From Truepera sp. (GTDB lineage Bacteria; Deinococcota; Deinococci; Deinococcales; Trueperaceae), in contig JAVSMU010000001.1 of NCBI GenBank assembly GCA_032027045.1, positions 627,846 through 662,845 of the forward strand: a stretch of DNA of 35,000 nucleotides, in the 5' to 3' direction. Under the pieces are notes generated by a model, which was not told the origin of the DNA, searched no databases, and was given only the letters and a program-made list of their open reading frames with translations. Below are positions 1 through 35,000 of this stretch, in pieces. Every line of letters begins with the position of its first letter. Position 1 is the first letter of the stretch. Made by a program: the position numbers and the translations under genes.

Positions 1-1
1 G

Positions 2-229
2 GGTGTGGAGGTTCACGAGTTGGACGGTGTCGAAGTGAAGGTCTACGGTGCCGAGAAGACGCTGGCCGACGTCTTCAAGTTCCGGAACCAGGTCGGGCTG
101 GACGTGGTGTTGGAGGCTCTGGAGCTGTATGCCGGTCGGCGGCGGCGTGATGTAGAGGCCCTTCTGGAGTACGCGCGCATCTGCCGGGTGGAGCGGGTGA
201 TGCGCCCGTACCTGGAGGCGCTACTGTGA
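2..229 (+). CDS. AbiEi-type antitoxin, C-terminal part (cut by window edge)
   Basis: This is the last 75 or so codons of a gene whose start lies left of the window. The visible part resembles the C-terminal domain of AbiEi-family antitoxins: a short strand region containing VKVYGAEKTLADVFKFR, then helices ending at VMRPYLEALL. AbiEi proteins are winged-helix repressors that also neutralise the AbiEii toxin in type IV toxin-antitoxin systems. The N-terminal winged helix is outside the window, so only the C-terminal fold can be judged. Its stop codon overlaps the start of the next gene as GTGA, which implies translational coupling and supports the pairing. The family call rests on recognition of the conserved segment and on the neighbour. 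Confidence 0.75.
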   Translation, partial: GVEVHELDGVEVKVYGAEKTLADVFKFRNQVGLDVVLEALELYAGRRRRDVEALLEYARICRVERVMRPYLEALL

Positions 230-1143
230 GCGTGCGTAACCTGCCGGCGAGCGTGCGTCAGCGTCTATTGAACCGCGCCCGCGCCGAGGGGCGTCCGTTC
301 AACGAGCTGCTGCAGCACTACGCCATGGAGCGGTTCCTGTACCGGCTGTCGCGGAGCCAGTTCGCCGGTCGCTTATTCCTGAAGGGGGCGCTGCTGCTTA
401 GGGTGTGGGAGGCGCCGGTGGGCCGGCCCACATTGGACATCGACCTCCTGGGGCGTATGGACAACGAGGTTGACACTGTCGCAGAGGTGATTCGCGAGGT
501 GATCCAGGTGCCGGTGGAGCCGGACGGCGTTGTTTTCGATTTCGGGTCGCTGGAGGCAAGCCGGATCGCGGAGCAGGCCGAGTACCACGGGACTCGCGTG
601 AGGTTCCTGGCACAGATCGATACGGCTCGCGTGCGGATGCAGGTGGATGTCGGCTTCGGCGATCCGGTGTACCCCGCGGCGAGGGAGGAGGCGTTCCCGA
701 CGCTGCTCGATGCTCCGGCCCCGGTCCTCTGGTGCTATAGCCGTGAAAGCGTGGTGGCTGAGAAGATCGAGGCGATGGTGCGGCACGGAGCTCTCAACAC
801 GCGGTTGAAGGACTTCTACGACGTGTGGCTGCTGGCTCGCGCCTTCGCGTTCGACGGCCCGACTCTCGCGGAGGCTGTGCGCAGGACCTTCGCTTCGCGG
901 GAGACCGTGGTATCGCTGCCTCTGGTCGCATTCGGCGAGGACTTCTCGTCCTCGAAAAGTGTGCAGTGGCGGGCGTTCCTCAGGAGAGCGGATATCGAGC
1001 AGGTCCCGGCCGCTTTCGAGGAGGTGGTCGACGCGATTCGGGGGTTCGTGGAGCCGGTTCTCGCCACTGTCGAGGGGCGAACGGCGTTCGTAGCTCGGTG
1101 GGATCCGCCTGGCCCGTGGGTTCCGTCTGCCCCAGCGATCTGA
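226..1143 (+). CDS. AbiEii-type nucleotidyltransferase toxin
   Basis: This 305-residue protein has the layout of AbiEii/AbiGii toxins, which belong to the DNA polymerase beta-type nucleotidyltransferases. The nucleotide-binding segment FLKGALLLRVW lies near residues 51-61, followed by the acidic pair in TLDIDLL (Asp71 and Asp73). A further acidic strand, VDVGFGDP, lies near residue 140. The typical AEKIEAMV...NTRLKDFYDVW block lies in the second half. The length is normal for the family. The start is a GTG overlapping the AbiEi stop codon as GTGA. Known family members transfer nucleotides (to tRNA in studied homologues) and arrest growth, often giving phage resistance. No key motif looks broken, so the gene is probably functional. 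No phage or plasmid genes are visible nearby to explain its arrival. Confidence 0.85.
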   Translation: MSVRNLPASVRQRLLNRARAEGRPFNELLQHYAMERFLYRLSRSQFAGRLFLKGALLLRVWEAPVGRPTLDIDLLGRMDNEVDTVAEVIREVIQVPVEPDGVVFDFGSLEASRIAEQAEYHGTRVRFLAQIDTARVRMQVDVGFGDPVYPAAREEAFPTLLDAPAPVLWCYSRESVVAEKIEAMVRHGALNTRLKDFYDVWLLARAFAFDGPTLAEAVRRTFASRETVVSLPLVAFGEDFSSSKSVQWRAFLRRADIEQVPAAFEEVVDAIRGFVEPVLATVEGRTAFVARWDPPGPWVPSAPAI

Positions 1144-1607
1144 GCGGATCTCGCACAGCTTCACGCGTGAGCGATGGCCGGGATTCGTGCCTTCTTCCGA
1201 AATGTCCGGGCGACTAGCCAGTCAAAACAACTTGTGGCAGATGGGGTAGGTGCACCGAGGCCTCCTAGGCTGGAAATCGCGTCCGCAACGAGACCCCGCA
1301 TCAAGACAATCGACCGCTACTACCGCTGGTAAAACGTTTCGGCCCTCTAATAGCTTGGTTCAGGTTGGCGCGTCAAGCCGGTCCGCGGGGCAACCGCCGA
1401 GCTGGATCCTGAGCGGATTACCTCGGGCGCCAGACTAGCACCTGGAACGCCGCGCTAACCGTTCTTTGGGCTCGTATCCGCACAGCGATACAGGAGCCTT
1501 TAGGCCAAGGCGCTTGGCCCATGCCCCATGTATCGTCATTGCTACATGGGAGGTCTTTGCGCCTCAGAAGGGGAGACCGGGCGCTAGACCCGTGAGAGGA
1601 TGGGAGC
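1144..1607. other. Non-coding gap after the AbiE pair
   Basis: This gap of about 460 bases holds no frame that looks like a protein. The open frames across it have no Shine-Dalgarno, no recognisable domain and unnatural composition (rich in Arg, Ser and Pro). The only clear structure is two adjacent perfect hairpins at 1503-1519 and 1525-1550. No tRNA, transposase remnant or target-site duplication was recognised. Confidence 0.6.
1503..1550. other. Two adjacent perfect hairpins
   Basis: The first hairpin is GGCCAAG-GCG-CTTGGCC at 1503-1519, a 7-bp stem with a 3-base loop. The second is CCCATGTA, ten bases, then TACATGGG at 1525-1550, an 8-bp stem. A weak T-rich tail (TCTTT) follows. They could be a terminator pair, part of a small RNA, or a remnant of a mobile element end. 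They lie about 360 bases beyond abiEii, which is far for its terminator. Confidence 0.4.
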
Positions 1608-2084
1608 GTGCGCCTGAGTCACAGAAACTGGAGCAGGGCCCTGGGTTTGGCCACCGCGCTGGTCGTCGCCGATGTCCTGGGCTTCGCGCTGGTGGGCCTG
1701 GTCAGGACACTGCCCGCTGGGTCATTGCCGGAGTTCATCCATGGGGATGTCGGACACGTCGTCGTGTACGCGGCCGTGGTGCTTCTCGTCCTCACCGGAG
1801 CGAACCAACTGTTCGGCGAGCGCTGGCGCCTGCTGCTGGTGGTGGCAGTCCTGCTCGGTTCCCGGTACCTGTCGTTGGATATCGCCGGCGAGTACCCCTC
1901 GGACCTGAGTGGTGAGGGCAGCCTGACCGTGTTCCCGTTCGCCTTGCTGTACGGCTTCGTGGGTTGGACCTTGGCACCTCTCGCGGTCGGATGGTGGACG
2001 GTGCGAGCGAATCGGCTGGCACGGCTGGATCTGACCCTGCTCGTTACCTCGGCCGCGGTTCTCGCTCTAGTTTTCTTGGCGTAG
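1608..2084 (+). CDS. Hypothetical membrane protein
   Basis: This 158-residue protein has about four hydrophobic helices: roughly residues 12-35, 45-65, 72-90 and 105-130, plus a C-terminal hydrophobic tail. The C-terminal half has basic residues before the last helix (VRANRLARLD). The start is a GTG preceded by a purine-rich GAGAGGATGGGAG stretch that can act as ribosome binding site. No catalytic motif was seen. The arrangement loosely recalls small VanZ-like membrane proteins, but the signature residues of that family are not evident. The gene sits alone between the AbiE region and two further small membrane proteins, so the neighbourhood gives no functional hint. It is probably a real gene, because the hydrophobic pattern is continuous and competing frames look like shadows. 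Confidence 0.6.
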   Translation: MRLSHRNWSRALGLATALVVADVLGFALVGLVRTLPAGSLPEFIHGDVGHVVVYAAVVLLVLTGANQLFGERWRLLLVVAVLLGSRYLSLDIAGEYPSDLSGEGSLTVFPFALLYGFVGWTLAPLAVGWWTVRANRLARLDLTLLVTSAAVLALVFLA

Positions 2085-2122
2085 CGGTTGCTGCGGGGTA
2101 GATTGGCCGTCATGGAGGCGGC

Positions 2123-2305
2123 TTGAGGAAGCAAGACTGGATAACGGGTCCGTCGGTGGCGGCTATCGTCGTCCTTCTGAACCGTAACTCCGCCTTCGTC
2201 AAACCCACGGTCCTGGAGTCGTTCTTCTGGTTCGTGTTCACGACGGCCTCTTACTACCTGGTATCAGCGGTAATCCATCGTTTGTGGGGGCGCCGCCGAT
2301 CGTGA
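2123..2305 (+). CDS. Small membrane protein, uncertain start
   Basis: This is a 60-residue frame with a hydrophobic centre (FFWFVFTTASYYLVSAVI, about residues 34-51) and a basic C-terminus (RLWGRRRS). The only in-frame start near a Shine-Dalgarno is TTG at 2123, with GGAGG at 2114-2118. That same GGAGG lies inside a four-codon frame, ATG GAG GCG GCT TGA at 2112-2126, whose stop overlaps the TTG as TTGA. A TAGATT box lies seven bases before that ATG. The small protein may therefore be translated by coupling to a tiny leader. Alternatively, a frameshift has separated the true start from the body. Function is unknown. Confidence 0.4.
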   Translation: MRKQDWITGPSVAAIVVLLNRNSAFVKPTVLESFFWFVFTTASYYLVSAVIHRLWGRRRS

Positions 2306-2376
2306 CAAGCACTCCCAAGGTCGGGGTGGCCGGCGGGCCAAGCGAGCATGTGTATCCTCGGCTCGAGGTGGCAGGA

Positions 2377-2404
2377 GTTCGTTAGCGGGGGCTGGTCAAC
2401 GAAC
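2377..2404. repeat. Inverted repeat upstream of the DUF4870 gene
   Basis: GTTCGTT at 2377-2383 and AACGAAC at 2398-2404 form a perfect 7-bp inverted repeat around a 14-base spacer. It sits in the roughly 180-base gap before the DUF4870 gene. It could be an operator or a leader hairpin. There is no T-run after it, so a terminator role is weakly supported. Confidence 0.35.
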
Positions 2405-2484
2405 AGTGAGGGTACTCAGAACCCGCTCAGCCTGGGCCTGGACCTCTCAACGAGGTGAAAACGCGCATTGGTGCGAGGAGCATG

Positions 2485-2856
2485 ATGGTGGATAACAGCG
2501 CGCAGGAAAGGGCTGCACGTGATTGGGCGATGGCTGTGCACCTCTCGGCCTTGGTGGGCCTGTTAGGCAACGGCATCGGCTTCGTGTTGGGACCATTGGT
2601 GGTGTGGCTATGGAAGCGGGACGACTACGAGTTCGTCCGCGAGCAGGGGTTGGAAGCGTTGAACTTCCAGATTACGATGTTCATCTCGGCGCTCGCTGGT
2701 CTCTTCCTGATCGTCACGATAATCGGCGTGGTCATCGGAATCCTGCTACTCATCCTCACCGGAATCCTTGCCGTCGTCTACCCCATAGTCGCGGCTGCCC
2801 AAGCCAAGCAGGGCGTCCATTACAGGTATCCGTTCTCGATCAGGTTGATCAGATGA
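2485..2856 (+). CDS. DUF4870 domain membrane protein
   Basis: This protein of about 123 residues matches DUF4870 (Tic20-like) small membrane proteins. A hydrophilic N-terminus is followed by AMAVHLSALVGLLGNGIGFVLGP (split here as AMAVHLSAL and VGLLGNGIGFVLGP). The conserved core WKRDDYEFVREQGLEALNFQ comes next, then two hydrophobic helices and a C-terminal PFSIRLIR, a common ending in this family. I prefer ATG 2485 because GAGGAG at 2475-2480 is then four bases away. ATG 2482 and GTG 2488 are alternatives. A longer frame from GTG 2455 lacks a ribosome binding site. The function of the family is not established. A hairpin 13 bases after the stop probably ends the transcript. Confidence 0.8.
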   Translation: MVDNSAQERAARDWAMAVHLSALVGLLGNGIGFVLGPLVVWLWKRDDYEFVREQGLEALNFQITMFISALAGLFLIVTIIGVVIGILLLILTGILAVVYPIVAAAQAKQGVHYRYPFSIRLIR

Positions 2857-2868
2857 CGAACGCTGCGA

Positions 2869-2886
2869 GCGATGTGGGAACATCGC
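2869..2886 (+). terminator. Hairpin after the DUF4870 gene
   Basis: GCGATGT, a GGGA loop, then ACATCGC form a perfect 7-bp stem 13 bases downstream of the DUF4870 stop codon. It lies between that gene and a convergent gene. There is no T-run, so it would be an atypical terminator or an mRNA-stabilising hairpin. Confidence 0.4.
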
Positions 2887-3023
2887 GTCTCGTACGCGGA
2901 TTACGGAAGGCAACGCCAGCGTGATTACGGGTTAGCGTGCCGAAGGCCGTTGCCTTGACATTGAACACCCGGGTTTGGCGCCAGAAACTTGCGGTACCTG
3001 GGACCCCGACAGCAGAGCGCTCA

Positions 3024-3428
3024 TCAATCTCCATCGCTACGTGTCTCGACGGCCCGCCGCAACAGCCTTGGTATGGCCTCGAACGCCCTCTCCACCATGC
3101 CGTGCCTGCGTTGCAGGTAATTCGGATCGTTCGTGCTGAGCCAGACGCGTCCCTCAGCGTCCTGCCACACGAGCGCCTTGGAGGGCAGGTCGATTGCCAA
3201 GCTTGGATAGGCTTGCATGAGCGGGGTTCCCATCTTGGGGTTGCCGAAGATGAGCACTACCGTCGGCCGCAAGCTCAAGCCCACCGCGCGCGCGTTCTCC
3301 TGGTGATCGATTCGCGCGAATACCGACATGCCGGCGGCATTCAGCTCCTGTATGACTTGGGAAACGGTGTCTTCTACCGAGAGTGAGCTCGGAATGGTCA
3401 ATAGGCCAGTCTCAGGCGAGTTCGACAT
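3024..3428 (-). CDS. DUF302 domain-containing protein
   Basis: This 134-residue soluble protein has the DUF302 fold signatures. An N-terminal SVEDTVSQVIQELNAAGMSVFARIDHQENA segment (broken here after SVEDTVSQVI) is followed by LRPTVVLIFGNPKMGTPLMQ and then PSLAIDLPSKALVWQD. These are the usual DUF302 landmarks: a paired helix and strand, the GNPK.GT.LM loop, and the LP.K.LVW strand. No signal peptide is visible, so it is probably cytoplasmic. GAGAGGTGG just upstream of ATG 3428 is a good ribosome binding site. It is the last gene of a minus-strand run containing the response regulator, kinase and cupredoxin-like genes, 105 bases after the regulator stop. The biochemical role of DUF302 is unknown. 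Confidence 0.85.
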   Translation of the reverse strand: MSNSPETGLLTIPSSLSVEDTVSQVIQELNAAGMSVFARIDHQENARAVGLSLRPTVVLIFGNPKMGTPLMQAYPSLAIDLPSKALVWQDAEGRVWLSTNDPNYLQRRHGMVERAFEAIPRLLRRAVETRSDGD

Positions 3429-3533
3429 GATCGTCCACCTCTCATGCAGGTTAGCGTGAGCGCGGCTTCACTCCTCTTCATCGAAAGAAGCGCGGAAACC
3501 GTCCCGGTTCATGCTCAAGATGAGTTGGTGAGT

Positions 3534-4262
3534 TCACCTCGCTTCAACACCAGGCTCGTGAAGGTTCAGGCCTCCCATCCCCGCCGCCCGCGCCCTGAGG
3601 GTCGCCTCGGTCCTACTCTGCACTCCGAGCTTCCCAAGAACGTTCGATACATGATTGCGTGCGGTCTTGACGGTTATCTCCAACTGCCGCGCAATCTCGC
3701 GGTTCTTTAGCCCCTGCGCCAGCAGGCTCAGCACCTCGCGCTCGCGAGGGGTCAGCTCGGGGAAGGGTTGCGCGCTGCCTGAAACGTCCGTGGCCGTGAA
3801 ATAGCGGCTGAAGCGCTCGACTACGGCCTCGTCGAAGAGGGCCTCGCCGTTGGCCGCGGCCACGATGGCGCGCTCGAGTTCTGCCTTGCTCGCACCCTTC
3901 AGGACGTAGCCCCTTGCGCCCGCCCGCAGCGCGCAGAGAACGGAATCGTCGTCGACGAACATCGTCACCATGACCACGGCGGCGTCGGGCTGTTCCGCCA
4001 AGATGCGCGCGGCGGCCTCCGTCCCGGATAGGCCGGGCATACGGGCGTCCATGAGAACCACCCGCGGCCGCAACTCCAACGCCAGCGCTGCGGCCTCCTG
4101 ACCGGAGTGGGCCACGCCTACGACCTGGCATGCGGGCATGGTGCCAACGAGCAACGCCAGCCCTTCGAGGATCAGCTCGTGGTCGTCGGCGATCAGGACG
4201 GATACGGTCCCCCGTTCCACCTGCGACGATGACTCTGCCAGCGCCAACTTGCCCACGCTCAC
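3534..4262 (-). CDS. NarL/LuxR-type response regulator
   Basis: This 242-residue two-domain response regulator has a receiver domain at about residues 20-140. It shows the acidic pair in IADDHE (Asp26, Asp27), the phospho-acceptor in VLMDARMPG (Asp72) and the conserved lysine in YVLKGAS. A linker is followed by a LuxR-type helix-turn-helix at about residues 168-230 (LTPREREVLSLLAQG, then NREIARQLEITVKTARNHVSNVLGKLGV, given here in two parts). It starts with GTG overlapping the kinase stop codon as GTGA, so kinase and regulator are translationally coupled. This supports them being a cognate pair. Targets are unknown. A TGTCCTG-N7-CAGGACA dyad upstream of the neighbouring cupredoxin gene is a candidate binding site. 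Confidence 0.92.
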   Translation of the reverse strand: MSVGKLALAESSSQVERGTVSVLIADDHELILEGLALLVGTMPACQVVGVAHSGQEAAALALELRPRVVLMDARMPGLSGTEAAARILAEQPDAAVVMVTMFVDDDSVLCALRAGARGYVLKGASKAELERAIVAAANGEALFDEAVVERFSRYFTATDVSGSAQPFPELTPREREVLSLLAQGLKNREIARQLEITVKTARNHVSNVLGKLGVQSRTEATLRARAAGMGGLNLHEPGVEAR

Positions 4263-5002
4263 ACTGCTCTCGGGGGGCGCCTCGCCTGCCGCTGACCGCT
4301 CAGGGGCAACCTTACGACCAGGCTCGTGCCTCCGGTGGGTCGACTCAGTAAGTGGACCTCCCCGCCCAGGCAGCGAGCCGACTTGCGTAGCGAACTCATG
4401 CCCACTCCTACGTGCAGGTCGCCGTTGCGGTCTGGCCGGGCGCGCGGCCCCAAGCCGTCGTCGAGGACTGCCAGCATCACGTTTTCGCCCGCGAAGTTCA
4501 GGTTCACGTGGCAGCGGGTCGCAGCCGCGTGCCGCACCACGTTGGCGATCCCCTCCAGTGCTGCCTGGTAGACGACCTCGGCTACGCGGTCGGGTGGTTC
4601 GATCGCTGTGCCGGTGACGGCGAAGCTGACCTGCGGCCCGGTGCGCTCTGCCGAGCCGACGGCGCTACTTATTGCGCCTACCAATCCGACCTTCTCGAGG
4701 CGCGCGGGAGGTCGATCTTGGATCAACCTCCGAAGTTCCGTGATGAGGAGCGATGCCTCCTGCCGAAGCGACCCTATCTGTGCTCGGGCAGGGTCTGCGG
4801 CGGCCAGCGATTCCTCGAGCAGCTGGAGCCTGACCTCGATGTTCACCAAGCCCGGCCCAAGCCTGTCATGGACTTCGAGCCGCAGTTCGTCACTGGCAGG
4901 CCGGTTCGCCGAGGGCGCGAGCGTCTCGGCGCGCCGCGACGGCTTGCGGGGGTGGGTGCATCCTTGTGCGCGCGTTCCTTTGAGTCTGATATCAGCCTGC
5001 AT
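4259..5002 (-). CDS. Sensor-less histidine kinase of the NarX/DegS type
   Basis: This is a 247-residue kinase from ATG 5002. The phospho-acceptor helix is DELRLEVHDRLGPGL with His45, the HisKA_3 pattern. The ATPase domain has the N-box in EGIANVVRHA, a G-box in LDDGLGPR and a second one in GVGMSSLRKSARCLGGE, ending with GTSLVVRLPL. There is no membrane segment and no recognisable sensor domain: only about 40 basic, unstructured residues precede the kinase core. The frame stays open to 5107, but that extension would run through a 30-bp palindrome and looks non-coding. GAGAGGA lies about eleven bases before ATG 5002. The kinase may sense through a partner protein or be a truncated relic, although all visible kinase motifs are intact. 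Confidence 0.85.
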   Translation of the reverse strand: MQADIRLKGTRAQGCTHPRKPSRRAETLAPSANRPASDELRLEVHDRLGPGLVNIEVRLQLLEESLAAADPARAQIGSLRQEASLLITELRRLIQDRPPARLEKVGLVGAISSAVGSAERTGPQVSFAVTGTAIEPPDRVAEVVYQAALEGIANVVRHAAATRCHVNLNFAGENVMLAVLDDGLGPRARPDRNGDLHVGVGMSSLRKSARCLGGEVHLLSRPTGGTSLVVRLPLSGQRQARRPPRAV

Positions 5003-5052
5003 GCCGCTACCGGTCCTCTCGCAAGCATTCAGGCTACTCCCGAACCATGAGA

Positions 5053-5082
5053 CACGAGGGCGCCGGTACCGGTGCCCTCGTG
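5053..5082 (-). terminator. 30-bp palindrome between cupredoxin-like gene and kinase
   Basis: CACGAGGGCGCCGGT at 5053-5067 is followed directly by ACCGGTGCCCTCGTG. The two halves pair at 14 of 15 positions, with one G-T mismatch that would be a wobble pair in RNA. It sits about 70 bases after the cupredoxin-like stop and 50 bases before the kinase start on the minus strand. It probably acts as a partial terminator or mRNA-end hairpin that separates abundant cupredoxin message from kinase message. No T-run follows it. Confidence 0.55.
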
Positions 5083-5154
5083 AGGGAAGCTCCCACCGAG
5101 TTTTCACGCGTGGTTTCCACGTCCGGGCCTACCGCGTGAAAGTCGGTCTGCTAC

Positions 5155-6057
5155 TCAGCTGACGGTGAACTCCTCGATCATGCCCTCCATGAAGTGAGCG
5201 ACCGCCGGGTTGTCTATGTCCTGTACGAAGCAGACGGCTACCCAATCACCCTGCGAGAAGTCGAGGGGTAGGTATGCCGTCCTGCCCGGGGTCAGCACTT
5301 CGGCCTCCGGCGTGTCGTTCACGTCGAAGGGCGGGGCTCCGGCCTTACCTGTCTGGTCGCTCAGGAAGGCCTTGAGGTCGGCCACGGTCTTGCCGGGCAG
5401 GAGCTTGAAGAAGGCAGCCATGTGCGGCTGGGTGCCCGTGTTGCTTATCTTCCAGAGGTTCGCACCTGCCTTCACCTCGACCGGGAAGTCGAACGAGAAG
5501 TCAGCGAGGTCGACGGAGTTGTTCACCTCGGGCGCGGCGGCCTTGGCGCCCGACTCCGTAACAATGAACGACAGGTAGGCGGGGGCTCCCGTATTCCCAC
5601 CCTCGGTCTCGGGCGCCGCCGCAACCACGTAGGTTCCGGTCTCGAGGTCTGCGTACATGTCGGTCTCGCCATGCGCCTTCACGATCGCGCCGCTCAGGCC
5701 GTCGACGTCGGCTATGTACTGCTTCTCGGCGGCCACCATCTCGGCGTTATCGGCACCCGAGATGGCCTGCTGGAGCGCATCGTTGGCTTGCACGTACGTG
5801 CCCACCGTGACGTCGTCGTGCAACCTCGAGAGCGTGAAGTCGACGGGCCGATCGGTGCTGTTGACCAGCGCGATGGAGCGGTAGCCCTCGCCTGCGAACA
5901 CCTGCGGTCCCGTGAGTTCACCGTTGATGTATTCCGTGTTCACGTCTGCCGCCGCGTGTGCGATGCCGAACGCCAGCATGCCCGCCAGCAGGGAAACCCG
6001 TGTTAGCCCGCTACGCGAGAAGAAGCGCTGCCTTTGCTTGAAGAAGGAATCGAACAT
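5155..6057 (-). CDS. Secreted cupredoxin-like protein
   Basis: This 300-residue exported protein has a basic N-terminus followed by a hydrophobic segment SLLAGMLAFGIAHAAAD, a typical signal peptide cleaved near residue 36-38. A first domain (about 40-175) contains a beta-rich VNSTDRPVDFTLSRLHDDV region. The C-terminal domain (about 185-300) looks cupredoxin-like: His212 in TQPHMAAFF, Cys276 in WVAVCFVQD, His288 and Met293 in AHFMEGM. His, Cys, His and Met in this order, with His-x4-Met, match type 1 copper ligands, although the Cys-His loop is longer than in plastocyanin. AGGGAGGAA precedes ATG 6057. It heads a minus-strand run with a two-component system and a DUF302 gene. Copper binding and electron transfer are inferences. 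It may instead be a structural relative without metal. Confidence 0.7.
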   Translation of the reverse strand: MFDSFFKQRQRFFSRSGLTRVSLLAGMLAFGIAHAAADVNTEYINGELTGPQVFAGEGYRSIALVNSTDRPVDFTLSRLHDDVTVGTYVQANDALQQAISGADNAEMVAAEKQYIADVDGLSGAIVKAHGETDMYADLETGTYVVAAAPETEGGNTGAPAYLSFIVTESGAKAAAPEVNNSVDLADFSFDFPVEVKAGANLWKISNTGTQPHMAAFFKLLPGKTVADLKAFLSDQTGKAGAPPFDVNDTPEAEVLTPGRTAYLPLDFSQGDWVAVCFVQDIDNPAVAHFMEGMIEEFTVS

Positions 6058-6117
6058 GGTAGTTCCTCCCTTTCGGCAGCAGCTTGCGCGCCTGGGTGTC
6101 CCGTTGTCATGGGGCGC

Positions 6118-6138
6118 TGTCCTGACCGGAGCAGGACA
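6118..6138. promoter_or_regulatory. Dyad upstream of the cupredoxin-like gene
   Basis: TGTCCTG at 6118-6124 and CAGGACA at 6132-6138 form a perfect 7-bp dyad with a 7-base spacer, about 60 bases before the cupredoxin-like start. A possible minus-strand -10 box, TAAGGT, lies at 6151-6156, so the dyad would fall in the early transcribed region. It could be an operator for the nearby response regulator or a leader hairpin. No T-run argues against a terminator for the upstream DegV gene. Confidence 0.45.
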
Positions 6139-6212
6139 CGGCTGGGGGACACCTTAGGAGTACTCGACGGCCCCGCCGTTCACGGCAGCGTGCTGCTGTT
6201 GGTGGAAGGTGT

Positions 6213-7091
6213 TCAGCGTTCCCAGGGCCACGCGCCAGGCGCAGCCACCAGGCCGATCGCCTTGGGCCCGGTATGAACGGCCAACCCGGGGCCCACGGGG
6301 GCCGTACCGTGCCACACGCTCGGGTGATGCTTGCTTAGGCGAGCCTGCAGCTCCGGCACGTCGTCTTGCGTGTCGCCGTACAGCAGTCCGGCGCGCAAGG
6401 GAGTTCCGTTTCCGAAACGGGCGTTCACGGCGGCGGCGACTGCGTCCAACGCCTTCGACCAGGAGCGTGCACGCCGGATGCTCGTGTACTGGCCGGCCTT
6501 CTTGTCGACGGTGACCACCGGCCTCAACCCGAGGAGGTTCCCGAGCGTCGCCTGCACCTGGCCGATGCGCCCGCCCTTGCGGAGGTACTCGAGCGTATCG
6601 ATGGTGAAGTAGAGCTCGGTCTCCTCGTGCACCTGCTTCATCCACTCAATTGCCGTCGCCACGTCGAGGCCGCGCCGGCGGGCCTCTAGGGCCGCGTGTA
6701 CTTGGAAGGCCTGTGCGCCCGACAGCGTGCCGGAATCGTGCAGGTGCACGGGCAAGCTCGTTTCGGAGCGCGCCTGATCGGCCGCGTTGAAACTGCTGGA
6801 GAGACCCTGGGAGATGGTCACTACGAGGATCGGCCGCGTTGCGGTGCGGAAGAGCCGCGCGAACTCTTCGGGCGAGGGTTGACTGGTAGTCGGGTGGGGC
6901 CCGCCGGAGCGCATGCGGGCGTATAGCTCGTTCGGCGTCATCTCGTCGGCAGCGAAGCTTTCGGGGCCTATGTGGACGGAGAACGGGGCCACCGGCACGT
7001 CGTTGTTCAAGCCGGCGAAGCGGTCGAGCCCGCCATCGGCGATGACGTCGAACTGGAGGTCGTCAATGCCTTCTCCTGCCACGAATACCAC
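6213..7091 (-). CDS. DegV family fatty-acid-binding protein
   Basis: This protein of up to 292 residues is a DegV/FakB-type protein. These proteins bind a fatty acid and, with a FakA kinase, present it for phosphorylation and phospholipid synthesis. Landmarks are TTSQPSPEEFARLF (the conserved T-SQP-S-P-F block), ILVVTISQGLSSSFNAA (the SxxLSgtyq-like loop), DSGTLSGAQAFQV, and ELYFTIDTLEYLRKGGRIG followed by GLRPVVTVDKKAG. The N-terminal IADGGLD replaces the more common DSTADL. The start is uncertain: GTG 7091 abuts its GAAGAGG box, while GTG 7082 has better spacing. It follows terC by about 20 bases on the same strand and is probably co-transcribed with it. No FakA is present in the window. 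Confidence 0.85.
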   Translation of the reverse strand: MVFVAGEGIDDLQFDVIADGGLDRFAGLNNDVPVAPFSVHIGPESFAADEMTPNELYARMRSGGPHPTTSQPSPEEFARLFRTATRPILVVTISQGLSSSFNAADQARSETSLPVHLHDSGTLSGAQAFQVHAALEARRRGLDVATAIEWMKQVHEETELYFTIDTLEYLRKGGRIGQVQATLGNLLGLRPVVTVDKKAGQYTSIRRARSWSKALDAVAAAVNARFGNGTPLRAGLLYGDTQDDVPELQARLSKHHPSVWHGTAPVGPGLAVHTGPKAIGLVAAPGAWPWER

Positions 7092-7112
7092 CCTCTTCTC
7101 GCGCCCCGGCGC

Positions 7113-8066
7113 TCACGCCGTAGGCGGCAACCCCTCCGGGTGCGGCGGCTCTTGCGGCTTTCCCCACAACAGCGACGCCACGACGCTCACGATCAAGATA
7201 CCTATGACAACGCCCAGCGAGACCAGGCTGGGGATGTGGAAGACCTCGATAATTAGCATCTTGATGCCGATGTAGACGAGGATGAACGCCAGCCCGATCT
7301 TGAGGTAGACGAAGCGGTGGACCACGTGCGCCAGCAGGAAGTACATGGACCTCAGCCCGAGCACCGCCATGATGCTGGCGGTGAACACGATGAACCCGTC
7401 TGTCGTGACGGCGAAGATGGCAGGGATCGAGTCGACGGCGAACAGCAGGTCGGTGAACTCGATGACCACGAGCACGAGCAGGAGAGGCGTCGCCATGCGG
7501 ACACCGTCCTTGACGGTGAAGAACTTCTGGCCATCGTACTCGGCCGACACGGGCATCAGGCGGCGCACCAACCTCAGGGCCGGGTTCTTCTCCAGGTCCT
7601 TCTCGCCCTCACCCTTCTGGAACAGCATGCGCAGGCCGGTGAAGAGCAGGAAGGCACCGAAGACGTACAAGATCCAACTGAACGCCTCGATCAATGCCAC
7701 GCCGACCAGGATCATGATGCCGCGCAGCACCAACGCGCCCAGGATTCCCCATAGGAGCACGCGCTGCTGGTACTTGAAGGGCGTCTTGAAGTAGGCGAAG
7801 ACGAGCACGAACACGAAGATGTTGTCGACGGACAGCGACCATTCGAGCACGTATCCCGTGATGTACTGGACCGCCTTTTCGGAGCCCAGCCAGAAGTGGA
7901 ACGCCAGCCCGAGCAGGAGCGATAGGCTCACCCAGACCACGGTCCAGAAGGCCGCCTCCTTGGGCTTCACGATGTGCGCCTTGCGTTGGAACACGCCCAG
8001 GTCGATAGCGAGCATGGCCACTACGAAGGCGATGAACGCGGGCCAGGCCCATAGCGGTTCGGTCAC
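7113..8066 (-). CDS. TerC/Alx family membrane protein under a manganese-type riboswitch
   Basis: This 317-residue integral membrane protein of the TerC family, Alx-like branch, has about eight or nine hydrophobic helices. Two signature acidic segments stand out: EWSLSVDNIFVFVLVF near residue 75 and FTDLLFAVDSIPAIFAVT near residue 210. Related proteins are manganese exporters that also serve secreted metalloproteins. It starts with GTG 8066, and GGGAGG lies about five bases before it. The leader contains a yybP-ykoY-type riboswitch whose last helix strand touches this ribosome binding site. The gene is therefore probably induced by Mn2+ at the level of translation. A degV gene follows about 20 bases later. 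A second TerC paralogue lies at 28644-29405. Confidence 0.93.
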   Translation of the reverse strand: MTEPLWAWPAFIAFVVAMLAIDLGVFQRKAHIVKPKEAAFWTVVWVSLSLLLGLAFHFWLGSEKAVQYITGYVLEWSLSVDNIFVFVLVFAYFKTPFKYQQRVLLWGILGALVLRGIMILVGVALIEAFSWILYVFGAFLLFTGLRMLFQKGEGEKDLEKNPALRLVRRLMPVSAEYDGQKFFTVKDGVRMATPLLLVLVVIEFTDLLFAVDSIPAIFAVTTDGFIVFTASIMAVLGLRSMYFLLAHVVHRFVYLKIGLAFILVYIGIKMLIIEVFHIPSLVSLGVVIGILIVSVVASLLWGKPQEPPHPEGLPPTA

Positions 8067-8076
8067 GACGACCTCC

Positions 8077-8175
8077 CGTTAGGGTCTTGCCTTCTCGTAC
8101 GCCACCGGGCAGCCGATGACTGCCGTGTTGACGATGGCGAACTCCCGGGGTGCGGGCGGCTACTCCCCCTCAACG
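8077..8175 (-). promoter_or_regulatory. yybP-ykoY (manganese-sensing) riboswitch
   Basis: Read on the minus strand, the leader has the class hallmarks in order. GGGGAGTAGC lies at 8168-8159, a GTCAACA loop motif at 8132-8126 and GGCAAGACC at 8091-8083. The outer helix P1 forms between CGTTGAGGG (8175-8167) and CCCTAACG (8084-8077), with one G-U pair and one bulged A. The 3' strand of P1 runs into the GGGAGG ribosome binding site of the TerC/Alx gene, which fits translational control. yybP-ykoY RNAs bind Mn2+ and typically precede exactly this gene family. I fitted the helices by eye and did not run a covariance model. Confidence 0.85.
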
Positions 8176-8182
8176 AAGGGCC

Positions 8183-8188
8183 ACTGTA
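8183..8188 (-). promoter_or_regulatory. -10 box for the riboswitch-terC transcript
   Basis: TACAGT on the minus strand (8188-8183) matches TANNNT. Transcription starting about seven bases downstream would begin at 8176 or 8175, exactly the first base of riboswitch helix P1. No convincing -35 box is seen. Confidence 0.5.
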
Positions 8189-8242
8189 ACCCGGGCGCCC
8201 GCACCATGTAACCTAAGGCCGGTCGTTCGAATCCGCTGGCAG

Positions 8243-8270
8243 CCCCGCCACCGTGCGGGGTGTGCCCCGC
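8243..8270 (+). promoter_or_regulatory. Mutually exclusive hairpins in the aminotransferase leader
   Basis: CCCCGC (8243-8248), GCGGGG (8255-8260) and CCCCGC (8265-8270) allow the middle arm to pair with either flank: a 6-base loop on the left or a 4-base TGTG loop on the right. They lie 40 bases before the start of the class V aminotransferase. Such overlap can underlie attenuation, but GC-rich leaders form such arms by chance. Confidence 0.3.
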
Positions 8271-8309
8271 CACCCCACGCTACTTCCTCGAGCGGCCCGG
8301 AGGCGGAAG

Positions 8310-9971
8310 ATGCCGATAGTTGCCAACGCCGACCGGCTCTCGATCGAGGAGCTACGCGAGGACGTGATTGGGGAGGGCGCGTGTTTCGATACTCCCTTCG
8401 GCAGGAGGCGGCTCACGTATGCCGACTACATAGCCTCTGGGAGACCGCTGGCGTCCGTAGAGGCGGCTCTGGCCCGCGCAGTGCTGCCGCTTTATGCCAA
8501 CACGCACACCGAAGACAGCGCCACCGGGGCTCACACCACCCTACTCACGGACCGCGCCCGTGAGTACGTGAAGCAGAGTCTCGGCGCCGGCGCCTCGCAC
8601 AAGTTGATCTTCGCCGGGACCGGGGCCACCGGGGCGCTCAAGAGGCTTCAGGAAGTCCTTGGCGTCAGCGTCTCGCCGACGTTACGCGCGCGGGTACTCG
8701 ACGCCATGGACCCCGCCGACCGCCTGGTCGTCTTCGTCGGCCCTTACGAGCATCACTCGAACGAGGTCAGCTGGCGCGAATCCCTCGCGGAGGTCGTGCC
8801 GGTACCGCTCTCCAGGGACGGGACGCTGGACCTCGCGGCGTTGGAGCGGCTCCTCACGGACCCCCGCTACGAGGGGCGTCCGCGGTTGGGTTCGTTCTCG
8901 GCCGCGAGCAACGTCACCGGCATCATCACGGACGTCCGGGCGGTGGCCAAGCTGTTGCATGAGCACGGTGCCAAGGCGGCGTTCGACTTCGCTGCCAGCG
9001 GCCCGTACGTGGCCATCGACGTGCAGGAGTCGGGCCCGGGCGCCGACGACGGGATCGACGCGCTCGTCCTCAGCCCACACAAGTTCGTCGGCGGCCCGGG
9101 GTCGCCGGGCGTGCTCGTCATCCACGAGGACCTCTACCGGCTGCCCAGCCCGACCACGGCCGGCGGGGGCACCGTGACCTACGTCAGCCACGCAACTCAC
9201 CGGTTCGTCAGTGACGTGGAGGCGCGCGAGGACGCCGGCACACCTGGCATCCTGCAGAAGCTCAGGGCGGCGATGGCGTTCCGGGTCAAGGAGAGGGTGG
9301 GCGCCGAGGTCATCGCCCGTCGTGAGGAAGACTACGTCAAGCGCGCCCTGCGCCGACTGAGCGCCAACCCCAAGGTGGAGGTTCTGGGGAACGTGAGCGT
9401 GCCCCGCCTGGCCGTGGTCTCGTTTCTCGTCAAGCCCGGGGACCGTTACCTCCACCCCAGGCTCGTGATCCGGCTACTGTCCGACCTCTTCGGTATCCAG
9501 GGGCGTGCCGGTTGCTCGTGTGCCGGGCCGTACGGCCACGACCTGCTCGGCATCGGCGAGGAAGCGTCAAAGAAGTTCCTCGAACAGCTCGAGGCCGGCT
9601 ACGAGGGCCTCAAACCCGGTTGGAGCCGGCTGAGCTTCCACTTCCTGATCGACGAGCCGGAGTTCGAGTTCCTCCTCGCGGCGGTCGAGTTCCTGGCGGA
9701 GCACGGCGACGCCTTCCTGCCCCTTTACGACTTCGACTGGCAGACGGGCGCCTGGAGCCATAAGTCGGTGGCCCCGCAGCCACCGGAGCAACAGGACTTC
9801 GCCTTCGAAGCCTGGCAGCCGGTCGCCGCGGCGGCGGGGCGCCGGGTGGACGACTACGCCGGTTACCTCTCGGAGGCGCGGCGCCTGGCTGCCCAGCTCC
9901 GCAAGGAGCCGCCGCAAACGCCGGACCGCAGCACTGGCGCCGACCAGCGGCTCGTCACTTTCCAGGTTTAG
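8310..9971 (+). CDS. Class V aminotransferase, cysteine desulfurase-like
   Basis: This 553-residue PLP enzyme of fold type I is aminotransferase class V. The N-terminal YADYIASGRPL and ANTHTEDSATG segments resemble the substrate-binding start of NifS/SufS relatives. The PLP lysine is Lys258 in SPHKFVGGPGSPG, after the AFDFAASGPYV strand that carries a cofactor-contacting Asp. In place of the catalytic Cys loop there is GRAGCSCAGPYGHDLLG (Cys402 and Cys404). The C-terminus is about 100 residues longer than standard desulfurases and holds WSRLSFHFLIDEPEFEF. ATG 8310 is chosen because GGAGG lies six bases upstream. A longer frame to 8253 has none. The substrate is unknown. It may be a desulfurase or a selenocysteine lyase-like enzyme. 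It runs convergently to a transporter-like gene and an Fe-S-type regulator. Confidence 0.8.
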   Translation: MPIVANADRLSIEELREDVIGEGACFDTPFGRRRLTYADYIASGRPLASVEAALARAVLPLYANTHTEDSATGAHTTLLTDRAREYVKQSLGAGASHKLIFAGTGATGALKRLQEVLGVSVSPTLRARVLDAMDPADRLVVFVGPYEHHSNEVSWRESLAEVVPVPLSRDGTLDLAALERLLTDPRYEGRPRLGSFSAASNVTGIITDVRAVAKLLHEHGAKAAFDFAASGPYVAIDVQESGPGADDGIDALVLSPHKFVGGPGSPGVLVIHEDLYRLPSPTTAGGGTVTYVSHATHRFVSDVEAREDAGTPGILQKLRAAMAFRVKERVGAEVIARREEDYVKRALRRLSANPKVEVLGNVSVPRLAVVSFLVKPGDRYLHPRLVIRLLSDLFGIQGRAGCSCAGPYGHDLLGIGEEASKKFLEQLEAGYEGLKPGWSRLSFHFLIDEPEFEFLLAAVEFLAEHGDAFLPLYDFDWQTGAWSHKSVAPQPPEQQDFAFEAWQPVAAAAGRRVDDYAGYLSEARRLAAQLRKEPPQTPDRSTGADQRLVTFQV

Positions 9972-9995
9972 GCTGCCGCTTCCGGGATCGGGCCC

Positions 9996-11369
9996 TCAGA
10001 GCTCGCCGAGTTTCCGGGTCTCATCCCTCACGGCCAGCCAAAGCCAGGCGACCTGGGCCATCGTGGCCGCCACGAAGGCCACCATGGCCACCGGGAGCGC
10101 CGCGAACCGCTGCGCCGCGACACCCGCGGCGAGGAGTGCCGCCGTGACCACCAAGAACACGACCATCGAAGTGCTGATGGCGCCCGTGCGTCGCGAGTAG
10201 ACGGCCACGCCCTGCACGAGGTTGCGGAAGGCGTCCAGCGAGGGCCAGACGAGGGCCCAGCTGAAGCCGAGGATCGCCAGCGCCGTGAGTTCCGGCCCCA
10301 GGCCCGAGGCGACCCCGAACCAGGCCTGGGCGAGTGGCGTGAACGCGATCGCCGCGGTTACGAGCAGCTGGCCGCCGGCCAGCAGGAGCGTGAACCGGAG
10401 CAGCGCCCGGTAGGCACCGGGCCTGTCGAGCAGCGCGACGACGACCTCGTTGAGCGCGAACGCGACGGAGCGGAGCATGAATAGGAGGCCACTGACCACG
10501 GGCCAGACGGCCAACGAGGCGAGGGCGTCGGGCATGCGGGCGATGGCGGCGCTCCCGATCGGCTGAACCAGCAGCGACAGCAGGCTCGTGAGCACGAGGG
10601 GCAGGTAGAACACGAGAAAGTAGCGCAACGTGAGGCGTCCAACCGGCGTGGCGTTGGGCAGCTTGACGCGCGTGATGGGTAGCGCGGCCCAGGCGCTGTA
10701 GAGCGCTTCGACGCTGACGCCCAGCGCGATCGCCGTCGTGGCCGCCACGATCCCGGAGGCGCCGAAGGCGAAGCCGACCAGTGCCGCGGTGCCGCCGACG
10801 GCGGCCAGGCGTAGGGCCGTGCCGATGCTCACGTGGTGCGAACGGCCGTAGCGGATGAGGAGTCCCTGATGGAACCTCCGGTAGCCGATGGCCCACGTCC
10901 AAGGCAGCATGATCTTGAGGCCCAGCCGGGCGGGCTCGATGACGCCCGCGGGCGGATCGAGCAGGGGCACCAGTACCAGGTCGAAGAGCGGCGTGAAGGC
11001 CAGAAGCGCGTGGACCACGGTGAGGGCGGCGCCCACGACCATCATGAAGCGGTAGATGAGCGCGCTCGAGGCGGCGTCCTTGGCGAGGGCCACGCTGGCG
11101 GCCAGTAGCATGATGACGGGCGCCTCCACGATGAGGGCGATCGGGAAGACTACGCCGCCGTACGCGGCCAGGTGGATCTCGGGATCGGCGAGGCGCGCCA
11201 TGATGGCGCTCACGACGGGCATCTCGAGTCCCATGACCAGCCAGCTCGCCGCCAGCGGCAGCCAGTTCCTCGCGACCTCGGCCAGTCGCAACGGCGGCTC
11301 CGGGAGCGGGACGCGAATGCCTGGGTTGCCCTGGAGGGCGGCCGTGCTTGGCGGGGCGGTTTCGCTCAC
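9996..11369 (-). CDS. MATE/MOP-like multi-pass membrane protein
   Basis: This is a 457-residue protein with about twelve hydrophobic helices in two similar halves, the layout of the MOP flippase superfamily that includes MATE exporters. The first half starts with LAEVARNWLPLAASWLVMGLEMP (given here as LAEVARNWLPLAASW and LVMGLEMP). A later conserved-looking block is WAIGYRRFHQGLLIRYGRS, and SAAIARMPDALASLAVWPVV opens the second half. Bacterial relatives of the ANKH family show similar blocks, so a small-anion or metabolite exporter is also possible. The start is GTG 11369, preceded by a TAGAGT box six bases upstream and no Shine-Dalgarno, so the message is probably leaderless. The regulator gene lies just upstream on the same strand. 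Substrate is unknown. Confidence 0.7.
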   Translation of the reverse strand: MSETAPPSTAALQGNPGIRVPLPEPPLRLAEVARNWLPLAASWLVMGLEMPVVSAIMARLADPEIHLAAYGGVVFPIALIVEAPVIMLLAASVALAKDAASSALIYRFMMVVGAALTVVHALLAFTPLFDLVLVPLLDPPAGVIEPARLGLKIMLPWTWAIGYRRFHQGLLIRYGRSHHVSIGTALRLAAVGGTAALVGFAFGASGIVAATTAIALGVSVEALYSAWAALPITRVKLPNATPVGRLTLRYFLVFYLPLVLTSLLSLLVQPIGSAAIARMPDALASLAVWPVVSGLLFMLRSVAFALNEVVVALLDRPGAYRALLRFTLLLAGGQLLVTAAIAFTPLAQAWFGVASGLGPELTALAILGFSWALVWPSLDAFRNLVQGVAVYSRRTGAISTSMVVFLVVTAALLAAGVAAQRFAALPVAMVAFVAATMAQVAWLWLAVRDETRKLGEL

Positions 11370-11375
11370 TGGCGA

Positions 11376-11381
11376 ACTCTA
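11376..11381 (-). promoter_or_regulatory. Leaderless-type -10 box of the MATE/MOP-like gene
   Basis: TAGAGT on the minus strand ends six bases before GTG 11369, with no ribosome binding site between them. It gives this gene a promoter of its own, separate from the regulator gene upstream. Confidence 0.55.
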
Positions 11382-11424
11382 CCGCCCAACGAGTCGGGCG
11401 TGACGGCGCCCTGCCCGCTGCAGG

Positions 11425-12072
11425 TCAGCGCAGCGCGAACACGCAGGCGGCGGTGCCTTCCGTGATGCACGATTGCTGGTGCACCTGGTCGCCCAGCAGC
11501 CTGTGCAGGAGTACCTGGTCGTAGCGGCAGACGGCGCGGCTCGAGCGCGCCAGTTGGTGGAAGACGCAGTTCGCGGCGCGCAGCCTACCCTGGTCGTCCA
11601 CGGTGGCGTCGTAACCCAGCTCGGTCAGTATGGCCGCCACCTCGAGCAGGCGTTCCAGGCCTTCCTTGCCCTCGAGCCTGGGTGCGAGTTCGCTCGCCAA
11701 CTCGTCCGCCATCTTCACGAGCATGCGTTCGAGGCCCTCCTCGCCGAACAGTGTGCGGACGCTGCGGAGCATGTCATCCGCCAAACGCGCGTAGCTGCGG
11801 GGGAAGAGTTCGAGGGCGGCCTCCGTCAGCGAATATGCGCGGCTGGGCCGGCCACCGGTGCTGCGCTGGCCGGACACCTTCAGCAGACCGTCGCGCTCGA
11901 GCCCGGTCACCTGCTGCTGAACGGCGGTGCGCGATACTTCCAGGCTGTCGGCCAGCTCCTCCACGGTGACGCCGTTACGACGCATGACCTGATCCAGGAG
12001 CCGGCGGCGCGCCTCGGAGAGGTTCAACGCGGCAGGGAACGCAAGGGAAGTTATCGGTTCTTCGTTAGCCAT
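11425..12072 (-). CDS. Winged-helix regulator with a four-cysteine C-terminus, SufR-like
   Basis: This is a 215-residue regulator. The N-terminal winged helix (about residues 18-80) reads RRRLLDQVMRRNGVTVEELA, then DSLEVSRTAVQQQVTGLERDGLL (split after AVQQQ), then a wing with GGRPSRAYSLTEA. The C-terminal domain carries four cysteines at about residues 169, 182, 202 and 210, spaced C-x12-C-x19-C-x7-C. This resembles the cluster-binding region of SufR-type regulators, which hold a 4Fe-4S cluster and repress Fe-S assembly genes. The spacing differs from classical SufR. It lies 55 bases upstream of the MATE-like gene and near the cysteine desulfurase-like gene, so control of one or both is plausible. 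No clear ribosome binding site or TANNNT box precedes ATG 12072. Confidence 0.8.
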   Translation of the reverse strand: MANEEPITSLAFPAALNLSEARRRLLDQVMRRNGVTVEELADSLEVSRTAVQQQVTGLERDGLLKVSGQRSTGGRPSRAYSLTEAALELFPRSYARLADDMLRSVRTLFGEEGLERMLVKMADELASELAPRLEGKEGLERLLEVAAILTELGYDATVDDQGRLRAANCVFHQLARSSRAVCRYDQVLLHRLLGDQVHQQSCITEGTAACVFALR

Positions 12073-12209
12073 GACTAGCGGTTCTCGGTTGCAATCATGG
12101 CACGCTGGTCGCGACGAGCGTGACCTGGGTGGACGGAAAGGCCGCGAACCCCAGAGTCCGGCAGCGTGGGGCAGGGAGAGCGGACACGGCCTGGCCCGTC
12201 AACCTTTGG

Positions 12210-12215
12210 TAGCCT
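12210..12215 (+). promoter_or_regulatory. Leaderless-type -10 box of the lipoprotein gene
   Basis: TAGCCT ends six bases before ATG 12222 with no Shine-Dalgarno between them. The preceding 130 bases separate this gene from the divergent regulator and show no other clear signal. Confidence 0.55.
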
Positions 12216-12221
12216 GCGGCC

Positions 12222-12803
12222 ATGTCGGCATCTACTCAGGCCTTAGAAGAGACCAATGGCCGGGGCGCGCAGCGGGCTCGGCCCCGGCGAGCGCTGGCGT
12301 TCTTCCATCTGCTCGCCGGCTTAGCGGTTGCCTTAGCGGCCCTTTCCGCCTGTGCCCCTGCCGTGGCGGGCACCACCAGTAGCGCTCCCATCGCGGCCGG
12401 AGCGTCGGCCATCCCGGTGGAGCAGGGCAACACCTATTACCTGAGGTTCGATTACACGCTCGACCAGTTCGACATGAAGCCCAAGGACGTGACGGTGTCG
12501 CTGTGGGTGCCATCAGGCTATGCCTCCGACGTCGGCGACGCGACCAACATGTTCGCGCTGCATGACGTTCGCGTGGCCGAAGGCTGGACGGCCGAGCTGT
12601 TGCAGGTCAAGGCCGAGCGTACCAACGTCACGACCAGCGCCTCGTTCGGCGAGTCCCGCGTCGACTACCGGCTGTGGGCGGTGCTCAAGGTCGTCGTCCC
12701 CGACGGGATCGTGCCCGGCCCCTACCGCTTGCGCGGTACGCTTCAGGCGCGCTCCGGCAAGACGGCGCCGGTGTCGGCAACCCTCCAAGTGCTCTCCAAG
12801 TAG
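12222..12803 (+). CDS. Putative lipoprotein of unknown function
   Basis: This 193-residue protein has an N-terminus of about 24 polar, basic residues, then a hydrophobic stretch FFHLLAGLAVALAALSACAP ending in a lipobox (LSAC). It is therefore likely exported and lipid-anchored at the cysteine near residue 44. The mature part is beta-rich, with alternating hydrophobic strands such as NTYYLRFDYTLDQF, DVTVSLWVPSGY and VDYRLWAVLKVVVPDGI. It ends in a strand pair that suggests an immunoglobulin-like or similar sandwich fold. No known family was recognised. The start is ATG 12222, placed six bases after a TAGCCT box. A 6-bp hairpin follows the stop codon. Confidence 0.6.
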   Translation: MSASTQALEETNGRGAQRARPRRALAFFHLLAGLAVALAALSACAPAVAGTTSSAPIAAGASAIPVEQGNTYYLRFDYTLDQFDMKPKDVTVSLWVPSGYASDVGDATNMFALHDVRVAEGWTAELLQVKAERTNVTTSASFGESRVDYRLWAVLKVVVPDGIVPGPYRLRGTLQARSGKTAPVSATLQVLSK

Positions 12804-12814
12804 TGCGGCTTCCT

Positions 12815-12831
12815 CGCCGCTCCTGGCGGCG
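12815..12831 (+). terminator. Short GC hairpin after the lipoprotein gene
   Basis: CGCCGC, loop TCCTG, then GCGGCG form a 6-bp stem 12 bases after the stop codon. The tail (GTTCATCTGTTG) is only moderately T-rich, so termination is possible but not certain. Confidence 0.35.
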
Positions 12832-12871
12832 CCGCGTTCATCTGTTGTCCGCTAAATGCCCCGTCATGAAA

Positions 12872-12960
12872 GTCACGTGATGCGAGGCGCGTTACGTGAG
12901 GCGCGATACGTGAGGCCCGTTATGCAGGCTCGTTACGTGAGGCTGTTACGTAGGCCCGCT
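12872..12960. repeat. Degenerate tandem array of about 14-bp units
   Basis: About six units related to GCGTTACGTGAGGC follow one another: GTCACGTGATGCGAGGC, GCGTTACGTGAGGC, GCGATACGTGAGGC, CCGTTATGCAGGC, TCGTTACGTGAGGC and TGTTACGTAGGC. Each keeps an ACGT-like core. The array lies between convergent genes, and its right end reaches the stop codon of the minus-strand gene. Function is unknown. It could be a slippage product or a protein-binding array. Confidence 0.75.
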
Positions 12961-13351
12961 AGAGATCGACGCCGGCCCGCGCTACCCCGCTGAGGCACCA
13001 CTCGCCCGTGCGTTCGCCGGACCGGGCACGCGCCACCGCCAACTCGAAGGTGGCTGGACCCGTGGGGCTCGCTACGCTCAGCTGCCCGCGGGCGCTCTCG
13101 CCAACTAGTTCCACCGACGTCAGTTCGGCCGAGGTGGCCGTCAGTAGCGGTGAGTAGCGGTCGTTCGCGAACGCGCGGCCGAAGTGCTCGCTCCCGCCCA
13201 GCGAACCCCGCATGCGCTCGGAGGCAAGCCCGTAGTAGGCCGCCACCGTCGCGTCGCCGTTGCCGACGGCTGCGGCCAGCCGTTCGAGGATCGTCCTGGC
13301 GGCAGCTTCGGCGCCCAATTCGGGGCCGATGTCGTCGGTTGCGGAAGTCAT
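12959..13351 (-). CDS. Small conserved-type protein, possibly DUF4864/NTF2-like
   Basis: This is a 130-residue cytoplasmic protein. An N-terminal helix (AAARTILERLAAAVGNGD) leads into AYYGLASERMRGSLGGSEHFGRAF (split after RMRGSL). A central SPLLTATSAELTSVELVG strand region and a C-terminal set of strands end in GEWCLSGVARAG. The pattern of a helix, a mid-region with a phenylalanine-rich turn and a terminal W-x-(L/I)-x-G strand resembles DUF4864 and other NTF2-like folds. This is a fold-level guess only. ATG 13351 lies four bases after the stop of the upstream dehydrogenase gene, with GTGAGG across the junction as a ribosome binding site. The two are therefore probably co-translated. Its stop codon falls in the tandem-repeat patch. 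Confidence 0.55.
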   Translation of the reverse strand: MTSATDDIGPELGAEAAARTILERLAAAVGNGDATVAAYYGLASERMRGSLGGSEHFGRAFANDRYSPLLTATSAELTSVELVGESARGQLSVASPTGPATFELAVARARSGERTGEWCLSGVARAGVDL

Positions 13352-13355
13352 CGCC

Positions 13356-14795
13356 TCACTTGGGTCCCAACCCGAGTGAGACGTACTTGACCTCCAGGTA
13401 CTCGTGGATGCCCCACGGCCCGCCCTCGCGGCCTACGCCGGATTGCTTGACGCCACCGAAAGGCGCGTAAGGCGCCGATGGGACGCCGTCGTTGACCCCC
13501 ACGATGCCGTACTCGAGTTCCTCGGACACGCGGAAGGCGCGCGCCAGGTCGCGGGTGTAGACGTACGCGGCGAGGCCGAACGGAGTGTCGTTGGCCATGC
13601 GCACCGCTTCCGCGTCGCCCCTGAAGGTGACGATGGGCGCCACGGGACCGAAGGTCTCCTCGCGCATCATGAGTGCGTCGGCCTTCACCCCCGACAGAAC
13701 GGTGGGGGCGTAGAAGAGGCCGCCAAGACCCTTGCCGCCGGTCACCACGGTGGCCCCGCCGGCGACCGCGTCCGCTACGTGCCGCTCGACTTTTGCCAGA
13801 CCCTGTTCGTCTATCAGCGGGCCGATCTGCGTGGCGGCGTCCAGGGGATCGCCGACCACCAGCCGCTCCGTCGCCGCGGCGTAGCGCGCGGTGAACTCCT
13901 CGGCCAACGACTCGTGCACGTAGATGCGGTTGGCGCAGACGCACGTCTGGCCGGCGTTACGGAACTTGCTGGCCATCACCTGCGTTACCGCGATGTCCAG
14001 GTCGGCGTCGGCGAAGACCAAGGATGGCGCGTGACCGCCCAACTCGAGCGAGATGCGTTTGACCGTCGCGGCGGCCTGCTGGTACAAGAGCCGCCCGACC
14101 TCGGTGGAGCCCGTGAACGTCAGTTTGCGGATGCGGGGGTCGGAGATGAGGGCCGTCGACAAAGGGCCCGGGTCCGAGGTAGGCAGGACCTGCAGGGTTC
14201 CCGGCGGCCCACCCGCCTCCAGCCATAGGTCGGCCAAGAGTAGCGCCGACACCGGCGACTGTTCGGCGGGCTTGAGCACGAAGGTGCAGCCCGCGGCCAG
14301 GGCGGGACCCGCCTTGCGCGTGACCATGGCCAGTGGGAAGTTCCACGGCGTGACGGCGAAGGCCGGACCCACAGGCTGGGGAACGGCCAGTAGCCGCTTG
14401 CTCGTGTCTTGGGCCGGGAAGAGGTCGCCGTAAACGCGCTTGGCCTCCTCGGCGTACCAGCGCACGAAGCCCGCGGCGTAGCGAACCTCGCCGCGCGACT
14501 CGTTGATGGGCTTGCCCATCTCGTGCGCCATGGTGCTGGCGAGGGCCTCGATGTTTTCAAGCATGAGGTCGTGCCAGCGGCCAAGCAGCTCCGAGCGTTC
14601 GAACGCGCTCGTGGCGCGCCAGGAAAGGAACGCGTTCCAGGCGACCTCTGCGGCGCTTCGCGCTTCGTCCACGCCGCAGTCGGCCACGTGCGTCAGGACG
14701 TTCCGCGAGGCCGGCTCGACCACTTCGAACGTTCTTTCGGCCTGGCGCCAATCGTCCGTGAGGTAGTAGCCCTTGAGGCTGTTCAGGTCTCTCAT
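13356..14795 (-). CDS. NAD(P)-dependent succinate-semialdehyde dehydrogenase-like
   Basis: This 479-residue aldehyde dehydrogenase has the full family length. Landmarks in order are PWNFPLAMVTRKAGPALAAG (coenzyme-site asparagine in WNFP), LKPAEQSP, FTGSTEVGRLL, the general base Glu in LELGGHAP, and the nucleophile in GQTCVCANR. The EETFGPVAPI coenzyme-contact motif and PFGGVKQSGVGREGG follow. The TCVCANR form of the active site and the FGGVKQSG end are typical of succinate-semialdehyde dehydrogenases (GabD), which oxidise succinic semialdehyde to succinate. Other semialdehydes remain possible. ATG 14795 lies six bases after a TAGACT box and has no Shine-Dalgarno, so the transcript is probably leaderless. 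A small NTF2-like gene follows four bases after its stop. No GABA transaminase is nearby. Confidence 0.85.
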   Translation of the reverse strand: MRDLNSLKGYYLTDDWRQAERTFEVVEPASRNVLTHVADCGVDEARSAAEVAWNAFLSWRATSAFERSELLGRWHDLMLENIEALASTMAHEMGKPINESRGEVRYAAGFVRWYAEEAKRVYGDLFPAQDTSKRLLAVPQPVGPAFAVTPWNFPLAMVTRKAGPALAAGCTFVLKPAEQSPVSALLLADLWLEAGGPPGTLQVLPTSDPGPLSTALISDPRIRKLTFTGSTEVGRLLYQQAAATVKRISLELGGHAPSLVFADADLDIAVTQVMASKFRNAGQTCVCANRIYVHESLAEEFTARYAAATERLVVGDPLDAATQIGPLIDEQGLAKVERHVADAVAGGATVVTGGKGLGGLFYAPTVLSGVKADALMMREETFGPVAPIVTFRGDAEAVRMANDTPFGLAAYVYTRDLARAFRVSEELEYGIVGVNDGVPSAPYAPFGGVKQSGVGREGGPWGIHEYLEVKYVSLGLGPK

Positions 14796-14801
14796 GCACC
14801 G

Positions 14802-14807
14802 AGTCTA
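14802..14807 (-). promoter_or_regulatory. Leaderless-type -10 box of the dehydrogenase operon
   Basis: TAGACT on the minus strand ends six bases before ATG 14795, with no ribosome binding site between. It would drive the dehydrogenase and the small gene after it. Confidence 0.6.
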
Positions 14808-14890
14808 GCGCCAGCGGAGGGCACTCGGCCCGGCAGCCCTAACGGCGGGCCATCCCAATTCCGGTCCTCGCTTCCGGGCGTCGCCCGCTC

Positions 14891-16048
14891 CTACACCTCG
14901 AGGCCCCACAGGTCCGCCGGCTGCTCGCGGCGCCGCACCAGCCTGATCTCTCCCGCCTCGACCGCGACCTCCGCAGGCCGCAGGCTGGAGACGTAGTTCG
15001 AGGCCATCGCGAAGCCGTAAGCCCCTGCCCGGCCAACGGCGAGCAAGTCCCCCGGCTTCACCGCAGGCAGCTCGACGTCTTGGCCCAATCGGTCGGCGTT
15101 CTCGCAGAGGGGACCATCGACGTCCGTGGGCAGGCGCTCCAGCGGGATGCCGTTACCCCCGACCAGGCGGATGGGGTGTTCGGCGCCGTAGAGGGCGGGC
15201 CGCAGCAGGTCCGCCATGCCGCCGTCGACCACTATGTGGCGGCGCTCGCTCTCCTTCACATGCAGCACCCTGGTGAGCAGCGTGCCGGCGTCGGCAACGA
15301 GGAAGCGGCCGGGCTCGAGCACCACGCTTACGCTGTGCTTGGCCGCGAAACGCCCGTAGGCCTGGGAGAAGCGCTCGAGCGGCGGGTTCGGGACGGCGAA
15401 ACCGCCGCCGAAGTCCACGAGTTCCAATCCCGGGAACTCTTCGTAGAGGGGCTCGAGCGCTGCGACGACGAGGTCGGCCACCTGCGGGTCGGAGATCATG
15501 GAGCCGGCATGTACGTGGAAGCCGGCCAGCCGGCCCGTGGCTGCGATCTTCTGGCCCAGCGCGCGCGCCACGGCGTGAGGCTCGCCGAACTTCGACGATG
15601 CGGCCGCCGTCGCCAGATGCTCGTGCGTGTGCGGGTCGAACCCCGGGTTGAGCCGCACCAGGAAGCGCGTCTCGGGCGCGGATACGCCCTGCCAGACGTC
15701 CCACGCTCCGACCGAGTCGAGACTCACGAGCCCCACGCCGGCACCGGCGGCCCGGCGGGCGAGCTCGGGCGTGTGTCCGGGACCGCCGAACAGGATCTGC
15801 GCAGGTTCGAAGCCGGCGCGCAGCGAGCGCTCGAGCTCACCTAAGGTGAGCGCCTCGGCGCCAAGACCCGCGGTCACCAAGTGTCTCAACAGGGCGCCGT
15901 TGGCGTTGGCTTTGACGGCGTACCTGATCAGCGCGTCGGGGAAGGCGGCGCGCAGCGCAGCCACGCCCTCGGTGATCGCTTCGAGGTCGTAGACGTAGGT
16001 CGGCGTGCCGTGTTGGGCCGCGATTTCGAGTAGTAGCGCGTCGGTCAT
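14891..16048 (-). CDS. lysA: Diaminopimelate decarboxylase-like PLP enzyme
   Basis: This 385-residue fold type III decarboxylase resembles LysA. The PLP lysine is in IRYAVKANANG near residue 45. The barrel then shows GFHVHAGSMISDP, LVDFGGGFAVP (the glycine-rich phosphate-binding turn) and VVLEPGRFLVADAG. The C-terminal active-site loop is GPLCENADRLG, where LysA has GPxCES, and a tyrosine-containing GAYGFAMASNYVSS follows. The family removes CO2 from meso-diaminopimelate to give lysine. Ornithine or related amino acids are possible alternatives because the specificity helix cannot be judged by eye. The last seventy residues are slightly short compared with typical LysA. A TAGCCT box lies ten bases before ATG 16048, suggesting a very short leader. 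It is divergent from the next gene. Confidence 0.82.
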   Translation of the reverse strand: MTDALLLEIAAQHGTPTYVYDLEAITEGVAALRAAFPDALIRYAVKANANGALLRHLVTAGLGAEALTLGELERSLRAGFEPAQILFGGPGHTPELARRAAGAGVGLVSLDSVGAWDVWQGVSAPETRFLVRLNPGFDPHTHEHLATAAASSKFGEPHAVARALGQKIAATGRLAGFHVHAGSMISDPQVADLVVAALEPLYEEFPGLELVDFGGGFAVPNPPLERFSQAYGRFAAKHSVSVVLEPGRFLVADAGTLLTRVLHVKESERRHIVVDGGMADLLRPALYGAEHPIRLVGGNGIPLERLPTDVDGPLCENADRLGQDVELPAVKPGDLLAVGRAGAYGFAMASNYVSSLRPAEVAVEAGEIRLVRRREQPADLWGLEV

Positions 16049-16058
16049 GATTCGCGCG

Positions 16059-16095
16059 AGGCTAGCACGGGGACACCCGGCTTGACGGTTACACT
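16059..16095. promoter_or_regulatory. Divergent promoters between lysA and the membrane protein gene
   Basis: On the plus strand TACACT (16090-16095) ends six bases before ATG 16102, a leaderless arrangement. On the minus strand TAGCCT (16064-16059) ends ten bases before the lysA start. Neither has a convincing -35 box. Confidence 0.5.
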
Positions 16096-16101
16096 ACGTC
16101 C

Positions 16102-16683
16102 ATGAATCGACAGCTGCGCAGGGCGCAGGCCAAACTTGACGAGAAGGCGGAAAAGGAGAAGGACAAGAAGCGCCAAGCGCGGAGGCAACGCATAGACTCC
16201 ATCCGGGCGAAGCGGCGCACGAAGCCGGGCTCGAAGCCCACCGGGAAGAGCGCCGGCGAGGCGGCCCCCGACCTCAAGAAGGTCAACGTCAAGTCGTTGA
16301 CCAAGGAGCAGCAGCGGAAGCTGCCGGGCCGGTTCTCCGGGGCCCTCATGATCGCGACAGTCTTCTTCATCGTCTTGCAGGCGGCCGTGCCACCCGAAGA
16401 GAGCACGGTGGCCACGAGCCTGACGGGCGCGGGCTTCTTCCTTCTGTTCGGCTACTTCTCGGTGCTGTTCCAGTTGCGTCAGGGCCGCGATAACGCGCTG
16501 ACCATGACGCTCATAACGGGCCTGGCGCTTTGCCTTGGCGTTCTTGCCACGCGCTTCTTCGGCCCCAACGCCGGGCTAGACCTCAACTTCGGCATCCTCC
16601 TCGCCGCCGGCGCCGTGGGCGTCGTCGGTGGGGCGTACCTGGGCCGGCTGGTCTTCTACGCGGCGCCCGCACAGCGCCGCTGA
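16102..16683 (+). CDS. Membrane protein with a long basic N-terminus
   Basis: This is a 193-residue protein. The first 75 residues are extremely basic and helical or disordered (RRAQAKLDEKAEKEKDKKRQ and onward). Four hydrophobic segments follow, at roughly residues 78-98, 107-125, 133-152 and 160-185. The N-terminus should lie in the cytoplasm by the positive-inside rule, where it could contact nucleic acid, ribosomes or phospholipid head groups. No family was recognised. ATG 16102 lies six bases after TACACT with no Shine-Dalgarno, so translation is probably leaderless. The MTA/SAH nucleosidase gene follows 10 bases after the stop and is probably co-transcribed, although their functions show no obvious link. 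Confidence 0.65.
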   Translation: MNRQLRRAQAKLDEKAEKEKDKKRQARRQRIDSIRAKRRTKPGSKPTGKSAGEAAPDLKKVNVKSLTKEQQRKLPGRFSGALMIATVFFIVLQAAVPPEESTVATSLTGAGFFLLFGYFSVLFQLRQGRDNALTMTLITGLALCLGVLATRFFGPNAGLDLNFGILLAAGAVGVVGGAYLGRLVFYAAPAQRR

Positions 16684-16693
16684 GTCGGCAGAG

Positions 16694-17407
16694 TTGACGA
16701 AGGCGGCGGGCGGACCGACGGCGATCGTGGGCGCCATGGAGGAAGAGGTTGCCCGCCTGCGGGCGGCCATCGTGGCGCCGCGGGCCGCTCGTTCGGGGCC
16801 CTTCGAATGGGTCGCTGGCGAGCTCGAAGGCGTACCCGTGCTCCTGGCCGAGTGCGGCATAGGCAAGGTCAACGCATCCGCGCTGACGCAAGCGCTCCTC
16901 GAGGCCGGCGCCGTCAGGATCGTCTTCACCGGCGTGGCCGGCGCGGTAGACCCGCGGTTGCGAGTGGGCGACGTGGTCATCGGCGTAGATGCCGTACAGC
17001 ATGACGTCGACGTGACCGGGCTCGGCTACGCGCCAGGGGAGGTCCCCGGTTCAGGCCGCGTCTGGGCGTCAGACCCGGAGCTGTGTGAGGCGGCAGCGGC
17101 AGCGGCAGAAGAGCTGGGCGACGGTGGCGTGATGCGGGGCCGCGTGGCATCGGGGGACGTTTTCGTTACCGACCAGGCCCTGGTGGAGCGTTTACGGTCC
17201 GAGTTCGGGGCCGCCTGCGCGGAGATGGAGGGCGGGGCGGTGGCTCAGGTCTGCGCCAGGTGGGGCGTGCCTTTCGTGATCATCAGGAGCATCTCGGACA
17301 ACGCCGACCATTCGGCCCAGGTCGATTTCAGGTCGTTCACCAAGGTGGCCGCCAGGCGCTCGGAGGCGGTCGTGCGGGGCCTGTTGAGGCGCCTCCCCGC
17401 CGCTTGA
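16694..17407 (+). CDS. mtnN: 5'-methylthioadenosine/S-adenosylhomocysteine nucleosidase
   Basis: This protein of about 237 residues matches MTA/SAH nucleosidase, which cleaves adenine from methylthioadenosine and S-adenosylhomocysteine in methionine salvage and methyl-cycle clean-up. Landmarks are TAIVGAMEEEVARLR at the N-terminus (catalytic acid-base Glu18), ECGIGKVNAS, VFTGVAGAVDP, VASGDVFV, AEMEGGAVAQVC and IRSISDNADHSAQVDF, whose SDNAD contains the catalytic aspartate. ATG at MEEEV would remove the first strand, so I place the start at TTG 16694, which gives a full-length N-terminus 11 bases after the previous stop. The ribosome binding site is weak. Its stop codon lies inside the first unit of a tandem-repeat patch. 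Confidence 0.9.
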   Translation: MTKAAGGPTAIVGAMEEEVARLRAAIVAPRAARSGPFEWVAGELEGVPVLLAECGIGKVNASALTQALLEAGAVRIVFTGVAGAVDPRLRVGDVVIGVDAVQHDVDVTGLGYAPGEVPGSGRVWASDPELCEAAAAAAEELGDGGVMRGRVASGDVFVTDQALVERLRSEFGAACAEMEGGAVAQVCARWGVPFVIIRSISDNADHSAQVDFRSFTKVAARRSEAVVRGLLRRLPAA

Positions 17408-17510
17408 ATCTCGGCTGAATCTCGCTTGAATGTCGCCTGAATCTCGCCTGAATCTCGCTCGAAGCCCCCTTGAAACTCCCCCTGATCCTGTTTGAAGCCC
17501 CGCTGTATTC
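17403..17510. repeat. Degenerate tandem array of 11-12-bp units
   Basis: Units close to CTGAATCTCGC repeat from the end of the nucleosidase gene: CTTGAATCTCGG, CTGAATCTCG, CTTGAATGTCGC, CTGAATCTCGC and CTGAATCTCGCT. More decayed GAAGCCCC/TGAAACTCC forms continue to about 17510. The nucleosidase stop codon is part of the first unit. Function is unknown. Confidence 0.75.
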
Positions 17511-17841
17511 CTCTTCCGAATCGGCGGGCGACGGAGGCGCCAGCGTCTCCGGTTAATCGGTTAACCGGAAGACCGCGCGCGGCAGTGCCCGTAGCGTAAG
17601 ATGTGGGCGTTGCTAAGCGACGGTTGGGCGCGGCCTTCAGCGTGGACCCTCACTTAGCGCCGGCGCCCGTGCGAACCATCGGCGGGCCACGCCGCCACGA
17701 AGGAGAAAGGCATCCGGCACGGCAATAGCGCAGGAAGCGCAGGATGATTACCTCGATAGCCGTAGCCGCCTCGCAGGTCGGACAACGACCATCCGGGCGA
17801 GGGCAAGGAGCTGCAAGTGTGCGCGCGAGAGGAACTCAAGC
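17408..17841 (+). other. Control region upstream of aceE
   Basis: This gap of about 430 bases holds no convincing gene. It contains most of the 11-12-bp repeat patch, a CG-centred dyad at 17549-17568, a possible -10 box TAAGAT at 17597-17602 and a leader of about 230 bases before aceE. The leader ends in a GAGAGGA ribosome binding site at about 17826-17832. I see no riboswitch class that I recognise in the leader. Confidence 0.5.
17549..17568. promoter_or_regulatory. CG-centred dyad, candidate operator for aceEF
   Basis: CCGGTTAA at 17549-17556 and TTAACCGG at 17561-17568 form a perfect 8-bp inverted repeat around TCGG. The whole 20-base site is symmetric about a central CG except for one base pair. 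Even-length dyads with central CG are typical of LacI/GalR-family operators. It lies 28 bases before a possible -10 box (TAAGAT), about 275 bases before aceE. Confidence 0.55.
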
Positions 17842-20568
17842 ATGGCTGACGTCCTGGACCAACTATTGGACCTAGACCGTTCGCAACTCGCCCCCGACGA
17901 GTTGGCGGAGCTCAACTACGTCGAGATGAAGGAATGGCTGGAGTCGTTGGATTACGTGCTGGCAAGCGGCGGCACGGACAGGGTCGTCGAGATCATCCAG
18001 CGGCTGGAGGCGCACGCCGAGAAACACGGCATCAGGCTACCGTTCCAGTCCGACACGTCTTACGTGAACACGATCCACTACGACGAGCAGCCGGAATACC
18101 CGGGCGACTTGGTGCTCGAGAAGCGCATCACCAACCTGATCCGTTGGAACGCCATGGCCATGGTCGTGCAGGCCAACAAGCACTCGCCGGGGATCGGCGG
18201 GCACATCGCGACCTACGCCTCGGCGGCCGTGCTCTACGAGGTGGGCTTCAACCACTTCTTCCGCGGCCCCGGCAAGGGCCCCGATGCCGACCTGATCTAC
18301 TTCCAGGGTCACGCTAGCCCCGGCTTCTACGCTCGGTCCTACCTCGAGCACCGGTTCGACGACGCTCAGATGCACAACTTCCGCCGCGAACTGCAGAAGA
18401 CCCCCGGGCTCTCGTCGTATCCCCACCCCTGGCTGATGCCCGACTACTGGAGCTTCCCCACCGTCTCCATGGGGCTGGGGCCGATAACGTCCATCTACCA
18501 GGCGCGTTTCCGGCGCTACCTCGAAGACCGGGGCCTCTATCCGCATGGCACGGGCAAGGTATGGGCGTTCGTCGGTGACGGCGAAACGGACGAACCCGAG
18601 ACGCTCGGCGCCATCCGCGTCGCCTCCCGCGCCAAGCTCGACAACCTGATCTGGGTCATCAACGCCAACCTGCAGCGCCTCGATGGCCCCGTGTTCGGCA
18701 ACGGCCAGATCATCCAGGAGCTCGAGGGCATCTTCCGCGGCTCGGGCTGGAACGTCATCAAGGTCGCCTGGGGCAGCGCCTGGGACGAACTCCTGAAGAG
18801 AGACACGGAGGGCCACGTCGTCAAGCGCTTCGAGGAACTCGTCGACGGCGAGTCGCAGCGCTACGCGGCGTTCGGCGGGCCCGAACTCAAGGAACGCTTC
18901 TTCAACACTCCCGAACTCAAGGAACTGGTGAAGGACTGGAGCGACGAGGACTTCGGCAGACTCAACCGCGGCGGCCACGACCCGGTCAAGGTCTACGCGG
19001 CGTTCGACCGCGCCGTCAAGCACGAGGGTCAGCCGACCGTCGTCATCGCCCGCACCGTCAAGGGCTACGGGATGGGAGCCGCCGGCGAGGCGCAGAACAT
19101 CACTCACCAGCAGAAGAAGCTCGACGAAGACCAGATGCGCGCCTTCCGCGACCGCTTCAACCTGCCCATAACCGACGAGGACATCGCCGAGGAGCCCTTC
19201 CACCGTCCGCCGGAGGACAGCCCCGAGCACCAGTACCTCGTGGAGCACCGCGAGAAACTCGGCGGTTTCCTGCCCGCTCGCAGCGTGCAGTCCGAACCGC
19301 TGGCCCCGCCGCCCGCCGAGGCGTTCGAGGAGTTCATGGCCTCGACCGACGGCCACCCGGTCTCGACCACGATGATCCTGGTGAACGTCATCCGCAAGCT
19401 CCTGCGCGACCCGAACTGGAGCAAGCTCGTGGTGCCCATCGTCCCCGACGAGGCGCGCACGTTCGGCATGGAATCGTTCTTCCGCCAGATCGGCATCTAC
19501 TCGCCGGTGGGCCAGCTCTACGAGCCCGTCGACAGCGCGCACCTCATGTACTACAAGGAGTCGCGCGACGGTCAGATCCTCGAGGAGGGCATCACCGAGG
19601 CCGGCGCCATGTCGTCGTTCATCGCGGCCGGCACCGCCTACGCCAACTACGGCGTGAACACCGTTCCCTTCTTCATCTACTACTCGATGTTCGGTTACCA
19701 GCGGGTGGGCGACCTGATGTGGGCGGCCGGTGACAGCCACGCGCGGGGCTTCCTGGTGGGCGCCACCGCGGGCCGCACCACCCTCGCCGGCGAGGGGCTG
19801 CAGCACCAGGACGGCCACTCGCACGTGCTCATGTACCCCCTGCCGAACCTCCTGGCGTACGACCCGGCGTTCGCTCACGAGATAGCCATCATCGTGCGCG
19901 AGGGTCTGCGCCGCATGTACCAGGAGCAAGAGGACATCTTCTACTACCTCACGGTGGGCAACGAGAACCTTCCGCAGCCCGGCGCCCCCGAGGGCCTGTC
20001 GCGAGAAGAACTCGAGCAGGGCGTGCTCAAGGGCATGTACCTGTTCCGCCCCGCCGGCCGTAAGCGCAGCAAACTCCACGCCCAGCTCTTCGGCAGCGGC
20101 ACCATAATGCACTGCGTGCTGGAGGCGCAGGAGATCCTCGAGCGCGACTACGGCGTGGCGGCCAACGTCTGGAGCGTCACGTCTTACAAGGAACTCCACC
20201 GCGACGCCCTGCAGGTCGAGCGCTACAACCGCCTCAACCCCGAACAGGAACAGCATCGCCCGTACGTGGCGGAGCTGCTGGACGGCGCGAAGGGCGTGTT
20301 CGTCGCGGCCTCCGACTACATGAAGATCCTCCCCGACTCCCTGGCCTCCTACCTGCCGCGCCCGATGCTCTCGCTGGGCACCGACGGCTTCGGCCGCAGC
20401 GAGGCGCGCGCCGAGTTGCGCGACTTCTTCGAGGTCGACGCCCGCCACATCGTCTTCGCCACCCTCACGGCCCTCGCCAAGGATGGTCTGGTAGACAAGA
20501 AGGCGCTGCTGAAAGCCCGCGACGACCTCGAGATCTCCCCCGACAAGGCCGACCCCTACGTCGACTGA
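17842..20568 (+). CDS. aceE: Pyruvate dehydrogenase E1 component, homodimeric type
   Basis: This 908-residue protein has the length and order of the single-chain AceE that decarboxylates pyruvate with thiamine diphosphate and loads the acetyl group onto E2. Landmarks are [20 protein letters not shown] near residue 155 and the thiamine diphosphate segment [16 protein letters not shown], ending in [18 protein letters not shown] central [22 protein letters not shown] (written here as [11 protein letters not shown] and [11 protein letters not shown]) and a pyrimidine-domain stretch [20 protein letters not shown] follow. Beyond these lie [11 protein letters not shown] and a C-terminal domain ending near [20 protein letters not shown]. 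It starts at ATG 17842 after GAGAGGA. aceF follows 20 bases after the stop, so they form one operon. A candidate operator lies far upstream. Confidence 0.97.
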
Positions 20569-20588
20569 CAGACTGAAAGGAACCGCTC

Positions 20589-21986
20589 GTGGCTACCGAA
20601 GTGAGACTCCCTGACATAGGCGAGGGCATAGAGAAGGGCACGGTCGTCGGCATCCTGGTGGCTGTCGGCGACACCGTTGCCAAGGATCAGCCACTCGTCG
20701 AACTCGAGACCGATAAGGCGGTGGTCGAGATCCCGTCGACCGCCGCCGGCGTGGTGAGCAAGATCAACGTGAGCGAGAACGAGGAGGCGGCGGTGGGCTC
20801 GGTGCTCATCGTGCTCGAGGAGGAAGGCGCTGCCGCTTCCCAGGAGGCCCCCGCCCCGGCCGCGACGGAGCAGGAACCGGCACCTGCAAGTCGCCCGGAG
20901 AGCGCCCCGCCCGCCACCCAGCCGGCCACCCAACAGGCTCCAGCACCCCAACCGAGCACGCCCCGCGCCCCCGCCCCTCGACCAGGCGCGCCGGCTCCGC
21001 AGCCGAACGGCCAACGACCGGCGGCTCCCCGGCCCGCCCGGGCGGCCACCGAGGCTTACGGTGGGCTCGTGCCCGCCGCCCCCTCCGTACGCCGTCTGGC
21101 TCGCGAGCTTGGCGTCGACCTCCAGACCGTGAGCGGCACCGGCGTGCTCGGGCGCATCTCGGCCGACGACGTGCGCGCCGTGGCGCAGGGCCTGCCGCCG
21201 ACGGCCGCGACGCCGGCGCTGGGCGCTCCGAGTGCGGCAGCTCCCGCGGGCACGCCGCTTCCCGACTTCAGCCGTTGGGGCGCCGTCGAGCGAACCCCCA
21301 TGAGCGGCATCCGCAAGGCGACCGTCCGCGCGATGGCCGGCGCCTGGGCGAGCGTTCCGATGGTCACTCACTTCGACAAGGCGGACATCACGGAGCTGGA
21401 GGTGCTCCGCAAGCGCTTCCAACCCAAGGCGGAAGCGGTCGGCGCGAAGCTCACGCCCACCGCGATCCTGCTGAAGATCATCGCCGGAGCCCTGCGCCGC
21501 TTCCCCGACTTCAACGCCAGCATCGACGTGGAGGCCCAGGAGATAATCCACAAGAGCTACGTGAACGTGGGCGTGGCGGTCGACACGGACGCCGGCCTCC
21601 TGGTGCCCGTGGTCAAGGACGCCGACCGCAAGAACCTCATCGAGCTGGCCGCCGAGTTGGGTGAGCTGGCCGCCAAGGCCCGCGACCGGAAACTGACGCC
21701 CGACGAGATGCAGGGCGGCAACTTTGCGATCTCCAACCTAGGCGGCATCGGCGGGCACGCTTTCACGCCCATCGTGAACCCGCCCGACGTGGCCATCCTC
21801 GGCGTCTCACGGTCCACCCTCGAGCCCGTCTGGAACGCCGAATCGGGCGCATTCGAGCCGCGCCTCCTGCTGCCCCTGGCCCTCACGTACGACCACCGGC
21901 TCATAGACGGCGCCGCTGCCGCGCGCTTCTTGCGCTGGGTGTGCTCGGCCCTCGAGGAGCCGTTCCTGGTGGCGCTGGAAGGCTGA
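20589..21986 (+). CDS. aceF: Pyruvate dehydrogenase E2, dihydrolipoamide acetyltransferase
   Basis: This 465-residue E2 component has one lipoyl domain (residues 1-80) with the lipoyl-lysine at Lys43 in [13 protein letters not shown] long Pro/Ala-rich flexible linker covers about residues 82-155. The E1/E3-binding domain (about 157-197) reads [14 protein letters not shown] then [15 protein letters not shown]. The catalytic domain (about 225-465) shows [32 protein letters not shown] and the active-site motif [16 protein letters not shown], where His and Asp act in acetyl transfer to CoA. GTG 20589 is preceded by AAAGGA. It follows aceE by 20 bases. Most proteobacterial partners of homodimeric AceE carry two or three lipoyl domains; this one has one. 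No E3 (lpd) gene is visible next to it, so lpd must be elsewhere. Confidence 0.96.
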
Positions 21987-22009
21987 GCGCCAGAGCTAGG
22001 CGCTTGCTT

Positions 22010-22042
22010 GCGCGGCGGGCCCCGTTCAGCGGCCCGCCGCGC
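22010..22042 (+). terminator. Strong hairpin after aceF
   Basis: GCGCGGCGGGCC at 22010-22021 pairs perfectly with GGCCCGCCGCGC at 22031-22042 around a 9-base loop, about 23 bases after the aceF stop codon. A pyrimidine-rich CCTCTCTCT tail follows rather than a T-run. This is the most stable hairpin in the window and probably ends the aceEF message. Confidence 0.75.
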
Positions 22043-22112
22043 CCTCTCTCTGGGCTGGTGATAGCGCCTGGTGGGCGACGGGAATGCTTCACCCGGCACT
22101 CATGGACATGCG

Positions 22113-22121
22113 TGATAGCAT
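22113..22121 (+). promoter_or_regulatory. Extended -10 box of the lptB-like gene
   Basis: TGATAGCAT (22113-22121) matches an extended -10 (TGN-TANNNT) and ends eight bases before ATG 22130. No Shine-Dalgarno lies between them, so the message is probably leaderless or nearly so. Confidence 0.55.
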
Positions 22122-22129
22122 GCTCCGAT

Positions 22130-22945
22130 ATGCAGGCCATGAACAGCGTCCCCAACGGCGTCAAGGCGGGGCCAAACGGGGTGGTCGCGGGGCCCGGCGG
22201 GGCCGAGGCGGGGCCCATTGGCGTCGAATTGAGGGCGAGCGGCCTCGTGAAGCGCTACGGGCGCCGCAAGGTCGTCGACCGCGTGGACCTGGTGCTGCGG
22301 CGCGGCGAGATAGTGGCGCTTTTGGGTCCCAACGGCGCGGGGAAGACCACCAGCTTCTACATGGTCGTCGGCTTCGTGAGGCCGAACGCGGGGCGCATCG
22401 TGCTCGGCGGCCAGGACATCACCGGTTGGCCCATGCACCGCCGGGCGCGCATCGGACTGGGTTACCTGGCGCAAGAACCGAGCGCCTTCAGGCGCCTGAG
22501 CGTCGAGGACAACCTCCTCGCCATCCTCGAGTTCCAGGGCTTGACGCGTGAGGAACAGAACGTGCGCGCGCAGGCGCTGCTCGAGGAGTTTCATATCGGA
22601 CACCTCGCCAAGAGCCGCGCCGATACGCTCTCCGGCGGCGAGCGGCGCCGGCTCGAGATCGCGCGTAGCCTGACCGTGGACCCGGACTTCCTCCTACTCG
22701 ACGAGCCTTTCACGGGCGTCGACCCCAAGTCCATCCGCGAGATCCAGACCATAGTCCGGGACTTGCGAGACCGGCGCGGCCTGGGCGTCCTCCTTACCGA
22801 CCACAGCGTGCGCGAGACGCTCGCGATCGCGGACCGCGTTGTGCTCATGTTCGACGGGCGGGTGAGGTTCGATGGCACGCCGGCGGATTTCGCGGCCGAC
22901 CCCGACGTGCGCACCTACTACCTGGGCAACGAGTTCCAGCTTTAG
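22130..22945 (+). CDS. lptB: LptB-like ABC transporter ATPase with a repeat-encoded N-terminus
   Basis: This is a 271-residue ATPase. Walker A is GPNGAGKTT, the Q-loop region is [20 protein letters not shown], the signature is [12 protein letters not shown], Walker B is [13 protein letters not shown], and the H-loop is [17 protein letters not shown]. The DHSVRETL segment and a C-terminal YYLGNEF are typical of LptB, which powers lipopolysaccharide export through the Lpt bridge. The core begins near residue 30. The first 29 residues are unusual: three seven-residue units (N-G-V-K-A-G-P-like) encoded by a 21-bp tandem repeat. ATG 22130 is favoured by the extended -10 box eight bases upstream. 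ATG 22139 and TTG near 22231 are alternatives. LptB-like ATPases also occur in Deinococcota, whose outer membranes lack typical lipopolysaccharide, so the cargo is uncertain. The DUF3084 gene follows after 45 bases. Confidence 0.85.
22154..22216 (+). repeat. Three 21-bp tandem units inside the lptB-like gene
   Basis: Units at 22154-22174, 22175-22195 and 22196-22216 share the pattern (A/G)(A/G)CGG-GT/GC-...-GGCGGGGCC and encode [14 protein letters not shown] and GGAEAGP. A shorter partial copy (ATTGGCGTCGAA) follows. They make up most of the N-terminal extension of the ATPase and should vary in copy number between strains. Confidence 0.7.
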
Positions 22946-22952
22946 GGCCCCG

Positions 22953-22994
22953 ATGAGCATGGCCAAGTCCACTCCCGATAGCGCCGAGCAGTGA
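22953..22994 (+). CDS. 13-codon micro-frame coupled to the DUF3084 gene
   Basis: ATG 22953 opens a 13-residue frame (MSMAKSTPDSAEQ) whose TGA overlaps the GTG start of the DUF3084 gene as GTGA. No strong Shine-Dalgarno precedes it. It may help ribosomes pass from the upstream gene to the DUF3084 start, because that GTG also has no strong Shine-Dalgarno. It could equally be chance. Confidence 0.25.
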   Translation: MSMAKSTPDSAEQ

Positions 22995-24826
22995 CCCTCA
23001 TCGCCCTGCTCGTCCTGATGCTGGTGGTACTCGCCGGCATAATCGCCTACCTGGGCGACCGCCTCGGGACCTACGTCGGGCGTCGGCGCCTGAGCCTCTT
23101 TGGCGCCAGACCAAGAACGACCGGCCAGATAGTAGGGGTCCTCTCGGGCATCCTCATCATGTTGACCACCATCGGCGTGCTCGCGATCGCGTTCCAGAAC
23201 GCCACGCGCACGCTGCTGAACGTGCAACGCACCCTCGACGAGCTAAACCGTTTGCAAACTCAGGAGCGGATCCTCAAGCAGAACGTGGCCGACGCCGATC
23301 AGCAGCTTGCGGACCTGCGCTCGCAGCTCGATACGGCGCAGGAGACGATAACGACCGCCGAGACGCAGCGAGACGCCGCCGTCGAGGCCCGGGACGCGGC
23401 GTTGGCCGAGCGCGAATCGCTGCTTGCCCAGCGGGCGGACCTGGCAGAACAAGTCAAGGCGGCCGAGGCGCGGGTCGCAGAGGCCGACGCCGAGGTCGAG
23501 GCCGCCGCACAGAAGTTGGCCGCCACACAGGCTGAACTCGACGACACCACGAAGGCCTTGGGGTCGGCAAGGGGTGACCGCGACCGGGCGCTGGAAGAGG
23601 CGACGCAGGCGCGGGCCCTGGCCGACGACGCGCAAGCGGAGGCCGCCTCCTTGGAGCGTGGGTTGGAGGACGCCAGGGCGGAGCTGGACGATGCCAACGC
23701 GCAGTTGGCGGACCTACAGAACGCGCTGGTCGACGTGCAGCTGCGCTTGGCCGACGCCGAACAGCGGGTTACCACGGCCAAGGAGGAGTTGGAGACGGCC
23801 CAGACCGCCCGCGACCAGGCGCTGGCGGACCGCGATACTGCCCTGGCGGAGCGCGACGCAGCCAAGGCGGACCGCGACGCCGCCACTGCGGCGCGCGATG
23901 ACGCCCTGCAGCAGCGCGCCGACCTCGCCGTTCGCCTGGACGAGTTGAGCAGCGAGGTGAAAGCGCTCGAGGCCAACGCCGGCGAGCTGCGGCAGCAGGC
24001 CCAGGAGTTGCGCGAGGAGAACCGCACCCTGGCCGGCTCCAACGACGTACTGCTGGCGGAGAACGCCCGCATCCAGCTGCAGAACACGTCGCTAACGGAA
24101 CTCAACGACCGCCTCGAGGGCGAGATCAAGCAGCGTAACGCCACCGTACTGGAACTGCAGGGGACGGTGGGCGACCTGCGCAAAGAGGTGGAGAAGCAGG
24201 CCAGCGACTTAGCGGAGCTGCAGCACGAGTTCCAGCGCTTCGAGGGAGGCGAGGTCTACTTCGTCAAGGACCAGCTCATCTACTCCGGCGCCATAAGGGC
24301 CCAGGAGCCGGCCGCAATCCGCGAGGAGCTGGCCGCGTTCATCAACGAGGCGACGGCCTTCGTCGCCCGCCGCGGAGTCGAGCGGTTGCGTGTGACTACC
24401 GAGCAGTTCAACGTGTTGGTCGACGTGATTGGGCAGACGCCCGGCTCCGACCTCGTGCGGTTCATCTCGCCCAGCAACCAGATCAGCTCCACGATCGACG
24501 TGCTGGTCGAGGCCATAGAGAACACCGAACTGTTCGGCCGGGGGCAACTCATCGTGAGCCACGGCCTGCACCTGGGGTCCACGGCGCTGCCCGCCAGTCA
24601 GGACGAGATCCGCGCCTCGATAACGCAGCTCAAAGCCGAGGCGACCCGCAAGTTACGTCGCGCCGGGCTCGACGACGGTCAGCTGCCCGATTTCGGCCCC
24701 GTGACCGAAGAGATGTTCACGAACCTCTTGTTGCGTCTGTCGGGGCCGGTCACCATCGGTCTGGTCGCCACAGAGGACGTGTGGCGCGCCGGCCCCGCCA
24801 AGCTCGAACTCATGATCCTCTACTGA
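22991..24826 (+). CDS. DUF3084 coiled-coil membrane protein
   Basis: This is a 611-residue protein. The N-terminus has two hydrophobic helices (about residues 2-20 and 45-68) around GDRLGTYVGRRRLSLFGARP, the signature of DUF3084 proteins known in cyanobacteria and Deinococcota. A long coiled coil follows (about residues 75-405). It contains five exact heptads at residues 272-306 of the form (A/T)-x-R-D-x-A-x. The C-terminal domain (about 415-611) begins GGEVYFVKDQLIYSGAIRAQ and ends in a typical beta-strand stretch. Function is not established. A structural role at the envelope or septum fits the shape. It starts with GTG 22991, overlapping the stop of a micro-frame. The lptB-like gene upstream is probably in the same operon. 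It ends 7 bases before the convergent mscL stop. Confidence 0.88.
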   Translation: MTLIALLVLMLVVLAGIIAYLGDRLGTYVGRRRLSLFGARPRTTGQIVGVLSGILIMLTTIGVLAIAFQNATRTLLNVQRTLDELNRLQTQERILKQNVADADQQLADLRSQLDTAQETITTAETQRDAAVEARDAALAERESLLAQRADLAEQVKAAEARVAEADAEVEAAAQKLAATQAELDDTTKALGSARGDRDRALEEATQARALADDAQAEAASLERGLEDARAELDDANAQLADLQNALVDVQLRLADAEQRVTTAKEELETAQTARDQALADRDTALAERDAAKADRDAATAARDDALQQRADLAVRLDELSSEVKALEANAGELRQQAQELREENRTLAGSNDVLLAENARIQLQNTSLTELNDRLEGEIKQRNATVLELQGTVGDLRKEVEKQASDLAELQHEFQRFEGGEVYFVKDQLIYSGAIRAQEPAAIREELAAFINEATAFVARRGVERLRVTTEQFNVLVDVIGQTPGSDLVRFISPSNQISSTIDVLVEAIENTELFGRGQLIVSHGLHLGSTALPASQDEIRASITQLKAEATRKLRRAGLDDGQLPDFGPVTEEMFTNLLLRLSGPVTIGLVATEDVWRAGPAKLELMILY

Positions 24827-24833
24827 CCGCCCG

Positions 24834-25259
24834 TCACTTCTCCTTCAGCGCGTCACGGATCTCGGTGAGGAGCTTGACCTCTGCCGTGGGGGCGGCCGGC
24901 GCGGCTGGGGGTGCGGGCTTCTCGAAGCGCTTCTTCATGTCGTTGAACGCCTTGACGATGAAGAAGAGGACCAGTGCGATCAGTAGGAAGTTGATGACCG
25001 TGTTGAGGAAGGCACCGTACTGAATGACCGGTGCCCCGGCCGCCACGGCCTCGGCAACGCTCGCGTACTGATCGCGGCCGCTCAGGATTATCCCCAAGTT
25101 GCTGAAGTCGACGCCGCCCAGGATGAGGCCTATCACCGGCATGACTACCTGGTTCACCAAGGAAGTGGTGATCGCGCCGAACGCCCCGCCGATGATGACG
25201 GCCACGGCCAGGTCCAGCACGTTTCCTCGGTTGATGAAATCGCGGAACTCCTTGATCAT
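24834..25259 (-). CDS. mscL: Large-conductance mechanosensitive channel MscL
   Basis: This 141-residue MscL protein opens under membrane tension to release solutes on osmotic downshock. The N-terminal amphipathic segment is [28 protein letters not shown] (split at GNVLDL). The first transmembrane helix (pore-lining, residues about 12-45) contains the small-residue packing pattern [17 protein letters not shown] periplasmic loop of about 25 residues and a second helix (about 80-105, [17 protein letters not shown]) follow. The C-terminal helix is preceded by an unusual Ala/Pro-rich linker ([17 protein letters not shown]). The end [12 protein letters not shown] is standard. GGGAGGA lies just before ATG 25259. 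The stop is close to the convergent DUF3084 gene. Confidence 0.97.
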
Positions 25260-25322
25260 GTGTCCTCCCGGTTGTTCTTAGCGCGAGTCTACTTGTTCAA
25301 AGCGCATGGCCCGTCAATCAAC

Positions 25323-25328
25323 TAAGCT
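25323..25328 (+). promoter_or_regulatory. Leaderless-type -10 box of the single-domain response regulator
   Basis: TAAGCT ends six bases before GTG 25335 with no Shine-Dalgarno between. The gap from the divergent mscL is only 75 bases, so both promoters share it. Confidence 0.6.
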
Positions 25329-25334
25329 TGTGGC

Positions 25335-25739
25335 GTGAGCCAAGCCAAAGAACCGACGATAGTCCTGGTCGCCGACGACATCGAGGGGCAGCGCCGTGTT
25401 CTCGAGATGCTCCTCAGCGTGGACGGTTATGAGGTCGTGACCGTCGATGACGGCAAGGAAGCCTTGGAGTACCTCAAGGAGAACACGCCCGACATCGCCA
25501 TCCTCGACGTGAAGATGCCTCACCTCAGCGGCATTGAGGTTTGCGACCGGATGAAGCGGACCCCACGGCTGCGGGACGTGCCGGTGATCGTCCTCACGGC
25601 CCTGCGCGACGACCATACTCTCGGCCAGGCGCGGCTGGCGCTTGCCGACAGGATCATCTACAAGCCCCTGGAGGGCAAGGATTTCAGGGCCACCGTGCGC
25701 GAGTTGCTGGCGAGCGGCTCAGCCGAACCGTTGCCGTAG
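25335..25739 (+). CDS. Single-domain response regulator
   Basis: This is a 134-residue receiver-only protein. Acidic Asp14 and Asp15 (LVADDIEGQ) bind Mg2+, the phospho-acceptor is Asp58 in AILDVKMPHLSG, a switch Thr follows in VIVLTALRDD, and the conserved lysine is in IIYKPLEGKDF. No output domain follows, so it must act through protein contacts, either as a CheY-like adaptor or in a phosphorelay. The partner kinase is not in the immediate area; the kinase at 4259-5002 has its own regulator. The start is GTG 25335, six bases after a TAAGCT box, so translation is probably leaderless. Its last 21 bases overlap the convergent RNA methyltransferase gene. Confidence 0.9.
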   Translation: MSQAKEPTIVLVADDIEGQRRVLEMLLSVDGYEVVTVDDGKEALEYLKENTPDIAILDVKMPHLSGIEVCDRMKRTPRLRDVPVIVLTALRDDHTLGQARLALADRIIYKPLEGKDFRATVRELLASGSAEPLP

Positions 25740-26600
25740 AGCCTCGTAAAGCAGCACCGCCCCGGCCACCGAGACGTTCAGGCTGTCGGCCACCGAGCCC
25801 CGCATCGGGATGGCCACGAGGGCATCGGCCTGGCATAGCCACCAGTCGCTCAGGCCGGCGTGCTCGCGGCCCACGACGAGGGCCACGCCGCCCTTCAGGT
25901 CGCACTGCCAGTGCGTGAGGTCGGCGTGCGGCGTGGCTGCCACGAGCCGTAAGTCGGCGGCCCGCAACCTCGCGACCACCTCGGCCGGAGTGCCCACGCC
26001 GATAGGTAGCGCGAACGAGCTACCCATGGCCGCCCTGATGACGTTGGGGCTCTCGAGGTCCACGCCGCGTGTCGGCTCCCGGTGCGCCTCGCGGACCTCC
26101 TCGAAGTCAGCCTCACGGTCGCCGGGTCCGGGGCCCGGGTCCGGACACATGAACACCGCGTCGACGCCGACCGCGTCGGCGCTACGCAGCAGGGCGCCGA
26201 CGTTGCCAGGCTTCTCCAGGCCGACCAACACCAGGGCCAGCGCGCCTGGCGGGAGGGCTACGTCTTCGGGAGCCAAGCGTCTCGAGCGGGCAACCAGTAG
26301 AACGCCGTCCGGGTGTTCCCTGAGGCTTACCCGCTCGAAGGCCTGCGTGCTGAAGGTCACGAGCTCAGCCCCCGCTGCCTCGGCGGCTCCCTGCCAAGCG
26401 TCGCTGCCTTCACCCTCTCGTAACAGGCCCGGGGCCACCACGACGAGTCTGGCGCCAACTCCTGCGCTCAGCGCCCGGCGGGCCTCCCTGGCTCCCTCCA
26501 CGATGTAGTTCCCACTGCTCTCGCGGGTGCGGCGCTGCCTGAGGCCGACGAGCTCCTTGACCAGGGGGTTGGCGGTACTCTCCACGTGCCTGACGGCCAT
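25719..26600 (-). CDS. SpoU/TrmH-family RNA methyltransferase
   Basis: This is a 293-residue 2'-O-ribose methyltransferase-like protein of the SPOUT class. The N-terminal substrate-binding domain begins HVESTANPLVKELVGLRQRR (the usual S-xx-NP-vK opening) and continues with YIVEGAREARRAL. The C-terminal knot has motif 1 in LEKPGNVGALLRSADAVG, motif 2 in ALVVGREHAGLSDWWL and motif 3 in AIPMRGSVADSLNVSVAGAVLLYE (split at ADSLNV). The catalytic Arg of motif 1 and the Asn of motif 3 are present. The target is not decidable: rRNA 2'-O-methylation is usual for this branch. ATG 26600 lies six bases after TATGAT. A frame to 26660 exists but would run into the divergent promoter region. The 3' end overlaps the response regulator gene by 21 bases. 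Confidence 0.92.
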   Translation of the reverse strand: MAVRHVESTANPLVKELVGLRQRRTRESSGNYIVEGAREARRALSAGVGARLVVVAPGLLREGEGSDAWQGAAEAAGAELVTFSTQAFERVSLREHPDGVLLVARSRRLAPEDVALPPGALALVLVGLEKPGNVGALLRSADAVGVDAVFMCPDPGPGPGDREADFEEVREAHREPTRGVDLESPNVIRAAMGSSFALPIGVGTPAEVVARLRAADLRLVAATPHADLTHWQCDLKGGVALVVGREHAGLSDWWLCQADALVAIPMRGSVADSLNVSVAGAVLLYEALRQRFG

Positions 26601-26606
26601 GGCGGC

Positions 26607-26633
26607 ATCATAAGCGGCGGTGAGGGTTAGACT
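26607..26633. promoter_or_regulatory. Divergent leaderless-type promoters, methyltransferase and sulfurtransferase
   Basis: The minus-strand TATGAT (26612-26607) ends six bases before ATG 26600, and the plus-strand TAGACT (26628-26633) ends seven bases before ATG 26641. Neither gene has a Shine-Dalgarno. Only 40 bases separate the two start codons, so each -35 region lies within the promoter area of the other. Confidence 0.65.
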
Positions 26634-26640
26634 CACCCGC

Positions 26641-27504
26641 ATGACGCCGAACCCCCTCATCTCGGCCGAGGAGCTACTGGACCGACTGGCGGCACCGGAA
26701 GGCGCCGCCGACTTGCGCGTGATCGACGCGCGCTTCGAGCTGAGTGACCCGAGCTACGGCAAGGCCGTGTATTCGCGAGGCACCGTGCCCGGAGCCGTGC
26801 ATCTCGATCTCGACGAGGACATGGCCGGCCCCGTGAGGCGCCACGGCGGTCGCCATCCGCTGCCGGACATGAACGAGTTCGTCCGGAAGCTGGGGGCACT
26901 CGGAGTCGGAGACCGGCACCAGGTCGTGGTGTTCGATGACTCCGGCAGCATGTACGCGGCGAGGGCGTGGTGGTTGCTGAGGTACGCGGGGCACGAGCAA
27001 GTGCGGTTCCTCGACGGCGGACTGGCTGCCTACCTTTCCGCGGGCGGTTCGCTGTCCACGGACCCACCGGGGCACGCAGCGACCAGGTTCACATTGCGGC
27101 TGCGCCCGGAGATGGCGGTGGACGCGGAGTTCGTATCCGGGGCCCTTACGCAAGAACGCGTGCTGCTACTCGATGCCCGGGCGCCTGAACGGTACCGCGG
27201 CGAGGTGGAGCCGCTGGATCCCAAGGCGGGGCACATCCCCGGCGCGATAGATCGCTATTACCTCGACAACTTGCAGGGCGGACGCCTCGCCGAACCGGCC
27301 GCGCTACACGCCAGGCTGGCGCCGGCCGCGGCGGCGGAGACCGTTGTCGCGTATTGCGGGTCGGGAGTCAGTGCCGCTCATCTGATACTGGCGCTCGAAC
27401 TGGCAGGTTATCCTGGCGCCAAACTCTACGCTGGTTCGTGGAGCGATTGGGCATCGCGCGATCTGCCCGTGGCGGTGGGTGACGAAGAGGCGAGCGCCGG
27501 GTGA
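26641..27504 (+). CDS. Tandem-rhodanese sulfurtransferase
   Basis: This 287-residue protein has two rhodanese domains, as in thiosulfate or 3-mercaptopyruvate sulfurtransferases. The inactive N-terminal domain runs from ISAEELLDRLA through RVIDARFELSDPSYG, GTVPGAVHLDLDEDM and VVVFDDSGSMYAARAWWLLRYAG (split at SGSMYAA). The active C-terminal domain shows LLLDARAPERYRGEVEPLDP and GHIPGAIDRYY, then the catalytic cysteine near residue 239 in VAYCGSGVSAAHLILAL. The active loop CGSGVSA is closer to mercaptopyruvate-type (CGSGVT) than to thiosulfate-type (CRKGVT) enzymes, which is an inference from memory of the loops. ATG 26641 follows a TAGACT box at seven bases and has no Shine-Dalgarno. Confidence 0.9.
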   Translation: MTPNPLISAEELLDRLAAPEGAADLRVIDARFELSDPSYGKAVYSRGTVPGAVHLDLDEDMAGPVRRHGGRHPLPDMNEFVRKLGALGVGDRHQVVVFDDSGSMYAARAWWLLRYAGHEQVRFLDGGLAAYLSAGGSLSTDPPGHAATRFTLRLRPEMAVDAEFVSGALTQERVLLLDARAPERYRGEVEPLDPKAGHIPGAIDRYYLDNLQGGRLAEPAALHARLAPAAAAETVVAYCGSGVSAAHLILALELAGYPGAKLYAGSWSDWASRDLPVAVGDEEASAG

Positions 27505-27589
27505 CGTCCTGGCGACCGCCGCGTGAAGGCGCGCGTACCGCCTGAAGCCTTCTGGGGCCAAGTGCCATCTTGGGTACCTCGGATCCGCT

Positions 27590-27610
27590 TGCGCGCCGCC
27601 AAGGCGCGCA
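27590..27610 (+). promoter_or_regulatory. Hairpin touching the ribosome binding site of the GGDEF gene
   Basis: TGCGCGCC (27590-27597), loop GCCAA, then GGCGCGCA (27603-27610) form a perfect 8-bp stem. Its last base is the first base of AGGTGA, the likely ribosome binding site for ATG 27621. It could modulate translation or serve as a weak terminator for the upstream gene. Confidence 0.4.
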
Positions 27611-27620
27611 GGTGATTATC

Positions 27621-28559
27621 ATGAGAGGCGCAATGGAGAGCAGTGTGGAACGCCCCCTGCAGGTTCCGGCAGCCCAGTTGTGGCGCGGGTACTTCGACGC
27701 CGCGCCGCACGGCATGGTGCTGTTCAAGGCGCTGCGCGGCGAGGGCGGCAGGCTGGACGACTTCCAGTGGTGCGACCTGAACGGGAGCGCTGTCGGTGCC
27801 CTCAACGTCGACCCCAGCGCGTTGATCGGAAACACAGCGCGCTCGGTTGCGCCCGAGGCGTTCGACCCACGGGTCTACCGGCGCCTCGTCACTGCCCACG
27901 TGACCAGGCGGGTGCAGGAGTTCGAGCAGGTCTTCCCGGGCGCGGCCGACGAGGCGATCGAGGCCGGGGGCCGCGACCCGCAGTCCGTGCTGACCTGGTA
28001 CGCCGTGACCGTCGTCCCACTCGAGGACGACTTCCTGGTGGTGCAGTTCCGCAGCATCACGCACTACAAGTCCGTGTTGCGGCAGGCGGTGGAACTCCTC
28101 AACCGTGACGACCTGACAGGCCTGGCCAACCGGCGCCACCTCAAGACCCGTTTCTGGGTGTTGCGCCGCCGTGACGTGCCCATGGCGCTCCTCTACTTCG
28201 ACCTCAACGGCTTCAAGGCCGTGAACGACACCTACGGCCACGAGGTAGGCGACCAGGTCTTGAGCATCATCGGCCAACGCCTGACGTCGAAGGTGCGGCC
28301 CGACGAGATGGTGGCGAGGCTAGGGGGCGACGAGTTCGCGGTGCTGCTGGGCGGGGGAGACCTCAACGCGGTCGACCGCGTCACGAGTCGCCTCATCGAG
28401 GCCGTGGAGGAACCCATCCACCTCGAGACCGGCTCCGTGCGCCTCTCCGCCAGCGTCGGCGCCGCCCTTTACCCCGATGACGCCGAGTCGTTCGAGGCCC
28501 TCGTCAGCCGGGCCGACGGGCGGATGTACGAGCAGAAGCGGCTTCGCAGCCAACGCTAG
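27621..28559 (+). CDS. PAS-like/GGDEF diguanylate cyclase
   Basis: This protein of about 312 residues has an N-terminal PAS-like domain (roughly residues 15-145; WRGYFDAAPHGMVLFKALRG, FQWCDLNGSAVGAL). A GGDEF domain follows (about 155-312) beginning LNRDDLTGLANRRHL. The active-site motif GGDEF is intact at residues 235-239, and the metal- and substrate-binding LYFDLNGFKAVNDTYGHEVGD stretch (seen as LYFDLNGFKAVND and TYGHEVGD) is present. So it should make cyclic di-GMP. The product-inhibition I-site, normally RxxD five residues before the motif, reads RPDE, so feedback inhibition may be weakened. ATG 27621 is preceded by AGGTGA; ATG 27633 with GAGAGG is an alternative start. No membrane segment is visible. 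Confidence 0.9.
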   Translation: MRGAMESSVERPLQVPAAQLWRGYFDAAPHGMVLFKALRGEGGRLDDFQWCDLNGSAVGALNVDPSALIGNTARSVAPEAFDPRVYRRLVTAHVTRRVQEFEQVFPGAADEAIEAGGRDPQSVLTWYAVTVVPLEDDFLVVQFRSITHYKSVLRQAVELLNRDDLTGLANRRHLKTRFWVLRRRDVPMALLYFDLNGFKAVNDTYGHEVGDQVLSIIGQRLTSKVRPDEMVARLGGDEFAVLLGGGDLNAVDRVTSRLIEAVEEPIHLETGSVRLSASVGAALYPDDAESFEALVSRADGRMYEQKRLRSQR

Positions 28560-28643
28560 ATTGCTGCGTGGCGACCCCTTGGCCGCCGGGTGGCTGAGCT
28601 TCGTCGGCCTCGATGGTCGTCGAAACCTGTCAGTTACGCCGCT

Positions 28644-29405
28644 TCACGGCCTAGCGTCGGGCGCCTTGGGCCCACGCTCGTAAAGCACCACCGGCTCGCG
28701 CACTGCGCGCGCCCGCAGGTTGAACAGCTCGACCATGATGCTGAAGCCCATGGCGAAGTAGACGTACCCCTTGGGCACGTGCTGGCCGAGGCCATCGGCG
28801 ACCAGCGTCACCCCGATCAACAGGAGGAACGACAGGGCGAGCATCTTCACGGTCGGATGCCGCTCCACGAAGCCGGCCACGCTGTTCGCCGACAGCATCA
28901 TCAGGCCGACCGCGATGACTACTGCGGCGATCATGACCGCCAGGTGGTCGGCCATCCCGACCGCCGTGATCACCGAGTCCAACGAGAAGACCACGTCTAG
29001 CAACACGATCTGCGTGATCACGGAAGCGAAGGACGCCGCTCCCACCTTGGCGTCGCCGCCTGCGGCTTGCGGACCCTCCAGACGCTCGTGAACCTCCTGA
29101 GTCGCCTTATAGATGAGGAACACCCCGCCGATCAGGAAGACCAGGTCCCGACCGCTGATCTCGAGGCCGAAGACCTCGACGAGCGTGGCGGTCAGGCCCG
29201 TGAGGAGGGTGATGGTGAAGAGCAGGCCTACGCGCGTGAACATGGCGAGCGCCAGGCCGAGCGTCCGTGCTCGCCTCTGTTGCTCCGCGGGCAGCCTCGC
29301 CGACAGGATCGAGATGAAGACGATGTTGTCGATACCGAGGACGATCTCGAGGACGGTAAGTGATGCCAGGGCCACCCAGGCCTCTGGACTTGTGATCCAT
29401 TCCAC
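28644..29405 (-). CDS. TerC family membrane protein (second paralogue)
   Basis: This 253-residue TerC-family protein is of the shorter YegH/YoaE-like type without fused domains. The signature segments are LEIVLGIDNIVFISILSARL near residue 20 and VVFSLDSVITAVGMADHLAV near residue 135, each with the paired acidic residue found across the family. About seven hydrophobic helices are visible. The end is a soluble tail with NLRARAVREPVVLYERG. Start GTG 29405 follows a GGGGGC run, not a good Shine-Dalgarno. GACAAT seven bases before it could act as a -10 box. No manganese riboswitch was found in its leader, in contrast to the paralogue at 7113-8066. It lies downstream of a coupled ABC operon but with its own start region of about 90 bases. 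Confidence 0.9.
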   Translation of the reverse strand: MEWITSPEAWVALASLTVLEIVLGIDNIVFISILSARLPAEQQRRARTLGLALAMFTRVGLLFTITLLTGLTATLVEVFGLEISGRDLVFLIGGVFLIYKATQEVHERLEGPQAAGGDAKVGAASFASVITQIVLLDVVFSLDSVITAVGMADHLAVMIAAVVIAVGLMMLSANSVAGFVERHPTVKMLALSFLLLIGVTLVADGLGQHVPKGYVYFAMGFSIMVELFNLRARAVREPVVLYERGPKAPDARP

Positions 29406-29495
29406 GCCCCCGATTGTCAGGGGTAAGCGACCCCGAGCACAAGCCCGCAGGCGTCAGCAGAAGTCCGGCATGGCGGGCTGGGGAGACCACGCAGG

Positions 29496-30449
29496 TCAGT
29501 CGACGTCGCGCCTCAGGAACCACCAGTACAGGATCACGCCGAACAGGACCGAGTAACCCGCCATCACGAGCGCCGAGTGGCCCAAGCTCAGACCAGTGCC
29601 CAGCATGCTGTTCAGTGGGCCCAGATCGGACAGGTCGCCCTGACCCACCACCTGTCCTAGCCACGTGCCGGCCGGCCTGCGCCCCGGCGCGTAGAGGTTC
29701 GCCGTGAAGAAGTACTTGGGGAGGGCTTGCCACACCTGCTGCAGGTGCAGGGCCTGGAACAAGGCGTTGATGCGGTTGAGGGGCTGCAACTGCGAGATCG
29801 TGTTGATGACGGCGTAGATGGCCTCCAGCAGGCTGGGCAGGAACAGCACCATCACCACCCCGAGCACGCCGGACCTGACCAGCGTGATGAACAAGAACGC
29901 GAGGAGCACGGGCGCGAGCAACTGCGCCGCCTGCAGGGCGTATAGACCGACGAGGGGAAGCCAGTCGCCTCCGAACTCGGTTGGGAGGAAGGTGGTGCCG
30001 AGCGCCCCGAAGAGGAAGCCAGAGACCCCGGCGCCGGCCATGAGGACGGCAAGGGCACCCAGCGCGACGACAACTTTGCCGGTCATTACGGCCCACCGCG
30101 AGGGCTGCAACACCAGCACGGTCTTCCACATGTTCTGCGACCGCTCGTCGCCTATCAGCAGTGCGGCGATGAGCGTGACCGCCACGATGTAAAGCGTCGG
30201 GCTGGTGTAGGCGGGCCCCGTGAGCGCCAACCGGGCCAGGCCGATGGGCGAGGCGAAGGCCTGTAACGCCTGATCGATGGTGCCCGCCTCGTTGGCGAAC
30301 GACCCGGACAGGTTCGCGAACAGCACCCGTGCCACGATGAGCGCCAGGACGGGCAGCAACACCCAGAAGAGCACCGCCAGCACGTACAACCGACGCTTGC
30401 GGAGCACCTTGAAGGTCTCGGCGCGGATGACGTTCATCACCTGACTCAC
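29496..30449 (-). CDS. ABC-2 type transporter permease
   Basis: This 317-residue permease has the ABC-2 layout. A cytoplasmic start MNVIRAETFKVLRKRRLYVL leads into the first helix (about 25-45). A large extracytoplasmic loop follows, and then a second helix with LIAALLIGDERSQNMWKTVLVLQPSRW (split at ERSQNM), the conserved cytoplasmic amphipathic segment of this family. Four more helices follow, and the end is YWWFLRRDVD. It starts at ATG 30449, overlapping the stop of its ATPase partner as ATGA, so the two are made together. Substrate cannot be told from sequence; relatives export lipids, polysaccharides, antibiotics or peptides. Confidence 0.88.
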   Translation of the reverse strand: MSQVMNVIRAETFKVLRKRRLYVLAVLFWVLLPVLALIVARVLFANLSGSFANEAGTIDQALQAFASPIGLARLALTGPAYTSPTLYIVAVTLIAALLIGDERSQNMWKTVLVLQPSRWAVMTGKVVVALGALAVLMAGAGVSGFLFGALGTTFLPTEFGGDWLPLVGLYALQAAQLLAPVLLAFLFITLVRSGVLGVVMVLFLPSLLEAIYAVINTISQLQPLNRINALFQALHLQQVWQALPKYFFTANLYAPGRRPAGTWLGQVVGQGDLSDLGPLNSMLGTGLSLGHSALVMAGYSVLFGVILYWWFLRRDVD

Positions 30450-31357
30450 GACGGCCGCCCCTTCGTGTTCACGAGCCTCAGGTAAGCGGCCTCGAGGTTG
30501 TCGCCGTGCTCCGCGGCGGACAGCACCTTGACCCCCCTGTTGCTCAGGTCCATGAGCAGGTCCTCGGCGCGCTCTTTGGGCACCTCGACGTCTGCGCCGT
30601 CCGTTCCGTGTCGGCTGAACTCGTAACCGAGGTCTTCGAGGGCCCGGAGCAGGGCCGCCTGGTCCGACGCCCGCAAGGAGTAGCGCAGCTGGCGACCGTC
30701 CATCCGGTTCAGGAGTTCCGACAGCGTGCCGTCGAACCCCAGCACGCCCTTGTCGATGGCGAGGACGCGGTCCACCAGTTTCTCGACCTCCGCGAGGATG
30801 TGGCTCGACACGAGCACGGTGACCCCACCTGCGGCAACGGACCTCAAGGACTCGCGGAACTCCGCGATGCCGGTGGGGTCGAGCCCGTTGGTGGGTTCGT
30901 CGAGCAGCAGCACCTCCGGCCGCGAAAGCAGGGCGCGCGCCAGCGCGAGCCGCTGCCGCATGCCTTGTGAGTAGGCCTTCACCTTCTTGCCGGCGGCGTC
31001 TTGCATGTGCACGAAGGCGAGCACCTCGTCCACGCGCGCGCGGGGCACGTCGCCGTGGATGAGTGCCGCGTGACGGAGGTTGTTGCGGCCGCTGAGGTAA
31101 GGGTAGAAGCTGGGCTCCTCGATCATGGTGCCCACGCGCCTCAGGTTGGGTCCAGGTACGCCCTCACCCAGGACCTGACAACTGCCCCCACTGGGGCGCA
31201 CCAGGCCCGCCAGCATCCGCAGCGTGGTCGTCTTCCCGGCGCCGTTCGGGCCGAGGAAGCCGACGATCTCGCCGTGCTCGATCTCGAAGCTGACGTGTGA
31301 CACCGCCTCGGCGCTGCCGTAGCGCTTCGTGAGGTCGGTGGCGGAGATAGCGATCAT
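30446..31357 (-). CDS. ABC transporter ATP-binding protein
   Basis: This 303-residue ATPase pairs with the downstream ABC-2 permease. Walker A is [18 protein letters not shown], the Q-loop region is GTMIEEPSFYPYLSGRNNL, the signature is YSQGMRQRLALA (SQGMRQR in place of LSGGQ, typical of ABC-2 exporters), Walker B is LLLDEPTNGLDPTG, and the H-loop is LVSSHILAEVE. About 90 residues follow the ATPase core and could bind regulatory partners. ATG 31357 overlaps the stop of gpsA as ATGA, and its own stop overlaps the permease start. gpsA, ATPase and permease are therefore one translationally coupled unit, although only the last two share a process. Confidence 0.93.
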   Translation of the reverse strand: MIAISATDLTKRYGSAEAVSHVSFEIEHGEIVGFLGPNGAGKTTTLRMLAGLVRPSGGSCQVLGEGVPGPNLRRVGTMIEEPSFYPYLSGRNNLRHAALIHGDVPRARVDEVLAFVHMQDAAGKKVKAYSQGMRQRLALARALLSRPEVLLLDEPTNGLDPTGIAEFRESLRSVAAGGVTVLVSSHILAEVEKLVDRVLAIDKGVLGFDGTLSELLNRMDGRQLRYSLRASDQAALLRALEDLGYEFSRHGTDGADVEVPKERAEDLLMDLSNRGVKVLSAAEHGDNLEAAYLRLVNTKGRPS

Positions 31358-32358
31358 TCGGCCTTCTCCGCCCGGGTCATCAGGCTCTCTATCGCGTCCT
31401 CCGGGTTCTTGCCCTCGAAGACTACACGGTACACCTCGTTGCTGATGGGGAGCTCGACTTCGGCCGCGGCCTTGCTCTCGTGGATCGCCTGCACTGTGGG
31501 TATGCCCTCCGCCGTCAGGCCGCTCGCCTCGAGTTCGGCCAGCGTGGCGCCGCGGGCCAGGCGAGCGCCCGCGCGGTGGTTGCGCGACGTCTCGCCCGCG
31601 CAGGTGGCCACGAGGTCGCCGACCCCGGCGAGGCCGTAGAACGTGCTCGTGTGACCTCCAAGGCGTGTTCCCAGGCGCACCATCTCCGCCAGCCCGCGCG
31701 TGATGATCGAGGCCTTGGTGTTGTCGCCCAGACCGAGGCCGTCGCTGACGCCACAGGCCAGCGCGATGACGTTCTTGAGGGCGCCCGCGATCTCGACGCC
31801 GGCGACGTCCGCGCTCGTATACACCCTGAAAGTGGGTTGTTGCAGGAGCCGTTGCACGTTCCGCGCAAGCCGGACGTCACTGCTGGCCACGGTGGTCGCG
31901 GCGGGTTTGCCCTCCGCGATCTCGGCTGCAAGGTTCGGCCCCGAGAGGGCGGCAAGTGGCGTGCTGGGCAGAAACTCGGCCGCGACCTCCGTCAGCCGTT
32001 TGAACGTGGCGATCTCGAGCCCCTTCGAACAACTGACGACTGCGGCTGCGGCGCCTGCCCCGCGCATGCGGTCGCACACGCTCCTGAAGGCGCGAGACGG
32101 CACCGCCAGGAAGGTGACGGGTTGATCGGCGAGTGCCGCGACGAGGTCCGCCGTGGCCGTAACGCCCGGACCCACTTCGACGCCGGGAAGGTACTCGTCG
32201 TTGCGCCCGGTGCCGTTGATGACGTCGGCGAGGCCCTGGCGGTTTGCCCACAGGGTCACGCGGTGGCCGTTCCGGGCGAACAAGGAGGCGAGGACGGTGC
32301 CCCACGCACCGGCCCCCAGGACCGTTAGAGGAGGTTGAGCGGATGCTGCGCAAGACAT
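31354..32358 (-). CDS. gpsA: NAD(P)H-dependent glycerol-3-phosphate dehydrogenase
   Basis: This 334-residue GpsA reduces dihydroxyacetone phosphate to sn-glycerol 3-phosphate, the backbone precursor of phospholipids. The nucleotide-binding loop is LGAGAWGTVLASLFARNGH. Conserved stretches include SCSKGLEIAT, ALSGPNLAAEIAEGKPAATT, and the catalytic-lysine segment GALKNVIALACGVSDGLGLGDN (split after ACGVSD), followed by MVRLGTRLGG and GLAGVGDLVATCAGETSRN. ATG 32358 is six bases after a TACGCT box and lacks a Shine-Dalgarno, so the message is likely leaderless. A longer open frame runs to 32640 but contains the divergent promoter of the next gene, so I reject it. The stop overlaps the ABC ATPase start. 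Confidence 0.95.
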   Translation of the reverse strand: MSCAASAQPPLTVLGAGAWGTVLASLFARNGHRVTLWANRQGLADVINGTGRNDEYLPGVEVGPGVTATADLVAALADQPVTFLAVPSRAFRSVCDRMRGAGAAAAVVSCSKGLEIATFKRLTEVAAEFLPSTPLAALSGPNLAAEIAEGKPAATTVASSDVRLARNVQRLLQQPTFRVYTSADVAGVEIAGALKNVIALACGVSDGLGLGDNTKASIITRGLAEMVRLGTRLGGHTSTFYGLAGVGDLVATCAGETSRNHRAGARLARGATLAELEASGLTAEGIPTVQAIHESKAAAEVELPISNEVYRVVFEGKNPEDAIESLMTRAEKAE

Positions 32359-32364
32359 GTGCTC

Positions 32365-32387
32365 AGCGTACCAACTGGTGATATGCT
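32365..32387. promoter_or_regulatory. Divergent promoters of gpsA and the FmdB-like gene
   Basis: The minus-strand TACGCT (32370-32365) ends six bases before the gpsA start. The plus-strand TGATATGCT (32379-32387) is an extended -10 for the FmdB-like gene, which has a leader of about 50 bases and a true Shine-Dalgarno. The two -10 boxes are 11 bases apart, so the two promoters overlap. Confidence 0.6.
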
Positions 32388-32445
32388 CGCGTTTGTTGCC
32401 GAAGCGCGGCCCCGTGCGCGGGGCGGCTCGGCCTGCGGAGGAGAA

Positions 32446-32772
32446 ATGCCGATCTACCTTTACCGGAACCTTGCTACGGGCGACACGTTCGAGTACGAGC
32501 AGAAGATTACGGAACCGGCGTTCACCAAGCACCCGGAGACCGGCGAACCCGTCAAGCGTCTGATCCAACCCGTCGGAATCGTGTTCAAAGGTTCGGGCTT
32601 CTACGTCAACGATACCCGCAAGAGCGATAAGGCCGTGCACAAGGCCAAGGCCACCGATACAGACGGGAAGCCCACTGCGAAGGGCGACGCAGCGCCGGCC
32701 GGCAGTGGCAGCGCTCCGACGAGTGCGCCCAGCACGACGAGCGCGGCCGGAACCGCGACTGACGGCGCCTGA
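32446..32772 (+). CDS. FmdB-like protein lacking zinc ligands
   Basis: This 108-residue protein has the FmdB-family frame: MPIYLYRNLATGDTFEYEQK at the start and GEPVKRLIQPVGIVFKGSGFYVND (split after RLIQPVG) in the middle. Typical FmdB domains carry two CxxC pairs that bind zinc. Here the first pair is replaced by NLATG and the second by HPETG, leaving no cysteines at all. The C-terminal 45 residues are low-complexity and Ser/Thr/Ala/Gly-rich (SAPTSAPSTTSAAGTATDGA), probably disordered. ATG 32446 has GGAGGAG at 32437-32442 or so. The fold may survive without metal. Function of the family is not settled. Confidence 0.82.
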   Translation: MPIYLYRNLATGDTFEYEQKITEPAFTKHPETGEPVKRLIQPVGIVFKGSGFYVNDTRKSDKAVHKAKATDTDGKPTAKGDAAPAGSGSAPTSAPSTTSAAGTATDGA

Positions 32773-32784
32773 TTCATCGGCCCG

Positions 32785-33564
32785 TCATTTCTTGACGAAG
32801 CGGACCTCGAAGAGCACCGGCCAGAGCTTGCCGGTGAGCAGGAAGTTCTGGCTCCCGGGCTCGTAAGCTATGCCGTTGAGCACGGCGGAACGGCCTACCA
32901 CGCCCGCCAGCCGCCTTAGCGGCGAGGCGTCGATGAGCGCCGTGACGGTGCCCGACGTCGGGTCGATCTCGAGCACCTCGTCCGTTGCCCAGACGTTGGC
33001 GTAGACCGCTCCGCCAACGCACTCCAGTTCGTTGAGCCGGGGGACCCGCTTGCCGTCGAGCTTCACCTCCACTGCGCCGATCACCTCGAAGCTGACGGGA
33101 TCACGCTGCGTTAGTTCGGCGCTGCCGTCGCTCATCCAGAGCGCCCGCCCGTCATAGCAGAGGCCCCAACCCTCGCCTTCGTAGGCGGTCTCCCCGGTCG
33201 GCTCGAAGGTCTCAAGGTCGTAACGCAACAGTAGTTGGTTCTGCCAGGTGAGCTGGAGAAGCTCGTCTCCGACCAACGCCAGGCCCTCCCCGAAGACGTC
33301 ATTGGCTAAGTCCCGTTGTCGGACCACCTCGCCCTCCAACGTCGTCTGCCGCAGGCTGGAGCGGCCCAGCAGGCCGGTACTCTCGTAGAGGTACCCGTCG
33401 TGCCACAAGAGGCCCTGGGTGAAGGCCTGGTCGTCGTGCCGGTGCTGGGCGACGACCTCAACGCCGAGGCGCTCGGCGGTTTGGCCACCGCAGCCGGAGA
33501 GCAGGAGCGCGCAGGCCGCGAGGAGAGCGCAGGCCGGCGCTAGTGGCGCGCGTGCCCTCCTCAC
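32785..33564 (-). CDS. Glutamine cyclotransferase-like lipoprotein
   Basis: This is a 259-residue exported protein. The N-terminus is short and basic, then hydrophobic, ending in a lipobox LLLSGCGG. The mature part resembles the glutaminyl-peptide cyclotransferase beta-propeller: HDDQAFTQGLLWHDGYLYEST, LANDVFGEGLALVGDELLQLTW (broken as LANDVFGEGLALV and GDELLQLTW), LNELECVGGAVYANVWATDEVLEIDP (broken after YANVW) and LNGIAYEPGSQNFLLTGKLWP. These proteins turn N-terminal glutamine into pyroglutamate. Start GTG 33564 overlaps the tmk stop as GTGA, which makes the shorter start much more likely than one near 33660. Lipid anchoring is inferred from the lipobox. Confidence 0.85.
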   Translation of the reverse strand: MRRARAPLAPACALLAACALLLSGCGGQTAERLGVEVVAQHRHDDQAFTQGLLWHDGYLYESTGLLGRSSLRQTTLEGEVVRQRDLANDVFGEGLALVGDELLQLTWQNQLLLRYDLETFEPTGETAYEGEGWGLCYDGRALWMSDGSAELTQRDPVSFEVIGAVEVKLDGKRVPRLNELECVGGAVYANVWATDEVLEIDPTSGTVTALIDASPLRRLAGVVGRSAVLNGIAYEPGSQNFLLTGKLWPVLFEVRFVKK

Positions 33565-34226
33565 TCGATGACCTCTTTGCGTGTGAAAAGCGGAGCGACC
33601 GCCCGCCAGACGGCGTCCGCCAGGCTTTCCGGGGCGGTGTCGGCGTCGATTCGCACCCACCTACCGCCGGACTGGGCCTGGGACTGCGCGACGAACCCCT
33701 CGCGCACGCGGTGGTGGAAGTCGAGCCCCGCCGCTTCGAGGCGGTCGTGTACCGCCCGCCCCGACGCACGCGCAAGCCCGAGGCCGGGATCGATGTCGAG
33801 CAGGACCGTGAGGTCCGGAGTGAGCCCGTCCGCCACGCGCCGGTTGAGGCTCTCCACGAGCTGCAGGTCGAGGCCCCGGCCGTAGCCCTGGTAGGCCACC
33901 GAGGCGGCGGTGAAGCGGTCGCAGACGACGTCCTTGCCGGCCGCCAGGGCCGGCGCTATCACGTCTCTCACGTGTTGCGCCCGCGCAGCCGAGTAGAGGA
34001 GGAACTCCGCCAACGCGTCGACCTTCAGCCGTGGATCGAGAACGACTTCACGGACGGCCTCGCCAAGGGGGGTGCCACCCGGCTCACGGGTGAAGAGGGG
34101 TTCGATACCTGCGGCAAGCAGCCTTTCCTTCAGGAGTAGGAGCTGTGAGGACTTGCCGGCGCCCTCGGGGCCCTCGAACACCACGAAGCGGCCGCGGGCT
34201 TCCGGGGCCGGCCGGGCCGGGGGCAT
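33561..34226 (-). CDS. tmk: Thymidylate kinase
   Basis: This 221-residue dTMP kinase supplies dTDP for DNA synthesis. The P-loop is VFEGPEGAGKSSQLLLLKE, followed by the DR(F/Y/H) region in VVCDRFTAASVAYQGYGRGL and TREPGGTPLGEAVREVVL, the dTMP-binding stretch (REPGG). The lid region is DRLEAAGLDFHHRVREGF, with arginines that close over ATP. Length and order are standard. ATG 34226 overlaps the stop of the NIF3-like gene as ATGA, and the tmk stop overlaps the cyclotransferase-like gene. The three genes are thus one coupled operon with the leaderless promoter before the NIF3-like gene. Confidence 0.96.
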   Translation of the reverse strand: MPPARPAPEARGRFVVFEGPEGAGKSSQLLLLKERLLAAGIEPLFTREPGGTPLGEAVREVVLDPRLKVDALAEFLLYSAARAQHVRDVIAPALAAGKDVVCDRFTAASVAYQGYGRGLDLQLVESLNRRVADGLTPDLTVLLDIDPGLGLARASGRAVHDRLEAAGLDFHHRVREGFVAQSQAQSGGRWVRIDADTAPESLADAVWRAVAPLFTRKEVIE

Positions 34227-34984
34227 CAGAGGCCGGTGGGCAGCAAGATGAACTCGACCTCGAGGCCGAAGCGTTCCTTGAGCTGCCGCCCCAGCAAGTT
34301 GACGCCGACGGTCTCGGTCATGTAGTGACCCCCGAACATGCCGTTGATGCCCCGCTCGAAGGCGTGATAGAAGACCTCGTGCCGCGGCTCTCCCGTGAGG
34401 AACGCATCGAGGCCCTCTTCTGCGGCGGCCACGAGGTCCCAAGCGGCGCCGCCCGACACGATGCCCAAGCTGGCCACGGGATCGGGGCCACCGGCGTGGA
34501 CGAGCACCTGTTCGCCGAGCTTCGCCTCGATCTCCTCGGCAAGCGCGCGCAGGGACTTGGGCTCGGCGAACTCGCCCTTCACGCCGATGGCCAACCCTCG
34601 GTGGAGGCCGAATGGCTGCAACTCTTGCATCTCGAGTTCGCGCGCCAGTCCCCAGTTGTTGCCCACCTCCCGGTGCGCGTCTAGCGGGAGGTGACTGGCG
34701 TACAGGTTGATGTCGTGGTCGAGCAGGAACTTGACGCGCGCCCGGTGCATGCCGGTGATCGCCTCGGGACGGCCCCAGAAGAGTCCGTGGTGGACGATGA
34801 GCATGTCGGCACCTTTGGTAGCGGCCTGCTCGAAGGTGTTCATGGCGGCGTCGACCGCCAAAGCGACCTTGGTCACCTCCGAGGAGCCCTCCACTTGGAG
34901 GCCGTTGAGGCTGGCGTCGGCGGCAGCGAAGCCGCTGGTGTCTAGGTACTCGTCGAGCCAGGCAACTAGTTCGTCACGGTTCAT
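34226..34984 (-). CDS. NIF3/DUF34-family dinuclear metal-centre protein
   Basis: This 252-residue NIF3-like protein has the first metal motif in MLIVHHGLFWGRPE (paired histidines), a conserved YASHLPLDAHREVGNNWGLA region with further ligands, and the C-terminal GGHYMTETVGVNLLG with His and Glu ligands. Family members form hexameric toroids with two metal ions per subunit, and their physiological role is not settled. The length matches the short form without an inserted domain. ATG 34984 lies six bases after TAGGCT on the minus strand with no Shine-Dalgarno, so this is the leaderless first gene of the operon with tmk and the cyclotransferase-like lipoprotein. Confidence 0.93.
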   Translation of the reverse strand: MNRDELVAWLDEYLDTSGFAAADASLNGLQVEGSSEVTKVALAVDAAMNTFEQAATKGADMLIVHHGLFWGRPEAITGMHRARVKFLLDHDINLYASHLPLDAHREVGNNWGLARELEMQELQPFGLHRGLAIGVKGEFAEPKSLRALAEEIEAKLGEQVLVHAGGPDPVASLGIVSGGAAWDLVAAAEEGLDAFLTGEPRHEVFYHAFERGINGMFGGHYMTETVGVNLLGRQLKERFGLEVEFILLPTGL

Positions 34985-34990
34985 GCGGCA

Positions 34991-34996
34991 AGCCTA
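34991..34996 (-). promoter_or_regulatory. Leaderless-type -10 box of the NIF3-tmk operon
   Basis: TAGGCT on the minus strand ends six bases before ATG 34984. The window stops soon after it, so no upstream element can be judged. Confidence 0.55.
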
Positions 34997-35000
34997 ACGC

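Follow-up and report, generated by a model that had tools for sequence, protein, structure and literature searches.

The terC gene of Truepera sp. starts only 17 nt downstream of the GAC of a candidate metal-sensing aptamer, and the question raised by this locus is how a riboswitch could control translation or transcription over such a short distance. The window, i.e. the whole stretch of DNA analysed here, comprises 35,000 nucleotides (contig JAVSMU010000001.1, positions 627,846 to 662,845); coordinates refer to it, and the features described lie on its minus strand. The gene itself (7113..8066, GTG start at 8066, 317 aa) was recognised by Pfam as TerC with an E value of 1.1e-51, which bears out the target gene assigned earlier from the letters of the window.

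Architecture and class of the terC leader

Read in the 5' to 3' direction of the minus strand, a TACAGT box, the L1 motif, GTCAACA, GGCAAGACC, GGGAGG and the GTG start codon follow each other. The L1 region GGGGGAGTAGC (8169-8159) carries the L1 sequence typical of yybP-ykoY RNAs, GGGGAGUAGC (8168-8159), with the motif GGGAGUA (DNA GGGAGTA, 8161..8167) invariant across the alignments. The L3 motif GUCAACA (GTCAACA in the DNA) is located at 8132-8126 and its adenosine is invariant in the alignment. The 3' motif GGCAAGACC (8091-8083) closes L1, and the aptamer precedes a manganese transport gene, as expected for the class.

The helices could be placed by folding, by the match to the covariance model described below and, in most cases, by covariation. 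The 5' strand of P1.1, CGUUgAGG (CGTTGAGG), occupies 8168..8175, and position 8167 closes the helix on L1. The 5' strand of P1.2, GCC (8158..8160), pairs with 8091-8089; it is followed by the P2 hairpin CCCG/CGGG (8144..8156) and by the P3 hairpin (8100..8139; CGCCAUCG/CGGUGGCG and GGCAGUC/GGCUGCC), inside which the L3 loop UCAACAC (8131-8125) is found. The 3' strands of P1.2 and P1.1, together with the 3' side of L1, form one continuous segment, GGCAAGACCCUAACG (8077..8091), referred to below as the switch strand, and the last base of this segment is also the first of the Shine-Dalgarno sequence GGGAGG (8072..8077).

The sequence-only reading had assigned the leader to the yybP-ykoY class and had regarded an Rfam score below the gathering threshold as evidence to the contrary. 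Such a score was in fact obtained: no match reached the gathering score of 45 in the search of the window with RF00080, and in a local search the leader received 13.3 bits (E 0.11). However, the validated member mntP of E. coli also stayed below this threshold (41.6 bits), E. coli alx was absent from the RF00080 matches at E 10, and relatives with perfect motifs received 14.7-33.9 bits. Since mntP fails too, the gathering score was dropped as a yes/no test of membership, and the class assignment stands. The P1 pairs are absent from the printed alignment of RF00080 (177 positions); the long 3' part of this family in Rfam 15 appears to be misaligned, without P1.

A covariance model, R1, was therefore built from eight leaders of similar length from outside the genus of the window, with P1.1, P1.2, P2 and P3 written in. 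The underlying alignment, A2, replaced a MAFFT alignment of 21 leaders, A1, in which the 3' side of P3 was misaligned. R1 scored the leader at 69.9 bits, with an E value of 1.3e-15 for the window and of 1.1e-13 for the whole genome; the whole-genome search revealed no second copy, every other match having an E value of 3 or worse. E. coli alx (E 2e-4) and mntP (E 7e-4) were also detected by R1, which ties the model to the known class.

The leader is kept in all six genomes of the genus. An aptamer match was found in 13 of the 39 genomes of the family and in 53 of the 111 of the phylum, and of 30 TerC-family loci retrieved at the outset, 28 had the motif upstream. When 27 distinct leaders were aligned, 89.1% of the cells could pair, compared with 66.3% in shuffled and at most 47.7% in slid alignments. 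Two-sided changes were observed at 4 of the 5 pairs of P1.1 and at 24 of the 30 pairs of P1.1, P1.2, P2 and P3 taken together, a number reached by none of 500 shuffles. The leader (8175-8067) thus belongs with near certainty to the yybP-ykoY Mn2+ class. It is hardly credible that the leader matches by chance or represents a degenerate, functionless relic: the Rfam score below the gathering threshold speaks for this view, but the E value of 1e-13 with R1, the conservation in six species and the covariation already contradict it. A fixed Rfam threshold overlooks validated and high-GC members of the class, thus the Mn2+ riboswitches of Deinococcota are probably under-counted. The aptamer as such is ordinary; it is the layout of the leader which is unusual.

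Promoter and predicted start of the transcript

The -10 box TACAGT (8183..8188) begins 21 nt 5' of GGGAGTA, and TANNNT occurs in many relatives at the equivalent position. In 37 of 57 dereplicated loci, spanning several phyla, TANNNT begins 21-17 nt 5' of GGGAGTA, while about 3 would be expected from the background. A -10 box placed directly before the aptamer is, in terms of sequence, a rule for the class and no peculiarity of the window. A possible weak -35 element, TTACAT (8206..8211), lies 17 nt 5' of the -10 box and matches TTGACA poorly. A generic sigma-70 scan called no promoter here because a good -35 element is missing, and the evidence for the promoter is therefore comparative. The predicted transcription start falls on the first base of P1.1 or beside it (8174..8176), 6-8 nt past the -10 box, so that the terC RNA would begin at P1.1 or within 1-2 bases of it. 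The earlier proposal that the promoter is positioned to let the RNA begin with this helix is supported by the fixed distance in the relatives.

A direct repeat, GGTTACA, was noticed at 8213-8207 and 8191-8185 of the same strand, the copies being 22 bp apart; the first overlaps the weak -35 element and the second the -10 box. A similar first copy is present in the relative L004. The repeat may represent an operator or a variant of the promoter.

Proposed control of translation by the terC codons

In the class, Mn2+ stabilises P1.1 and blocks strand invasion of its 3' half, which gives ON switches (PMC6754395), and translation of E. coli mntP is switched on by Mn2+ (PMC9603457). At the present locus we infer from the class and from folding where transcription starts, that Mn2+ is sensed and that the switch acts in the ON direction. 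The reading that we prefer, with a probability of roughly 0.6, is that the terC mRNA opens with a Mn2+ aptamer which acts as a translational ON switch and uses the terC codons as sequestering arm. When Mn2+ is scarce P1.1 would be open, and its 3' strand GACCCUAACGG, the Shine-Dalgarno sequence and the start codon would form one arm of a hairpin and the first terC codons the other, so that ribosomes would be excluded. Mn2+ would dock L1 onto L3 and thereby stabilise P1.1; the hairpin would thus lose its lower arm, and what remained would be a weak GGUC/GACC stem that the ribosome could open. TerC would then be made, and manganese would be exported or loaded onto exported proteins. With a gap of just 17 nt from GAC to the start codon, the leader cannot accommodate an expression platform of its own, and the coding sequence would perform that role.

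The predicted hairpin of the Mn-free state (8041..8091) pairs GGC.AG.CCCUA.CGG..GGUC with GACC..CCG.UA.GGG.CU.GCC in terC codons 1-9, the partner varying with the coding length included in folding. In the unconstrained predicted ensemble it takes in both the Shine-Dalgarno sequence and the start codon. When the aptamer was forced, the computed cost of opening these two elements in the window decreased from 11.8 to 7.0 kcal/mol, as given by thermodynamic folding, which leaves out co-transcriptional folding and tertiary docking. The direction of this change was shared by the remaining five members of the genus and by L008, while in L007 it varied with the start site. In the window the sign was constant over 24-90 nt of coding sequence with a margin of 0.4-5.3 kcal/mol, and the main pairing partner shifted once the coding part included in folding exceeded 50 nt. 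Pairing of GACC and GGUC between the aptamer and the Shine-Dalgarno sequence was also considered as the main switch and was dropped, as it is not conserved in L006-L008.

The contact between P1 and the ribosome binding site had earlier been taken as the basis of translational control. Translational control is retained here, but the contact as the switch is not: an extended P1.1, stabilised by Mn2+ over the GGG of the Shine-Dalgarno sequence, would hide this element in the presence of Mn2+ and turn the exporter OFF, contrary to what has been published on the class, whose members switch exporters ON (PMC6754395, PMC9603457). P1.1 can indeed be extended to G8077, and further if transcription starts upstream, but with the predicted start the Shine-Dalgarno sequence would for the most part stay outside P1.1, and the computed opening cost decreases, not increases, in the aptamer state. 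This mechanism is therefore improbable. Even less probable is control of transcription instead of translation by intrinsic or Rho-dependent attenuation. Terminator-like hairpins follow the aptamer in most relatives (other phyla, Thermus/Meiothermus-type genomes), but no terminator-like site was found after the aptamer in the window, where only 17 nt remain before the start codon.

It is also conceivable, though rather doubtful, that the ON logic holds while a local hairpin at the start codon (predicted as GGUC-GUCGU-GACC with CGG/CCG) is alone responsible for sequestration and the extended coding arm is incidental. Codons 2-5 of terC (ACC GAA CCG CTA) are identical in five species of the genus. 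CTA represents 6% of the Leu codons, and this position is the sole one of 40 conserved Leu sites at which all five species use CTA. The duplex of the switch strand with the codons in the window has an energy of -10.0 kcal/mol; 260 of 1,000 shuffles were equally low, and it ranks 74th of 266 along the gene. Against synonymous codons the window was significant when 45 nt of coding sequence was included (7/600) and not when 30 nt was included (104/400), and this loss of significance, like the presence of the short hairpin in every predicted ensemble of the window, is in line with a purely local hairpin. However, the short hairpin forms in the aptamer state too, so strong switching would not be expected from it by itself, and the matched complementarity at other compact loci would be left unexplained. 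The stability of the local start-codon region, compared with synonymous codons, showed no general effect, and most species were less stable than the null. For the window locus alone, the coding arm is moderately supported by these computations. Under the preferred reading with the codons as sequestering arm, the platform of the window is probably unusually compact and translational and uses the gene's own codons.

Compact leaders and comparison with known systems

The compact set was defined as every locus found with 16-26 nt from GAC to the start codon, i.e. the six genus members, L007-L010, L012, L013, L018, L047, L052 and L057. The loci were chosen by this gap and not by complementarity, although pairing in several of them had already been seen beforehand. 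In 12 compact loci the energies of the switch strand with the codons of its own gene summed to -143.6 kcal/mol, as compared with -108.8 +/- 7.3 for permuted partners, and none of 20,000 permutations was as low as the matched sum. The match survived most coding-window and switch lengths as well as the removal of the window locus, and it weakened with an 18-nt switch strand and a 60-nt coding window. The 13 long-leader loci showed no match to their own genes (14,425 of 20,000 permutations as low).

At individual loci ACUCAAAUCGG forms 11 perfect pairs with CCGAUUUGGGU in L013, and CCGAGAACG forms 9 perfect pairs with CGUUCUUGG in L057, while AGACCUGAAG makes 10 pairs with CUUCGGGUUU in L052 and 10 pairs with CUUUGGGUUU in L008; the pattern was not seen in L010 and L012. 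Of all these loci, L013 and L057 give the clearest prediction of a coding arm. Several of the genes at the compact loci are unrelated: besides terC they include a Zn_peptidase_2-type gene (L047), a Meiothermus-type gene (L057) and, in L052, a short reading frame. For the compact group as a whole, support for the coding arm is good. We lean, if only slightly, towards the view that Deinococcota possess a compact type of Mn2+ riboswitch which lacks a platform of its own, its switch strand pairing with the codons of the controlled gene (terC, Zn_peptidase_2-type and others), with which the coding sequence would have co-evolved. A literature search, with subscription journals mostly outside its scope, found no coding-region arm in the yybP-ykoY class. 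Provided that the coding arm exists, installing a riboswitch would take almost no extra sequence, the first residues of the protein (the conserved Pro-Leu-Trp of TerC) would be part of the switch, and codon choice would be tied to metal sensing.

In L018 (~1316-1440, plus strand) a small reading frame of 40 codons and of membrane type lies between the riboswitch and terC. The codons of the small reading frame pair with the switch strand, an arrangement hinting at translational coupling.

The L. lactis yoaB and X. oryzae riboswitches (RF00080) have the L1, L3 and CAAGACC motifs and the junction architecture in common with the window, and likewise a covarying P1.1 switch helix and a Mn-related target. 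They switch, however, by strand invasion from a downstream terminator, whereas in the window a terminator is missing and the start codon is reached after 17 nt. The aptamer class is also the same in mntP and alx of E. coli, both being matched by R1; alx is a TerC-family gene, and a translational ON switch, as proposed for the window, has been reported for mntP. In these two genes the start codon lies more than 100 nt beyond the aptamer, in contrast to the 17 nt of the window, where the codons are likely to be the sequestering arm. The terC riboswitches of Thermus/Meiothermus-type genomes and Chloroflexota share with the window the aptamer, the TANNNT box directly 5' of it and the TerC-family target, but have platforms of ~40-100 nt and, unlike the window, terminator-like hairpins that reuse the 3' strand of P1.1. 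Among L074-L151, 25 of the 78 loci were TerC relatives that carry the same aptamer and come from Chloroflexota and other phyla; in these, 55-116 nt lie between GAC and the gene match, often with terminator-like hairpins.

Other types of genes were also found behind the aptamer. In Thermus-type genomes (L058-L060, L066, L161-L167), where a terminator-like hairpin accompanies it, and in L047 of Trueperaceae, where the leader is compact, a Mn2+ riboswitch is located directly 5' of a gene for a Zn_peptidase_2 (PF04298) membrane metallopeptidase. This suggests that the 'zinc' peptidase may be a manganese-linked enzyme. In L049, L051 and L053, all from one genus of the family, a Mn2+ riboswitch precedes a gene of the sodium/calcium exchanger family (PF01699, checked on L049) with a gap of 33-36 nt.
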